Of a DNA stretch of 53,048 bases, positions 1-53,048 are shown piece by piece (within the stretch, counting starts at the first letter, position 1; each line of letters opens with the position of its first letter). The position numbers and the translations under genes were made by a program. Under the pieces are notes generated by a model, which had not been told where the DNA came from, ran no database searches, and was given only the letters and a program-made list of their open reading frames with translations. This DNA is from Gammaproteobacteria bacterium (GTDB lineage: Bacteria; Pseudomonadota; Gammaproteobacteria; SZUA-229): positions 1-53,048 of the forward strand of contig JAOULX010000019.1 of assembly GCA_029881795.1 (NCBI GenBank), read 5' to 3'.

Positions 1-318
1 ATTATTGATTTCAAACGACTGAGTGATCAGCTGGCCTGTCGAATTATTCAAGAAAAGCCGTTTTCATCGCAGAGAAATTTTGGTGCATCCGCGCTGGACT
101 GGTGCTGGTTGGCAGCAGGCAGGGGGCACCTCTATCTGCACGGTAAACAAAATATCTGGGATTATTCAGCGGGCTTGATGATTTTCAAAAATGCCGGAGG
201 CTTTGCCTGCACGCTGGATGGAGAAGCTGTTTTTAGTAACAGTCTGCAAGCCCGGTCCGTGCTCGCGGCAAGCGATGAGGCCTTGTATCTGCAGTGGAAA
301 AACTGGATCGGTGTTTAG
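1..318 (+). CDS. Inositol monophosphatase-family protein, C-terminal part
   Basis: The reading frame is open from the first base of the window, so only the last 105 residues are present and the start lies to the left. The segment contains ALDWCWLAAG followed by NIWDYSAGLMIFKNAGG. This matches the C-terminal signature of the inositol monophosphatase/CysQ superfamily (W-D-x-A/S-A-G followed by an A-G-G turn), in which the Asp binds the catalytic metal. Such enzymes hydrolyse inositol phosphate, fructose-1,6-bisphosphate or 3'-phosphoadenosine phosphates. The N-terminal metal site is off-window, so the substrate cannot be chosen. The gene stops 2 bp before ycgN and probably forms an operon with it. 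Confidence 0.75.
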   Translation: MIDFKRLSDQLACRIIQEKPFSSQRNFGASALDWCWLAAGRGHLYLHGKQNIWDYSAGLMIFKNAGGFACTLDGEAVFSNSLQARSVLAASDEALYLQWKNWIGV

Positions 319-320
319 CG

Positions 321-764
321 ATGGCAGACACTGGCTTCTGGCTGAGCAAATCATTGGCACAAATGAACCGTGAAGAGTGGGAGATGCTGTGTGATGGATG
401 TGGTCAGTGTTGCCTGATAAAACTTGAAGATGAAGACACGGGTGAGGTCTACCGAACCAGTGTCAGCTGTCATATGTTGGATTTAAATAACTGTCGTTGC
501 CGCGATTATCAGCACAGGTTTGATAAAGTTGCTGAATGTGTGGAAGTCACTCTGGATAAACCAGAGCAATTTGAATGGATGCCGAAAACCTGTGCCTACC
601 GCCTATTGTATGAGAATAAACCATTATTTGACTGGCACCCGCTGCTTAATCCTGGACAGTCAGTGGTGCTGAATAACGAAATATCAGTCCGCCATTTCGC
701 GATTTCAGAAGAATACGTTCATCCTGATCAGTTACAGGATTACATCAGCAATAAAATCGAATAA
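321..764 (+). CDS. ycgN: YcgN family (UPF0260) cysteine-cluster protein
   Basis: The 147-residue protein matches E. coli YcgN closely along its length. Shared features include an FWxSKxL opening, LCDGCGQCCLxKLxDEDT with four clustered cysteines, C-R-C-R-x-Y, EWxPxTCAYR, WHPLL and ISVRH. The Cys pattern (CDGCGQCC plus later C-x-C and TCAYR) is that of the Fe-S-cluster-like CxxCxxCC family. The biochemical role is not established. I chose the ATG at 321 rather than an in-frame start at 294 because YcgN homologues begin MxxxxFW and the longer form would run into the preceding gene. It follows the phosphatase-family gene by 2 bp. Confidence 0.85.
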   Translation: MADTGFWLSKSLAQMNREEWEMLCDGCGQCCLIKLEDEDTGEVYRTSVSCHMLDLNNCRCRDYQHRFDKVAECVEVTLDKPEQFEWMPKTCAYRLLYENKPLFDWHPLLNPGQSVVLNNEISVRHFAISEEYVHPDQLQDYISNKIE

Positions 765-828
765 CTGAAATATTACTAAAAATACACTATTCTTATACAG
801 ATTAAGTATTTTAAAGAGGGAGTTTGCA

Positions 829-1329
829 GTGAATAGAAGAATAATATTAATCTTGGTCGTTAGTTTTTTTAGCTGTTTTGCTTCAGTTAGCTACGCGGCA
901 CAGGAACAGGTTCATATTGTTGAACAACAGCTTTATAAAGTACCCCTAGCGGCAGGGATAAAACCATCGGATGCGATTGATGCATTAAAATCCAAAGCAA
1001 TTGAATTAAATATGAAACTGGTCTCACATCAGCCATTGTCGGCTGAACTTAAAGCCAGAGGCGTGGACTCACGTCGGATTGAAATTTTTCAGTTTTGCAA
1101 CCCATATGATGCCCGTGTGATGGTCAAACATAATCCGATTTTTGCAGCTTATATGCCCTGTAAAATTGCACTGGTAGAAGATGAACAGGGTCAGAACTGG
1201 CTGATGATGATCAGTCTGGATGTGCTGATTAATAAAAACCCGTTACCGCTGGTTGTTAAAAAGACAGCAGAGCGCGTTAATCAGACACTGAAAACAATAC
1301 TCAGAGCTGGGGCTTCCGGGAAATTTTAA
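829..1329 (+). CDS. DUF302 family periplasmic protein
   Basis: The 166-residue protein starts with GTG, preceded by a clear GAGGGAG ribosome-binding site. The first ~23 residues are a signal peptide (hydrophobic core, cleavage likely after SYA-A). The rest resembles DUF302: EIFQFCNPYDARVMVKHNPIFAAYMPCKIAL followed by a W-x-M-M/S-L-D stretch, the usual 'cofactor-like' beta-alpha fold of the family. Two cysteines (in FCNP and MPCK) are conserved in many members. The molecular function of DUF302 proteins is unknown. It is a single gene, with a possible terminator just downstream. Confidence 0.75.
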   Translation: MNRRIILILVVSFFSCFASVSYAAQEQVHIVEQQLYKVPLAAGIKPSDAIDALKSKAIELNMKLVSHQPLSAELKARGVDSRRIEIFQFCNPYDARVMVKHNPIFAAYMPCKIALVEDEQGQNWLMMISLDVLINKNPLPLVVKKTAERVNQTLKTILRAGASGKF

Positions 1330-1336
1330 CTTTGAA

Positions 1337-1361
1337 AAAAGCGTAATGTTTTTGCGCTTTT
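1337..1361 (+). terminator. Possible Rho-independent terminator after the DUF302 gene
   Basis: Seven complementary bases (AAAAGCG / CGCTTTT) flank an 11-base loop that is itself T-rich. The 3' arm runs into TTTTATT. The stem is short and AT-rich, so this is only a moderate candidate. Confidence 0.4.
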
Positions 1362-1417
1362 ATTAACGACAGTGAAGGACGGGCTAATGTAATGGAGGCC
1401 GGCAAATATTTGATGAC

Positions 1418-1714
1418 TTATAAATTCAGGTATTTGTCGAGAAAACTGACGCCGTAATAATTGTTATGCTGAGGATCTTCATCGTGATAGCAGATTCGTC
1501 CGCGGGCCTTATGCGATAGTTTGTCATCAATATACAGGCTCAAGCTGACCTTTTCATCAATTTCAAAATGATCATTACTGCAGAAACGGATACCGCCACG
1601 ACTCAGGTTCTGGATTGAATAATGCTTGCTATTGTCAGGGTCGGCGTTACTGTCAGCGCGATCAATCAGCAGATAGGCATTATTGCTTTCATGGCGAGTG
1701 TGAGAGCGGTTCAT
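1418..1714 (-). CDS. PilZ domain protein (probable c-di-GMP receptor)
   Basis: A 98-residue protein made of one PilZ domain. The two c-di-GMP-binding signatures are visible: RxxxR near the N-terminus (R-S-H-T-R, residues 3-7) and (D/N)xSxxG as N-L-S-R-G-G around residue 37. It ends with the typical YYGVSFLD strand. Single-domain PilZ proteins usually transmit c-di-GMP levels to motility, polysaccharide or pilus machines, and the window contains a large flagellar cluster, but no partner gene is adjacent. It is divergent from the GNAT gene across a ~50 bp AT-rich gap. AAGGA lies about 15 bp before the ATG. Confidence 0.85.
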   Translation of the reverse strand: MNRSHTRHESNNAYLLIDRADSNADPDNSKHYSIQNLSRGGIRFCSNDHFEIDEKVSLSLYIDDKLSHKARGRICYHDEDPQHNNYYGVSFLDKYLNL

Positions 1715-1765
1715 AAAAAATAGTCCTTTAAAGTCAAAACATTTATATAGTATAGATCAATAATA

Positions 1766-2329
1766 TTGTTGAATAAAAACAAAAAAAAGTTGCCAGTATC
1801 TGTGCTTAGTTACAGGCTGGCTATCGAAACGGATATTACCGCTATCGTTAGCCTGGTTGATTCTGCTTATCGTGGTCAGTCTAGCCGACAGGGCTGGACA
1901 ACAGAGGCAGATTTTATTGAAGGCCAGAGAACAGATTTTGATGAAGTCGCCAGTCTGATGGCGGCAACAGACAGCTGTTTTTTACTGTGCGAAAATGAAC
2001 AGCGCTTGCTGGCGTCGGTTCAGCTGAAAAAACAGGGCAAGCGCGCGTATCTTGGTATGTTTGCAGTTGATCCTCAGCATCAGGGGCGTGGAGCAGGCGG
2101 AGCCTTGTTACAAAAAGCTGAGGAATTTGTGATGCAGCAGTGGCAGCTTGATACGGTGTATATCAGTGTTATCAGTATTCGTCTCGAATTAATTAACTGG
2201 TACTTACGGCAAGGCTATGTCAAAACTGCTCAGCAACGCCCTTTTCCTTATGATCAGCCGCGTTTTGGAATACCGACAAGAAAGGATCTGGTGCTGGAAA
2301 TATTTGAAAAACGTTTATGTGAAACCTGA
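1766..2329 (+). CDS. GNAT family N-acetyltransferase
   Basis: The protein (187 residues from a TTG start) carries a GNAT domain. YLGMFAVDPQHQGRGAGGALLQKAEEF contains the acetyl-CoA pyrophosphate-binding motif A (Q-x-x-G-x-G/A, here QGRGAGGAL). It is followed by NWYLRQGYVKT, the motif B 'FY..xGF' equivalent. The acceptor substrate is not predictable. The start is uncertain: the TTG at 1766 has a weak ribosome-binding site, and a GTG at 1802 would still keep the whole domain (which begins at about SYRLAIETDI). Confidence 0.8.
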   Translation: MLNKNKKKLPVSVLSYRLAIETDITAIVSLVDSAYRGQSSRQGWTTEADFIEGQRTDFDEVASLMAATDSCFLLCENEQRLLASVQLKKQGKRAYLGMFAVDPQHQGRGAGGALLQKAEEFVMQQWQLDTVYISVISIRLELINWYLRQGYVKTAQQRPFPYDQPRFGIPTRKDLVLEIFEKRLCET

Positions 2330-2340
2330 CAGGCAATACT

Positions 2341-2808
2341 ATGGCTTATAAAAAACTGATAAAAATGCTGCTGGCTTTAGCGCTTGGTTTGGTTCTGATA
2401 GTTTTTCTTTTTTTTAAAATTCAGAGCTATCTCGGTCAGCAGGCACTCGATACGACCGGAATACAGCGATATGAATTAAAGCAGGCGTTGCTGCTGGCAA
2501 AACAACAGAACAAATTTGTACTGGCTGATATGTCTGCGATTTGGTGTCCGACCTGCAGAAAGCTGGACAGGGAAATATTTTCAGATACAAACGTAAAACA
2601 AACAATTGCCAAGCATTATATTTTTAGCCGTATCGAGTATGAAACCGAAGCAGGCAAGGTGTTTATGGAAACATATAAAATAAAAGGTTTTCCGTCACTG
2701 TTAATCCTCGATCAAGACGCCCGTTTACTGCTCAGGCTACCTCTGACATTTGATCCGGAATTATTTATAGAGTATTTAAACGATTTCATTGATATGAAAG
2801 CCAGCTAA
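2341..2808 (+). CDS. Membrane-anchored thioredoxin-like protein (WCPTC)
   Basis: The 155-residue protein has an N-terminal transmembrane helix or uncleaved signal (residues ~7-26) and a thioredoxin-fold domain with the active site WCPTC. This is followed by CRKLDREIFSD, as in the DsbD C-terminal / thioredoxin_7 group. KGFPSLLILDQDARLLLRLP supplies the cis-Pro (GFP). It probably sits in the periplasm as a thiol-disulfide exchange factor; its partner is unknown. It starts 11 bp after the acetyltransferase gene and could be co-transcribed with it. Confidence 0.75.
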   Translation: MAYKKLIKMLLALALGLVLIVFLFFKIQSYLGQQALDTTGIQRYELKQALLLAKQQNKFVLADMSAIWCPTCRKLDREIFSDTNVKQTIAKHYIFSRIEYETEAGKVFMETYKIKGFPSLLILDQDARLLLRLPLTFDPELFIEYLNDFIDMKAS

Positions 2809-2871
2809 CAGAACAAATGACTAAAGTCCTTACACACTTTAACGATCTACCGATAGTAACCGAGTCAATTT

Positions 2872-4245
2872 ATGAGCAGAAACATCACTAACGCCGTTAT
2901 TTCACCACTTGGCAGTCTCGATATATTGTCGAAACTTGAAGTCAGCAAATTGCTGGATACCAGTCAGGGTGGACTGTATGAACTATTTAGAAACTGTTCG
3001 CTGGCTGTGCTTAACAGCGGAAGTACATTAGATGATGGAAAAAAATTGCTGGAGTTATACCATGATTTTGATATCCGGGTTATCCAGCAAGAGCGAGGTA
3101 TAAAGCTCGAATTAATAGCGGCTCCTTCCCATGCTTTTGTTGATGGAGAGATGATCAGGGGTATCAATGAGCATCTGTTCTCAGTATTACGCGATGTCAT
3201 TTATTTAAATGATGAAATATATGCCAGCCGAATTTTTGATCTTGAATCAGAAGACGGTATCACTAACGCGGTGTTTCATATTTTACGTAATGCGAATATC
3301 CTGAAGCCATTAAGCGCTCCGAAGCTGGTGGTCTGCTGGGGTGGTCACTCAATCAGTCGTCTCGAATATGATTATTCAAAAGAGGTCGGTTATCAAATGG
3401 GACTGCGGGGTCTCAATATATGCACCGGTTGCGGACCCGGTGCAATGAAGGGGCCGATGAAAGGTGCAACTATCGGGCATGCAAAGCAACGGATAACAGA
3501 TGGGCAGTATCTGGGTATCACAGAGCCGGGGATAATTGCAGCCGAATCTCCCAACCCGATTGTTAATGCACTGGTTATCATGCCGGATATTGAAAAGAGA
3601 CTTGAAGCCTTTATCCGTAGTGGTCACGGCGTGGTCGTTTTCCCCGGTGGTGCTGGTACAGCGGAAGAAATATTGTATATTCTGGGTGTTTTAATGCATC
3701 CAGAAAACAAACATATTCCATTTCCATTAATTTTTACAGGCCCGGAAAACAGCAAAGATTACTTTCATCAGATTGACCGTTTTATTGCCGCTACTTTGGG
3801 TGATGAAGCGCGCCAGTATTACCAGATTGTTATTGATGATTCTGCTGCCGTGGCGCGCAAAATTATTTCCGGCTTTGATAAAGTCCGGGAATTTAGAAAA
3901 CAAAAAGGCGATGCGTATTACTTTAACTGGTCAATAAAAATAGATTCAGAGTTTCAGAAGCCGTTTGTTCCCAGTCATGAAAATATGCGCGCACTGAAAC
4001 TGACTAAAGACCAGCCGGTACACAAACTGGCTGCTAATTTGCGCCGGGCATTTTCCGGCATCGTGGCCGGCAATGTGAAAGATGAAGGCATAAGATCGAT
4101 TGAAGCGCACGGGCGTTTCGAAATTTGTGGTGATAAGGAAATTATGAGGCCGATGGATGAGCTGCTGATTGCGTTTGTAGAACAGCAGCGAATGAAGCTT
4201 CCCGGCAGTATCTATGAGCCCTGTTATCGGCTGGTAAATGAATAA
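2872..4245 (+). CDS. ppnN: Pyrimidine/purine nucleotide 5'-monophosphate nucleosidase PpnN
   Basis: At 457 residues it matches the E. coli PpnN (YgdH) family length and sequence throughout: [15 protein letters not shown] at the start, [13 protein letters not shown], ERGx[14 protein letters not shown], the LOG-fold motifs [16 protein letters not shown] and PGGAGTAEE, SHENMxxLKL, [15 protein letters not shown]-type C-terminus, and MKLPGSxYxPCY at the end. PpnN cleaves nucleoside 5'-monophosphates to base and ribose-5-phosphate. In E. coli it is stimulated by (p)ppGpp, linking nucleotide salvage to the stringent response. It acts in the cytoplasm. It lies 63 bp after the thioredoxin gene, probably as a separate unit. 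Confidence 0.95.
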
Positions 4246-4274
4246 TGCCAGTGCGTATTAGGGCCAGGTCCTGT

Positions 4275-4571
4275 TCAGTCCTGAACCTTGATCTGCTTGA
4301 GCTTCATATCCATTAAAAAAGTGCCGCCCGGTATCATCGATGAGATAAAAACCAGCAGCCAGAAAGGTGTAGACCAGTTGAGTTTATGGCTGATATCAAG
4401 CGATAACATCATAAAAGCCATAAACAAGAAACCGTGCAGCATGCCGATTAGCGGTACTATTTGAGTAACACCGGCATAATATTTTAGTGGCATAGCAACA
4501 AACAAAAGCAGAAGAAAGGAGATGCCTTCAGCGATCGCCAGTAATCTGAAATTTTTAAATCTTGAATTCAT
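4275..4571 (-). CDS. DUF3817 domain small membrane protein
   Basis: The 98-residue protein has about three hydrophobic segments. The opening F-R-x-L-A-x-x-E-G-x-S-F-L-L-L and the later PLIGMLHGFLFM are typical of the DUF3817 family (small integral membrane proteins of unknown role). It ends with a short charged cytoplasmic tail. It follows the DUF445 gene on the same strand with 21 bp between them, so the two may be co-transcribed. Confidence 0.7.
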   Translation of the reverse strand: MNSRFKNFRLLAIAEGISFLLLLFVAMPLKYYAGVTQIVPLIGMLHGFLFMAFMMLSLDISHKLNWSTPFWLLVFISSMIPGGTFLMDMKLKQIKVQD

Positions 4572-4592
4572 AACGGCTACTTTTTTAATAAT

Positions 4593-5294
4593 TTACAGGA
4601 AGCTGGCTGATAACAAGCCGATGGCTGCGCCAAATACACCGCCCCAGACAACCAGCCAGCCAAGATGTTGTTTAATCATTTCCTGAATAATTTGCTTGAC
4701 CATTTGTGGTGTTAATTCATCCAGTCTTTTTTGCACTATATCTTCAATTTGCTGCTGTATTTCTGCCATTACATCCGGCTGTTCCAGTTCATCGCGTAGT
4801 AATTGCTGAAAACTTTCCTGCTGTGTCATTGCGATCAGTGATGCTTTCATATTGTTAATAAAAGGCTCTTTTAACGGGGTCAAGGCTTCTTCACCACCAA
4901 ACATGCCTAGCATGCCGCCAAATGACGACTCCATAATCACTTTGACCAGCGCATCAAATGAAGGTGACAAATCCACCTTCTCTATCACCGGCGCCAGATG
5001 CAGGTCATTGTTGTTTTCTTCACCCTTGAGAAAGCGATCAATATTTTCTGCGGTGAAAAACTGCGTCATCATCAGCTCACGTATGCCCAGTTTGAAGTCT
5101 TCAAAACGCGCAGGAATAACCCCGGAGCCATAAAGACCTGGGACTTTTTCGAACAGCATGTGAATCGCCAGCCAGTTGGTGACAGCACCGGAAAGAGCAA
5201 ACAGACCGATACTGAGAATAACAGTGTGTTGAAGGGCTATACCGGTAATAACAATAATGGCGGCAAGGCCATTGGTGATCAAACTTTTGTTCAC
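4593..5294 (-). CDS. DUF445 family membrane protein
   Basis: The 233-residue protein has hydrophobic helices at both ends (about residues 8-45 and 212-232) around a polar helical middle. GAVTNWLAIHMLFEKVPGLYGSGVIPARFEDFK is the DUF445 hallmark (T-N-W-L-A-I/V-x-M-L-F-x-P...GxGVIP). The family is widespread and functionally unassigned. The start is GTG at 5294 with a CGGAG ribosome-binding site about 9 bp upstream. It is divergent from trhO. Confidence 0.75.
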   Translation of the reverse strand: MNKSLITNGLAAIIVITGIALQHTVILSIGLFALSGAVTNWLAIHMLFEKVPGLYGSGVIPARFEDFKLGIRELMMTQFFTAENIDRFLKGEENNNDLHLAPVIEKVDLSPSFDALVKVIMESSFGGMLGMFGGEEALTPLKEPFINNMKASLIAMTQQESFQQLLRDELEQPDVMAEIQQQIEDIVQKRLDELTPQMVKQIIQEMIKQHLGWLVVWGGVFGAAIGLLSASFL

Positions 5295-5364
5295 GCAGAA
5301 AACTCCGATTCAGGCGGTTAAATGAAACAGATCAGCAGATAATGGTAGCAGGCATTTGTGGCTG

Positions 5365-5405
5365 TTGACAATGCTTGCGTTAAAAGCATTGCGATACGTT
5401 ATAAT
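5365..5405 (+). promoter_or_regulatory. Putative trhO promoter with inverted repeat
   Basis: A perfect TATAAT lies at 5400-5405, 29 bp before the trhO ATG. A TTGACA at 5365-5370 is too far away (29 bp) to pair with it. Between them is a 7-bp inverted repeat AATGCTT / AAGCATT (5370-5376 and 5384-5390), which could be an operator overlapping the -35 region. The -10 call is good; the -35 and the operator are speculative. Confidence 0.4.
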
Positions 5406-5434
5406 CAGCGCTGAATTATTTGTGGGTCTGAATC

Positions 5435-6424
5435 ATGTCTAAAGTTACTGTTGCAGCGTTATATCACTTCGTACGGCTGGATAATTATCAACAACTGCAA
5501 GATTCATTATTAAATAAAATGCTTGAGCTGGGTATTAAAGGAACATTATTACTGGCCAGTGAGGGTATCAACGGCACAGTGGCCGGAGAGCAGGCTGCGA
5601 TCGATCAGTTACTTGACTGGCTTCGTTCGGACAGCCGCCTGTCTGAGCTGCGTTATAAATTATCATTCGATGAAAACATGCCTTTTTACAGGACGCGGGT
5701 TAAGCTTAAAAAGGAAATTGTAACAATGGGGGTTGAAGGAATTGACCCGAATCAGCTGGTTGGTACCTATGTCGACGCAAAAGACTGGAATGCACTTATT
5801 TCCGATCCGCAAGTCACGCTGATTGATACCCGAAATGAATATGAAATCAATATCGGCACGTTTAAAAATGCGATTGATCCAAAAACGCAATCTTTTCGAC
5901 AGTTTCCCGATTACATAAAAAACAATCACGACCCTAAATCGGTAACAAAAGTGGCGATGTTTTGTACAGGCGGTATTCGGTGTGAAAAATCAACGGCATA
6001 TCTGAAGCAGCTGGGTTATGACGAGGTCTATCACCTGCAGGGCGGGATTCTGAAATATCTGCAGGAAGTTCCTGAGCAAGAATCCATGTGGCAGGGTGAG
6101 TGCTATGTGTTTGATAACCGGGTAAGCGTTAATCATAAGCTGGAAAAAGGCCGTTATGAGATGTGTCACGGCTGTCGTCTGCCGATTACAGCGGAAGATA
6201 AAAAAAGCCCGTATTACCAGCAGGGTGTTTGTTGTGAAAATTGTTATGATAAATTAACAACACGACAAAAACAGCGTTTTCAGGAACGAGAAAAGCAGAT
6301 GCAACTGGCTGAAAAACGCGGCGAGACACATATCGGTTCTGAAACGGAGCAGTTCAGTCTGAAGCACCGGCAGATAAAAGAACAAAAAAAACAGCAGCAA
6401 CGCAACAAACGACAACATCGTTAA
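5435..6424 (+). CDS. trhO: tRNA uridine(34) hydroxylase TrhO (rhodanese-like, YceA family)
   Basis: The 329-residue protein has the YceA/TrhO layout. An N-terminal acylphosphatase-like domain ([13 protein letters not shown]) is followed by a rhodanese domain whose active-site loop reads [14 protein letters not shown] (catalytic Cys177). A C-terminal zinc-like segment carries CHGCRLP and CCENCY, and the tail is basic and Gln/Lys-rich. In E. coli TrhO hydroxylates the wobble uridine of some tRNAs, the first step toward 5-methoxy/5-oxyacetic acid uridine, independently of prephenate. It is cytoplasmic. The SemiSWEET gene follows after 11 bp. Confidence 0.92.
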
Positions 6425-6435
6425 GGACGGTCCTG

Positions 6436-6699
6436 ATGGATTTAGCAGAACTACTTGGTTGGCTGGCTTCAGTATTCACTACGATTATTTTTTTACCGCA
6501 GCTGAGCAAGGCCATTAAAACAAAAATGACTGATGATATCTCGATGTGGATGTTAATACTTTCACTGATCGGTAACGGCTTCTGGTTTGCACATGCTCAG
6601 TTAACCGAAAACCTGCCGCTACAGGTATGTGCCTTTCTGATTATTCTGATTACAGTGACGTTAATTATTTTCAAGTACCGAAATGAACGTCATCGATAA
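6436..6699 (+). CDS. SemiSWEET family transporter
   Basis: An 87-residue protein with three transmembrane helices in a single PQ-loop/MtN3 triple-helix bundle. It has LGWLASVFTTIIFLPQLSKAIKTK (PQ motif after helix 1) and MWMLILSLIGNGFWFAHA with the pore Asn in helix 2/3. Bacterial SemiSWEETs act as homodimers and move small sugars or related solutes across the inner membrane; the substrate here is unknown. AAGGACGG precedes the ATG. It follows trhO by 11 bp and is probably co-transcribed with it. Confidence 0.85.
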   Translation: MDLAELLGWLASVFTTIIFLPQLSKAIKTKMTDDISMWMLILSLIGNGFWFAHAQLTENLPLQVCAFLIILITVTLIIFKYRNERHR

Positions 6700-6737
6700 A
6701 GCCTGCTAAGCACTCAGCGTTTGGTTAATCACGGCAG

Positions 6738-7352
6738 TTAAAGCAGTGCTTGCAGTGTGTGCCAGACGTTTTCCAGGATTTTGGGCTGAGCGGCTTCTGT
6801 CGGGTGAATACCGTCGCTTTGCATCAGCTCACGCCTGTCGCCAATGCCATCGAGTAAAAAAGGAATCAGACTGATATTCTGTTGTTGCGCTAAATGCTGA
6901 TAAACCTGATAAAACGCAGTGCTATAACGCTTGCCATAATTCGGTGGAATTTTCATACCGGCTAGTAATACTTTCGACTGATATTGCCGACACAATTCAA
7001 TCATCTGTTTTAAGTTTTTTTGCATGGACTTTAGCGAGAGACCACGTAAGCCATCATTGCCACCGAGTTCAATGATCACAATCGCAGGGCGATATTTTTG
7101 TAATAAGGCGGCAGTCCTGTTTACACCGTTACTGCTGGTATCACCGCTGATACTGGCATTTATTACTTGATAGGGCTTTTTCTGTTGTGTTACTTTGGTA
7201 GCAAGCAGGCTGACCCAGCCCGCTCCAGAATTTATGCCATAGGCGGCGCTGATGCTGTCACCAATAATTAAAATTATGCCTGCAGGTTCTTTCGCGGCGA
7301 ATACTAACGGGCTATTTAATATAACGAATATGAATACTGATACTCTGAACAT
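6738..7352 (-). CDS. tesA: TesA-type SGNH esterase / lysophospholipase
   Basis: The 204-residue protein has an N-terminal signal peptide ([19 protein letters not shown]) and the four SGNH blocks: GDSISAAYG (nucleophile Ser), INASISGDTS (Gly), ELGGNDGLRG (Asn) and SDGIHPTEAAQ (Asp/His). Length and blocks match E. coli TesA, a periplasmic acyl-CoA thioesterase I / protease I / lysophospholipase L1. I chose the start at 7352 because it carries an AGAAGAG ribosome-binding site and leads directly into the signal peptide; a longer frame exists but adds non-conserved residues. Its 5' end overlaps ybbA on the other strand by 23 bp. Confidence 0.9.
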   Translation of the reverse strand: MFRVSVFIFVILNSPLVFAAKEPAGIILIIGDSISAAYGINSGAGWVSLLATKVTQQKKPYQVINASISGDTSSNGVNRTAALLQKYRPAIVIIELGGNDGLRGLSLKSMQKNLKQMIELCRQYQSKVLLAGMKIPPNYGKRYSTAFYQVYQHLAQQQNISLIPFLLDGIGDRRELMQSDGIHPTEAAQPKILENVWHTLQALL

Positions 7353-8046
7353 ACAACACTCTTCTGATCCGGTTATCGCTACAAAGGATTTAACTAAACG
7401 GGTTTCAGCGTTGGATAACCCGTCCGGTGATATGCTGGATATCCTGACGGCTGTCAATCTTGAAATCAAGTCGGCTGAGACAATTTCTATTATCGGTGCC
7501 TCGGGTTCAGGTAAATCTACCTTGCTGGGATTGCTGGCCGGCCTTGATCAGCCCAGCAGCGGAACCATAATGTTGGCAGGAAACGACTTAGGCCAGCTCG
7601 ATGAAGATGGCCGGGCCGCCTTGCGCGGGGCAAAAGTAGGTTTTGTTTTTCAGTCGTTTCAGTTATTGCCCGGTCTGACAGCTCTGGAAAATGTGATGCT
7701 GCCACTGGAGTTACGCTCCGATTCGGGAGCGGCGACTGAAGCCGTCGAGTTATTAGCCCGGGTCGGCTTATCAGAACGTTTGCATCATTATCCGCAACAA
7801 TTATCGGGTGGTGAACAACAGCGCGTTGCTATAGCCCGTGCCTTTGTGACCCGGCCGATGATATTGTTTGCCGATGAACCTACCGGCAATCTGGACACTG
7901 TCACCAGCCAGTACATCATCGATTTGTTGTTTGAGATGAATCAGGAAAACAATACCACTCTGGTGATTGTTACGCATGATGAAGCGCTTGCTAAACGCTG
8001 TGGCCGTTGTTTGCGCCTTGAAAATGGTATCCTGCATCATGCCTAG
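7330..8046 (+). CDS. ybbA: YbbA-type ABC transporter ATP-binding protein (LolD/MacB-like)
   Basis: At 238 residues from the ATG at 7330 it is a single nucleotide-binding domain: Walker [10 protein letters not shown] (residues 56-64), Q-loop [16 protein letters not shown], signature LSGGEQQR (158-165), Walker B ILFADEP (178-184) and H-loop VTHD. The DEPTGNLD segment is typical of the LolD/MacB/YbbA subfamily. It pairs with the YbbP permease, whose ATG overlaps its stop. Synteny tesA <-> ybbA-ybbP matches E. coli. The exact start is uncertain, since no strong ribosome-binding site precedes 7330, but it fits the domain boundary. Confidence 0.88.
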
Positions 8047-10528
8047 TCATTTTTTATTAGCCTGGCGATTATTGTTACGAGATTGGCATGCCGGTGAGCT
8101 AAAGATATTACTTGTGGCATTGCTGATTGCGGTAGCCAGTATGACTTCAATCGGTTTGTTTACTCAGCGTATAGAACGTGCAATGACAGATCAGTCTGGG
8201 CAATTTTTAGGCGCTGATCTGTTACTACAGAGCCCGCTAGAAATTGATGCTGATATACTCAACAAAGCAAAACGATCGGGCCTGAGTCTGACATCTGCAA
8301 TCAGTTTTTCAAGCGTGATCGTCGCCAATGATGAGTTTCAGCTGACCCATATCAAAGCCGTTGATCAGAACTATCCCTTATTGAGCCAGATTAAAATCTC
8401 TAAAACAGCTTATGGTGAAGAGCGCCCGGTCAGCTATGGGCCGGCGGCCGGTGAAGTCTGGCTGGCACCGCGTTTGTTTGGGTTACTGAGTTTGTCGCTG
8501 AATGATTTTATTGAACTGGGTGAAGCAAAGCTGAAAGTCACTGCGGTTTTAAAACACGACCCCGGTCAGGCCAGCAGCTTTATGGTGATTGCCCCGCGTT
8601 TGCTGATGAATATCCAGGATATCGCTGACACCGGGATTATCCAGCCGGGCAGTCGGGTCACATATCAGACAGGTTTTGCCGGTCAACTGAAAGACCGACA
8701 AGACTTTGAGAAATGGCTCAGGCCACGTCTTAGCAGCAGCCAGAAACTATCCGGTGGCACCGAAGGATCGGCAGCGGTTAATTCGGCAATGGAGAAAGCT
8801 GAGCAATATCTGTCTCTGGCCTCAATGTTAAGCGTGATGTTATCTGGCATTGCGATTGCGATGACCGCCAATCGTTATGCCCAGCGTCACTTTGATCAGT
8901 CTGCATTAATGCGCTGCATGGGTGCATCGCAAAAAACGGTGATGCAAATATTTAGCATGCAGCTGTTTATTCTGGGGCTGGCTGGCAGTTTGTTAGGCTG
9001 TATTCTCGGCTATCTGGCACAGCAAGGATTGTTGCTGATACTTAAAGACTTTTTGGCGCCGGGTTTACCGTCAGCCGGTATTTATCCGTTATTAACCGGT
9101 TTTGTTTCTGGTTTCATCACGCTGATCGGATTTAGTCTGCCGGCATTATTACGTCTTAACGCGGTGCCACCACTGAGGGTTTTAAGAAAAGATATCATGC
9201 CAATGCCACTCAGTTCTGTTTTGATTTATGCGCTGGCTATAGGCAGTATTATTTTACTTATGTGGTGGCAATCAGGCCAGCTATTGCTGACACTGCTGGT
9301 GATGCTGGGGGTATTTATCAGTGTGGCGATTTTATTTGTGATGTCGTTTGTTCTGCTATTTTTCAGTCGTCTAGCAGCCTCGTTGTTGTCGGGGCCGTGG
9401 AAAACAGGGCTGTTGCAGATTATCAGGCAACGTAAAGAAAATCAGTTACAGATGCTGGCCTTTGGTCTGTCTTTAATGATTTTGATGACAATATTTTTAT
9501 TGAGGACCGATTTAATCAGTCGCTGGCAGGCACAGTTGCCGGAGAAATCCCCCAATCATTTTGTCATTAATATTCAGGCGGATGAAGTGCGTGCGGTCGA
9601 GCAATTTTTTAATCAGCATCAGTTGCAAAGTGAAGGGCTGTACCCGATGGTGAGAGGTCGTATCACCGAAATTAACGGGCTTGATGTGATGCAGGCAGTG
9701 CCTGAGAAAAACCAGCGCGATGAAGCTCTAAAAAGAGAGTTGAATTTATCCTGGGCGATGCAGATACAAAAAAATAATAAATTGTTGTCAGGGCAGTGGT
9801 GGCAGGCAGATGATAGCGGTAAAGCGATTATTTCAATCGAGAAAGGGCTTGCCCGGCGATTACAGGTCAGTATTGGTGACAGCCTTACTTTTCAGGTAGC
9901 CGATCAGCGTATCAGCGCAAAAATTCAGAATATTCGTTCTGTGCAGTGGGATTCATTCCAGCCCAATTTTTATGTCATCTTTCCAGAAGCGGTAATTGAA
10001 AAATTCCCGGTCAGCTATATCAGCAGTTTTTATCTTGAAGCGTCACAAAAAAAGATATTAAACCAACTGATAGCACGCTTTCCAACACTGACTGTGTTGG
10101 AAATTGATGCGATTATGCTGCAGGTTAAAAAAATAATGGATCAGGTCAGCACGGCTGTTGAGTATGTCATGTTATTTGTCTTAATGGCGGGCATGATTGT
10201 TCTGATAGCATCGATGCAGTCGAGTATGGACGAACGTCTGCGTGCGGCTGCTATTATGCGAACGCTGGGTGCAACAACAGCTTTTCTCAGACGCAGTCAG
10301 CTGACTGAGTTCAGCCTGCTCGGACTGTTTTCTGGCTTACTCGCAATATCCGGTACCGAGATTGTGGCTTATCTGTTGTATAGCAAAGTATTTGATCTTG
10401 AGTTTGAGTTGCACGGCACATTATGGCTGGCAGGACCGTTGTTATCAGTGCTGCTGATTTTACTGATCAGTCGTCTGTACATGAATAAAGTGACCCGGCA
10501 AACACCGCTTAAATCGTTAAGCTATTAG
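8039..10528 (+). CDS. ybbP: YbbP-type ABC transporter permease (FtsX/MacB superfamily)
   Basis: The 829-residue protein has an N-terminal membrane helix (LLVALLIAVASMTSIGLF), a large extracytoplasmic domain, and two FtsX cores: near residues 260-400 with MRCMGASQKTVMQIF, and at the C-terminus with AAIMRTLGATTAFLRRSQL. A central group of helices separates them, giving about ten helices in all. This is the type VII/MacB-like 'mechanotransmission' permease fold. E. coli YbbAP has been linked to lipid or hydrophobic-compound handling together with TesA, but the substrate is not settled. The ATG at 8039 overlaps the ybbA stop by 8 bp, indicating translational coupling. Confidence 0.88.
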   Translation: MPSHFLLAWRLLLRDWHAGELKILLVALLIAVASMTSIGLFTQRIERAMTDQSGQFLGADLLLQSPLEIDADILNKAKRSGLSLTSAISFSSVIVANDEFQLTHIKAVDQNYPLLSQIKISKTAYGEERPVSYGPAAGEVWLAPRLFGLLSLSLNDFIELGEAKLKVTAVLKHDPGQASSFMVIAPRLLMNIQDIADTGIIQPGSRVTYQTGFAGQLKDRQDFEKWLRPRLSSSQKLSGGTEGSAAVNSAMEKAEQYLSLASMLSVMLSGIAIAMTANRYAQRHFDQSALMRCMGASQKTVMQIFSMQLFILGLAGSLLGCILGYLAQQGLLLILKDFLAPGLPSAGIYPLLTGFVSGFITLIGFSLPALLRLNAVPPLRVLRKDIMPMPLSSVLIYALAIGSIILLMWWQSGQLLLTLLVMLGVFISVAILFVMSFVLLFFSRLAASLLSGPWKTGLLQIIRQRKENQLQMLAFGLSLMILMTIFLLRTDLISRWQAQLPEKSPNHFVINIQADEVRAVEQFFNQHQLQSEGLYPMVRGRITEINGLDVMQAVPEKNQRDEALKRELNLSWAMQIQKNNKLLSGQWWQADDSGKAIISIEKGLARRLQVSIGDSLTFQVADQRISAKIQNIRSVQWDSFQPNFYVIFPEAVIEKFPVSYISSFYLEASQKKILNQLIARFPTLTVLEIDAIMLQVKKIMDQVSTAVEYVMLFVLMAGMIVLIASMQSSMDERLRAAAIMRTLGATTAFLRRSQLTEFSLLGLFSGLLAISGTEIVAYLLYSKVFDLEFELHGTLWLAGPLLSVLLILLISRLYMNKVTRQTPLKSLSY

Positions 10529-10575
10529 CCTTTTTGCTCAATCATGACAGCTTATAACTAATGGCTAAGAACTGA

Positions 10576-11055
10576 ATGGATATATGGCATAGTCTGATAT
10601 TAATTCTGGTGGCTAATGCCGCTCCGGTTTTTATCAGTTTCTTGGTTTCTCACCGTGCCTCCTTTCCGGTTGATTTTTGTTATCGTTTACCTGACCAACA
10701 GCGCCTTTTCGGCTCATCAAAAACCTGGCGCGGTTTATTTTCTGCTTGCTTGATAACACCGTTAGTGTCACTGCTGTTAGGTTATTCGGCTGTTAGCGGA
10801 CTGCTGATAGCGCTGCTGGCGATGAGCGGTGATTTGTTTTCGAGTTTTATAAAACGGCGTTTGAAGAAGCCGTCAAGTTCGCAGTTTTTATTATTAGATC
10901 AAATACCGGAGTCTCTGCTCCCGGCATTAATGTGTGTGTTTTTATATCAATTTGGCTTGATGCAAGTCATTTTAATTGTGGTGATATTTATTATTATGGA
11001 GCTGGCTTTGTCGTTTGTGTTGTTCAGGTTTGGTATCAGGAAAAGGCCTTATTAA
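10576..11055 (+). CDS. CDP-archaeol synthase-like (DUF46/CarS) CTP-transferase family membrane protein
   Basis: A 159-residue polytopic membrane protein with about five helices. It carries the CTP-transferase signatures of the CarS/DUF46 family: FGSSKTWRG near residue 46, then GDLFSSFIKRRLKKPSS and LLDQIPESLLPAL. In archaea CarS adds CTP to an unsaturated ether-lipid phosphate. Bacteria make ester lipids and use CdsA, so the substrate here must differ or the fold is reused. The next gene encodes a CDP-alcohol phosphatidyltransferase, which would consume a CDP-activated lipid or alcohol. Confidence 0.72.
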   Translation: MDIWHSLILILVANAAPVFISFLVSHRASFPVDFCYRLPDQQRLFGSSKTWRGLFSACLITPLVSLLLGYSAVSGLLIALLAMSGDLFSSFIKRRLKKPSSSQFLLLDQIPESLLPALMCVFLYQFGLMQVILIVVIFIIMELALSFVLFRFGIRKRPY

Positions 11056-11096
11056 ACCCTCAGAAGTAATGCAGACCTGCTAACAGGTACCCTGAC

Positions 11097-11663
11097 ATGA
11101 CTGATAAAAAAGATTTTTTTAACCCGCCAAATATCGTCAGTATTATTCGTCTGCTGATGGCTCCAGTATTGTTGCTGCTGGCTCACCAGCAATACGTTAT
11201 CGCTTATTTCGTTGTACTGTTATTTACTTTGTTTACTGATGTGCTGGATGGTTTTCTGGCGCGGCATTTAAATATGATTACGGAACTGGGTTCGCATCTC
11301 GATAGTTGGGGTGATTTTGTTATTTACACAACACTGGCCATTGCTGCCTGGTGGCTGTGGCCAGAAATTATCCAGCAGGAAATGTTTTATGTGCTGTGTA
11401 TTATTCTGAGTTTTGTCACCCCGGTACTGGTCGGGCTGATAAAATTCCATAGCCTGACCAGTTACCATACCTGGTCGGTAAAAGCCGCAGTATTTATAAC
11501 GGTTGTTTCTTATGTTGTCGTCTTTCTTGACTGGGCTCGCTGGCCATTGTATCTGGCTGCACTGGTATCGGTTATTGCTGCACTGGAAGAAATTCTGATC
11601 ACGCTGCTGATGAAGCATCAGCATGCCGATGTCAGGTCATTCTGGCATGCGCTTAAATACTGA
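11097..11663 (+). CDS. CDP-alcohol phosphatidyltransferase family protein
   Basis: The 188-residue membrane protein contains the complete family motif D-x2-D-G-x2-A-R-x8-G-x3-D-x3-D at the end of the second helix (starts DVLDGFLARH, ends GSHLDSWGD). Six hydrophobic helices are visible. Family members join a CDP-activated lipid to an alcohol such as glycerol-3-phosphate, serine or inositol. This one is not close enough to PgsA or PssA for me to name a product. It lies 41 bp downstream of the CarS-like gene on the same strand, suggesting one pathway. Confidence 0.82.
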   Translation: MTDKKDFFNPPNIVSIIRLLMAPVLLLLAHQQYVIAYFVVLLFTLFTDVLDGFLARHLNMITELGSHLDSWGDFVIYTTLAIAAWWLWPEIIQQEMFYVLCIILSFVTPVLVGLIKFHSLTSYHTWSVKAAVFITVVSYVVVFLDWARWPLYLAALVSVIAALEEILITLLMKHQHADVRSFWHALKY

Positions 11664-11704
11664 TTTTTACCGGCTTAATTTTGTGGCTGCAATACTAAAC
11701 CATA

Positions 11705-11980
11705 TCAGCCGATCTCGGCTTCTGACAGTGACGAACTGATCGACTGTTCAATAAAGTTAACTATTTCGCTTTTTTTAGGCATTACCCAGGCTCGCATATC
11801 ATCGCCGATCACAATCGCAGGAAATATTTTTATACCGGCTTCAGTAAAACGTTTAAAGTCGGTCAGCATTTCAATGTATTCTATCTCGAGTTCAGGGTGA
11901 ATTTGGTTGAGTTCTTTCAGTATTCTTGAGATATAAAGACAGCGCGGACAGATGGCTGTCATATAGACTTGTACTTTCAT
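11705..11980 (-). CDS. Glutaredoxin/thioredoxin-fold protein (CPRC)
   Basis: A 91-residue single-domain protein. It begins MKVQVYMTAICPRCLYISRIL, the beta-alpha-beta start of a thioredoxin fold with a C-P-R-C redox pair at residues 11-14. FPAIVIGDD supplies the cis-Pro loop. It has no signal peptide, so it is cytoplasmic. It is likely a glutaredoxin-like oxidoreductase; the partner is unknown. GAAGGA lies ahead of the ATG. It is divergent from the gene at 12238 across about 257 bp in which I see no other gene. Confidence 0.7.
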   Translation of the reverse strand: MKVQVYMTAICPRCLYISRILKELNQIHPELEIEYIEMLTDFKRFTEAGIKIFPAIVIGDDMRAWVMPKKSEIVNFIEQSISSSLSEAEIG

Positions 11981-12237
11981 ATTGAATTCCTTCTCGTTGC
12001 TTGGTGTTAAGCAGCCAGTTTATAGCGGGCAGTTCAGGTCCATTAATTATCCGCTGAGATTCTTTGCGCTATTGCGACTGCTGCCATCATCTGCCTTTTC
12101 GCTACGAACTTCAATACCCCGTCTATCAATCCGACTATTGATGACCTCATTGTTATTGGAGTGGTGGCAGATCACAGGGCTGTATTGTTTGTCAGCTGTT
12201 GTATAATGCCGGGCAAATAAATGTGCAGGAGATTTTA

Positions 12238-12606
12238 ATGATCCATAAATTAACCGTGTATATCAATAACGAGTCGGTTATTGAGTATGACCGCAATAAA
12301 CGCCTGCCAGGTAAGCAGAGAGAATATCTCGATAAAATGGATTCGGATATGGACGGCGGTTTTAAGTTGGCCGATCAACAGATTGATAAGCCGGATGCAA
12401 AAGACCGGGCCAAATTTGTGGCGATGACATTAATTCATTCGATTGAAGCCAATAATGAGCAAATGATTGTTGCCACCTGTGCCTATCTGGCCTCTCGTGA
12501 AGCCAGTCTGGTTGAAGTCCGGGCTAATGCCGACGGTGAGAATATGATGCTGGATCTGGTTTATGATCAGGGTTCAGAGGTCGCATTTTCTAAAACCCTG
12601 AATTAA
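12238..12606 (+). CDS. Conserved-looking small protein of unknown function
   Basis: The 122-residue protein is not one I recognise. It is soluble and acidic. An N-terminal strand (MIHKLTVYINN) leads to a short basic/acidic helix (RLPGKQREYLDKMDSDMDGGF) and then an alpha-helical middle (AKFVAMTLIHSIEANNEQMIVATCAYLASR). A C-terminal pair of strands (SLVEVRANADGENMMLDLVY) completes it. Codon use resembles the neighbours and GCAGGAG precedes the ATG, so it is very probably translated. A longer frame from 12199 has no ribosome-binding site. It stands alone, convergent with ispG. Confidence 0.7.
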   Translation: MIHKLTVYINNESVIEYDRNKRLPGKQREYLDKMDSDMDGGFKLADQQIDKPDAKDRAKFVAMTLIHSIEANNEQMIVATCAYLASREASLVEVRANADGENMMLDLVYDQGSEVAFSKTLN

Positions 12607-12622
12607 CCAGCCGCTTGAGGTC

Positions 12623-12642
12623 GGCTGACGAATCCGTCAGCC
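12623..12642. terminator. Intergenic hairpin between convergent genes
   Basis: A perfect 8-bp stem GGCTGACG / CGTCAGCC with an AATC loop lies between the stop of the upstream plus-strand gene and the ispG stop. No long T-run follows on either strand. It could be a bidirectional transcription stop or an mRNA 3'-end stabiliser rather than a classic Rho-independent terminator. Confidence 0.5.
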
Positions 12643-12661
12643 TTAGCGCTGTTGTACAGTA

Positions 12662-13894
12662 TCAGCGTTTTTCGTAGCTTCTTTCAATATAGGCATCAAC
12701 CATTTGCTGGAACTCTTGGCTGATCTGCTCACCTTTTAAGGTCACTGTTTTGACGCCGTCTTCATAAACCGGCGCAACCGGCTTTTCACCATTGCCGGGC
12801 AGGCTGATACCGATATTGGCATGTTTACTCTCGCCCGGGCCGTTGACCACACAACCCATCACCGCCACCGACATGTGTTCAACACCGTGGTATCGTTCGC
12901 GCCATTGTGGCATTTGCTGGCGCACATAATTCTGGATGTTCTCTGCCAGTGTCTGGAAGTAGGTGCTGGTGGTTCGACCACAACCGGGGCAGGCGGTAAC
13001 CAATGGAACGAAGGCTCTTAAGCCCATGGTCTGGAGTATTTCCTGGCCGACAATCACTTCTTTTTCGCGTGCAGCGCCGGGTTCTGGTGTCAGTGAAATC
13101 CTGATCGTATCACCGATCCCGTCGTGCAATAAAATACTCAGTGCGGCAGTAGAGGCAACAATACCTTTGGAACCCATACCGGCTTCGGTTAAACCAAGAT
13201 GCAAGGCATACTGACAGCGTTTTGCCATTTCGCGATAGACAATGACCAAGTCCTGTACGGCGCTCATTTTGCAGGAAAGTACAATTTTGTCAGCGGCCAG
13301 TCCCAATTCTTCGGCTTTTTCTGCACTTTCAAGCGCGGAGCGAATCACCGTTTCGAACATTACATTTTTGGGTTCGGCTGGTTCAGCTAGCTGGGCATTC
13401 TGGTCCATCAGTTTGGCCAGTAGTTCCTGATCCATGCTGCCCCAGTTGACACCAATGCGTACGGCCTTGTTGTATTTGATGGCGAACTCAATCATGGTGG
13501 CAAATTGTTCATCGCGTTTTTTACCGCGCCCAACATTGCCCGGATTTATCCGGTACTTAGACAGTGCTTCTGCACAAGCGGGGTGCTGGGTCAGTAGTTT
13601 GTGGCCGTTAAAATGAAAATCTCCTATTAACGGCACGTTGCAACCCATAGCATCAAGCTGGCGGCGAATTTCCGCAACTGCAGCGGCGGCCTCGGAGGTG
13701 TTGACTGTGATGCGGACCATTTCAGAACCGGCTTCTGCAAGCTCGGCAATCTGTTTAACGGTGGCGGCGATATCTGCGGTATCGGTGTTGGTCATTGACT
13801 GTATTACCACCGGTGCATCGCCACCGATGCTGACATGATCGACTTCAACGCGGTGACAGGCGCGTCGGCTTTTGAAAGGCTGTTGAAAATTCAT
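12662..13894 (-). CDS. ispG: (E)-4-hydroxy-3-methylbut-2-enyl-diphosphate synthase IspG
   Basis: The 410-residue protein is the GcpE/IspG enzyme of the MEP isoprenoid pathway. It converts 2-C-methyl-erythritol cyclodiphosphate to HMBPP using a [4Fe-4S] cluster. The N-terminal TIM-barrel part shows [11 protein letters not shown]-like and RINPGNVG motifs. The C-terminal cluster domain shows CPGCGRTTS (Cys302, Cys305) and GCVVNGPGE (Cys348, Glu355), the three Cys plus Glu ligands. Length is normal for the bacterial short form. It stands alone on the minus strand here, without a linked hisS or bamB. Confidence 0.97.
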
Positions 13895-13983
13895 GATTAT
13901 TTAACTCGACCGAATTCGCAGATTGATTATAAGCCGGTGTATGATACCACTATCGTTCATAGTTAGTTAGAGATCTCTGTAGT

Positions 13984-15129
13984 ATGTCCTTGTTTAAACT
14001 GGGTTTAATCGTCAATCCTGTGGCTGGAATCGGGGGCCGGGTAGGCTTAAAAGGCAGCGACGGTAAAGCCATACGGGAGACAGCATTTGAGCGTGGAGCC
14101 AGTGCGCTGGCTGCTGAACGTAGCGCCCAGGCCTTACAGTCTTTAGTTGCCTGCAAGGGATTATTTGAAGTGTTTACCATAGCAGGTGCAATGGGCCAGC
14201 AAGTGGCGCAGCAGCTGAATTTGCCCTATCAGCTACTGCTGCAACCAGCTACCGAGCAGACTGAAGCCAGCGATACCCGGCAAGCGGTAGAGGAAATGCT
14301 GAAGGCTGAGGTTGATCTGTTATTGTTTGCCGGTGGCGATGGTACAGCGCGCGATGTCTATAAGGCACTGGCAGAATGCCATGCACTGGAGTCTGTTTCT
14401 GTCATCGGTATTCCGGCTGGCTGTAAAATCCATTCCTCAGTCTATGCAGTGTCACCGCGTCATGCCGGAGAGTTAGCCGCTGCTATTATCCAGGGTCAAG
14501 CTGTCAGATTGGTAGAGGCCGATGTAATGGATATCGATGAAGTCGCGTTTCGTCAGGGTGTGGTTAAAGCCAGGCGCTATGGTGGCTTATGGGTGCCGCA
14601 GGATAATCAACACATGCAGGGGCTGAAACAAGGCGCTATCGAACACTCATCACTGGCCTTACAAAATATGGCACTGACCGTTATAGAGCAGATGCAGCCG
14701 GATGTTTTGTATTTTGTCGGCTCAGGTTCTACCCCGGCTGCCATTATGCAGGAACTGGGGCTGGAAAATAGCTTGCTGGGGATCGATCTGGTGATCAATC
14801 ATCAGCTGATTGGGAGTGATTTAACCGAGCAGCAAATTTTAAATTATTTGGATCAGTATTCTGCGCTCGAGGCGCGTATAATAGTGACTGTGATAGGTGG
14901 TCAGGGTATTGTCTTTGGTCGCGGCAATCAGCAGTTGAGCCCTGAGGTAATTCGTCGGATAGGGCTAAAAAATATTGATTATTTAGCCACCGCGGAAAAA
15001 ATACGTCAACTGGAAGGGCGCGCATTGAGGCTGGATACAGGCGACGAAGCGCTCAATGCAGAGTTATCGGGAATGGTCAGAATACTGACGGGCTATGATG
15101 AATATATGTTATACAAAATATCGATTTAA
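13984..15129 (+). CDS. ATP-NAD kinase / AcoX-like protein (COG3199 type)
   Basis: The 381-residue protein has the NAD-kinase/diacylglycerol-kinase fold. KLGLIVNPVAGIGGRVGLKGSDG at the start is the phosphate-binding strand-loop. LLLFAGGDGTARDVY (about residues 113-127) is the GGDG nucleotide-binding motif. GIPAGCKIHSSVYA and a C-terminal GGQGIVFGRGNQQLS follow. This large subgroup differs from the essential NadK (about 290 residues) and its substrate is unclear. ApeB follows after 8 bp in the same direction. Confidence 0.78.
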   Translation: MSLFKLGLIVNPVAGIGGRVGLKGSDGKAIRETAFERGASALAAERSAQALQSLVACKGLFEVFTIAGAMGQQVAQQLNLPYQLLLQPATEQTEASDTRQAVEEMLKAEVDLLLFAGGDGTARDVYKALAECHALESVSVIGIPAGCKIHSSVYAVSPRHAGELAAAIIQGQAVRLVEADVMDIDEVAFRQGVVKARRYGGLWVPQDNQHMQGLKQGAIEHSSLALQNMALTVIEQMQPDVLYFVGSGSTPAAIMQELGLENSLLGIDLVINHQLIGSDLTEQQILNYLDQYSALEARIIVTVIGGQGIVFGRGNQQLSPEVIRRIGLKNIDYLATAEKIRQLEGRALRLDTGDEALNAELSGMVRILTGYDEYMLYKISI

Positions 15130-15137
15130 GAGGGTTT

Positions 15138-16430
15138 ATGGACGCTTCACAAAAATTGTTTAACGACGAATTGATTGATTTTCTGGGTTGTTCACCGACA
15201 CCTTTTCATGCTGTTGAATGCATGAGTATGAGCCTGGAGCAGGCTGGCTACCAGCGCTTATATGAAGCAGATAGCTGGCAGGATCTGGCTGTCGGGCGTT
15301 ATTATGTCTGCCGAAATGACTCGGCAATTATTGCTTTTAATAAAGCAGATGAATCAGCCATAGACAATGGTTTTAAAATGCTCGGTACACATACCGATAG
15401 TCCCTGTTTAAAAATTAAACCCACTCCAGAAATGACTAAGCACAGTTATTATCAGCTTGGTGTTGAGGTTTATGGTGGGGCTTTGCTGAACCCCTGGTTT
15501 GATCGTGATTTATCGATTGCAGGTCGGGTTACCTATAAAACATCTGATGATGAGCTGGTTAGCCGGCTGATTGATTTTGAAAAGCCGGTTGCTATTATTC
15601 CGAGTCTGGCCATTCATATGGACAGGGAAGCCAACAATAACAAAGTCATCAATTCACAAAACGATCTGCCGCCGCTGATTTTGCAGCTGCCAAATGACAA
15701 AGCGCTTAATTTCCGTGATCTGTTATTACAGTTTATTAAAACGTCCTCATCGCATCCGGTTGATGTGGCAGAGGTGTTGGATTATGAGCTGAGTCTATAT
15801 GATACGCAGTCTGCTGCAGTGGTCGGTTTACATGATGATTTTATCAGCTCAGCCCGGCTTGATAATTTGCTTAGCTGTTTTGTCGGCTTAAAAGCTTTAC
15901 TGGAATCGGACAGTAATAAAAATACTTTACTGGTCTGTACCGACCATGAAGAAGTGGGCAGTGTCTCGGCAGCAGGCGCACAAGGCTCATTTTTGAAATC
16001 AGTTTTGCAGCGACTAACGCATACCGCGGAAAACTTAAGTCGCTGTCTTGACCGCTCAATACTGATTTCTGCCGATAATGCACACGGCATACACCCCAAT
16101 TTTTCGGCTAAACATGATTCGAATCACGGACCTATATTAAATAAAGGACCAGTGATCAAGGTTAACTCTAATCAGCGTTATGCTACCAACTCAGAAACCA
16201 GTGCCCTGTTTCGTCAGCTTTGTGAACAGGCAGATGTACCGGTGCAGTCTTTTGTTGTGCGCAGTGATATGGCGTGCGGTAGTACAATCGGTCCTATTAC
16301 AGCATCGGGATTGGGGGTAAAAACCATTGATGTGGGCGTGCCGACATTTGCAATGCATTCAATACGGGAAACAGCCGGTGCCTGGGATGCTTACTATTTA
16401 TTCCGGGTGCTGCGACTTTATTTCAGCTAA
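15138..16430 (+). CDS. apeB: M18 family aminopeptidase
   Basis: The 430-residue protein carries the M18 metal-binding set: GTHTDSPCLKIKP (His/Asp), CTDHEEVGS (catalytic Glu and metal Glu), SADNAHGIHPNF (Asp) and a C-terminal PTFAMHSIRE (His). RSDMACGSTIGP is also characteristic. Members are dodecameric, cytoplasmic, di-zinc enzymes preferring acidic N-terminal residues. Length matches the ApeB/PepB-like bacterial proteins. GAGGG precedes the ATG, and it is probably in an operon with the kinase-like gene upstream. Confidence 0.93.
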   Translation: MDASQKLFNDELIDFLGCSPTPFHAVECMSMSLEQAGYQRLYEADSWQDLAVGRYYVCRNDSAIIAFNKADESAIDNGFKMLGTHTDSPCLKIKPTPEMTKHSYYQLGVEVYGGALLNPWFDRDLSIAGRVTYKTSDDELVSRLIDFEKPVAIIPSLAIHMDREANNNKVINSQNDLPPLILQLPNDKALNFRDLLLQFIKTSSSHPVDVAEVLDYELSLYDTQSAAVVGLHDDFISSARLDNLLSCFVGLKALLESDSNKNTLLVCTDHEEVGSVSAAGAQGSFLKSVLQRLTHTAENLSRCLDRSILISADNAHGIHPNFSAKHDSNHGPILNKGPVIKVNSNQRYATNSETSALFRQLCEQADVPVQSFVVRSDMACGSTIGPITASGLGVKTIDVGVPTFAMHSIRETAGAWDAYYLFRVLRLYFS

Positions 16431-16468
16431 CCCTTTAAGAAAGAAAATTTATTTCAGGAAATACGATT

Positions 16469-16939
16469 ATGATCTCTGTCAGAACGTTACTTACTCTTCT
16501 CATTTCAATCGGCATGTCCGTGATCTCGGTTTTTATTTATTCGCAGGTCGATCCAAGGCTTGAAATTATCAATCTGAAGAATGAAGAAATTATGCGGCTG
16601 GATAATAAAATTGCTGATTTGGTAGAACAAAATTCTACGCTGGATGTGCAGGTCAGCAGTATTGCGACGGTGGTAAAGTCGAATGAATCGGACTCAGGAA
16701 AGATAAACGATGAATACAAAGTCTGTTTAAGGCAAACAAAGCGTTTAAATAATAAAGTTCGGGCTTTACAATCAGAAGTCGGAGTCTTACAGAATAAAAA
16801 TAAAATCATGAAAGACTACGTGTCGGTCAATAATGATGTAACGTCTCTGAAAGAGCAGATTGAGAATTTAAATAATGAAAAACAGGAGTTAACTGAAAAA
16901 TTGGGTCCAAATATCAATAAAAATCTGATTAGTGAGTAA
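16469..16939 (+). CDS. Membrane-anchored coiled-coil protein, unknown function
   Basis: The 156-residue protein has one N-terminal membrane helix (residues ~5-26) followed by an almost continuous heptad-rich coiled coil (about residues 33-60 and 85-148, rich in Leu/Asn/Lys/Glu). No family was recognised. The architecture (short inside, TM, long coiled coil) suggests a bitopic scaffold with the coil in the periplasm, but the few charged residues flanking the helix make the orientation uncertain. AGGAAA precedes the ATG. It lies between apeB and the HU-like operon. Confidence 0.65.
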   Translation: MISVRTLLTLLISIGMSVISVFIYSQVDPRLEIINLKNEEIMRLDNKIADLVEQNSTLDVQVSSIATVVKSNESDSGKINDEYKVCLRQTKRLNNKVRALQSEVGVLQNKNKIMKDYVSVNNDVTSLKEQIENLNNEKQELTEKLGPNINKNLISE

Positions 16940-17089
16940 ACCTGATTCAGCTTTTTGGAGCAGTGCTACTGAACTATTTGGCAGTACTAAAAGACCATAT
17001 TAGCGCTTCTAGTAGCCGTGGCTTGAAAATAGATGCTTCGTAACTTGTTGATTTATAGCGCTAAATGCTAATATCGCTGAACAAAGTGA

Positions 17090-17119
17090 TTGAATATAGC
17101 CATTTTAGGTCTATATATA
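17090..17119 (+). promoter_or_regulatory. Putative promoter of the HU / HU-LysM operon
   Basis: TTGAAT at 17090-17095 and TATATA at 17114-17119 are separated by 18 bp, 35 bp ahead of the HU-like ATG. The -10 lies inside a perfect 12-bp palindrome TCTATATATAGA (17110-17121). The remainder of the 214-bp gap after the coiled-coil gene shows two AGCGCT-containing stretches (around 16999 and 17057) but nothing I can name. Confidence 0.4.
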
Positions 17120-17153
17120 GAGTAATGCTGCATTTTTTTGGTGACCTAGGCTT

Positions 17154-17441
17154 ATGACTACAACTGAAGTAATTAAATTACTGTCAATCCGGCTACAGAT
17201 AAGTCAGGCTGAAGCCCGTCGTTGTCTGCTGCAGGAGCTGGAAATTATATCCACGCATATGAATGCGGAGTCGCAGGTTGTTTTGAGACGATTTGGTACC
17301 TTCGGTGTCAAACAAACAGCAGCCCGCAAAACCTATCTGCCATCTGAAAAAAAATATTACATAACACCCGCCCGTACCGTGCCGTTTTTCCGTGCAGCGC
17401 AAGGCCTGAAAGACTTTGTAAAAAGTTGGAAGCCTGAATGA
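17154..17441 (+). CDS. HU/IHF-family DNA-binding protein (divergent)
   Basis: A 95-residue single-domain protein with the HU/IHF fold: an N-terminal two-helix body, VVLRRFGTFGVKQTAARKTYLPSEKK (beta-arm) and TVPFFRAAQGLKDFV, the HU C-terminal helix. The canonical R-N-P-x-T-G arm tip is replaced by T-Y-L-P-S-E-K, keeping the Pro that intercalates DNA. It is therefore not housekeeping HU or IHF but a diverged paralogue. Its last 4 bases overlap the start of the HU-LysM gene (ATGA), implying translational coupling and possibly a heterodimer. Confidence 0.85.
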   Translation: MTTTEVIKLLSIRLQISQAEARRCLLQELEIISTHMNAESQVVLRRFGTFGVKQTAARKTYLPSEKKYYITPARTVPFFRAAQGLKDFVKSWKPE

Positions 17442-19306
17442 AGCGACTCTATGACAAAGCGCTGATGGAACAAATTGCTAAAGTATATGGCAATGAAATG
17501 ACGTTTTTGTCAGAATTTTCGAAAGCCTTGCTGGATATTATCCGTGAAGGTTTAATCCGAGACGGTCAGGTACGTTTACATCAGTTCGGCACCTTTAAAC
17601 TTAAATGGATGGAATCGCGCAGTGGTGTGAATCCATCTAGCGGCAACAAAATACTGATTCAGGGACGGCCACGGGTTATTTTTACACCTGCAAAACGACT
17701 TAAGGAAGTGGTTGAGCCCAATCCTTTGCCAAGGGTGCCGTGGAGTGAGACAGACAGGGACTCGGTGAACCAGGCAAAAATATCAGTGCCGGCTGTGAGT
17801 CTGACAGCGCAAACAGATAAGGTAAATACGGTATTGTCAGCTATCCCGGTAGTTGCTGCTGTTAAAGTGGCACAAGCTGCTGAAGAACAGGCAGACAGTC
17901 CAGTGAATGATGAACTTATTGCAGAACTGTCGACAGATACCGATGATCAGTTGCTTAGCGAATCTGACAAAATATTGCTTGCTGAGAACAATGAGGCGGA
18001 TGACCAGACTGATAAAACGGAAACAGTGATCGCCGACATCAATGATGAAATTAAGGTGCTTGAGCAGGTTGCTGAAATCCTTAAAAATGAATCTGTAACT
18101 AATAATGCTGAGAAAGTGACAGTCGGTCATGCTGACTATCTTGAGGATGCTGCAGTTAAACGGACAGATTCGTTTCAGGCTTTTAAAGATAGAAATCAAA
18201 AAAACTCATTAGCTCCCGCACTGGAAGAAAAAGATCTGGCTTGGAATGATCAGTCAGTTGTAGATCACATAAAAAAATTGTCCGAGCGACATGCGTTTAA
18301 TTCACCTGAGAAAAGTGAAAAAGCCAGCCCAAAATTTGCGACGCCTGAAATAATTGTTCGTACCGACACACGAAGTGCATTATACGAAACCTCGGATGCG
18401 AAAACGGATCAGGATCTTGATAAAGAGCTGAATTCTGTTTCCAAATTAAATGCCGACCCGCTTGAGACTGATGAGCGACAGAACTATAGAAAACCCTGGT
18501 TTGCACTTGCGGCTGTCGCCATTGTGTTATTGGCGATTGGCAGTTTAATGAATATCTTTACAGCGCCAACCGATCATCAGGCGGCAGGTACTCAGGCTGT
18601 TACCGAATCAGCGTTAGAGACTTCCGATACACAAACTCAGCAGGCGGCCTTAGCCGTCGAAGAGCAAGAAGGGGTGATACCTGAGCAAGAATCTGTGTTA
18701 ACGCAAACTGATGAAGTGCTGCAAACGAATACTGATTCAGCTGAAAAAGTGATTGATACAGAGCTAGCAGGTTTTACTACAGATCAGCCGGCAGTGGTCG
18801 AAACTGAAGAACTGACAGAGAGCGGGCAGTTTGTAGCTGAAAATGATGCGCTGACTGATCAAACCACTGAACTCAATCTGGAATCAGCCAATCAGTTAAA
18901 ACAGATAGAAACAATCGAGAGCACATTTTTCACAGCCAGAGATTACCGCCTGATTAATGGAGACAGTCTTTGGCGTCTGGCTAAAAAATATTATGTAAAT
19001 CCGTTTTACTGGCCACATATTTATCAGGCTAATCATAATTCGATTAATAACCCGGACCGGGTTAAAATAGGCAAGCTGGTGTTGTTGCCAACGATGTACG
19101 GTGAGCCTGATGCGCTGACCAAGCAGGATAAGCACAATATCGCCACCGGCTATTATTATAACTATCTCTATCATAAAGAAAGAGGTAATCCTTATGCTTA
19201 TTTCTCTCTTATCGGTGTTGAAAAATTTGATGCTGATTTATTGATCGAGTACAAAGACGAAATCGCGCGATCTGATATTAAAAATCTTTCATTATTATCG
19301 GAATAA
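17438..19306 (+). CDS. HU domain - transmembrane - LysM fusion protein
   Basis: A 622-residue protein. Residues ~1-92 form a second HU/IHF-like domain (QVRLHQFGTFKLKW, then an arm with N-P-S-S-G close to the canonical N-P-x-T-G, and RPRVIFTPAKRLKEVV). Residues ~93-350 are acidic, low-complexity linker. Residues ~354-374 form a single membrane helix preceded by RQNYRKPW. Residues ~375-500 are again acidic and Gln/Thr-rich. Residues ~502-552 are a LysM domain (DYRLINGDSLWRLAKKYY, then NPDRVKIGKLVLLP). A 70-residue tail contains GYYYNYLYHKERGNPYAY. There is no N-terminal signal, and the positive side of the helix is N-terminal. HU would therefore face the cytoplasm and LysM the periplasm. The inferred role is linking DNA to peptidoglycan. 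I know of no characterised gammaproteobacterial example. Confidence 0.85.
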   Translation: MKRLYDKALMEQIAKVYGNEMTFLSEFSKALLDIIREGLIRDGQVRLHQFGTFKLKWMESRSGVNPSSGNKILIQGRPRVIFTPAKRLKEVVEPNPLPRVPWSETDRDSVNQAKISVPAVSLTAQTDKVNTVLSAIPVVAAVKVAQAAEEQADSPVNDELIAELSTDTDDQLLSESDKILLAENNEADDQTDKTETVIADINDEIKVLEQVAEILKNESVTNNAEKVTVGHADYLEDAAVKRTDSFQAFKDRNQKNSLAPALEEKDLAWNDQSVVDHIKKLSERHAFNSPEKSEKASPKFATPEIIVRTDTRSALYETSDAKTDQDLDKELNSVSKLNADPLETDERQNYRKPWFALAAVAIVLLAIGSLMNIFTAPTDHQAAGTQAVTESALETSDTQTQQAALAVEEQEGVIPEQESVLTQTDEVLQTNTDSAEKVIDTELAGFTTDQPAVVETEELTESGQFVAENDALTDQTTELNLESANQLKQIETIESTFFTARDYRLINGDSLWRLAKKYYVNPFYWPHIYQANHNSINNPDRVKIGKLVLLPTMYGEPDALTKQDKHNIATGYYYNYLYHKERGNPYAYFSLIGVEKFDADLLIEYKDEIARSDIKNLSLLSE

Positions 19307-19317
19307 CCCTATGTCGA

Positions 19318-19977
19318 TTATGATTCGAGCTGCCTGAGTATATCGTCCCATAATATTTTATCTTGTAGTACGACTTTCTTATTTATTTCGTGTATTCCTA
19401 GTCCCTTTTCTGTTGCATGCAGGTAGTTTTGAGTATCTTTTATCTGTGCAATCACCGGTATCTTAAGAGTATTTAAGAAACGTGTTAAAGCCTGGAAGGC
19501 AATCGTATTGGCTTTAACTTTATTGGTAATAATGTTGATGCGGGTATGTTTAGTACGTAGTTTTCCGATGATGAGTAAGTCACGGATAAAGTCTGCTGTT
19601 GAATGAATGTCGATCGATGACGGCAGGACGGGGATAATTACTTCATCGATATTCTGCAGGTTTTCCAGTAAGTCGGTTTCACGTAAGCCTGCCGGGGTGT
19701 CAATAATTACGCGCTGAGTACCTATAGGTAAGCGTAAGTGCCAGCTTTTGTTTTTATTCACAGCCGCTGATTTGTGCGCAGTCACGCCGTATATACCCGG
19801 TACGTTACTGGCACGACTTCGCAGCCAGCGCATACTGGAGCCCTGCGGGTCACAATCAAATAAAGCGGTATCATAGCCGTGGCGGGCATAGCAGCTGGCG
19901 AGGTTGGTAGCAATGGTTGTTTTTCCACATCCCCCTTTTGAATTCATAACGACAATGCGTCTGATAATGTCTGGCAT
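19318..19977 (-). CDS. ParA/MinD-type ATPase
   Basis: The 219-residue protein has the deviant Walker A of the ParA family (KGGCGKTT, residues 14-21), Walker A' DCDPQGSSMRWL and Walker B VIIDTPAGL. It has no N-terminal helix-turn-helix and no obvious ParB-like partner beside it. Such orphan ParAs position chromosomes, plasmids or protein clusters by ATP-dependent binding to nucleoid DNA. It is convergent with the HU-LysM gene (11 bp between stops). That suggests a shared theme of DNA or cell-envelope organisation but is not an operon. Confidence 0.85.
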   Translation of the reverse strand: MPDIIRRIVVMNSKGGCGKTTIATNLASCYARHGYDTALFDCDPQGSSMRWLRSRASNVPGIYGVTAHKSAAVNKNKSWHLRLPIGTQRVIIDTPAGLRETDLLENLQNIDEVIIPVLPSSIDIHSTADFIRDLLIIGKLRTKHTRINIITNKVKANTIAFQALTRFLNTLKIPVIAQIKDTQNYLHATEKGLGIHEINKKVVLQDKILWDDILRQLES

Positions 19978-20152
19978 AAAAAATCGTCGCTTCCCTCGAC
20001 AGTCCGTTTTATAGCGTGAAGAGTTGTGTTACTGCTTAAGTATAAAACTAATTTTCATTTTTTGTTGTGATTCTTTCAGGCTATGGCTGTCAGCGGTCGG
20101 CTTACAAAGCGGCTTTATTAACAGCTATAGCGACTGCGAATAAAGCGATTTT

Positions 20153-20854
20153 TTATTGCGGAATTTTGTTTCTCAGTTCATCCCGGTCAAACCACCATTG
20201 GTCTTCAACGATGGCGTTAATGATTAGTGCAAAACGAGAGAATAGCTTTTCCTGATTATTAAGTTCGAGCTTTTCTATCCAGAAATCAAGACCAGCCTGG
20301 TCGCTGACATCGCTGTGGCGTTTAGCAACACGGGCTAGCAGATTGATGGTTAAAAACTGCATATTGGCGCGTTTTTTATCATCTTCTGCCCGCACATCGG
20401 CGATGTAATGTGCCACCATAGCAGCAACGGCACCACCGTCCGCTTTGTCGGGCGTTTCATCGACTATATGCTCGAGCATCACATAACTGGTTTGCATTTT
20501 TATAGGGTAGGTGACGGCTAACCAGACTCCCATGCCGAGTGCAGCAATCGAGGCTGGTTGATCACATTGATACAGAATATCGCAGGCTTCTACTGCATCC
20601 TGCCATTGTTCTTCATTTAAAAACAGGTCAAATGCGCCCCGAGCCAGACTCCAGGCCTCTTCACCACGTTCAAGCCCTGCCAGTGTTTCTGCAATATCCA
20701 GTTGTGCTCTGGCCTGTGTTAACTGATCGGCACCGAAGCGCTGCTGTAATGATTCCAGATGATCGAGTTGTTCCTTAAGCTGCTGTTCCAGCATGTCCTT
20801 GTCGCCCAGTTCAGGTGCTGCGGCGATAGGTGAATTACTCTCATTGTCACTCAT
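20153..20854 (-). CDS. Helical repeat (TPR-like) protein of unknown function
   Basis: The 233-residue soluble acidic protein is almost all helical. QARAQLDIAETLAGLERGEEAWSLARGAFDLFL reads like a TPR helix pair (A-x-x-x-L/Y spacing), and a second pair follows around WQDAVEACDILYQ. The C-terminal half (ALIINAIVEDQWWFDRDELRN) is not recognised. A GGAG ribosome-binding site precedes the ATG. I cannot name a family. About 175 bp without a gene separates its stop from the ParA start; that gap holds only an 8-bp AT-rich inverted repeat (GCTTTATT / AATAAAGC). Confidence 0.65.
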   Translation of the reverse strand: MSDNESNSPIAAAPELGDKDMLEQQLKEQLDHLESLQQRFGADQLTQARAQLDIAETLAGLERGEEAWSLARGAFDLFLNEEQWQDAVEACDILYQCDQPASIAALGMGVWLAVTYPIKMQTSYVMLEHIVDETPDKADGGAVAAMVAHYIADVRAEDDKKRANMQFLTINLLARVAKRHSDVSDQAGLDFWIEKLELNNQEKLFSRFALIINAIVEDQWWFDRDELRNKIPQ

Positions 20855-20907
20855 GCGAATCTCCAGGGGAAAGTTTGTCCGTATATTAACTGATTCTTAT
20901 GTGGATT

Positions 20908-21666
20908 TCATGTGTCTACTGTAAATTCAGCCAGTAAGGGGATATGGTCGGACAGTCGTTTCCAAGGGTTGTTTTTAAGACGCTGGCAGTGCACGGCTTT
21001 GAGGCCTCGGAAATAAATGCGATCAGTGTGCATAATCGGTAGCCAGGCGGGGAAACTGCGCGCATGCGATCCGGTTAGCTGTTGAAAAACCTCGGTCAGC
21101 TGCAAATGATCCTGCAGATGGTGTTCTGCCTGATGCCAGAAGTCATTAAAATCACCGGCAATAATCAGCGGTTCATGATGTGGAACATGGGAATCGATAC
21201 GTTCACACAGGGTTTTGAACTGGCGCCGGCGTTCTTTTGCAAATAAACCAAGATGAACACAAATGACATGCAGCGGACTCTCTGTATCGGGCAGCGAAAT
21301 GACGCCGTGTAACAGGCTGCGGCTGGCATTTGCCATATTCGAGACATTAATATTTTCCCATTGCTGAAACGGGTGTTTGCTGAGAATGGCGTTGCCATGA
21401 TGGCCGGCCTGATAAATGGCATTTTTACCATAGGCATGGTGAGGCCAGACCTGATCAGCCAGGAATTCAAACTGGGGCTCACTGGGCCAGTTTAAAATCG
21501 ATGAGCTTTTTAGCTGATGTTCACCCTGAATCTCTTGCAGGAAAACGATGTCGGCAGCGACTTTTTGTAAGGCATTTTTTATGTCGTGTAATACAAAATG
21601 TTTGTTGGTGGTGCTAAAGCCTTTGTGGATATTATAAGTGACTATTTTTATAGAGTGATCTGGCAT
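20908..21666 (-). CDS. Endonuclease/exonuclease/phosphatase (EEP) family hydrolase
   Basis: At 252 residues from the ATG at 21666 it shows the EEP motifs in order: VTYNIHKG (Asn), VFLQEIQG (metal Glu), GHHGNAILSKHP, ICVHLGLF (His), IIAGDFNDFW (Asp/Asn) and LSDHIPLLAEF (catalytic His). It resembles YbhP-like proteins, often encoded beside cardiolipin synthase ClsB, but no cls gene is here. It has no signal peptide. An AGGAAGACC site directly ahead of 21666 decides the start over an in-frame start 54 bases upstream. Confidence 0.82.
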   Translation of the reverse strand: MPDHSIKIVTYNIHKGFSTTNKHFVLHDIKNALQKVAADIVFLQEIQGEHQLKSSSILNWPSEPQFEFLADQVWPHHAYGKNAIYQAGHHGNAILSKHPFQQWENINVSNMANASRSLLHGVISLPDTESPLHVICVHLGLFAKERRRQFKTLCERIDSHVPHHEPLIIAGDFNDFWHQAEHHLQDHLQLTEVFQQLTGSHARSFPAWLPIMHTDRIYFRGLKAVHCQRLKNNPWKRLSDHIPLLAEFTVDT

Positions 21667-21811
21667 GGTCTTCCTGTATCTATGGTCAGCGCCGCAAACC
21701 GAGGAAATAGCAGCCTGCATGTTTATTATAAGGCTAATTTTTTTAAATAGGGTTTAAGTTTTCTAAACTCTTGTTATATATCAATCAGTCGTCAGCGCTG
21801 CATTAGCAGCA

Positions 21812-22369
21812 TTATTCGGCAAAAAAATATTCCCAGCAGGTATCGGTAGTCGCTTCAAGTTCACTGAGAAAAGTCTGGTTAGGCACAGCCAGTTGTTCCT
21901 GTATGCCATGAATTTGTATCAATAATTTGCCATAGCCGCCATTTTTTTTCCATTTCATGTTGCTAAAGTTAAACTCTTTTTGACAATGCGGGCAGACCGA
22001 GACGGCGTTATTGTTTTGCTGCCAGAGCTGATAAATATCAGACCAGTTTTTATCGGTTTTCTGACAATGCGGGCACCTTGGTGGCGGCATTGAATGACAG
22101 TGAAAAAATTGCAGCTGGCTGGATTGCAGTACGCGGATAATAAGGTCGCTGCCAGCGTCCGAGTAGAGAGTAGGCGAGCAGCCAAGAAAACTAATTTTAT
22201 GTAAAAAGTCATCGCCACATTCAAAGCTGGACTCAGAATTGCTTTCGTAAAGTAATGCGCCCAGGAACTTTAATTCAGTTAAAGCAGATATAAATGATGC
22301 CGTCTCCGCTAAAATAAATTCATTGGGTTGTGGTGTGAGAATAAGTCTGGGGTTGTCTGAAGAAGGCAT
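21812..22369 (-). CDS. Zinc-ribbon protein of unknown function
   Basis: A 185-residue protein. Two CPHC knuckles (RCPHCQKTDKNW and VCPHCQKEFNF, about 28 residues apart, in the middle of the protein) form a likely zinc ribbon. The N-terminal ~95 residues are an unrecognised globular region with two further Cys (ECGDD, FLGCSP). The C-terminus (GGYGKLLIQIHGIQE...TDTCWEYFFAE) is also unrecognised. It has no signal peptide or membrane helix. It is a single gene, divergent from the DUF2384 gene. Function unknown. Confidence 0.65.
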   Translation of the reverse strand: MPSSDNPRLILTPQPNEFILAETASFISALTELKFLGALLYESNSESSFECGDDFLHKISFLGCSPTLYSDAGSDLIIRVLQSSQLQFFHCHSMPPPRCPHCQKTDKNWSDIYQLWQQNNNAVSVCPHCQKEFNFSNMKWKKNGGYGKLLIQIHGIQEQLAVPNQTFLSELEATTDTCWEYFFAE

Positions 22370-22523
22370 CTGAAATGTTTTACCTATTAACCCTTATTGG
22401 TGTGCGGAAATATTGTAATGATTTTTTATAAGCGGATGATTCAGGTTCTGCATTATAGATTAAGTCTGTGTTAAAATCTGCTTTCAATGGTTTTAATAAA
22501 GGGCCCGAAAGCAGGGTTAGCGT

Positions 22524-22916
22524 ATGACTGAGCAACAGACTGAAGATCCAAGAATGAGAATGACCCGTTATATTATGGGTTTATTAGAATCGTGGGAATT
22601 AAATGCTGAGCAGCAGGTAGGTGTGCTGGCCTTACCTGAAGGTACCCGGACTCGCGTTTTAAGATCGTTTCGTGATGATACCCCACTGCCCGATACCGAT
22701 GATGTTAATACCCGGGTTGAACATATACTCGCTATTGATGATGCCTTACACACTACCTACCCACACAGCGAAAAAATGGGTGCTTTATGGATGCGTCGTG
22801 GCCATCGTCGGTTTAAACAACGCACCCCTGTCAACACCATTATTGAAGATGGTCTACAAGGTCTGGTCTCTGTGCGTATGCATCTCGATTGTTCATGGAT
22901 GAGCTCGTCGCAATAA
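22524..22916 (+). CDS. MbcA/ParS/Xre-type (DUF2384) domain protein
   Basis: The 130-residue protein has an N-terminal helical half (RYIMGLLESWELNAEQQVGVL) like the short non-HTH regions of ParS/MbcA proteins. The C-terminal part, MGALWMRRGHRRFKQRTPVNTIIEDGLQGLVSVRMHLD, fits the DUF2384 pattern (W-x-x-x-x-x-x-F-x-x-x-x-P-x-x-x-I-x-x-G-x-x-G-L-x-x-V). Members are usually antitoxins to RES-domain NAD-degrading toxins. No RES gene is present; instead a receiver-like gene overlaps its stop, so a regulatory rather than toxin-antitoxin role is more likely. Confidence 0.65.
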   Translation: MTEQQTEDPRMRMTRYIMGLLESWELNAEQQVGVLALPEGTRTRVLRSFRDDTPLPDTDDVNTRVEHILAIDDALHTTYPHSEKMGALWMRRGHRRFKQRTPVNTIIEDGLQGLVSVRMHLDCSWMSSSQ

Positions 22917-23293
22917 TGACAAAGCCCCGGCATTTGTTGTCGATTGTGGAACAGGGAGGTTACCCACTTTATGATGCAATTTATCAAAAGGCGGGTTATC
23001 AGGTGACGATGGTTGAAAGTATGCGCAAAGCAGTGGCCGCTATAAAAAAACAGCCGCCTGAAATGATTGTGGCAGAATTCAATTATCAATCAGACTTTCG
23101 TGACCGTACCAGCAGTCTTGAAACCCTGTTAGCATCTATTCAGAAATACCCGGCTACCCGTGTAGTGGTTTTTTATGACCGGGAAAATACCGACAAGCTC
23201 AACCGGCTGCTGGCAGTCAGTGATGTGCACTCGACACTGACTTATCCGATTGATGAAGCGGCACTGGCTGCTGCTCTGGTATCAAGCGGTTAA
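22916..23293 (+). CDS. Degenerate response-regulator receiver-like protein
   Basis: The 125-residue protein has the alternating beta-alpha pattern of a CheY-like receiver (HLLSIVEQ..., GYQVTMVESMRKAVAAIKKQPPEMIVAEF, TRVVVFYDRE, VHSTLTYPIDEAALAAAL). The position expected for the phosphoacceptor Asp reads A-E-F (Glu), and the acidic pair after strand 1 is missing. It probably cannot be phosphorylated normally. The ATG at 22916 overlaps the stop of the DUF2384 gene (TAATG), so the two are translationally coupled. It has no output domain. Confidence 0.65.
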   Translation: MTKPRHLLSIVEQGGYPLYDAIYQKAGYQVTMVESMRKAVAAIKKQPPEMIVAEFNYQSDFRDRTSSLETLLASIQKYPATRVVVFYDRENTDKLNRLLAVSDVHSTLTYPIDEAALAAALVSSG

Positions 23294-23919
23294 ATTAAAG
23301 CCATAATTTGCTGTAAATTAACCGCCAGATGATTGTAATCAAGGGCAACAGTGCTGCAAACCTCGCCATTAACCAGTATCAGGCTCGGAAAGCCCTGAGC
23401 ACCTAAGCGCTGAGACAGATGTATTTCCTGCTGCAGAATTTCTTGTGTCGCGGGGCTGTTGAGATCAGCAGTAAATGCGACTGTATCCAGTTTTAAATCG
23501 ATAGCCAGTGCAGTTAAAACTTTCTGATCTGAAGGGTTTCTGGCATTAAGGTAATAAGCCTGCTGAATCGCAGAGATCATTTGTTTTTCATAATCGACAT
23601 GCTGTCGTCTGGCAGCAATAACAGCCCGGCAGGCAATATGGGTAGAGCGCCTGGGTTGACATAGTGTCCAGAAGTCAAAATTAAACGGGGTACCGGGGAT
23701 TTTAAGCTGAATGCTACGCCAGGTTTGCTGCAGAAAGTTTTTCATATCATCGGGCATTGCTTGCTGACTGTCTGCGGCGAGTCCCCCCAGCAGGTATTTC
23801 ATATCGACACTTTCTGGCAGTTGTTGTTCAAGCTGTTGTAGTAGTGGCTTAAAACCCCAGCACCAGCTACACATTGGGTCATGAATATAATACAACGTAT
23901 GGCGGGATGTTGATGGCAT
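23290..23919 (-). CDS. DsbA-family (FrnE-like) protein
   Basis: The 209-residue protein begins with a thioredoxin strand and the active site C-S-W-C in DPMCSWCWGFKP (Cys at about residues 16 and 19). A helical insertion domain follows, then GAQGFPSLILVNGE with the cis-Pro. There is no signal peptide, so it is a cytoplasmic member of the DsbA/FrnE/2-hydroxychromene isomerase-like superfamily. The substrate is unknown. It is convergent with the receiver-like gene (stops overlap by 4 bp). GAGAG precedes the ATG. Confidence 0.8.
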   Translation of the reverse strand: MPSTSRHTLYYIHDPMCSWCWGFKPLLQQLEQQLPESVDMKYLLGGLAADSQQAMPDDMKNFLQQTWRSIQLKIPGTPFNFDFWTLCQPRRSTHIACRAVIAARRQHVDYEKQMISAIQQAYYLNARNPSDQKVLTALAIDLKLDTVAFTADLNSPATQEILQQEIHLSQRLGAQGFPSLILVNGEVCSTVALDYNHLAVNLQQIMALI

Positions 23920-24005
23920 GAGTACTCTCGCGTGTATGCTGGCTGTTGAAGAATGTTATGCTAAATGACATCATGACATGGCTTCATTTGGTATCAAAAT
24001 AAAGG

Positions 24006-24899
24006 ATGAATAGTTTGACAGAGATATTGCTAGAAGTTAAAAACTTAGTTAAACATTACCCCTCAGTCAAGGCTGTCAATGGCATTGATATTGCGTTACC
24101 GGCTGGTATTTGTTTTGGTTTGCTAGGACCTAATGGGGCAGGTAAGACCACCACGATAGAAATACTTGAAGGCATTGTTGCAGCCACTTCGGGTGATATT
24201 TTGTACAAGAGTGATGTGCCGGGAGACCGTTTTCGCAAAGAAGCCGGTATTATGTTTCAGTCGACCGCATTACAAGATTACATTACGGTTCGTGAAACTC
24301 TGCAGATGTTCGCTCGTTTTTATCCTAAGAATGCCAATATCGATGAGCTGGTTAAACGCTGTAATTTAACGGAGTATCTTGATCAGGATAACAGGGCGCT
24401 GTCAGGTGGACAACGTCAGCGATTGTTACTGGCGATCGCTCTCGTTAATGATCCGGATATTATCTTCCTTGATGAACCTACAACCGGACTGGATCCGCAG
24501 GCCAGAAGAAATTTCTGGGATCTGATCAATGATATTAAAGCCGATGGCAAAACCATTATACTGACCACTCATTACATGGATGAGGCATATACACTGTGTG
24601 ATGAAATTGCGATTATGGACCACGGCAGAATCATTGCTCACGGAACACCAAAAGAATTACTGGCAGCTCACTTTAACGATGTGGTGTTACAGTTGCCCGC
24701 AACGGCAGTAGAAGGCTTTGATATGAGTTCATTAAATGCCCATAGCAGAGATGATCATATTGAAATAACCACTTGTGATGTGAATCAGGTTATCGCCAGT
24801 CTTATCAAGAGTAATGTGTCACTGGCGCAGCTACAAATCCGTTCACGGACGCTGGATGATTTGTTTCTGGAATTAACAGGCAAAGAATTAAGGATGTAG
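24006..24899 (+). CDS. ABC-2 type exporter ATP-binding protein
   Basis: The 297-residue protein has Walker A GPNGAGKTT (residues 41-49), the signature LSGGQRQR (132-139), Walker B IIFLDEP (152-158) and the H-loop TTHYMDEA. A C-terminal extension of about 90 residues ends in RTLDDLFLELTGKEL, as in DrrA/CcmA-like ATPases. It works with the permease 4 bp downstream to export an unidentified lipid, drug or polymer. The ATG at 24006 has AAGG only 2-3 bp away; a TTG at 24015 has better spacing, so the true start may be three codons later. Confidence 0.88.
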   Translation: MNSLTEILLEVKNLVKHYPSVKAVNGIDIALPAGICFGLLGPNGAGKTTTIEILEGIVAATSGDILYKSDVPGDRFRKEAGIMFQSTALQDYITVRETLQMFARFYPKNANIDELVKRCNLTEYLDQDNRALSGGQRQRLLLAIALVNDPDIIFLDEPTTGLDPQARRNFWDLINDIKADGKTIILTTHYMDEAYTLCDEIAIMDHGRIIAHGTPKELLAAHFNDVVLQLPATAVEGFDMSSLNAHSRDDHIEITTCDVNQVIASLIKSNVSLAQLQIRSRTLDDLFLELTGKELRM

Positions 24900-24903
24900 C
24901 ATT

Positions 24904-25911
24904 ATGGTTTTTACCAGGTTTTTGGCATTATTAAATACTCGAAATAAAGAGTTCTTGCGCGATCGCTCATCGCTGGGCTGGAATATTCTGATGCCGGTAT
25001 TGATTGTGGCGGGTTTTTCGTTTGCATTTTCAGGTGATATTGGAAAGCAGTTTAAAGTTGGTGTTATTAATCAGAATCTGGCGAGTAGTGTGTCGCAGAA
25101 GTTTATGCAATTGAAGCATATCGAATTTTATCAGGTCGATGACTTTGAGCGGGCCGTATCCAAGGTAGAGCGTCATCAGGTTGATATGTTGTTAGATGCA
25201 GAGAAACAGCAGTACTGGATAAATACCGAGTCTCCTTCAGGTTATCTTGTTGAAAAAGTATTATTAGGTGTTGATAACAGCGGGTTTCATAAACAAAGTG
25301 TCAGCGGAAAACAAATACGTTATATCGACTGGGTAATTCCGGGTATTTTGTCGATGAACATGATGTTCAGTGCCTTATTTGGTGTCGGCTTTGTGATTGT
25401 GCGTTACCGTAAAAATGGCATGCTCAAACGACTTAAAGCTACGCCGATTAGCGCCTTTGAATATTTATCGGCACAAATTGTCTCACGGATGATCTTAATC
25501 ATGCTGGTAACGGCTTTTGTGTTTTACGCGACGAATTATTTTGTTGGTTTTGTAATGAATGGTTCTTACGCCAGTTTATTTCTGGTTTTTGCGCTTGGCG
25601 CTTTGAGTATGATCAGTCTGGGTCTGGTGATTGCCGCAAGAATAACCAGCGAAGAAGCGGCAGGCGGTTTGCTCAATCTGTTTAGCTGGCCAATGATGTT
25701 TTTTTCAGGAGTATGGTTCTCGCTTGAAGGCGCCGCGCCGCTGATGCAGGCTATTGCAGAAGTATTTCCGCTGACACACGTGACAGCAGCCGCAAGAGCT
25801 ATCATGATTGACGGTGCCGGTTTGATAGACGTGGGCTATCACATTACGGTGTTGCTGAGCCAGAGCATTGTCTTTTTGCTGTTTGGTTCATGGTATTTCA
25901 GATGGGACTAA
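24904..25911 (+). CDS. ABC-2 type exporter permease
   Basis: The 335-residue protein has an N-terminal RFLALLNTRNKEFLRDRSSLGWNILMPVLIVAGFSFAF (elbow plus helix 1), a soluble extracytoplasmic loop of about 130 residues, then a five-helix ABC-2 core with GVGFVIVRYRKNGMLKRLKATPISAFEYLSAQ. That last stretch is the conserved coupling segment of the family. It pairs with the ATPase 4 bp upstream. The substrate is not predictable from context. Confidence 0.85.
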   Translation: MVFTRFLALLNTRNKEFLRDRSSLGWNILMPVLIVAGFSFAFSGDIGKQFKVGVINQNLASSVSQKFMQLKHIEFYQVDDFERAVSKVERHQVDMLLDAEKQQYWINTESPSGYLVEKVLLGVDNSGFHKQSVSGKQIRYIDWVIPGILSMNMMFSALFGVGFVIVRYRKNGMLKRLKATPISAFEYLSAQIVSRMILIMLVTAFVFYATNYFVGFVMNGSYASLFLVFALGALSMISLGLVIAARITSEEAAGGLLNLFSWPMMFFSGVWFSLEGAAPLMQAIAEVFPLTHVTAAARAIMIDGAGLIDVGYHITVLLSQSIVFLLFGSWYFRWD

Positions 25912-25933
25912 GTCAGTGCATTGCTTTAAACAG

Positions 25934-25962
25934 TTATCAGAATGCGAATAGCCTGATATTAT
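25934..25962 (+). promoter_or_regulatory. Putative sigma-70 promoter of hisC
   Basis: TTATCA (25934-25939) and TATTAT (25957-25962) are separated by exactly 17 bp. The -10 lies 42 bp before the hisC ATG. Four of six and five of six consensus bases match. The ABC permease ends 22 bp upstream of the -35. Confidence 0.45.
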
Positions 25963-26004
25963 AGCGGTTTAAATTCTGCCTGTTATAAAGCTTGGGAGTA
26001 TAAA

Positions 26005-27063
26005 ATGAGTCGTTTCTGGAGTGCGCTGGTCAATCAACTGACTCCATATGTGCCGGGTGAACAGCCTAAAACAGATAAACTGATTAAGCTCAACACCAAT
26101 GAAAACCCGTACCCTCCATCCGCTCTGGCCATCCAGGCCATGCAGGCACAGGCAAATGATAAGTTACGGCTTTACCCTGATCCTGAGTCATCCGATTTAA
26201 AAGCCTGTATCGCCGATTATTACAAGCTTAAACCAGAGCAGGTGTTCATCGGTAATGGGTCGGATGAAGTGCTGGCACATTGTTTTCAGGCTTTGCTTAA
26301 TCATCATCAGCCTCTGTTGTTTCCTGATATTACTTACAGTTTTTATACCGTTTATAGCAAGCTCTATCAAATTGAGTATCAACAGATTCCGCTGGATGAC
26401 GACTTCAATATTCGACTGGACAATTATAAAATAGCAAACGGTGGTGTTATTTTTGCAAACCCAAATGCACCGACAGGTAAATTACTGAGCTTGGAAACTA
26501 TTGATGATTTTTTACAGCACAATACCGATTCTGTTGTGGTGGTTGATGAAGCCTATATCGACTTTGGTGGAGACAGTGCGATAGCGCTGGTTAATAAATA
26601 CCCAAATCTTCTGGTAATACAAACGCTGTCAAAATCACGTTCACTGGCAGGCTTGAGGGTTGGCTTTGCGGTGGGAGATAGCGGCTTAATAGAAGCGCTG
26701 GAGCGAGTGAAAAACTCGTTTAATTCTTACCCTATGGATCGTTTTTCAACCGCCGGTGCGATTGCTGCATTTCAGGATAATAATTATTTTTCGGCGCAGT
26801 GTGAAAAAATTATCAATAGCCGTAGCTGGCTTAATGAGCAGTTACTGGCACTGGGTTTTTCGGTAGCGGCGTCAAAAGCCAATTTCATATTCGCTGAACA
26901 TAAAGCAATCAATGCTGAGCTTATTGCTGAAGGATTGCGTGCAAAAAATATTATTGTCCGTCATTTCAAACAGCCCAGAATTGAAAATTATTTGCGTATC
27001 ACCATCGGCACTCAGATAGAGTGTGAACGACTGGTGGATGAACTAAAAGCGATAGTCCGCTAA
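26005..27063 (+). CDS. hisC: Histidinol-phosphate aminotransferase
   Basis: The 352-residue protein is a class I/II PLP aminotransferase of the HisC subgroup: [12 protein letters not shown] at the start, [10 protein letters not shown] (phosphate site), [22 protein letters not shown] (Asp/Tyr binding PLP), [17 protein letters not shown] with PLP-lysine K210, and a C-terminal LRITIGT. It converts imidazole acetol phosphate and glutamate to histidinol phosphate. No other his gene is adjacent. Solitary HisC2-type copies may also serve aromatic amino acid synthesis, so the physiological substrate is slightly open. Confidence 0.92.
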
Positions 27064-27112
27064 ATAAAGACAAGTTGGGGTAACGCCACTTATAAAACTG
27101 TGAGGCGGTTGA

Positions 27113-27535
27113 TTATGGCTTGGGCACCAGCATCCAGATATAAAGGTCTCCACTCAATGGGTGTTGCCATTGTTCGCGAATGACTGCACGGGATAAATCC
27201 AGAGTCGTTGCAGATGAGAGTCTGGAATGGGTGTCCATCCTGCTTTGCTGTTGATTTGACTGTTGAAGATGAGTTTCTGACTGCACTAGCAGTTGCTTCA
27301 TTCGGCCTAGTTCAGCCTGTGCCTTGAGCTCGGCTACTCTTTGTTGTGCTTTAATACCTCCAAATGACTGAGGCGGTGCAATCGTACTGACACCCACATA
27401 ACCCGGAATATTGGGGTTGTGATACCAGTGTGGTAGCTGAATGCTAGTATCCAGACTCACACTGGTTCGGCTGTTGCTCATGCAGGCACTCAGCAATAAT
27501 GTGGTAATAATAAGTACAGGAAGATTTTTCATCAT
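27113..27535 (-). CDS. LPP20-family lipoprotein
   Basis: The 140-residue protein has a lipoprotein signal (lipobox L-S-A-C, Cys18). The mature part has P-H-W-Y-x-N-P-x-x-x-G-Y-V-G-V-S followed by GGIKAQQRVAELKAQAEL and a C-terminal LYIWMLVPKP. This is the LPP20/FlgP-like pattern: a 'Y-V-G-V-G/S' strand, then a long 'A-x-x-x-A-x-x-A' helix. Relatives include FlgP-type outer-membrane lipoproteins of flagellar discs, so a link to the flagellar genes nearby is possible but inferred. It is the third gene of a minus-strand trio, after a terminator-like hairpin. Confidence 0.65.
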   Translation of the reverse strand: MMKNLPVLIITTLLLSACMSNSRTSVSLDTSIQLPHWYHNPNIPGYVGVSTIAPPQSFGGIKAQQRVAELKAQAELGRMKQLLVQSETHLQQSNQQQSRMDTHSRLSSATTLDLSRAVIREQWQHPLSGDLYIWMLVPKP

Positions 27536-27549
27536 ATTGGTATTTTTTC

Positions 27550-27573
27550 AAAAAGAGGACCGCTGCGGTCCTC
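27550..27573 (-). terminator. Strong Rho-independent terminator before the LPP20 lipoprotein gene
   Basis: On the minus strand an 8-bp perfect stem GAGGACCG / CGGTCCTC with a 3-base loop (27555-27573) is followed by five T residues (27550-27554 as plus-strand A). It lies 20 bp downstream of the beta-barrel stop and 15 bp upstream of the lipoprotein ATG. It should therefore reduce transcription into the last gene of the trio. Confidence 0.75.
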
Positions 27574-27592
27574 ATGAAGGCGTGGTTTTACG

Positions 27593-28330
27593 TTAGTAAT
27601 TGACAAAATAGGCCAGATTGCCAGAAACAATACTTTCTTTAAGATCAGATAAATTATTGTTATCTGAATAATTACCACTCCAGTTTGCAAAACTATAGCT
27701 CTGTAGTGAGCCTTTCAGTATGAAGCCTGATTCTTTCGATAAGTTGATTACATAGGAGGCGCCGACACTGACACCAACCGTGTTAGCCTTTTCGTTAAAA
27801 TGATTAATTGTCTGATCATCGTCGACTAGAGTGCCGTTCATCAATGCCAGTGCGCCGTTTAATGAAAGTACATCTGTGCCAAGACGTAATGACAGGCTGG
27901 CACCACCAAACAGACCGGATGAGTTAAATGACATGTAGCTGGAATTAGCAGTAGGGTTCTCAAAATAAGAACTACCAGATTTGAAGCCGGCAAAAACCGA
28001 CATAGATGAATTTAATACATAACCCAGAGTGCCGGCGAAATCAGTGCGCTGAAAAACTTCTGTCTGACCATTTGCCGTGTAATCATGCTGGCCGCCCAGT
28101 GATGTGCCGACTGAAAGGTCAAGAAAAGTACGGCCTGAAGCCAGTGTGATACCAGCGCCTAAGGTTAAATACGAGGTATCGGTAATGGAGCCCTGTGTCT
28201 GATCCAGAAAGGATAATTCATATTTGGCTACACCAACTGATGCGCGAGGTCTGAACAGCATCTCGGCATTTACATCAATGCTCTGTAGTGTGCCTAATGT
28301 GATCAGCAGTAAGGATAATACTTTTTTCAT
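27593..28330 (-). CDS. Predicted outer-membrane beta-barrel protein
   Basis: The 245-residue protein has a Sec signal peptide (MKKVLSLLLITLGTLQSIDVNA) and then alternating amphipathic strands, Gly/Ser/Asn/Thr-rich, with turns of N/D/G. It ends in an aromatic residue (LAYFVNY), as outer-membrane barrel proteins do for BAM recognition. About eight to ten strands can be drawn. No family was recognised. It lies 18 bp downstream of the coiled-coil gene on the same strand, so the two are one operon. Confidence 0.7.
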   Translation of the reverse strand: MKKVLSLLLITLGTLQSIDVNAEMLFRPRASVGVAKYELSFLDQTQGSITDTSYLTLGAGITLASGRTFLDLSVGTSLGGQHDYTANGQTEVFQRTDFAGTLGYVLNSSMSVFAGFKSGSSYFENPTANSSYMSFNSSGLFGGASLSLRLGTDVLSLNGALALMNGTLVDDDQTINHFNEKANTVGVSVGASYVINLSKESGFILKGSLQSYSFANWSGNYSDNNNLSDLKESIVSGNLAYFVNY

Positions 28331-28348
28331 TCACGGGTCCTCAAAGAT

Positions 28349-29521
28349 TTAAAATGTTGGGAAAAATTTCTGGCTCAGATTAGCTTCATCATCAGCCTGT
28401 TTTTTCGCTTCTTTTCGGGCGATATTTTCGGCTTGACGGCGAATGGCCTGAGCTTCAAGCTCGGCCTGTGCCTGATCTTCTTTTAGTGCCATTTGTGATG
28501 CCTTCTCAAGTTCAAGCTGGGCCTTCTGTTGCTTGTCTTGTAGGAGATCTTGTTGTGCTTGAGTGTTGTTGTTAGTGTTAATGTTAATGTCTGTAATTGT
28601 GGCAGCCGGGTTCAGTGTCGGTGTACCCAGATCACTGTCTAAATTCTGGATAATTTGATTTTTTAGATCGGCAATCATTTCTTCTGTTACGCTGGGTGTA
28701 ACCAGTGCGCTGATCGCATAATCGATTACCCAGCCGGTTTTATCAGCAGTTAAATCGTATGAATCTTTGATCACGCGGATATCTGAAATACGTGCTTTGA
28801 CCTTGCTTCTGACTTCGTCCTTGCTCAAGTTAAAGTTTTTAACCTCGGTCACGGATTCGATCACAACCACTGCGCCTTTTTCAGAGGCGTTGCGTTCAGC
28901 CTTGACCCGTGCCTGATCGCGGCATTTATCTTTTGTCACGGTCAGGCTACAAGTTTCCCGGACTGATACTTCAATACGTTTGGAGTGACGCAGGTTTTTA
29001 AGCTGATCTTGTAACTTGCTGCCGGCGAGTCGGTCAGACAAATCGTTAATCGAATCCTGAATACTTTTTTGTTTTCTAAGATTGATATCGTAATTGGCAC
29101 GACTGTCGCTGATTTTGTCGTCCAGCGCTTTAACAAAGGCTGAATTTGTGAGGTAATTACGATTAGCCTTTTGCCAGACTCCGCGTTGTTTATTTAACTG
29201 GTCGGTAAAGTCAATATTTGGGAACTGCTCTTCTGCTGTGCGCAAATCTTTGAGTTTTTTACGTTCTTCATCGACGCTGGCTTTGATTGTGAGTAACTTT
29301 GATTGCGATGCGTTGCGTTCGATTTCAAGCGTTTCATAGCGTACTTTTGATTTTCGAAGGTCTGCATTGGCCTGATGTAACTGTTCTTTGAGCTCTCTTA
29401 ACTGGTCCTGATTATTGGCAGCCAGAGCAAGAGGAGATGATAAGAGTGCGCTGATCAGAAGTATTAGTACGTATCTTTTCTCTAATATGGCATTGAATAA
29501 TGGGGTAATACTAATCATCAT
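28349..29521 (-). CDS. Periplasmic coiled-coil protein of unknown function
   Basis: The 390-residue protein has a signal peptide (cleavage likely near residue 35, LALAA-N). Residues ~38-180 form a coiled coil. Residues ~181-275 form a globular alpha/beta region with two or three Cys (VRETCSLTVTKDKCRDQARVKAERNASEKGAVVVIESVTEVKNF). It ends in an Asn-rich then Gln/Ala/Glu-rich helical tail and KFFPTF. The globular part faintly resembles the small N-terminal domains of FlgT-like proteins (a 'DQAR..A..NA...GA.V.IES' run), but I would not assign it. First gene of the trio with the barrel and LPP20 proteins. Confidence 0.6.
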   Translation of the reverse strand: MMISITPLFNAILEKRYVLILLISALLSSPLALAANNQDQLRELKEQLHQANADLRKSKVRYETLEIERNASQSKLLTIKASVDEERKKLKDLRTAEEQFPNIDFTDQLNKQRGVWQKANRNYLTNSAFVKALDDKISDSRANYDINLRKQKSIQDSINDLSDRLAGSKLQDQLKNLRHSKRIEVSVRETCSLTVTKDKCRDQARVKAERNASEKGAVVVIESVTEVKNFNLSKDEVRSKVKARISDIRVIKDSYDLTADKTGWVIDYAISALVTPSVTEEMIADLKNQIIQNLDSDLGTPTLNPAATITDININTNNNTQAQQDLLQDKQQKAQLELEKASQMALKEDQAQAELEAQAIRRQAENIARKEAKKQADDEANLSQKFFPTF

Positions 29522-29757
29522 TTGTTGGTATTCCTGTAAACGGCGTATTTAACTGTAGTTAAGATAATGTTGTATAAAGTATAGATTATTATAGGTAAAT
29601 GAAATAGTAATAACCTGATCTTTATAGCTTTAAATGTTAACAAGTTGGCAAAAAACAGCAGGTTATTACTGAGGCTTTGTTTCAGAAGGCCTGAGATCGC
29701 ATCGTGACCATTGCTGTAGTCCGTGGCATCTATCGCAGGCTCTTAGCTATACCGGCG

Positions 29758-30033
29758 TCATTGTTGAAAATTCTGAGGAAACTTGCCTTTAATAATATAG
29801 GCAAAGGCAATCACCTCGGCCACGGCTTTATAGAGCTGCTCTGGAATCTCATCGCCTAATTCCAGCTCTGCCAGTATTTCAATCAGACCCTCATCTTCCT
29901 GTAAATAGATATTGTTTTCTTTTGCGATTTCTATAATGCGTTCGGCCAGTTCACCGCTGCCAGTGGCTTTAACCACAGGCGCCTTTTGCTGATCATATTC
30001 AAGTGCGATGGCGACCGGTATCTTTTGTTTCAT
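29758..30033 (-). CDS. flhX: FlhB C-terminal-domain-like protein (FlhX type)
   Basis: The 91-residue protein corresponds to the cytoplasmic C-terminal domain of the export switch FlhB after its autocleavage site. VAIALEYDQQKAPVVKATGSGELAERIIEIAKENNIYLQED aligns with FlhB residues following N-P-x-H (compare FAVALKYD...APVVVAKGADLIAASIRK in this window's FlhB). GDEIPEQLYKAVAEVIAFAY aligns with the FlhB end. It has no membrane domain and no NPTH motif of its own. FlhX-type proteins can partly replace the FlhB C-terminus in export-substrate switching. It sits 8 bp downstream of the fliK-like gene, which fits, because FliK is the partner of that switch. Confidence 0.85.
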   Translation of the reverse strand: MKQKIPVAIALEYDQQKAPVVKATGSGELAERIIEIAKENNIYLQEDEGLIEILAELELGDEIPEQLYKAVAEVIAFAYIIKGKFPQNFQQ

Positions 30034-30041
30034 CGGTTTCT

Positions 30042-31586
30042 CTATGCCTTATCTTCTAGCAATGGCCCGTGACCGGGCAGGCGCTGATCGATAGGCTTTA
30101 TTTTGTCGTGTTTACTGCTGATAGTGGCGACATCAAAGCCGGCAAGGGTTAAGGCTGATTGCAAAAGATGTAAATGCTCGTTAATTAACTGGTGAGTCGC
30201 ATTTGATTCACTGGTTAAACCGGCGTGTAGCTGCTTGTTAACCAGTATCAAACGGGCCTCAAGCAGGCCCATCTCAGCGATTTCCATCTGAATAGTAACG
30301 CTCCAGTGGGTTTCTTCGTCAGCTTGCTGCTTATTGACTTTGATATTAAATAAATCAATCCAGTCAGTGTTTTTAGATACTAGCAAGTTAAATAACACCA
30401 TGAAAGCAGAGTCGGCTTCTGCTTCAACTTGCAGTGCCTGCAACTGGTGATTGGTAATGGTATTGATGCTTTGCTCAATTAACTGGCGAATTTCAGTGAG
30501 TGTCGGAATAAACTGAATCCATTGCTTGAGTTGAGCCATCTCTTTGGCAGAAAATTTCTGAACAGCCTGAAAAATAAATGACTGTTTATCGCTGATAGTG
30601 TTGTTATTAAAGCTTGTCGGGTGACTAATAAAACCAATGATCTCAGCTTTTTCAGCTGCTGCGATACCGTAAAGTAAATAATTGGCAATCGCAGGCAGGC
30701 GATATTCAGCAGCTAAGGTACTAATTAGTTCAGGGTTCTTAATAACAGCCGGAACCTGTGTTTTGGCTAGAATTTGATCAACCGTTTGTTTTAACTGAAT
30801 CAGATTAAATTTCAGGTCCTTAACCGGTATTTCGCTGTTTTTTAAAATCTTGTTTTCAAGGTTAAAGCCACTTTGTTGTAAAAAAAGCTGTATTTTGTCT
30901 GCTGAAGCATTCTCGGCTTTAAGCGGAATCTGCAGCAGTGTCTGTAACTGTCGGCTAAATGTTTTTAAATCTAAAGTCTGATCTGGAGCTTTATTTTTTG
31001 TCCCACTCGCTATTTCATCGACAACCTTGAGCAATCCGTTATCTTTCTCTGTTAACGTCATTTTTGCAGCTGGCAGGCCAATCTCGGGTGCTTTAAGATT
31101 CACCTGGCCGAACTCGACGCTGTTGTCAGAGGCCGAAATGACCGTACCAATACTGAAGTTATCGGCCGATAGCTTGTTTTGTATCGGTACTGGCGTTAGT
31201 GTCAGAGCCGATGTTGACGGAATTAAAGGCTGAATCCGTTGCACCAGATTGAGTAATTTTTGGATACTGTTGTTTTGTGGAACGGCTTGTCTCAGATAGA
31301 GAGTAATGGCATCGGTCGCTGCAGGTGTTGGAGTGATGATCTTTAAAACCGGTTCAAAACCCAGTTTGCTGACCTGTAGCTTGAGTTCTTCGCCTGCCTG
31401 GATTGGTGTTTTGATCTTGGCATTGATCAAATGCTGGCCAATTTGTAATAAAAACTCGCCCTGAGCGTTACTGCTGGTTTTTGCACGGCTTTCAAATATC
31501 TGACCAATCTGCCAGGTTTGTAAGACGACCGGGATGATTTTGGCATCGATAGGTTTGCTAGAATGCAGTGGCGGAAGATTAAACAT
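30042..31586 (-). CDS. fliK: Flagellar hook-length control protein FliK-like
   Basis: The 514-residue protein has a long, low-complexity Gln/Lys/Thr-rich N-terminal part and a C-terminal FliK domain: VTIQMEIAEMGLLEARLILVNKQLHAGLTSESNATHQLINEHLHLLQSALTLAGFDVATI. This matches the conserved 'G.v.v.l......l.v.f...............l..L...L...G' core. FliK measures hook length and triggers the export switch through FlhB. It is divergent from fliL; in Pseudomonas the fliK gene points the same way as fliL. The assignment to FliK as opposed to a paralogue rests on domain and context. Confidence 0.78.
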   Translation of the reverse strand: MFNLPPLHSSKPIDAKIIPVVLQTWQIGQIFESRAKTSSNAQGEFLLQIGQHLINAKIKTPIQAGEELKLQVSKLGFEPVLKIITPTPAATDAITLYLRQAVPQNNSIQKLLNLVQRIQPLIPSTSALTLTPVPIQNKLSADNFSIGTVISASDNSVEFGQVNLKAPEIGLPAAKMTLTEKDNGLLKVVDEIASGTKNKAPDQTLDLKTFSRQLQTLLQIPLKAENASADKIQLFLQQSGFNLENKILKNSEIPVKDLKFNLIQLKQTVDQILAKTQVPAVIKNPELISTLAAEYRLPAIANYLLYGIAAAEKAEIIGFISHPTSFNNNTISDKQSFIFQAVQKFSAKEMAQLKQWIQFIPTLTEIRQLIEQSINTITNHQLQALQVEAEADSAFMVLFNLLVSKNTDWIDLFNIKVNKQQADEETHWSVTIQMEIAEMGLLEARLILVNKQLHAGLTSESNATHQLINEHLHLLQSALTLAGFDVATISSKHDKIKPIDQRLPGHGPLLEDKA

Positions 31587-31636
31587 ACCAGTAGTTTATA
31601 ACAGATGTCAGAAATTTGGTGTCAGTAACTTGTCGT

Positions 31637-31663
31637 TTATCGACCTCAGGTAAATAAATTAGC
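31637..31663 (-). promoter_or_regulatory. Weak candidate sigma-28 (FliA) promoter for fliK-flhX
   Basis: On the minus strand GTCGATAA (31637-31644) matches 7 of 8 bases of the sigma-28 -10 GCCGATAA. Exactly 11 bp upstream, GCTAATTT (31656-31663) matches TAAAGTTT at only 4 of 8. A start here would give a leader of about 45 nt to the fliK ATG. The -35 is poor, so this is tentative. Confidence 0.3.
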
Positions 31664-31770
31664 TGTTTAAATTCTAAAATTTCGTCAATAATGGTCTATT
31701 ATTTCTTTAGAAAACAATCGAATAGGCGTTTTTTTTTAAAATAATTAAGTTTTTGTTCTTTGAGCAAATA

Positions 31771-31788
31771 TAGGCATATATTTTGCTT
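31771..31788 (+). promoter_or_regulatory. Sigma-54 (RpoN) promoter upstream of fliL
   Basis: TAGGCATATATTTTGCTT has the invariant GG (31773-31774) and GC (31785-31786) separated by exactly 10 bp. The GC is 31 bp before the fliL ATG, leaving a leader of about 20 nt that contains the ribosome-binding site. Polar-flagellar fliL operons in Pseudomonas and Vibrio are RpoN/FleQ-dependent, so context agrees. Confidence 0.65.
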
Positions 31789-31817
31789 TACTTAATCTAG
31801 CGTTGGAGTTCAGGCTA

Positions 31818-32327
31818 ATGGCCCAAAATGATGTAAATGATGCGAAAGATTCAGCTGGATCACTGAAAATAATAGTGATTGCCCTGGTGATTTTATTACT
31901 GGTTGTAATCGGTGTCGGTGTGGCGTTGTTTATGATGATGAATAATAAAGGTCCAGCGGTGGTCAATGCCAATGGTGAAACTGTAAGCACAGAAGTTATG
32001 GCGCCGAAAACACCCATATATGTGCCACTTGAGCCGACCTTTCTTGCCAATTTTGAAGAGCAGTCACAGGCGGCATATCTGCAGGTGAATGTTCAGGTTA
32101 TGACCTACGATGAAGCTGTAAAAATAGCCATCGAGAAGCATATGCCAAGAATAAGAAACGATCTGTTATTGCTGTTTGGCAGTCAAAAATATGAGGAGTT
32201 AAATACTGTAAAAGGTAAACGTGAGTTAAGCAAAGAAGCCGTCAAGGTGACATCCAAGGTATTAAAAGATGCCGGTGAGCCGAATAAGATTGAAGCCTTT
32301 TTGTTTACCAGTTTCGTGATGCAGTAG
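31818..32327 (+). CDS. fliL: Flagellar basal body-associated protein FliL
   Basis: At 169 residues from the ATG at 31818 (TGGAG ribosome-binding site), it has a short cytoplasmic start and one membrane helix (IIVIALVILLLVVIGVGVALFMM). A periplasmic stomatin-like domain follows with YVPLEPTFLANF, LQVNVQVMTYDEAVKIAIEKHMPRIRNDLLLLFGSQ and a C-terminal ...IEAFLFTSFVMQ. FliL surrounds the stator units and supports torque. The start at 31803 (TTG) is rejected because the ribosome-binding site lies inside it. First gene of the fliLMNOP run. Confidence 0.95.
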   Translation: MAQNDVNDAKDSAGSLKIIVIALVILLLVVIGVGVALFMMMNNKGPAVVNANGETVSTEVMAPKTPIYVPLEPTFLANFEEQSQAAYLQVNVQVMTYDEAVKIAIEKHMPRIRNDLLLLFGSQKYEELNTVKGKRELSKEAVKVTSKVLKDAGEPNKIEAFLFTSFVMQ

Positions 32328-32338
32328 ATTAAAACAAT

Positions 32339-33334
32339 ATGGCACAAGATGTATTAAGTCAGGATGAAATCGACGCCTTACTCCATGGAGTTGATGGCGG
32401 CGATATAGACACAGAAGCCGATACGCATGATGGCGTTGCTCGTGGTTATGATTTTAATAGCCAAGAACGTATTGTACGTGGACGTTTGCCGACACTGGAA
32501 ATGATCAATGAGCGTTTTGCTCGAAATTTCCGCATTAGCTTGTTTACCTTATTGCGCCGTAATGCAGAGCTGTCAGTCAGCGGTGTACGCATGCTTAAGT
32601 TTGCTGAGTATGTGCATAGTTTATACGTACCTACCAGTTTAAATCTGGTACGGGTCAAACCTTTAAGAGGCACGGCTTTATTCGTGATAGACCCGAAGCT
32701 GGTCTTTGTTGTTGTCGATAATTACTTTGGTGGTGAAGGGCGGTTTTACAACAAGATTGAAGGCCGTGATTTCACTCCCACTGAGCAGCGTATTATTCAG
32801 ATGTTGCTGGAGCAGTGTTTCATCGACATGGCAAAGGCCTGGGAGCCGGTGGTTGAATTAGCGTTTGAATTTCAAAGCGCAGAAGTCAACCCGCATCTAG
32901 CGAATATCGTCAGCCCGACGGAAGTGGTTGTTATCAGCACCTTCAGAATAGACCTTGAGGGCGGCGGCGGTGACCTGCATATTACCATGCCGTATTCAAT
33001 GGTTGAGCCAATCCGTGATTTACTCGATGCTGGTGTACAAAGTGATGTAACAGAGGTTGATGATCGCTGGATAGGCTCGTTAAGAAGTGAAATATTTGAG
33101 GCTAAGCTTAATATGTCATCCACAATTATGGATACCAAAATGAGTATTGCCTCGATCAATAAATTAAAGGTTGGCGACGTGATTCCGTTTGATATGCCTG
33201 ACAAAGTTATGATTGAGGTCGAACATATTCCGCTGTTCCGGGGAAAAATGGGGGTTTCAAATGGCAATGTGTCGGTACGGGTAGAAGAAGTCGTTAAACG
33301 AGAAACCATAGATTTTAAATTATTAGAGCAGTAG
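32339..33334 (+). CDS. fliM: Flagellar motor switch protein FliM
   Basis: The 331-residue protein begins MAQDVLSQDEIDALLHGVDGG, the conserved CheY-P-binding N-terminal peptide. The middle CheC-like domain follows (YDFNSQERIVRGRLPTLE, NERFARNFRISLF, GRFYNKIEGRDFTPTEQRIIQ), then the C-terminal FliN-like domain (IPLFRGKMGVSNGNVSVRV). FliM forms the middle of the C-ring, binding CheY-P to change rotation. It follows fliL by 11 bp. Length is normal. Confidence 0.98.
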   Translation: MAQDVLSQDEIDALLHGVDGGDIDTEADTHDGVARGYDFNSQERIVRGRLPTLEMINERFARNFRISLFTLLRRNAELSVSGVRMLKFAEYVHSLYVPTSLNLVRVKPLRGTALFVIDPKLVFVVVDNYFGGEGRFYNKIEGRDFTPTEQRIIQMLLEQCFIDMAKAWEPVVELAFEFQSAEVNPHLANIVSPTEVVVISTFRIDLEGGGGDLHITMPYSMVEPIRDLLDAGVQSDVTEVDDRWIGSLRSEIFEAKLNMSSTIMDTKMSIASINKLKVGDVIPFDMPDKVMIEVEHIPLFRGKMGVSNGNVSVRVEEVVKRETIDFKLLEQ

Positions 33335-33356
33335 TTCTGTATGTGGAGTAGTTACA

Positions 33357-33824
33357 ATGAGTGATGAAGATGATATTGAGGTAACTGAGTCTGCCGATGA
33401 TGACTGGGCTTCGGCACTGGAGGAACAGGCAGAAACAGAAGCTGAGACTGTAACCGCAACGGCAAAAAAAGATCATAACCCGGCAGATGCGCTAAATATT
33501 CAGAAGCATGAAATGGAAGATTTTGAGCGCAACAGCATGGTGTCTGAGAAAGGCTCTGTTGAAGATGTAAAGCTGGATGCGATTCTGGATATACCTGTAT
33601 ATATTTCTATGGAAATTGGACGCACCCAAATCAGTATTCGAAACCTTTTGAAGCTAAATCAGGGCTCTGTCGTTGAGCTCGACAGGCTGGCTGGTGAACC
33701 GATGGATGTACTGGTTAATGGCACCCTGATTGCGCGTGGCGAAGTGGTCGTGGTAAACGAAAAATTTGGTCTCAGGCTGACGGATATTATCAGTCCTGCT
33801 GATCGCGTTAAGCATTTAAGGTAA
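33357..33824 (+). CDS. fliN: Flagellar motor switch protein FliN
   Basis: The 155-residue protein has an acidic N-terminal extension (about 70 residues of E/D/T/A) and the C-terminal SpoA/FliN domain: LDIPVYISMEIGRTQISIRNLLKLNQGSVVELDRLAGEPMDVLVNGTLIARGEVVVVNEKFGLRLTDIIS-type core. FliN tetramers form the bottom of the C-ring. A GTGGAG ribosome-binding site precedes the ATG. Its stop overlaps the fliO start (TAATG). Confidence 0.97.
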   Translation: MSDEDDIEVTESADDDWASALEEQAETEAETVTATAKKDHNPADALNIQKHEMEDFERNSMVSEKGSVEDVKLDAILDIPVYISMEIGRTQISIRNLLKLNQGSVVELDRLAGEPMDVLVNGTLIARGEVVVVNEKFGLRLTDIISPADRVKHLR

Positions 33825-34267
33825 TGGTCAATATGTCTCGACTACACAATCTGGTAGTGGCATCAATGCTGCTGTTACCACTGGCTGTAAATGCCGCTAC
33901 GGAAGAAAAAGTGATGCCGGTCGACCCGTTATCGGCTTCTAGTATTGCCAATATGTTTCTCGGGCTAGGTCTGGTGCTGGCACTGATATTTTTGATGGCC
34001 TGGGTGGTTCGTCGAATGGGTGGTATGCAGCTGTCGGGTTCACAAAGGATTCGCCTGTTAGGTGGTCTGTCACTTGGACCACGTGAAAAAGTGGTATTGA
34101 TACAAGTCGAAAACAAACGCCTTTTATTAGGAGTGGCTCAGGGACAAGTCAATACCCTGCACCAACTGGAAGGCGACTATGAGAATATCGCCGAACAGAC
34201 AACCGGTTCAGCGACTGATTTTAAGGCCAAGTTTGTGCAGGCACTGAATAACACCATAAAAAAATGA
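33824..34267 (+). CDS. fliO: Flagellar biosynthesis protein FliO
   Basis: A 147-residue bitopic protein. Residues ~8-25 resemble a signal or first hydrophobic stretch. The membrane helix is [28 protein letters not shown]. The cytoplasmic part [43 protein letters not shown] is the FliO hallmark. FliO assists assembly of the FliP ring of the export gate. A second ATG at 33833 is possible, but 33824 overlaps the fliN stop. Its stop overlaps fliP (ATGA). Confidence 0.93.
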
Positions 34268-35064
34268 CGTCTATTTTTTCTAAAGTCTTCGCCAATACAG
34301 CCATTATCAAAGCTATTCGCTATAAATCCATCGTGCTGACATTGCTCACGCTAATCGTGGGCTTACTGCCAGCCAGTGTCTTTGCAGATGCCGGGCTCAC
34401 GGCCATCACGGTACAGGACACCGCAGCAGGTAAACAATACAGCGTAACATTACAAATACTGGCATTAATGACGGTCATGTCATTACTGCCTGCGATTTTG
34501 TTAACCATGACATCCTTCACCCGCATTATTATTGTTTTATCAATTTTAAGGCAGGCCTTGGGTACCGCACAGACTCCATCTAATCAAGTATTAATCGGGC
34601 TCTCACTATTTCTGACTTTTTTTATTATGTCGCCGGTATTTACCAAAGTGTATAACGAAGCCTACAGTCCTTATGTTGCAGAAAAAATCTCAGCCGATGC
34701 GGCTATTGAAAAACTTAAACAGCCATTCCATGATTTTATGATGGCGCAAACTCGCGAAGATGATATTGCACTGTTTGCCCGAATAGCAGATCACGGCACG
34801 ATTGATTCACCCGAAAGCGTGCCATTTTCTTTATTACTGCCGGCTTTTTTAACCAGTGAATTAAAGACCGCTTTTCAGATCGGTTTTATGTTGTTTATTC
34901 CTTTTTTAATCATTGATCTGGTGGTCGCATCAGTATTAATGGCGATGGGTATGATGATGTTGTCACCACTGATTATTTCATTACCTTTCAAACTGATGTT
35001 ATTTGTATTAATTGATGGCTGGGCCCTGATTACAGGTACGCTGGCCATGAGTTTTGTCACTTGA
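34264..35064 (+). CDS. fliP: Flagellar export gate protein FliP
   Basis: The 266-residue protein has a cleavable signal (ends VFADA) typical of FliP. Hydrophobic segments with [51 protein letters not shown] and [40 protein letters not shown]-type motifs are characteristic of the FliP/SctR family. Five FliP subunits form the core of the FliPQR export channel. It overlaps fliO by 4 bp. A 131-bp gap with a sigma-54 site follows. Confidence 0.97.
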
Positions 35065-35125
35065 GTTTCTTCTAAAAGCCGCTGCATCAGGCTTCTTTAA
35101 TAAAATACCTCGACCTTGTGTAAAT

Positions 35126-35141
35126 AGGCACGGTTAATGCA
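35126..35141 (+). promoter_or_regulatory. Sigma-54 promoter between fliP and fliQ
   Basis: AGGCACGGTTAATGCA matches the consensus TGGCACG-N4-TTGCA at all but two bases. Invariant GG (35127-35128) and GC (35139-35140) are 10 bp apart. It lies inside the 131-bp gap that interrupts an otherwise tightly packed operon, with about 45 nt from the expected start point to the fliQ ATG. Confidence 0.7.
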
Positions 35142-35195
35142 GTTAGTGTATTACGTGTTACATTTTGTCAAAAATTTGTCGTTGAGGAACATTGC

Positions 35196-35465
35196 ATGAA
35201 TCAGGATACCGTCATGATGCTGGCTAGCCAGACATTATGGATGACCATATTGCTGGCTGCACCGATGCTGTTATCAGCGCTGGCTGTTGGTTTAATTGTG
35301 GGTATGTTTCAGGCGGCAACGCAGATTAATGAAATGACCTTAAGTTTTATTCCCAAGCTCGGCATTCTGGTTATCGCGTTATTTGTATTTGGACCGTGGA
35401 TGCTGCGTAATATTGTCGACTTCACGACCCGCCTGATCACCAACATTCCTTCCATGCTGGGTTAA
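35196..35465 (+). CDS. fliQ: Flagellar export gate protein FliQ
   Basis: The 89-residue protein has two long membrane helices: LWMTILLAAPMLLSALAVGLIVGMFQAATQINEMTLSFIPKLGILVIALFVFGPWMLRNIVDF-type FliQ sequence, with the conserved Q-A-x-T-Q-I-x-E-x-T-L-x-F-x-P-K loop. Four copies surround the FliP-FliR core of the export channel. A GAGGAAC ribosome-binding site lies 9 bp before the ATG. First gene of the second half of the export operon. Confidence 0.97.
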   Translation: MNQDTVMMLASQTLWMTILLAAPMLLSALAVGLIVGMFQAATQINEMTLSFIPKLGILVIALFVFGPWMLRNIVDFTTRLITNIPSMLG

Positions 35466-35477
35466 ACGGCATATCCC

Positions 35478-36260
35478 GTGACTATTAACCTGCAACAGAT
35501 TAACGAGATTATTACCAGTGCCTACTGGCCATTTGTGCGTATCAGCGCAATGCTGATGGTAGCGCCTATCTATGCTGCATCGTCGTTTCCTGTGCGTATC
35601 AGAGTGGTCTTAGCTGTGCTGGTAACCGTCGCGTTATATCCTGTGATTGAGCCGGTGAAAGGGGTTGATCCTATTTCTTTGCAAGGACTGTTAATCCTCG
35701 GACAGCAGGTCATTATTGGCGCGGCAATGGGCTTCTTCTTACAGATGGCATTTCAATTATTGGTTATCGCAGGCGAAGCCATTGCGATGGCTATGGGACT
35801 GGGTTTTGCCCGTATGATGGACCCGCAAAACGGTGTGCAGGTACCGGTAGTGGCACAATATTTCATCATTATTGCGACCTTATTATTTCTATCAATGAAT
35901 GGTCACTTATTGTTATTGCAAATGGTGATTCAAAGTTTTGAAATTTTACCGGTAGCGGAAACTGGTATGACTCGGGATGGTATCTGGCAGGTAGTAGCCT
36001 GGGGCAGTCAGATGTTTGTCGGCGCGATTCTGGTCGCGATACCGGCAGTAACGGCCTTACTGATGTCGAATATTGCCATGGGTGTGATTACCCGGGCAGC
36101 GCCACAGCTAAATATATTTGCAGTTGGTTTTCCATTGATGTTACTGCTGGGTTTTATTTTATTAATGCTGACCTTACCAAGCATGCTGCCGCAGTTTTCA
36201 AACCAGATTATGCACGCGTTTGATGCGGCGCATCAGGCCATTAGTGCGGGGGCGAAGTAA
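35478..36260 (+). CDS. fliR: Flagellar export gate protein FliR
   Basis: A 260-residue polytopic protein starting with GTG. Its features are FVRISAMLMVAPIYAASSFPVRIRVVLAVLVTVALYP near the start, AGEAIAMAMGLGFARMMDPQNGVQVPVVAQ in the middle and ITRAAPQLNIFAVGFPLMLLLGFILL near the end, all FliR/SctT signatures. FliR closes the FliP5Q4R1 export gate. The start codon is 12 bp downstream of fliQ, and the stop overlaps the flhB ATG by one base (TAATG). Confidence 0.96.
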   Translation: MTINLQQINEIITSAYWPFVRISAMLMVAPIYAASSFPVRIRVVLAVLVTVALYPVIEPVKGVDPISLQGLLILGQQVIIGAAMGFFLQMAFQLLVIAGEAIAMAMGLGFARMMDPQNGVQVPVVAQYFIIIATLLFLSMNGHLLLLQMVIQSFEILPVAETGMTRDGIWQVVAWGSQMFVGAILVAIPAVTALLMSNIAMGVITRAAPQLNIFAVGFPLMLLLGFILLMLTLPSMLPQFSNQIMHAFDAAHQAISAGAK

Positions 36261-37426
36261 TGGCTGAAGAGAGCGGTCAGGAACGGACCGAAGAACCCAC
36301 CCCCAAACGCCAGGCCGACTCGAAAAAGAAAGGCCAGATTGCGCGCTCGCGCGATTTTAACACCATGGCGATTGTGGCGCTGGCAGCAGCGGCATTGTTG
36401 ATCATGGGGAGTATGTTTACCGATGGCTTAACAAAGCTAATGATTAAAGGGCTGACGCCTTCAAGAGCTGAAATTTTTGATCCGATAATGATTGTAACGC
36501 GGTTTCTTGACAGTGTTATTGATGCCTTAATTATCATTTTGCCTTTTCTGGTAATCATGTTTATAGCAGCCTTAGTGGCACCTATTCTGGTTGGAGGGTG
36601 GGCTTTTAGCTGGGAGTCATTACAACCAAAATTTAGCAAGCTCAATCCAATCAGCGGCATCAAAAAGATGTTCTCGATGAAAAGTTTGGTTGAGCTGGTT
36701 AAAACCATGGCCAAGTTTTTTCTGGTGACGGCGGTTTCGATTATTGTTTTGTGGTCACAGGCCGATAGCTTTTTGAAGCTGGGTAGTCAGTCTGTTGAAG
36801 CGGCAATGGCGCACGCCGGAGAGTTATTTGGCTGGGGATTTTTAATGCTAAGTATAGCGTTAATGATTATTGCAGCGATTGATGTGCCGTTTCAGGTCTG
36901 GGACCACATGCGGCAAATGCGGATGACACTACAGGAAGTCAAAGACGAGATGAAAGACTCGGAAGGGCGGCCTGAAGTAAAAGGCAAAATCAGGCAATTA
37001 CAGCGTGAGATGTCAGAGCGCAGGATGCTGGAAGATGTGCCGCAAGCGGATGTGGTTATTACCAATCCGGAACATTTTGCGGTTGCCCTGAAATACGATC
37101 AAATTAGCGGCAGGGCTCCGGTAGTGGTGGCTAAAGGTGCTGACCTGATTGCTGCCAGTATTCGAAAAGTGGCTGTACACAATAATGTAACACTGGTTGA
37201 AGCACCACCACTGGCGCGTGCAGTATTTTACAAAACAGAGATTGGTGATGAGATTCCTGAGGCCTTATATCTGGCTGTGGCGCAGATACTGGCTTATGTG
37301 TTTCATCTGAAAACAGCCAAGAAAGAAGGCACTAAAGCCCCCGAGGTGCCAAAAACAACGTTACCCGATGAATATAAACAATTTACCGATGAATTTTTTG
37401 ACCCATCTAATGGTCGTCGACATTGA
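36260..37426 (+). CDS. flhB: Flagellar export switch protein FlhB
   Basis: The 388-residue protein begins with the conserved ERTEEPTPKRxxDSKKKGQIARSRDF helix, followed by four membrane helices (about residues 34-54, 90-112, 147-168 and 186-208). The cytoplasmic switch domain contains ITNPEHFAVALKYD. Autocleavage in Salmonella FlhB occurs between Asn269 and Pro270 of N-P-T-H; here the numbering is identical (N269-P270) but the Thr is Glu271. Cleavage lets FliK switch export from hook to filament substrates. A Ser/Lys/Pro-rich tail follows. flhA starts 13 bp downstream. Confidence 0.97.
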   Translation: MAEESGQERTEEPTPKRQADSKKKGQIARSRDFNTMAIVALAAAALLIMGSMFTDGLTKLMIKGLTPSRAEIFDPIMIVTRFLDSVIDALIIILPFLVIMFIAALVAPILVGGWAFSWESLQPKFSKLNPISGIKKMFSMKSLVELVKTMAKFFLVTAVSIIVLWSQADSFLKLGSQSVEAAMAHAGELFGWGFLMLSIALMIIAAIDVPFQVWDHMRQMRMTLQEVKDEMKDSEGRPEVKGKIRQLQREMSERRMLEDVPQADVVITNPEHFAVALKYDQISGRAPVVVAKGADLIAASIRKVAVHNNVTLVEAPPLARAVFYKTEIGDEIPEALYLAVAQILAYVFHLKTAKKEGTKAPEVPKTTLPDEYKQFTDEFFDPSNGRRH

Positions 37427-37439
37427 TCTGGAGTGAGTG

Positions 37440-39557
37440 ATGGAAGCCGTACTTAGAAATTTACAATATGCAGCGGATCGTGGTCTGGCAGCCCCGATAT
37501 TATTAATGGCCATGCTCTCAATGATGGTGCTGCCGATGCCAGCCATTGCGCTGGATATATTCTTTACATTTAATATCGGCTTGTCATTGGTGGTGCTGCT
37601 GGTGTGTGTGTATGCCGCTAGACCGCTCGACTTCGTAGTTTTTCCAACGGTTTTGTTGATCGCTACCTTATTGCGTTTATCGGTTAATGTGGCTTCAACC
37701 CGTGTGGTGTTATTGGAAGGCCATACCGGTACCGGTGCCGCCGGTAGTGTGATTGAAGCGTTTGGTGAATTTGTCATCGGTGGTAATTATGCGGTGGGTT
37801 TAGTGGTGTTTGCGATTCTCGTTATCATTAACTTTATCGTGGTGACTAAGGGTGCTGGCCGTGTCTCAGAGGTCAGTGCGCGATTTACACTGGATGCCAT
37901 GCCCGGAAAGCAGATGGCGATTGATGCCGATTTAAACTCCGGCTTGATTGATCAGGAAACGGCGCGTACTCGGCGTGAAGATGTCTCAGCCGAAGCTGAT
38001 TTTTACGGCTCAATGGACGGTGCCAGTAAATTTGTTAAAGGTGATGCAATTGCCGGTATATTAATCCTGTTTATCAATGTCGTAGGCGGTCTGGCCATCG
38101 GTATTGTACAGCACGATCTGTCGGCTAATGATGCGGTACAGTTTTATACCTTATTAACTATTGGTGATGGCCTGGTGGCGCAGATTCCGTCGCTGTTATT
38201 GTCATCGGCAACCGCCATTATCGTCACGCGTAACTCAAAAGCACGGGATTTGGGTCAGCAAGTCATCAGTCAGTTATTTGAAAATACCAAACCTTTGTGG
38301 GTTACAGCGGCTATTCTGGGCATATTAGGCGCAATACCAGGCATGCCGAATATGGCATTTTTATCACTGGCCTTGATGTCAGCCTTAACCGCGTATTATT
38401 TTGATCACCGAGTACCACGCGATGAAGCCCTCAGTGGTGAAGTGCTGGGAGCGTCTCAATCTCCGGCAGGGTCTGCTGAGCAGCCGGGTGAAACCAAAGA
38501 ACTGAGCTGGGACGATGTCAAACAGGTTGATTTAATTGGTCTGGAAGTCGGTTACGGTTTAATTCCGTTGGTTGATCGTAATCAGGATGGCATGTTGTTA
38601 AGCCGCATTAAAGGCGTCAGAAAAAAACTCTCACAGGATTTTGGTTTCCTGATTCAGCCTGTTCATATCAGAGATAATCTTGATTTAAGCCCCAATGCTT
38701 ATCGCATTACCTTGCTGGGTGTGCCGATTGGTGAATCTGAGATTCATCCGGAACGCGAGATGGCGATTAACCCCGGTACTGTTTACGGTGAACTGCAGGG
38801 TGTTAAAGGGATGGATCCTGCATTTGGGCTGGAAGCGGTCTGGATTGATGGCAATCAGCGTGATCATGCGCAGACTCTGGGCTACACCGTGGTTGATGCT
38901 GCGACCGTTGTTGCAACGCATTTAAGTCAGTTATTGCAAGAACATGCCTATGAATTAATTGGTTACGAAGAAGTGCAACAAATGCTGGATAAGCTGGCAG
39001 AAGGTTCGCCTAAGCTGGTAGAAGATCTGGTGCCGAAAACGCTGAGCCTAGGTACTATTGTAAAAGTCTTACAGAGCCTGTTAAAAGAGGCGGTACCGAT
39101 CCGGGATATGCGATCAATTGCCGAGACTTTGGCGGATAATGGTGTCAGAAGTCAGGATCCTGACGAATTGACGGCCTACGTGCGCGTCACACTGGGCCGT
39201 TCAATCATCCAGAACATCATTGGTGTAGAGGCTGAAATGCCTGTTATTACCCTAGAGCCACCTTTGGAACAATTATTGCTTGAATCAGTACAGAGTGCGT
39301 CAAATGGCGCGATGGGGATCGAGCCAGGGATGGCGGACAGGTTATTTAAATCGCTGGAGCAAGTCACGCAGCAACAGGAAATCAAAGGCGAGGCCTCGAT
39401 TTTGGTGGTTGCTCCGCCGATCCGGTCGTATCTGTCTAAGCTGGTTCGACACGCGATCAGAGGCTTGCATGTGATGGCCTATAACGAAATACCCGACAAT
39501 AAACAAATTAAAGTGGTGGCGACAGTGGGCAATAACACTGAAACCCTGGATGCTTGA
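37440..39557 (+). CDS. flhA: Flagellar export apparatus protein FlhA
   Basis: The 705-residue protein has seven to eight membrane helices in its first ~330 residues. The FHIPEP core is RVSEVSARFTLDAMPGKQMAIDADLNSGLIDQETAR, and ADFYGSMDGASKFVKGDAIAG follows. The large cytoplasmic domain has GLEAVWID, YTVVDAATVVATHL and the C-terminal VRHAIRGLHVMAYNEIP. FlhA forms the nonameric export ring that docks chaperone-substrate complexes. I place the start at the ATG 37440, because GGAG at 37430-37433 is well spaced for it and too close for the GTG immediately before. Confidence 0.98.
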   Translation: MEAVLRNLQYAADRGLAAPILLMAMLSMMVLPMPAIALDIFFTFNIGLSLVVLLVCVYAARPLDFVVFPTVLLIATLLRLSVNVASTRVVLLEGHTGTGAAGSVIEAFGEFVIGGNYAVGLVVFAILVIINFIVVTKGAGRVSEVSARFTLDAMPGKQMAIDADLNSGLIDQETARTRREDVSAEADFYGSMDGASKFVKGDAIAGILILFINVVGGLAIGIVQHDLSANDAVQFYTLLTIGDGLVAQIPSLLLSSATAIIVTRNSKARDLGQQVISQLFENTKPLWVTAAILGILGAIPGMPNMAFLSLALMSALTAYYFDHRVPRDEALSGEVLGASQSPAGSAEQPGETKELSWDDVKQVDLIGLEVGYGLIPLVDRNQDGMLLSRIKGVRKKLSQDFGFLIQPVHIRDNLDLSPNAYRITLLGVPIGESEIHPEREMAINPGTVYGELQGVKGMDPAFGLEAVWIDGNQRDHAQTLGYTVVDAATVVATHLSQLLQEHAYELIGYEEVQQMLDKLAEGSPKLVEDLVPKTLSLGTIVKVLQSLLKEAVPIRDMRSIAETLADNGVRSQDPDELTAYVRVTLGRSIIQNIIGVEAEMPVITLEPPLEQLLLESVQSASNGAMGIEPGMADRLFKSLEQVTQQQEIKGEASILVVAPPIRSYLSKLVRHAIRGLHVMAYNEIPDNKQIKVVATVGNNTETLDA

Positions 39558-39586
39558 TACAGTAGCCGGATAAAAAGAGATAAAAG

Positions 39587-41020
39587 ATGAGAGTAAAACG
39601 ATTTATAGCATCAGATATGAGAAACGCCATGCAGCAGGTTCGGGAGAGTCTGGGAGCAGAGGCCGTTATTTTATCAAACCGGATGGTGGATGAAGGGGTC
39701 GAAATACTGGCTTCTAATGACTATGACAATAAGGCGCACCTTGAATCGGCACCTAAAGAAAAAAAACGCGCTTACCGTACCTATGCTGAAATCCCGGATG
39801 AGCCTCGCAGGCCCGCATTTGCTGAAGATCGAGTCAGTTTCTCTGCTGCGATGCAGGCTGCGGCGCCGGAGGCTTCTGAGTCAGCGTTGCAGCAGCGTTT
39901 TCACGCAAGCCCAGCAATGCCTGATGAAACCGTATCAAATGACGCAATCAGATACCCCGCGCAGGACTTTGATACGCTTCAAAAAGTACCCGAAAAACGT
40001 CGAGAGAAAATCGATTATTCGCAGTTTATTGTTGATGATGAGGCGCCGACGCATTTGAATACACAGCCTCATATCTCAGCTCAGCAGCAACTTGAGACAG
40101 AGAGTCTGAAGCAGGAGTTAAAAGCTTTGCGGGCGATGATGGAAAGCCAGGTCAGCATGATGAGCTGGGAACATCAAAAAAAGCAAAATCCGACCACTAT
40201 TGGCTTGCTAAAACGATTTTCTGAACTAGGATTAACCGTAGATATATCAAAACAAGTGATTGATAAAGTTAATAATAATGATGTGCAGCAAGCATCTAAA
40301 CAGGCGATCAATAACTTGATTCAGGCAATCCCAGTCGCAACAGATGATATTTTAAGCCGTCAGGGTATAGTCGCTCTGGTCGGACCCACCGGTGTCGGTA
40401 AAACCACGACCATAGCCAAGCTTGCAGCGCGTTATGTGATGGCTAACGGTCAGGATAATATCGCTCTAGTTACTCTTGATAATTACCGCATAGGCGCACA
40501 GGAGCAGCTCTATAACTATTCAAGAATCTTAAGAATACCCGTGCATAACGCGAAAGACTCCAATGAATTGCATAAAGTTTTGCAAAATCTTTACGATAAA
40601 AAACTGGTTTTGATCGATACTGCGGGTATGAGTCAAAAGGATATGAGAATATGTGAGCAGTTTAACACCCTAAAACAGGGAGCGGATAATGTCCGCTCGT
40701 ACGTGGTTCTGGCAGCCAACTCACAGACCAGTGCGTTAGATGAAATTATCCGCAGCTTTAAACTGACAGAAATCAGTGGCTGTATCTTTACCAAGTTAGA
40801 TGAAACGGCCAGTCTTGGTGGTGCCATCAGTATGCTGATTCGGCACCAGTTACCACTGGCATATACCAGTGATGGACAGGCTGTACCGGAAGACTTACAA
40901 AACGCTTATGCCAGAGAACTGGTGGCAAGAGCATTGGATTTATTAAAAAAGAACCCAGAACAAATCGATGAAACTGATTTAGCGCTGGCTTTTAATCAAG
41001 GCAGGATTAATGCTCATTGA
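39587..41020 (+). CDS. flhF: SRP-type GTPase FlhF
   Basis: The 477-residue protein begins MRVKRFIASDMRNAMQQVRESLGAEAVILSNR, the conserved FlhF B-domain start. A long variable linker (about residues 48-190) follows, then a helical N domain and the GTPase G domain: P-loop GPTGVGKTT (266-274), LVTLDNYRIGAQEQL, LIDTAGMSQKD and FTKLDETASLGGA. FlhF marks the cell pole and directs assembly of polar flagella, which is strong evidence for polar flagellation here. It overlaps fleN by 11 bp. Confidence 0.97.
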   Translation: MRVKRFIASDMRNAMQQVRESLGAEAVILSNRMVDEGVEILASNDYDNKAHLESAPKEKKRAYRTYAEIPDEPRRPAFAEDRVSFSAAMQAAAPEASESALQQRFHASPAMPDETVSNDAIRYPAQDFDTLQKVPEKRREKIDYSQFIVDDEAPTHLNTQPHISAQQQLETESLKQELKALRAMMESQVSMMSWEHQKKQNPTTIGLLKRFSELGLTVDISKQVIDKVNNNDVQQASKQAINNLIQAIPVATDDILSRQGIVALVGPTGVGKTTTIAKLAARYVMANGQDNIALVTLDNYRIGAQEQLYNYSRILRIPVHNAKDSNELHKVLQNLYDKKLVLIDTAGMSQKDMRICEQFNTLKQGADNVRSYVVLAANSQTSALDEIIRSFKLTEISGCIFTKLDETASLGGAISMLIRHQLPLAYTSDGQAVPEDLQNAYARELVARALDLLKKNPEQIDETDLALAFNQGRINAH

Positions 41021-41888
41021 AAAAATGACTGATCAGGCCGCAGGTTTAAGACGAATGAACAACCCAAAACCCGTAAGAGTTATCGCAGTCGCCAGTGGTA
41101 AAGGTGGTGTAGGTAAAACCAATGTGTCGGTCAACTTGTCCCTGTCGCTGATAGCTGCTGGCAATAAGGTCATGCTACTAGACGCGGATTTGGGACTGGC
41201 GAATGTTGATCTGATGCTGGGTTTAAAAAGCCCATTTAACCTGTCCCATGTTATTAATGGCGAGCGAAAACTCGAAGATATTATCATTGAAGGTCCAGAC
41301 CAGTTAAAAATCATACCCGCTGCTTCCGGCACGCAGATGATGGCGGAGCTGAGCCAGCAGCAACACGCTGGAATGATTCGGGCATTCGGAGAACTTAATA
41401 CCGATCTGGATGTGCTGGTTATCGATAGTTCAGCCGGCATTAGTGACAGTGTGATCAGCTTTTGTAAAGCGGCGCATGAAGTGCTGGTCGTGGTTTGCGA
41501 TGAGCCGGCCTCTTTAACCGATGCCTACGCACTGATCAAAGTACTTAATCTGGACCATGGTATTCAGCGTTTTCAGATACTGGCAAACATGGTGCCCACT
41601 GAGCTGGAAGCGCGCCAACTGTTTAAAAAGCTCAATCACGTGGCCGGCTTGTATTTGGATGTGAATTTGAATATGGCCGGCTATATACCCTATGATGATA
41701 ATCTGAAAAAAGCCGTCAGAAAGCAAAAAGCGGTGTGTAAGTTATTCCCGTCAAGCCCGGCGTCCCGTGCATTTCTTGAGCTGGCTAAAACCATTAATCA
41801 CTGGCCTAAGCCGAATAAGGCCAGCGGACAGTTAGAGTTTTTTGTTGAACGATTAATTAAATATAGCGCTGCAGTCGAGGCTGAATGA
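41010..41888 (+). CDS. fleN: MinD-like flagellar number regulator FleN/FlhG
   Basis: The 292-residue protein has the deviant Walker A KGGVGKT (residues 31-37), LLDADLGLANVDLMLGL, IIPAASGTQMMAELS, LVIDSSAGISDSVISF and a C-terminal GQLEFFVERLI. All match Pseudomonas FleN. It opposes FlhF and the master regulator FleQ to limit flagella to one per pole. The ATG at 41010 has an AGG-containing site just upstream, while the next Met (41025) has none. The overlap with flhF indicates coupled translation. Confidence 0.96.
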   Translation: MLIEKMTDQAAGLRRMNNPKPVRVIAVASGKGGVGKTNVSVNLSLSLIAAGNKVMLLDADLGLANVDLMLGLKSPFNLSHVINGERKLEDIIIEGPDQLKIIPAASGTQMMAELSQQQHAGMIRAFGELNTDLDVLVIDSSAGISDSVISFCKAAHEVLVVVCDEPASLTDAYALIKVLNLDHGIQRFQILANMVPTELEARQLFKKLNHVAGLYLDVNLNMAGYIPYDDNLKKAVRKQKAVCKLFPSSPASRAFLELAKTINHWPKPNKASGQLEFFVERLIKYSAAVEAE

Positions 41889-41907
41889 ACAAACAGGGGT
41901 TGCACCG

Positions 41908-42627
41908 ATGTCGTCAGGTTGCGTAATGTACAAACAAATCCAACACGATGAACGCGATAAGCTGGTTACTGAACATGTGGTTCTGGTAAAGCGTATCGCT
42001 CACCATATTGGTAACCGCTTACCCAGCAATATACAAATCGATGATCTGATTCAGTCAGGCATGATTGGTTTACTGGAAGCGTCAAAAAACTATGACCCCA
42101 GTCAGGGCGCCAGTTTTGAAACCTACGCAGGTATCCGAATTCGCGGAGCCATTCTGGATGAAATACGAGGCACAGACTGGACTCCGCGTTCAGTTACCCG
42201 CAAGATTCGTGATGTGAGCCGAGCGGTTCACGAAGTAGAGAATATTCTGGGTCGTGATTCGACCAATAGTGAAGTGGCAGAGCATATGGGGCTGAGTGTG
42301 GATGAATACCACACCATTTTAAAAGACAGTATGACGGCTCGCTTATTCAGTCTTGAACAAGTTGAGGATGAGCACGGTATCAGCGGCCAGTCAAAAGTCA
42401 CCGAACCGCATAAAAAACTGGAAGAAAGCGACTTTAAACAGGCGCTAGCCAGTGAAATACAAAAATTACCCGAAAAGGAACAATTGATGATGTCGTTGTA
42501 CTATAACGACGAGTTAAATCTTAAGGAAATAGGTGCCGTATTGAATGTCAGTGAATCTCGAGTCAGTCAGATTCACGGACAGGCTTTAATAAGGTTGCGG
42601 AGTCGCTTACAATCTTGGGTAGGTTAG
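41908..42627 (+). CDS. fliA: Flagellar sigma factor FliA (sigma-28)
   Basis: The 239-residue protein shows sigma region 2 (LVKRIAHHIGNRLPSNIQIDDLIQSGMIGLLEA, FETYAGIRIRGAILDEIR), region 3 (DWTPRSVTRKIRDVS) and region 4 (LPEKEQLMMSLYYNDELNLKEIGAVLNVSESRVSQIHGQALIRLR). It transcribes late motility and chemotaxis genes and is held by FlgM until hook completion. An alternative start at 41926 (MYKQIQ) is possible; both have modest ribosome-binding sites. Confidence 0.97.
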   Translation: MSSGCVMYKQIQHDERDKLVTEHVVLVKRIAHHIGNRLPSNIQIDDLIQSGMIGLLEASKNYDPSQGASFETYAGIRIRGAILDEIRGTDWTPRSVTRKIRDVSRAVHEVENILGRDSTNSEVAEHMGLSVDEYHTILKDSMTARLFSLEQVEDEHGISGQSKVTEPHKKLEESDFKQALASEIQKLPEKEQLMMSLYYNDELNLKEIGAVLNVSESRVSQIHGQALIRLRSRLQSWVG

Positions 42628-42674
42628 CTATACTCTTGAAATTAACACAATTCTATTGAACTGGGGAGCTACAT

Positions 42675-43061
42675 TTGGACAAAAATATGAAAATACTCAT
42701 TGTGGATGATTTTTCTACAATGCGTCGAATCGTTAAAAACCTGCTTCGTGATCTGGGCTTTAATAATACGCAGGAAGCGGACGATGGTCAGACAGCATGG
42801 CCGATGCTGCAGAACGGCAATTTTGATTTTCTGGTCACCGACTGGAATATGCCAATCATGACAGGTATTGATTTACTAAAAAAAGTCCGCGCTGACGAAA
42901 AGCTGGCATCAATGCCTGTGCTATTGGTCACCGCAGAAGCAAAAAAGGAACAGATAGTTGAAGCCGCTCAGGCAGGTGTCAACGGTTATGTTGTCAAACC
43001 TTTTACTGCGATTACGTTGAAAGAAAAAATTGACAAGATTTTCGAGCGTATTGACGGCTAA
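42675..43061 (+). CDS. cheY: Chemotaxis response regulator CheY
   Basis: A 128-residue single receiver domain of the Pseudomonas/Vibrio polar-flagellar CheY type. The acidic pair is D11-D12, phosphoacceptor D56 in VTDWNMP, Thr86 in VTAEAK and Lys108 in VVKPF. CheY-P binds FliM to reverse rotation. I take the TTG at 42675 as start because GGGGAG (42663-42668) is correctly spaced for it and too far from the ATG at 42687. The 47-bp gap to fliA holds no clear promoter. Confidence 0.96.
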
Positions 43062-43078
43062 TTGCACAAGGGTTTGAT

Positions 43079-43825
43079 ATGCAAAATTCGGGAATAGATA
43101 AAGAACAATTACTGTCAGCAAGTAAAAAACTGATCGAAAATCTGGAACAAGGTGATGATACAGATATCGATGGTATGCTTGATGAGATTGCATCTTATCG
43201 GGAAAACACCTTATTTCAGGAGCTGGGTAAATTAACGCGTGAGCTACACGATTCAATCAGGAACTTTCAGCTGGATGATCGCTTTAATGATATCGCAGAA
43301 AGTGAAATACCGGACGCTAAAGAGCGCCTGGAATATGTCATGACAATGACAGAGCAGTCAGCGGATAAAACACTGACGGCGGTTGAAGACAGCCAGCCTA
43401 AAATTGATGAGCTAAATGCCCAGTTTGATGATATGGAGCAACGCTGGTCTAGTTTTATAAACAAAGAATTAAGTGCTGATCAGTTCCGCCAGCTAGCTTC
43501 CGACCTGAGCGGCTTTCTGTCCCATTCAAAAATTATTACGACTCAGATCGGTTCTAATTTAAACACGGTCCTTATGGCTCAGGATTTTCAGGATTTAACA
43601 GGCCAGATTATTCGCCGTGTGATTACGCTGGTTGAAGACGTCGAAACGAATCTGGTTAATTTAATTCGTTTACAAGGCGAAGGTAGCAAACCTAAACCAA
43701 CCGAAAGTTCTGAAAAAAGTACAGCAGGTAAACTGGAAGGACCTCAGATTCCTGGAAAAGAAGCGGAAGACGTCATGAATAATCAGGACGATGTAGATGA
43801 CCTGTTAGCCAGTCTGGGGTTTTGA
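43079..43825 (+). CDS. cheZ: CheY-P phosphatase CheZ
   Basis: The 248-residue protein is long-helical, with the catalytic segment MAQDFQDLTGQIIRRV; D172 and Q176 correspond to E. coli Asp143/Gln147. It ends in NNQDDVDDLLASLGF, the C-terminal peptide that docks on CheY. A Lys/Ser/Pro-rich linker lies between. CheZ shortens the CheY-P signal. It is 17 bp after cheY. The C-terminal peptide aligns with the FliM N-terminus and with the CheA linker repeats (see findings). Confidence 0.96.
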   Translation: MQNSGIDKEQLLSASKKLIENLEQGDDTDIDGMLDEIASYRENTLFQELGKLTRELHDSIRNFQLDDRFNDIAESEIPDAKERLEYVMTMTEQSADKTLTAVEDSQPKIDELNAQFDDMEQRWSSFINKELSADQFRQLASDLSGFLSHSKIITTQIGSNLNTVLMAQDFQDLTGQIIRRVITLVEDVETNLVNLIRLQGEGSKPKPTESSEKSTAGKLEGPQIPGKEAEDVMNNQDDVDDLLASLGF

Positions 43826-43835
43826 GTATTAGTCT

Positions 43836-46064
43836 ATGAGTATTGATCTGGATGATGAAATTTTACAGGACTTTCTGGTAGAAGCCGGCGAAATCCTTGA
43901 ATTATTAGGTGAACAACTTGTCGATCTGGAGCAGAATCCAGAAGACACTGAGTTACTGAATGCCATTTTCAGGGGCTTTCATACGATTAAAGGCGGAGCC
44001 GGGTTTCTCGCCATCGAAGTAATGGTAGAAACCTGCCATGTTGCGGAAGATATATTCAACTTGTTGCGACAAGGCGAACGGGTAGCTACGCCAGAATTAA
44101 TGGATGTGATTTTACAGGCGCTGGATGTCGTTAATATCATGTTTAATGATATTCAATCAGGTAATGACCCGGTTGGTGCGGAGCAGAGCCTGCTGGATAA
44201 CCTACGGTTGTATGCTGTGCCTGGTGATTCTGTCGCGCCTGCAGCTGAAGCTGTAGTGGCGCCTGAGCCAGAGCCTGAACAAGAACCTGAAATCGTTGAA
44301 ACTGAAGCTGCTGCAACCGAGCTGTCATCTGAAGACATTACTGATGATGAGTTCGAAAATCTGCTCGATGAGCTGCATGGTAAAGGTAAACACGGCGGCA
44401 ACCCTAAGGATGATGAGCCGCCTGTTGCGAAAAGCACGACAGACAGTAGCGAACTCATCACCGATGATGAGTTTGAAGACTTACTGGACCAGCTGCATGG
44501 AAACGGTAAGCCGGGGGCTGTCAAACCGGCCCCAGATGCGGCTAAAAAATCATCTTCAGATGAACTGATCACCGATGATGAATTCGAAGACCTGCTCGAT
44601 CAGTTACATGGCAGCGGTAAACCTGGTGATAACAAAATAGCTGCCCCTGAACCCCCTAAAGAAGACAGTAAAAACGAGGATAATGCATCATCTGACAGTG
44701 AACTGATTACTGATGATGAGTTTGAAAACCTGCTAGATGAAATGCATGGTAAAGGTGTCGGCCCCACATCAACAAATGTTACCAGTGCTAGCGCTGCTGC
44801 GGTAAAGGCTGAAAAACCGGCGCCAGTGGCCGCAGCACCTGCTGCTGCTCCTAAAAAGACCACGGCACCGGCAGCAGCTAAAGGCGAGACAACGGTACGG
44901 GTTGACACCGAACGACTTGACGACATTATGAATTTAGTCGGTGAATTAGTGCTGGTGCGAAATCGTCTTGGCAAGCTGCAGGGTGATCTGGATCTGGGTG
45001 ATTCAGAAATGGGTAAAGCCATCTCTAATCTGGATATTGTTACAGCGGATTTGCAAACCTCAGTGATGAAAACCAGGATGCAGCCAATCAAAAAAGTATT
45101 TGGTCGCTTCCCTAGGGTTATTCGCGATCTGGCACGTAGCTTGAAGAAAGATATCTCACTGGAGATGATCGGTGAAGAAACCGATCTGGATAAAAACCTG
45201 GTTGAAGCGCTGGCTGATCCTCTGGTTCATCTGGTCAGAAATTCGGTTGATCACGGCATTGAAATGCCGGATGAGCGTGAAAGAGTAGGTAAACCAAGAC
45301 AAGGTACTGTGATCTTGGCGGCGGAACAGGAAGGTGATCATATACTGCTCTCGATAGAAGACGATGGTGCCGGTATGGATCCGGATCTTTTACGTGATCT
45401 GGTGGTGAAAAAAGGTTTAATGGACAGAGAGTCGGCAAGCCGGCTTGAAGATAAGGAGTGTTTCAATCTGATATTTATGCCGGGGTTCTCAACCAAAGAG
45501 CAAATCTCGGATATTTCTGGCCGTGGTGTTGGTATGGACGTGGTAAAAACACGTATCACGCAACTGAATGGACATCTGGATATTGACTCAGAGCTGGGTA
45601 AAGGTACTAAGTTAAGTATTAAAGTACCATTAACGCTGGCAATTTTACCGACCTTAATGGTTAAGCTGGGTCAACACGCGTTTGCTTTGCCACTGTCGAT
45701 GGTGCGTGAAATTATAGAAATGGAAACGAAAACACCGAATATTATTGACGGTCAGCCAGTAATTATGGTGCGTGAAAAAGCCGTTCCTGTTTTTTATCTG
45801 TCAAAGTGGTTGCTGCCTTACGGAGAAACATCCGATAAAGGAGAAGGCGAAGGTCAGGTTATCATTATTCAAATGGGTACCCAAACCGTGGGTATCGTGG
45901 TCGACATGGTAATTGGTCAGGAAGAAGTTGTGATAAAACCACTAGGTGCATTTTTAAGCAGCTCAATCGGTTTCGCAGGATCTACTATTACCGGTGATGG
46001 TGGTATTGCATTAATTCTTGATTTAGGAAATTTGTTCAAACACAGGGCTGTTAAGGGTTTTTAA
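43836..46064 (+). CDS. cheA: Chemotaxis histidine kinase CheA with repeated linker motif
   Basis: A 742-residue protein. The P1/Hpt domain spans ~1-125 with phospho-His H49 in FHTIKGGAGF. A linker (~130-350) with four copies of ITDDEFE(D/N)LLD(Q/E)(L/M)HG takes the place of the P2 domain. P3 dimerisation starts near VRVDTERLDDIMNLVGELV (~354). The P4 kinase domain has HLVRNSVDHGIE (N box), EDDGAGMDP (G1) and GRGVGMDVV (G2). The P5 CheW-like domain begins near ~600 and ends HRAVKGF. It phosphorylates CheY and CheB in receptor arrays. The ATG is 10 bp after cheZ. The P1, P3, P4 and P5 domains look complete. Confidence 0.97.
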   Translation: MSIDLDDEILQDFLVEAGEILELLGEQLVDLEQNPEDTELLNAIFRGFHTIKGGAGFLAIEVMVETCHVAEDIFNLLRQGERVATPELMDVILQALDVVNIMFNDIQSGNDPVGAEQSLLDNLRLYAVPGDSVAPAAEAVVAPEPEPEQEPEIVETEAAATELSSEDITDDEFENLLDELHGKGKHGGNPKDDEPPVAKSTTDSSELITDDEFEDLLDQLHGNGKPGAVKPAPDAAKKSSSDELITDDEFEDLLDQLHGSGKPGDNKIAAPEPPKEDSKNEDNASSDSELITDDEFENLLDEMHGKGVGPTSTNVTSASAAAVKAEKPAPVAAAPAAAPKKTTAPAAAKGETTVRVDTERLDDIMNLVGELVLVRNRLGKLQGDLDLGDSEMGKAISNLDIVTADLQTSVMKTRMQPIKKVFGRFPRVIRDLARSLKKDISLEMIGEETDLDKNLVEALADPLVHLVRNSVDHGIEMPDERERVGKPRQGTVILAAEQEGDHILLSIEDDGAGMDPDLLRDLVVKKGLMDRESASRLEDKECFNLIFMPGFSTKEQISDISGRGVGMDVVKTRITQLNGHLDIDSELGKGTKLSIKVPLTLAILPTLMVKLGQHAFALPLSMVREIIEMETKTPNIIDGQPVIMVREKAVPVFYLSKWLLPYGETSDKGEGEGQVIIIQMGTQTVGIVVDMVIGQEEVVIKPLGAFLSSSIGFAGSTITGDGGIALILDLGNLFKHRAVKGF
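44337..44756 (+). repeat. Four coding repeats in the CheA linker
   Basis: Codons for ITDDEFE(N/D)LLD(E/Q)(L/M)HGxG occur at CheA residues 168-184, 208-224, 245-261 and 291-307 (starts at 44337, 44457, 44568 and 44706). Spacing is 40, 37 and 46 residues, with unrelated Pro/Ala/Lys/Ser-rich sequence between. The DNA of the repeats varies at third positions (ATT ACT, ATC ACC). They are therefore old and kept by selection on the protein rather than being a recent duplication. Confidence 0.9.
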
Positions 46065-46135
46065 GGAGCCTCTTAATCATTCTATGAAAAGCGTTTTAAA
46101 GACGGGTTTCATAAAAAAAATAGTTGAGAGATAAA

Positions 46136-47221
46136 ATGACTGTCAAAGTTTTAATTGTCGATGATTCCGGATTCTTCAGAAGGCGGTTAACAGAAATTAT
46201 TAGCAGTGATCCGCTTATAGAAGTGATTGGTAGTGCTAATAACGGGAAAGAGGCTATCGAGCAGGCGCGGATTTTAAAACCTGATGTGATTACGATGGAT
46301 ATCGAGATGCCTGTGATGAATGGCATCGAAGCAACAAAGCAGATAATGCAGACGGCTCCGACCCGGATTCTTATGTTTTCATCATTAACCTATGATGGAG
46401 CAACAGCGACATTAAATGCTCTGGAGGCGGGTGCTGCTGATTTTCTGCCGAAAAAATTTGAAGAAATTTCCAGCCAAAGTGAAGACGCTGTTAAACTGTT
46501 AACCAGCCGGATTAAAGATCTGGGAAGATCGGCCTTGAGCAGGCGCCCGTTAGTCAAACCAGTTGACACACAGTTAAACAAAGTATCAGCACCGGCTACA
46601 TCTCAACCGAGTCAGGTTGAAGCACCTCGTCGACGAACATTGAAGTCGTTTGATGAGAGTACTGTAAATCTGGTTGCAATCGGAACTTCTACCGGTGGTC
46701 CTGTTGCATTGCAGTCTATATTAACAACCATTCCAGCATCATTTAAATCACCTATTTTAATTGTTCAGCATATGCCACCGAAGTTTACCGAGGCCTTTGC
46801 AAACCGACTTGATAAAATATGTAATATCTCAGTTAGAGAAGCTACTCATGATGAAAAGCTGGTTGCTGGTGTTGCATTAGTAGCACCGGGTGGGATGCAG
46901 CTTGATGTGGTTAAAAAAGGCCGCGATCTGGTGGTTAAAATAAAAGAGTCGTTGCCGTCTCAGAACTATAAACCCTGTATAGACGATACGTTTGAAAGCA
47001 TTGCAATGTCAGTGGGTGCGAAAACACTGGGCATTATATTAACCGGTATGGGAGCTGATGGCCGTGAAGGCTGTCGCAGAATGAAACAAACAGGTGCTCA
47101 GGTTTGGGCGCAGGATGAAGAAACCAGTTTGATATATGGTATGCCAGCGGCTGTGGCGCAGGCAAATCTTGCTGATTATGTTCTGCCTTTACCGGCGATC
47201 ACTAAACTGTTGGCGGATTAG
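46136..47221 (+). CDS. cheB: Protein-glutamate methylesterase CheB
   Basis: The 361-residue protein has an N-terminal receiver (D55 in ITMDIEMPVMNG), a linker, and the C-terminal methylesterase domain with the catalytic triad Ser185 (AIGTSTGGP), His212 (IVQHMPP) and Asp308 (GMGADGREG). It removes methyl groups from chemoreceptors for adaptation. No cheR or mcp gene is in the window. The ATG at 46136 has GAGAG upstream; an in-frame TTG 12 bases earlier would absorb that site. Confidence 0.97.
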   Translation: MTVKVLIVDDSGFFRRRLTEIISSDPLIEVIGSANNGKEAIEQARILKPDVITMDIEMPVMNGIEATKQIMQTAPTRILMFSSLTYDGATATLNALEAGAADFLPKKFEEISSQSEDAVKLLTSRIKDLGRSALSRRPLVKPVDTQLNKVSAPATSQPSQVEAPRRRTLKSFDESTVNLVAIGTSTGGPVALQSILTTIPASFKSPILIVQHMPPKFTEAFANRLDKICNISVREATHDEKLVAGVALVAPGGMQLDVVKKGRDLVVKIKESLPSQNYKPCIDDTFESIAMSVGAKTLGIILTGMGADGREGCRRMKQTGAQVWAQDEETSLIYGMPAAVAQANLADYVLPLPAITKLLAD

Positions 47222-47239
47222 TCAGGGAATCAGGAAAAC

Positions 47240-47980
47240 ATGGATATATTGACTGTTCTGGGTTTATTGATTGGTGTCAGCGCAATCTTAGGTGGCAACT
47301 TTCTTGAAGGAGGTCATGTCTCAGCCCTGTTTCAGGGAACAGCGTTTCTAATTGTGGTTGGAGGCACCGTTGGTGCGGTGATGGTTCAGTATCCTCTGAG
47401 TGTTTTTATCCGTTCCATGCGGATGTCAGGCTGGATTTTTGTTCCGCCTAAAGTAGATTATGAATTGCAAATTAAAAAGATTATTAAGTGGAGTCATATC
47501 TCACGCAAAGAAGGTTTATTAGGGCTGGAAAGGTTTCTCGAAACTGAAAAAACGCTGTTCGTTAGAAAGTGTTTACAGTTAGTAGTTGATGGCAATGAGC
47601 CAGAAAATATTCGAAGAATACTTGAAGTTGATATCGATGCTAATGAACGTTCAGCCAAGCAGGCCGCCAGAGTCTTCGAATCTATGGGAGGCTATAGTCC
47701 GACCATTGGTATTATCGGTGCCGTTATGGGTCTGATACACGTTATGAATAATCTGGCAGATCCAAGTAAACTGGGAGCAGGAATAGCGGTTGCATTTGTT
47801 GCAACAATTTATGGTGTGGGCTTTGCTAATTTAGTTTTTTTACCCGTAGCGAATAAACTGAAGATGATTATCAGTGAGCAGGCGCAGATAAACGAGTTAA
47901 TTACAGAGGGTATTATTTCTATTTCTGAAGGTGAGAATCCAAGAATCATTGAAACCAAGTTACAGGGTTTTTTACATTAG
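47240..47980 (+). CDS. motC: Flagellar stator protein MotC (MotA/PomA family)
   Basis: The 246-residue protein has four membrane helices. LTVLGLLIGVSAILGGNFLEGGHVSALFQGTAFLIVVGGTVGAVMVQYP contains helices 1-2. The long cytoplasmic loop has RKEGLLGLERFLE. Helices 3-4 show SPTIGIIGAVMGLIHVM and GAGIAVAFVATIYGVGFAN. With MotD it forms the ion-conducting stator. The Gly in GGNFLEGG and the downstream pairing match the Pseudomonas MotCD set. AGGAAAAC precedes the ATG. Confidence 0.94.
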   Translation: MDILTVLGLLIGVSAILGGNFLEGGHVSALFQGTAFLIVVGGTVGAVMVQYPLSVFIRSMRMSGWIFVPPKVDYELQIKKIIKWSHISRKEGLLGLERFLETEKTLFVRKCLQLVVDGNEPENIRRILEVDIDANERSAKQAARVFESMGGYSPTIGIIGAVMGLIHVMNNLADPSKLGAGIAVAFVATIYGVGFANLVFLPVANKLKMIISEQAQINELITEGIISISEGENPRIIETKLQGFLH

Positions 47981-47988
47981 GTTAATTT

Positions 47989-48789
47989 ATGTCTCGACGC
48001 AGAAAATCTGATGAAGATACTGAAAACCATGAGCGCTGGTTAATATCCTATGCCGACTTCATTACCTTATTGTTTGCGTTTTTTGTGATGATGTATTCGA
48101 TTTCCTCTGTTAATGAAGGGAAGTACCGGGTTCTGGCTGATTCCATCGTCTCGGCTTTTCAGAATATTAATGATCAGGCCGGGCCACAGTCACAACCGGT
48201 TGCCAGCAAGACAGCAATTCAGATAGGTGAAACACCTAAAATGCTTGCTCCGGTTCCAGATAAGGTTTCTGACCTGAGCGCGGCTGAGAAAAAAAACCGC
48301 AGAATTAAGAACAAACTCGGCCATTCGCCAAAACTGGTGAAAAGTAATTTAACCAAATATTTAAAAAAGTGGGTTGATAAAGGAGAGGTTGAGATTAGAT
48401 CAACCAATCGCTGGATCGATGTGGAAATCAGCTCGGGCGTGTTATTTCGTAGCGGCAGTTCGACGCTGTCGTCGAAAGCCGTAGAAGTGCTTGAGCCATT
48501 AAGTTACCAGTTACTGGGTTACGATAAACCTGTTTATGTTTTAGGCTATAGTGATAATATCCCTATACACACCCAAAAGTATTCATCCAACTGGGAATTG
48601 TCGGCGGCCAGAGCAGTTAGTGTTGTTGATCTGTTTGCGGGTCTCGGTATAGATCCTGACACGCTCGGTGCAATCGGCTTTGGTGAGCATCGGCCGGTTG
48701 CCAGTAATAATACGCCTGAAGGCAGAAATAAGAACAGAAGAGTCGTTGTTAGAATTTTTACCAGCAGCGATATTTTTTCAGAAACATAA
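47989..48789 (+). CDS. motD: Flagellar stator protein MotD (MotB/OmpA family)
   Basis: A 266-residue protein. The short N-terminus (RWLISYADFITLLFAFFVMMYSISSVNEGKY) contains the single membrane helix with the ion-binding Asp in YADF and the plug region. A linker follows, then a C-terminal OmpA peptidoglycan-binding domain (VLFRSGSSTLSSKAVEVLEPL, YSDNIPI, ELSAARAVSVV, GFGEHRPVASNNTPEGRNKNRRVVVRI). It is 8 bp after motC. The helix residues following Asp do not tell H+ from Na+ with certainty. Confidence 0.95.
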   Translation: MSRRRKSDEDTENHERWLISYADFITLLFAFFVMMYSISSVNEGKYRVLADSIVSAFQNINDQAGPQSQPVASKTAIQIGETPKMLAPVPDKVSDLSAAEKKNRRIKNKLGHSPKLVKSNLTKYLKKWVDKGEVEIRSTNRWIDVEISSGVLFRSGSSTLSSKAVEVLEPLSYQLLGYDKPVYVLGYSDNIPIHTQKYSSNWELSAARAVSVVDLFAGLGIDPDTLGAIGFGEHRPVASNNTPEGRNKNRRVVVRIFTSSDIFSET

Positions 48790-48809
48790 AATGAAATTTA
48801 AATAATAAA

Positions 48810-49604
48810 ATGAAAGTCTGGGCTGTTGCAAATCAAAAAGGCGGGGTTGGTAAAACAACAACAGCCATTACCATCGCCGGAACACTGAGTATGCGTGGCA
48901 AGCGCGTTCTATTAGTCGACCTAGATCCACACGGTTCTTTAACCAGTTACTTCGGCAGTGACCCGGATCAGCTGGAGCCCACTGTTTATGATTTGTTTCA
49001 TAAGACGGCTACTCCTCAACAAATTGTTATAAAAACAAAATTTAAAAACATATCATTTATGCCGGCATCGTCTGCTATGGCGACATTAGATCGCCAGCTG
49101 GGGACCAATGGTGGCATGGGTTTGGTGGTAAAGACAGCATTAAAAGCTATCTCAGATCAGTATGACTACGCAGTGATTGATTGTCCACCGGTACTGGGAC
49201 TGTTAATGGTTAATGCATTGGCCTCGTGTCATCATTTATTAGTGCCGGTGCAAACAGAGTTTTTGGCATCTAAAGGCCTTGAGCGCATGGTGAATACACT
49301 GAATATGATCATCAAGGCGCGTAAGCAAGAGATTAGCTATTCAATCGTACCGACCTTTTTTGATCAGAGATTACGGGCCTCTCACGATACGCTGAAACAA
49401 TTACGAGCGGATTACAAAGGAAAAATCTGGGACGGTGTTGTCCCCATCGATACCTTGTTTCGTGAAGCCAGCCGTCGCGGCGTGCCTCTTTCTATCGCTC
49501 GGCCAAGCAGTCGAGGCTGCAGAGCATATGCGCATTTATTAGATTATTTAATTGGCTTGAGTGACGATTCTGCGCAGCCAGAAAATGCGGAAGCTTCAGT
49601 ATGA
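48810..49604 (+). CDS. Chemotaxis-cluster ParA ATPase (ParC type)
   Basis: The 264-residue protein has Walker A KGGVGKTT (10-17), Walker A' LVDLDPHGSLTSYF and Walker B YAVIDCPPVLGLLMVNAL. It is the ParA homologue always found in this position of the polar-flagellar che cluster (Vibrio ParC, Pseudomonas equivalent). There it positions and segregates chemoreceptor arrays at the poles together with ParP. No clear ribosome-binding site precedes the ATG; a 4-codon mini-frame lies just upstream. It overlaps the next gene by 4 bp. Confidence 0.92.
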   Translation: MKVWAVANQKGGVGKTTTAITIAGTLSMRGKRVLLVDLDPHGSLTSYFGSDPDQLEPTVYDLFHKTATPQQIVIKTKFKNISFMPASSAMATLDRQLGTNGGMGLVVKTALKAISDQYDYAVIDCPPVLGLLMVNALASCHHLLVPVQTEFLASKGLERMVNTLNMIIKARKQEISYSIVPTFFDQRLRASHDTLKQLRADYKGKIWDGVVPIDTLFREASRRGVPLSIARPSSRGCRAYAHLLDYLIGLSDDSAQPENAEASV

Positions 49605-50578
49605 CGGATCACAAGTTCAGCAATCAAAAATCTGCACTTGAAGATTACTTCCAGTCACTATTATCAGATGATTTTAGTAGCGATAGCGCTGAGCAAAAAA
49701 CCGGTGCAGAACAGCAGACCAAAGCGGTCTCACCACAACTAATCACAACAGTTAAATCTACTGATGCTGGCATATCAGAAAAAATGCCAGGTAATGATAG
49801 GACTATAAGTGATGTCGATAAAGAGACTCCACGGCGACCATCTGTTGCCGATATGTTGGCAAAAGTCTCAACTGACGTTGAAGAAAAAAGAACGCTCACA
49901 GTTGATTATGCAGAGCCGGCTGCCGAGATAAAAATAACCATTCCGCAAGTCGAAATACCGACAGTGACCGAAACAGATGTGCTAACTGAGGTCGAATCTG
50001 TTGCAGAGACCGCACTAGAGAGTGAAGAAAAAATCGATGTTGATCTCGAAGAAAACGTCGAGATAAAACACGATACGGTGGTTGAAACGGCTCAGACGAC
50101 ACCATTGGTGCAAAAGTCAGAGCCTCCTGAATGGGCAGATTCGGCATTTCAGTGCCTGTTATTTCAGGTTGGTGGTCTTTCGCTAGCGGTTCCGTTGATT
50201 ACATTAAACGGCGTTATTCCATGGTCGGAAAATGTCGTAGAAACACCGAACCAGACTGACTGGTATCTGGGGGTATTAATGAATCATGGCAATAAGGTTC
50301 AGGTAATTGATACGGCGGTGATGGTATTGCCGGCGGAGCACAGAAAAGATATGGCTGACGAGCCTGGTGAACGACTGAGTCATATTTTACTGGTGGATGA
50401 TCAGCGCTGGGGGCTGGCATGTGAGTCAATTGGTGATGTTGTCTGGCTTAAAAAAGAAGATGTTAAATGGCGCAGTAATACCACCAAGCGTCCGTGGCTG
50501 TTAGGCACGGCTATCGAACACATGTGTGCGGTGATGGATACCAGTGCCTTTGCAGAAATGCTGGCAGGAGATAAGTAA
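49601..50578 (+). CDS. parP: ParP-type CheW-domain coupling protein
   Basis: The 325-residue protein has an N-terminal acidic, disordered region of about 180 residues that starts with SALEDYFQSLLSDDF. A C-terminal CheW-like domain (residues ~184-325) follows: FQCLLFQVGGLSLAVPLITLNGVIPW, GVLMNHGNKVQVIDTA and LLVDDQRWGLACESIGDVVWL. In Vibrio, ParP links the ParC ATPase to CheA and keeps arrays at the pole. The overlap with the ParA gene (ATGA) supports a joint function. The specificity is inferred from the position and layout. Confidence 0.85.
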   Translation: MTDHKFSNQKSALEDYFQSLLSDDFSSDSAEQKTGAEQQTKAVSPQLITTVKSTDAGISEKMPGNDRTISDVDKETPRRPSVADMLAKVSTDVEEKRTLTVDYAEPAAEIKITIPQVEIPTVTETDVLTEVESVAETALESEEKIDVDLEENVEIKHDTVVETAQTTPLVQKSEPPEWADSAFQCLLFQVGGLSLAVPLITLNGVIPWSENVVETPNQTDWYLGVLMNHGNKVQVIDTAVMVLPAEHRKDMADEPGERLSHILLVDDQRWGLACESIGDVVWLKKEDVKWRSNTTKRPWLLGTAIEHMCAVMDTSAFAEMLAGDK

Positions 50579-50689
50579 AAAGAGTGTTAACATCCACTTG
50601 TATTATTACAAAAAATACACAATAAAAAGACTTTGAGTCTAGCGTTTCCTACAGAGTAGGCTAAACTAGATATACTTGAAATATGGTTA

Positions 50690-50706
50690 TTGGCATATTT
50701 CATGCA
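50690..50706 (+). promoter_or_regulatory. Sigma-54 promoter upstream of cheW
   Basis: TTGGCATATTTCATGCA fits the -24/-12 consensus with GG (50692-50693) and GC (50704-50705) 10 bp apart. The expected start point is about 60 nt before the cheW ATG at 50779. It lies in the 200-bp gap after parP, which shows no other gene. Confidence 0.7.
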
Positions 50707-50778
50707 CATTAACAACACGGACCTGATGATAGTTAAATATTTGACACTATGTCGGGTTTGGAATGGCGGGGAAATAAA

Positions 50779-51249
50779 ATGATAGATGCTGCTACCAGCA
50801 CCGATCCACTACAGTGCGTAACATTTCGCCTTGAAGGTGAAGTTTATGGCATAAACGTAATGCTGGTACAAGAGGTTTTACGGGTTACCGAAATCGCACC
50901 GGTACCTGGAGCTCCTGATTTTGTATTAGGTATCATTAACTTGCGTGGCAACGTGGTAACGGTGATCGATACACGTAAACGTTTTGCTCTTCCCGCTAAA
51001 GAGATGGACGACTCAACACGAATCGTCATTATAGAATCTGACCAGCAAACAGTAGGTATTGTGGTGGATGGCGTCTCTGAAGTTGTTAATGTTAGCCGAG
51101 CTGATATAGAAACAGCACCGAGTGTGGGTAATGATGAAACCGCACGATATATCGAAGGTGTTGTTAGTCGTGGCGATGAGTTATTGATCCTTGTAGATCT
51201 GAATAAACTTCTGACCGACGATGAATGGCTGGATATTGGTGCGCTTTAG
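50779..51249 (+). CDS. cheW: Chemotaxis coupling protein CheW
   Basis: At 156 residues from the ATG at 50779, it is a complete CheW domain: CVTFRLEGEVYGINVMLVQEVLR, PGAPDFVLGIINLRGNVVTVIDTRKRF, VIIESDQQTVGIVVDGVSEVVNV and a C-terminal ILVDLNKLL. It couples receptors to CheA. CGGGGA 7 bp upstream decides this start over the ATG at 50749. DUF2802 follows after 40 bp. Confidence 0.95.
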   Translation: MIDAATSTDPLQCVTFRLEGEVYGINVMLVQEVLRVTEIAPVPGAPDFVLGIINLRGNVVTVIDTRKRFALPAKEMDDSTRIVIIESDQQTVGIVVDGVSEVVNVSRADIETAPSVGNDETARYIEGVVSRGDELLILVDLNKLLTDDEWLDIGAL

Positions 51250-51289
51250 AGAGTAAAGTCTGACACAGTGCTGCTTGTGGAGTAAAAAC

Positions 51290-51688
51290 ATGAACGCACT
51301 GTTAGTATTAACAAGTATAAGTCTTTTATTGGCTATGGTTAACTTGCATCTGTGGCACCGCAGAAAGCTTAAAAGCCTGTCAATCAGCGCGCTACAACCC
51401 CCCCTGTCGAATCGTATGTCAAATGACCTTGCCGCGCTTAATGCAGGATCAATAGGGCTTGGTGAGCGCTTACTAAAGATTGAAAGGAATCAGAAACTGC
51501 TGGCACAGCGGCTCGAGCAACTGGAGTTACATGCTAATGGCAGCGCGTCGTATTCACAGGCAATTAATCTTGTAAAACAGGGAATCAATAAACAGGATCT
51601 GATGGCCACCTGTGAATTGTCTGAAAGTGAAGCCGGTTTATTAATGATGATGCATAAAAAGAAATCATCGTCCAGATTGAAACATTAA
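51290..51688 (+). CDS. DUF2802 family protein of the polar flagellar/chemotaxis cluster
   Basis: The 132-residue protein has an N-terminal membrane helix (LLVLTSISLLLAMVNLHLW), then a coiled-coil stretch (ERLLKIERNQKLLAQRLEQLEL). A C-terminal helix-turn-helix-like end, YSQAINLVKQGINKQDLMATCELSESEAGLLMMMH, resembles a resolvase/MerR-type HTH. It matches the DUF2802 gene that follows cheW in Pseudomonas. The function is unknown. GGAG with 7-bp spacing fixes the ATG at 51290. It ends the cluster. Confidence 0.85.
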   Translation: MNALLVLTSISLLLAMVNLHLWHRRKLKSLSISALQPPLSNRMSNDLAALNAGSIGLGERLLKIERNQKLLAQRLEQLELHANGSASYSQAINLVKQGINKQDLMATCELSESEAGLLMMMHKKKSSSRLKH

Positions 51689-51784
51689 TTTAATGGCTTG
51701 AAGCTAACGTCGACGCGACTTCGAAATCATACACAGAGATGGAGCTGGTCGCGCCAATCAAACCATTTTTAGCCTTTGATGTTG

Positions 51785-52471
51785 TCAAATATCATTAATG
51801 TTAGCCCCATCTAATACCGATTTAGTTTCTCTGTGCTGATTATAAAGTGCTGTGGTGAGGTCTATAGAAACCACCCACTCTCCATTGCGATTGAGTTTAC
51901 TGACAGAATAACTATTGATATAGGGATGGAAGGCGGCCTTTTCATTGATCAGTGGCAGCTTTTTTTTACGCGACTTTAAATTTGCAATAAAGTTATATAT
52001 CCATTCTTCTGCCGAATTTATGCATGAAAAACTTAGCTGGCGGTAGCCGTCAGCTGCAGTGATATAGCTAAATATGTTGTCAGGGTAGGTTTTTCGAGAC
52101 TTATCGATTAATAAATCCATAAAATGGTTGGCATTCTCTTCATTTGCAAACTTCTTATAGGCGAAGGTTTTGGATACCTTGAAGTCAGTGATATACAGGG
52201 AAATAACATCAAAGATATTATCTTTATAAGAAACAACTTCACCACCACTTATCGAGTCAGTTCTTCTGCTCTCAATATTTTGTAATTCACTTTCATTAAA
52301 TTCATGCAGTAATTCCAGACCAAGAAAAGTTTCTTTGGTAATAGTGTGGTTTTCTAACTGGCGCTGGGCAAGTAGCTGGTAGTTTTCTTCTGAATCGATA
52401 TGATAAGAGTCTTTTTTAACGCAACCTGATAACAGTATTATGCCAAAGACTAATAATAAGCTTACTTTCAT
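51785..52471 (-). CDS. Predicted lipoprotein, unknown function
   Basis: At 228 residues from the ATG at 52471 it has a type II signal (MKVSLLLVFGIILLSGC, lipobox L-S-G-C). The mature part is polar, with Tyr/Asn/Lys-rich sequence and no recognised domain; the residue after Cys is Val. The DNA looks more AT-rich than the flagellar genes next door, hinting at a different history. A longer frame to 52570 adds a hydrophobic leader that breaks the lipoprotein signal. It is convergent with the DUF2802 gene. Confidence 0.65.
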   Translation of the reverse strand: MKVSLLLVFGIILLSGCVKKDSYHIDSEENYQLLAQRQLENHTITKETFLGLELLHEFNESELQNIESRRTDSISGGEVVSYKDNIFDVISLYITDFKVSKTFAYKKFANEENANHFMDLLIDKSRKTYPDNIFSYITAADGYRQLSFSCINSAEEWIYNFIANLKSRKKKLPLINEKAAFHPYINSYSVSKLNRNGEWVVSIDLTTALYNQHRETKSVLDGANINDI

Positions 52472-52734
52472 GGTGATTTCACTATGTAGAGGGTCTTTAC
52501 TGCAAGTACTATTACAGATAAATAACAACGGTATATTAAGTGAGTATAGCAACGGAATTAGGATTAACAAGTTCAGATTTAAAGCGTGAATTGTATTTTT
52601 TTAAAACTTTGTAAGAAGTTATGATGATGGCATTTGTTGTCATATAGCAGACTGAACTATTTGTTATATTAAGGAATGTATTTCTCAGTATGGCATCTTT
52701 TATTTTAAAAAAGCCTGCTCTCAATTATCTATTA

Positions 52735-53048
52735 CACCAGCATTCTCTATTGGATAGTAGTTTGTATGGGGCTGTCGGTATTAAATAAATGGCGTCCCCG
52801 ACAGGAATCGAACCGCTCTTGCGTGTGAGGGCGACACGCAGATTAAGTATGCACCAGCATTCTCTATTGGATAGTAGTTTGTATGGGGCTGTCGGTATTA
52901 AATAAATGGCGTCCCCGACAGGAATCGAACCGCTCTTGCGTGTGAGGGCGACACGCAGATTAAGTATGCACCAGCATTCTCTATTGGATAGTAGTTTGTA
53001 TGGGGCTGTCGGTATTAAATAAATGGCGTCCCCGACAGGAATCGAACC
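52735..53048. repeat. 117-bp tandem repeat carrying tRNA 3' ends, running off the window
   Basis: Copies start at 52735, 52852 and 52969 with a period of exactly 117 bp. Two copies are complete and apparently identical, and the third is cut at base 80 by the window end. Each unit contains, on the minus strand, the last 25 bases of a tRNA gene (52790-52814, 52907-52931, 53024-53048) ending in G-CCA. The complete copies also contain a perfect 7-bp hairpin TGCGTGT / ACACGCA (52820-52840, 52937-52957). Upstream of the array, 52472-52734 (263 bp) is AT-rich and shows nothing I can name. Confidence 0.95.
53024..53048 (-). other. tRNA 3'-terminal segment (T-loop, acceptor strand, CCA), repeat copy or true tRNA gene
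   Basis: On the minus strand the segment reads GG-TTCGATT-CCTGT-CGGGGAC-G-CCA: T-loop T54-T-C-R-A, 3' T-stem, 3' acceptor strand CGGGGAC, discriminator G73 and encoded CCA. In the two complete repeat copies, the bases 5' of the T-loop (AGCGG) cannot pair well with CCTGT, so those copies are fragments. For this third copy the sequence beyond is not visible, so it may be either another fragment or the real tRNA gene. G73 is compatible with Ser, Asp, Asn, Gln, Trp or Sec tRNAs; the isotype is not decided. Confidence 0.5.

Follow-up and report, generated by a model that had tools for sequence, protein, structure and literature searches.

We describe a conserved pair of HU-family genes from a gammaproteobacterial genome, in which the larger product joins an HU/IHF domain to a transmembrane helix and a putative LysM domain. 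The pair was kept in all complete loci that we found (11/11) amid differing gene surroundings, and the two HU genes therefore form a conserved unit. The first-pass annotation had read the large polypeptide by itself as an anchor between the cell wall and the chromosome, or one locus of it. Anchoring is still the best reading, although it concerns a conserved pair of HU genes and not a lone polypeptide. On balance, we favour the explanation that the pair forms an IHF-like HU heterodimer that is tied to the envelope and fastens the nucleoid or particular loci.

In the following, the window means the whole stretch of DNA that was analysed, 53,048 nucleotides in length. The features discussed are listed with their strand and the basis of each assignment.

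17090..17117, + strand: candidate operon promoter, TTGAAT, 16 bp, TATATA (by eye; block conserved upstream of the small HU gene in the window and in the homologous loci L007 and L008)
17154..17441, + strand: small HU-family protein of 95 aa, presumably the partner subunit (PF00216, E 2e-16; 4-base overlap with the next gene)
17438..19306, + strand: HU-TM-LysM protein, 622 aa (the large protein)
17456..17713, + strand: HU/IHF domain of the large protein, residues 7-92, arm tip NPSSG (PF00216, E 6.6e-17; fold match; arm proline in 11/11)
17720..18496, + strand: linker 1, residues 95-353, acidic, mostly disordered, predicted cytoplasmic (charge, pLDDT, fast evolution)
18005..18103, + strand: predicted helix in linker 1, residues 190-222 (ten-residue pLDDT means about 62-81)
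18248..18295, + strand: second predicted helix in linker 1, residues 271-286 (full-length model)
18497..18559, + strand: transmembrane helix, residues 354-374 (single strong hydrophobic segment; full-length model)
18560..18916, + strand: acidic linker 2, about residues 375-493, predicted periplasmic (charge, pLDDT)
18926..19099, + strand: LysM domain, about residues 497-554 (Pfam, sequence profile, structure model, superposition)
19100..19303, + strand: helical extension after the LysM domain, residues 555-622 (confident helices; aligned in 11 homologues)
19318..19977, - strand: ParA-like ATPase, convergent neighbour (PF01656, E 4.7e-18; adjoins the pair in the window, L007 and L008)

Two adjoining genes encode HU-family proteins

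The large gene is an intact open reading frame with an ATG start, and its position (17438-19306), strand and product length agree with the first-pass annotation. Its product consists of an HU/IHF domain, a linker, a single transmembrane helix, a second linker, a LysM domain and a helical extension of ~70 residues, in this order. In the full-length structure model (mean pLDDT 57, with 318 of 622 residues below 50), the N-terminal HU domain and the C-terminal part were folded, the membrane helix spanned residues 354-374 and the linkers were disordered with few helices. PF00216 matched the N-terminal domain of the window protein with 62 bits (cut-off 22.4) and was found in the large proteins of 11/11 loci. 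The N-terminal HU/IHF fold that had been annotated from the sequence is borne out by this match and by the model; residues 1-92 are predicted to adopt an HU-like fold and not another one, since model residues 3-97 match solved HU/IHF chains (Foldseek, E from 8.7e-6). Superposition of the large HU model on 1p71_B gave Z 7.8 and an rmsd of 4.4 for 93 aligned residues, where a Z below 8 alone may reflect a common arrangement only. The best NCBIfam match of the large HU domain was IHF-alpha (NF001401), with 45.8 bits far under the cut-off of 111.

The gene that adjoins the large gene upstream, which was absent from the first-pass annotation, encodes the small HU protein, and its stop codon overlaps the start codon of the large gene in the sequence ATGA. 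In the window, the small protein matched PF00216 with 60.4 bits (cut-off 22.4). Its best NCBIfam match was HU-beta (39.8 of 157 bits), next to 34.9 of 115 bits for IHF-beta and 31.7 of 111 for IHF-alpha.

To define the extent of the pair, homologues of the large protein were gathered from genome contigs and whole genomes, which gave eleven complete HU-TM-LysM loci (the window, L007, L008, L009, L010, L011, L012, L033, L032, L049 and L050). The first-pass annotation had proposed a search for such architectures across Gammaproteobacteria, and further HU-TM-LysM genes were indeed found, the eleven complete pairs including that of the window. A small HU gene lies directly upstream of the large gene in every one of them, and its product scored above the PF00216 cut-off in 11/11 (39.4-77 bits). 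The two genes overlap by four bases in 10/11 loci and by one base in 1/11. In a twelfth case, G008, the small HU gene is present and the large gene is cut by the contig end; the cut protein was excluded from the large sequences and its small HU was kept, so that the small set comprises 12 sequences. Within one genome, the large and small HU domains share 21-34% identity. As the large protein is thus conserved together with a second HU protein, DNA is probably bound by a heterodimer of the two, and not by the large polypeptide alone.

The candidate promoter upstream of the small HU gene was not listed by our consensus scan. The counts of that scan were at or below chance, with 8 promoters found vs 8.0 expected and 1 terminator found vs 3.1 expected.

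The membrane segment and the linkers

When the flanks of the membrane helix were summed over the 11 homologues, we counted 33 K/R and 15 D/E on the N-terminal side and 11 K/R and 25 D/E on the C-terminal side. From this summed bias, the HU domain is predicted to lie inside and the LysM domain outside (N-in/C-out), which is the topology that had been predicted earlier from the window alone. The single helix that was annotated then is retained, at about residues 354-374. Its basic N-terminal flank appears in the sum over the homologues and is weak in the window protein (3 K/R and 3 D/E on the N-terminal side, 0 K/R and 1 D/E on the C-terminal side), and no charge bias was seen at the helix of L009. 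None of the 11 homologues has a cysteine C-terminal of the membrane helix.

A protein of this layout could also be a membrane-embedded one-component regulator, as ToxR and CadC are. Here, the LysM domain would sense wall fragments or the state of the wall, and the HU/IHF pair would act on a small number of promoters, by altering either transcription or the architecture of the DNA there. Such a regulator has the same topology, with the DNA binder in and the ligand binder out. In addition, IHF is sequence-specific, and IHF-alpha is the best NCBIfam match of the large HU domain, though far under the cut-off; the module is also rare and accessory (see below). However, HU/IHF proteins are architectural and have no activating domain. 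Little conservation is seen in the transmembrane segment, which shares 58% identity with L007 and 48% with L008 where the HU domain shares 90% and 85%, and in this it is unlike a segment that transmits a signal. We regard a regulator as unlikely.

Linker 1 contains 30 K/R and 53 D/E in 260 residues, with pLDDT values mostly below 50. The long acidic first linker of the first-pass annotation thus stands for the window, but it is a trait of the genus: the linker measures 179-260 aa in three members of the window's genus and is shorter, at 60-130 aa, in the other eight homologues. Two parts of it are better conserved than residues 95-189 (36% and 21% identical to L007 and L008, respectively). These are the predicted helix at residues 190-222 (61% and 72%) and the region around the second helix, residues 268-288 (86% and 55%). 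As they are better conserved, the two modelled helices are candidate docking sites for a partner. The second acidic linker had also been noted before and was found as described, with 2 K/R vs 27 D/E in 121 residues; its pLDDT is below 50 at residues 375-479, and it shares 28% identity with L007 and 26% with L008.

A LysM fold followed by a conserved helical extension

PF01476 matched residues 504-551 of the window protein with an E of 0.0016 and 18.8 bits, compared to a curated cut-off of 20.9. The same profile matched 8/11 homologues (E up to 0.1), with a best value of 1.9e-6. When the family profile of this region was compared to solved chains, the best match was the potassium-binding protein Kbp of E. 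coli (E 1.3e-6), followed by 6ve2_O (1.8e-6), the chitin-binding effector 4b8v_A (7.6e-6) and the pilus-machine protein TsaP, 3jc8 (4.1e-5). A model of the last 136 residues, built from the 11 homologues, had a mean pLDDT of 92 and contained a LysM unit and then helices. The LysM model superposed on the LysM-containing chain 7vcm_B (Z 6.2, rmsd 1.1, 55 aligned residues), on 7r1l_A (Z 4.6, rmsd 1.5, 46/46 residues aligned) and on 7pvc (Z 5.9, rmsd 2.9, 64 aligned). Foldseek alone found no match to the model of this region at an E of 0.001 or better, the best being 0.011. Profile and model together indicate that the C-terminal region has a LysM fold.

The LysM domain of the first-pass annotation is confirmed in this way, although it is not terminal, since about 70 conserved helical residues follow it. 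These residues (555-622) share 90% identity with L007 and 76% with L008. Matches to solved structures were mainly to LysM and spanned residues 3-87 of the 136-residue model, so that the extension was scarcely covered. Because the nearest solved LysM domain is that of Kbp, a potassium-binding protein, binding of peptidoglycan by the window's LysM domain is not assured.

Both ends of the large protein are constrained

Selection was estimated with Nei-Gojobori counts between the window and L007, a comparison in which synonymous sites are near saturation throughout. The dN/dS values were 0.021 for the HU domain, 0.035 for the small HU, 0.035 for the LysM domain, 0.21 for linker 1 and 0.28 for the membrane helix. 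For the helical extension, dN was 0.052 and synonymous sites were saturated. Since both ends are constrained and the linkers drift, both ends of the chain matter and the middle serves as a spacer.

The HU domains of the pair are divergent

We built a tree of 45 HU domains, of which 11 were large, 12 small and 22 canonical HU/IHF-type. For the canonical set, 27 loci were tried; L053, L060, L064 and L065 were missed by the pattern and L063 was cut short. The large group (BIG) had a branch support of 100/99 and the small group (SML) of 95/85, while that of the canonical HU/IHF-type group was only 83/56. The midpoint root serves for drawing only, and the tree carries a long-branch warning: both pair groups stand on long branches away from the canonical rows, and the joins between the HU groups are unsure because of these long branches. 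The divergence of the large HU domains tracks that of the small ones (r 0.90 across 55 pairs of genomes); shared species history alone would also give a high r.

A beta-arm with a DNA-intercalating proline is a feature of the HU/IHF (DNABII) superfamily. The arm proline is kept in 11/11 large HU domains and, as judged by eye, in 7/12 small ones; in the other 5/12, which all belong to one family branch, the arm is deleted or shortened. K/R exceed D/E in 11/11 large and 12/12 small HU domains.

We also compared the small HU proteins to PF18175 (HU-CCDC81_bac_2). This model matched 10/11 small HU proteins with 14.9-29.9 bits and 7/8 canonical HU/IHF controls with 15.2-21.2 bits, and 7/11 small HU proteins exceeded the best control. 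As all scores lie under the cut-off of 35, we rejected membership of the HU-CCDC81 type, although the slight lean towards the model is real. PF18174 and SPOR gave no match in the pair. The scores would be compatible with a distant common root with the HU-CCDC81 type, or with a shared loss of canonical features.

These data bear on the possibility that the HU folds have ceased to bind DNA and act only through protein-protein contacts, as a dimer by which a cytoplasmic partner is brought to the envelope. A recruiting, non-DNA role of this kind is said to have been proposed for eukaryotic CCDC81. The reduced arm in 5/12 small HU proteins, the long branches of both pair groups, the excess of 7/11 small HU proteins over all 8 canonical controls on HU-CCDC81_bac_2 (under its cut-off) and the two conserved helices in the genus-specific linker, which suggest a protein partner, would all agree with it. 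The arm proline in every large and most small HU domains and the excess of basic residues in all 23 HU domains argue against it, and we consider this role distinctly unlikely.

Outside the pair, each of the 8 carrier genomes searched contains three strong PF00216 genes (at least 98 bits), and 7/8 contain a weaker further one. The genome of the window likewise has three strong genes outside the pair, and four others in all. By eye, the three strong genes read as HU, IHF-alpha and IHF-beta. As carrier genomes keep other HU/IHF-type genes, the module does not replace the ordinary HU/IHF-type proteins.

The module is rare and patchy in Gammaproteobacteria

The distribution of the module was searched with a profile of the LysM domain plus extension (E up to 1e-12), and the window's own genome was counted each time. 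Matches were found in 8/54 genomes of the family, in which many assemblies are incomplete, and in 6/22 of the family genomes with a completeness of 90% or more and a contamination of 5% or less. Of the 46/54 family genomes in which no module was found, one (G008) holds the cut copy mentioned above. In a class-wide sample, 6/369 genomes matched. Two of these lie outside the eleven pairs: G335 has the membrane helix, LysM and extension without an HU domain, and G091 has a LysM match only. In the phylum sample, the single match (1/398) was the window's own genome. In the families of G050, G190 and G137, matches at E up to 1e-15 were found in 1/1, 1/3 and 1/5 genomes, respectively. The complete pairs come from four gammaproteobacterial family labels (f1, f15, f102 and f155), and six related records that bear titles are Gammaproteobacteria MAGs. 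For other phyla, the large protein was sought by one genome-contig scan, which picks up close relatives. Overall, the module looks rare, patchy and accessory, and either lost often or moved between lineages. As it was not found in 46/54 family genomes, it does not serve a core role in segregation.

The gene surroundings differ between loci. Judged by product names, TRAP-type transporter genes lie downstream of the pair in L009, L010 and L012, and other neighbours are present at L032, L033, L049 and L050. The surroundings bear on a further explanation, in which the tether positions cell-wall synthesis and not the chromosome. It would then act at division sites or in nucleoid occlusion, much like Noc, which binds DNA and membrane and keeps division off the nucleoid. 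DNA and envelope are joined in one chain here, as such a device needs, and LysM proteins often act at division sites; however, inspection of the neighbouring genes by eye turned up no divisome gene. A Noc-like factor seems very unlikely to us.

In the window, L007 and L008, the neighbour that converges on the pair encodes a ParA-like ATPase (PF01656 with 65.8 bits vs 25.4; NF041546 with 114.5 of 180 bits, under its cut-off). The co-occurrence of this gene and the long acidic linker in three module-bearing members of the genus raised the idea of a ParA partner as for HubP. Only one clade supports the link, and homologues (E up to 1e-20) are present in 43/54 family genomes; in G029, G025, G033, G007 and G018, which are genomes without a module match, they are 56-59% identical. 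Because homologues are common in genomes that have no module, the ParA link was dropped from the main reading.

A mobile, plasmid or phage origin of the module was considered and rejected, as the plasmid and phage searches gave matches to the HU domain only (2 and 1 records, respectively). In a viral-contig scan, 0/63 candidate stretches were confirmed, and PADLOC gave no defence match for the three proteins tried.

Discussion

The pair resembles IHF (IhfA/IhfB) in having two different HU-fold subunits, the large of which scores best against IHF-alpha. In contrast to IHF, its scores are far under the IHF cut-offs, its genes overlap, one subunit is membrane-anchored and other HU/IHF-type genes are found elsewhere in the genome. 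A Bacteroidetes protein type, HU-CCDC81/SPOR, in which HU is joined to a wall-binding domain, was reportedly described by Burroughs et al. 2017, who are said to have predicted a role in chromosome partition. Compared to HU-SPOR, LysM replaces SPOR here and each of the two HU domains has a gene of its own. Among the matches listed from open-licence papers, we found no description of an HU-LysM protein.

HubP and FimV share with the predicted layout of the large protein a periplasmic LysM domain, a membrane segment and an acidic, mostly unstructured cytoplasmic region (PMC12918733). According to the same paper, FimV (LysM-TM-cytoplasm) binds sacculi via its LysM domain and requires that domain to be anchored at the pole, while HubP brings oriC to the pole (PMC12918733). 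In P. putida, chromosome segregation is reported there to be unaffected when FimV is lost (PMC12918733), and on this account the chromosome analogy with HubP/FimV is not general. The order of the domains is reversed in the window protein, with HU at the N-terminus and LysM at residues 497-554 of 622, and its N-terminus is not strongly hydrophobic. No FimV or TPR domain was matched by Pfam in the large protein, which does not have the HubP/FimV architecture. Moreover, contact with DNA would be direct here and not via clients. The nucleoid-associated protein Rv3852 of M. tuberculosis is anchored by a C-terminal transmembrane helix (PMC8233713). Compared by description only, the anchor of Rv3852 is a C-terminal stretch, and the part of the source cited mentions neither LysM nor an HU partner gene.

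The analysis establishes the domains, the gene pairing, the two distinct HU groups, the pattern of selection and the existence of further HU/IHF-type genes. The envelope-tied heterodimer that we favour goes beyond this by inference: that translation of the two genes is coupled, that their products dimerise and bind DNA, that the HU end lies inside, and that the LysM end grips the wall so that the pair acts as a tether. Coupled translation would deliver both HU subunits together, and these would assemble into an IHF-like heterodimer next to the membrane on its cytoplasmic side. The flexible linker would let the dimer reach the nucleoid, where it would bind, and probably bend, DNA in the cytoplasm. 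On the other side of the membrane, the periplasmic LysM domain and its extension would hold the wall or a wall-bound complex, and the pair would in this way secure the nucleoid, or certain loci, at the envelope. A bolder form of this proposal, to which we give tentative credence at most, is a dedicated two-subunit chromosome-to-wall anchor that grips chosen loci, is fixed to peptidoglycan across the inner membrane by one and the same chain without a landmark protein in between, and whose genus-specific linker helices recruit a further partner.

It has long been asked whether bacterial chromosomes have a physical link to the envelope and, if so, of what kind. In the sources consulted, the links known so far are landmark or adaptor proteins (HubP; RacA with DivIVA) or the short membrane-anchored Rv3852. 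If the favoured reading is true, a single chain would reach from the DNA across the membrane to the wall, accompanied by a co-encoded HU partner, and this small module could be transferred whole to a laboratory strain. It would also mean that an HU-type heterodimer evolved apart from HU and IHF, and that one lineage of it lost one of its two DNA arms.

Genes surrounding the HU pair

Two conserved genes accompany the HU pair, which consists of the small HU gene and the overlapping gene of the large HU-TM-LysM protein:

20153-20854, minus strand, conserved gene, no Pfam assignment
22889-23293, plus strand, conserved gene, no Pfam assignment

When the products of these genes were searched against Pfam at E 0.01, no match was obtained for either. 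Homologues of both are also located close to the HU pair outside the genus, at the related loci L009, L010, L011, L012 and L034/L035, where the homologue of 22889-23293 adjoins the small HU gene in divergent orientation. Furthermore, we found two other genes in the window:

16469-16939, plus strand, 156 aa protein, a short way 5′ of the HU pair
22524-22916, plus strand, Xre/MbcA/ParS-like candidate, below-cut-off domain match

The 156 aa protein, a hydrophobic N-terminal stretch followed by a coiled-coil-like remainder, is kept within the genus (83% in L007, 66% in L008). The product of 22524-22916 matched the Xre/MbcA/ParS toxin-binding domain weakly, under the cut-off.

Variation of the HU and envelope parts

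Two proteins encoded elsewhere resemble parts of the HU pair:

L051 7737-8324, minus strand, HU-less LysM protein, 195 aa, genome G335
L058 1489-1884, minus strand, further HU-fold protein, 131 aa, window's genome

In the G335 protein, LysM is accompanied by a membrane helix and by a portion of the helical extension that follows LysM in the large protein, and no HU domain is present. Therefore, the envelope half also occurs separately. The 131 aa protein has a lysine-rich N-terminus; a sixth PF00216 gene, present in 7 of the 8 searched genomes carrying the HU pair, was assumed to be of the same kind.

In one family branch (L009, L010, L011, L012 and L021), the DNA-binding arm of the small HU is missing or shortened. 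Such a small HU would give a HU heterodimer with one arm in this branch.
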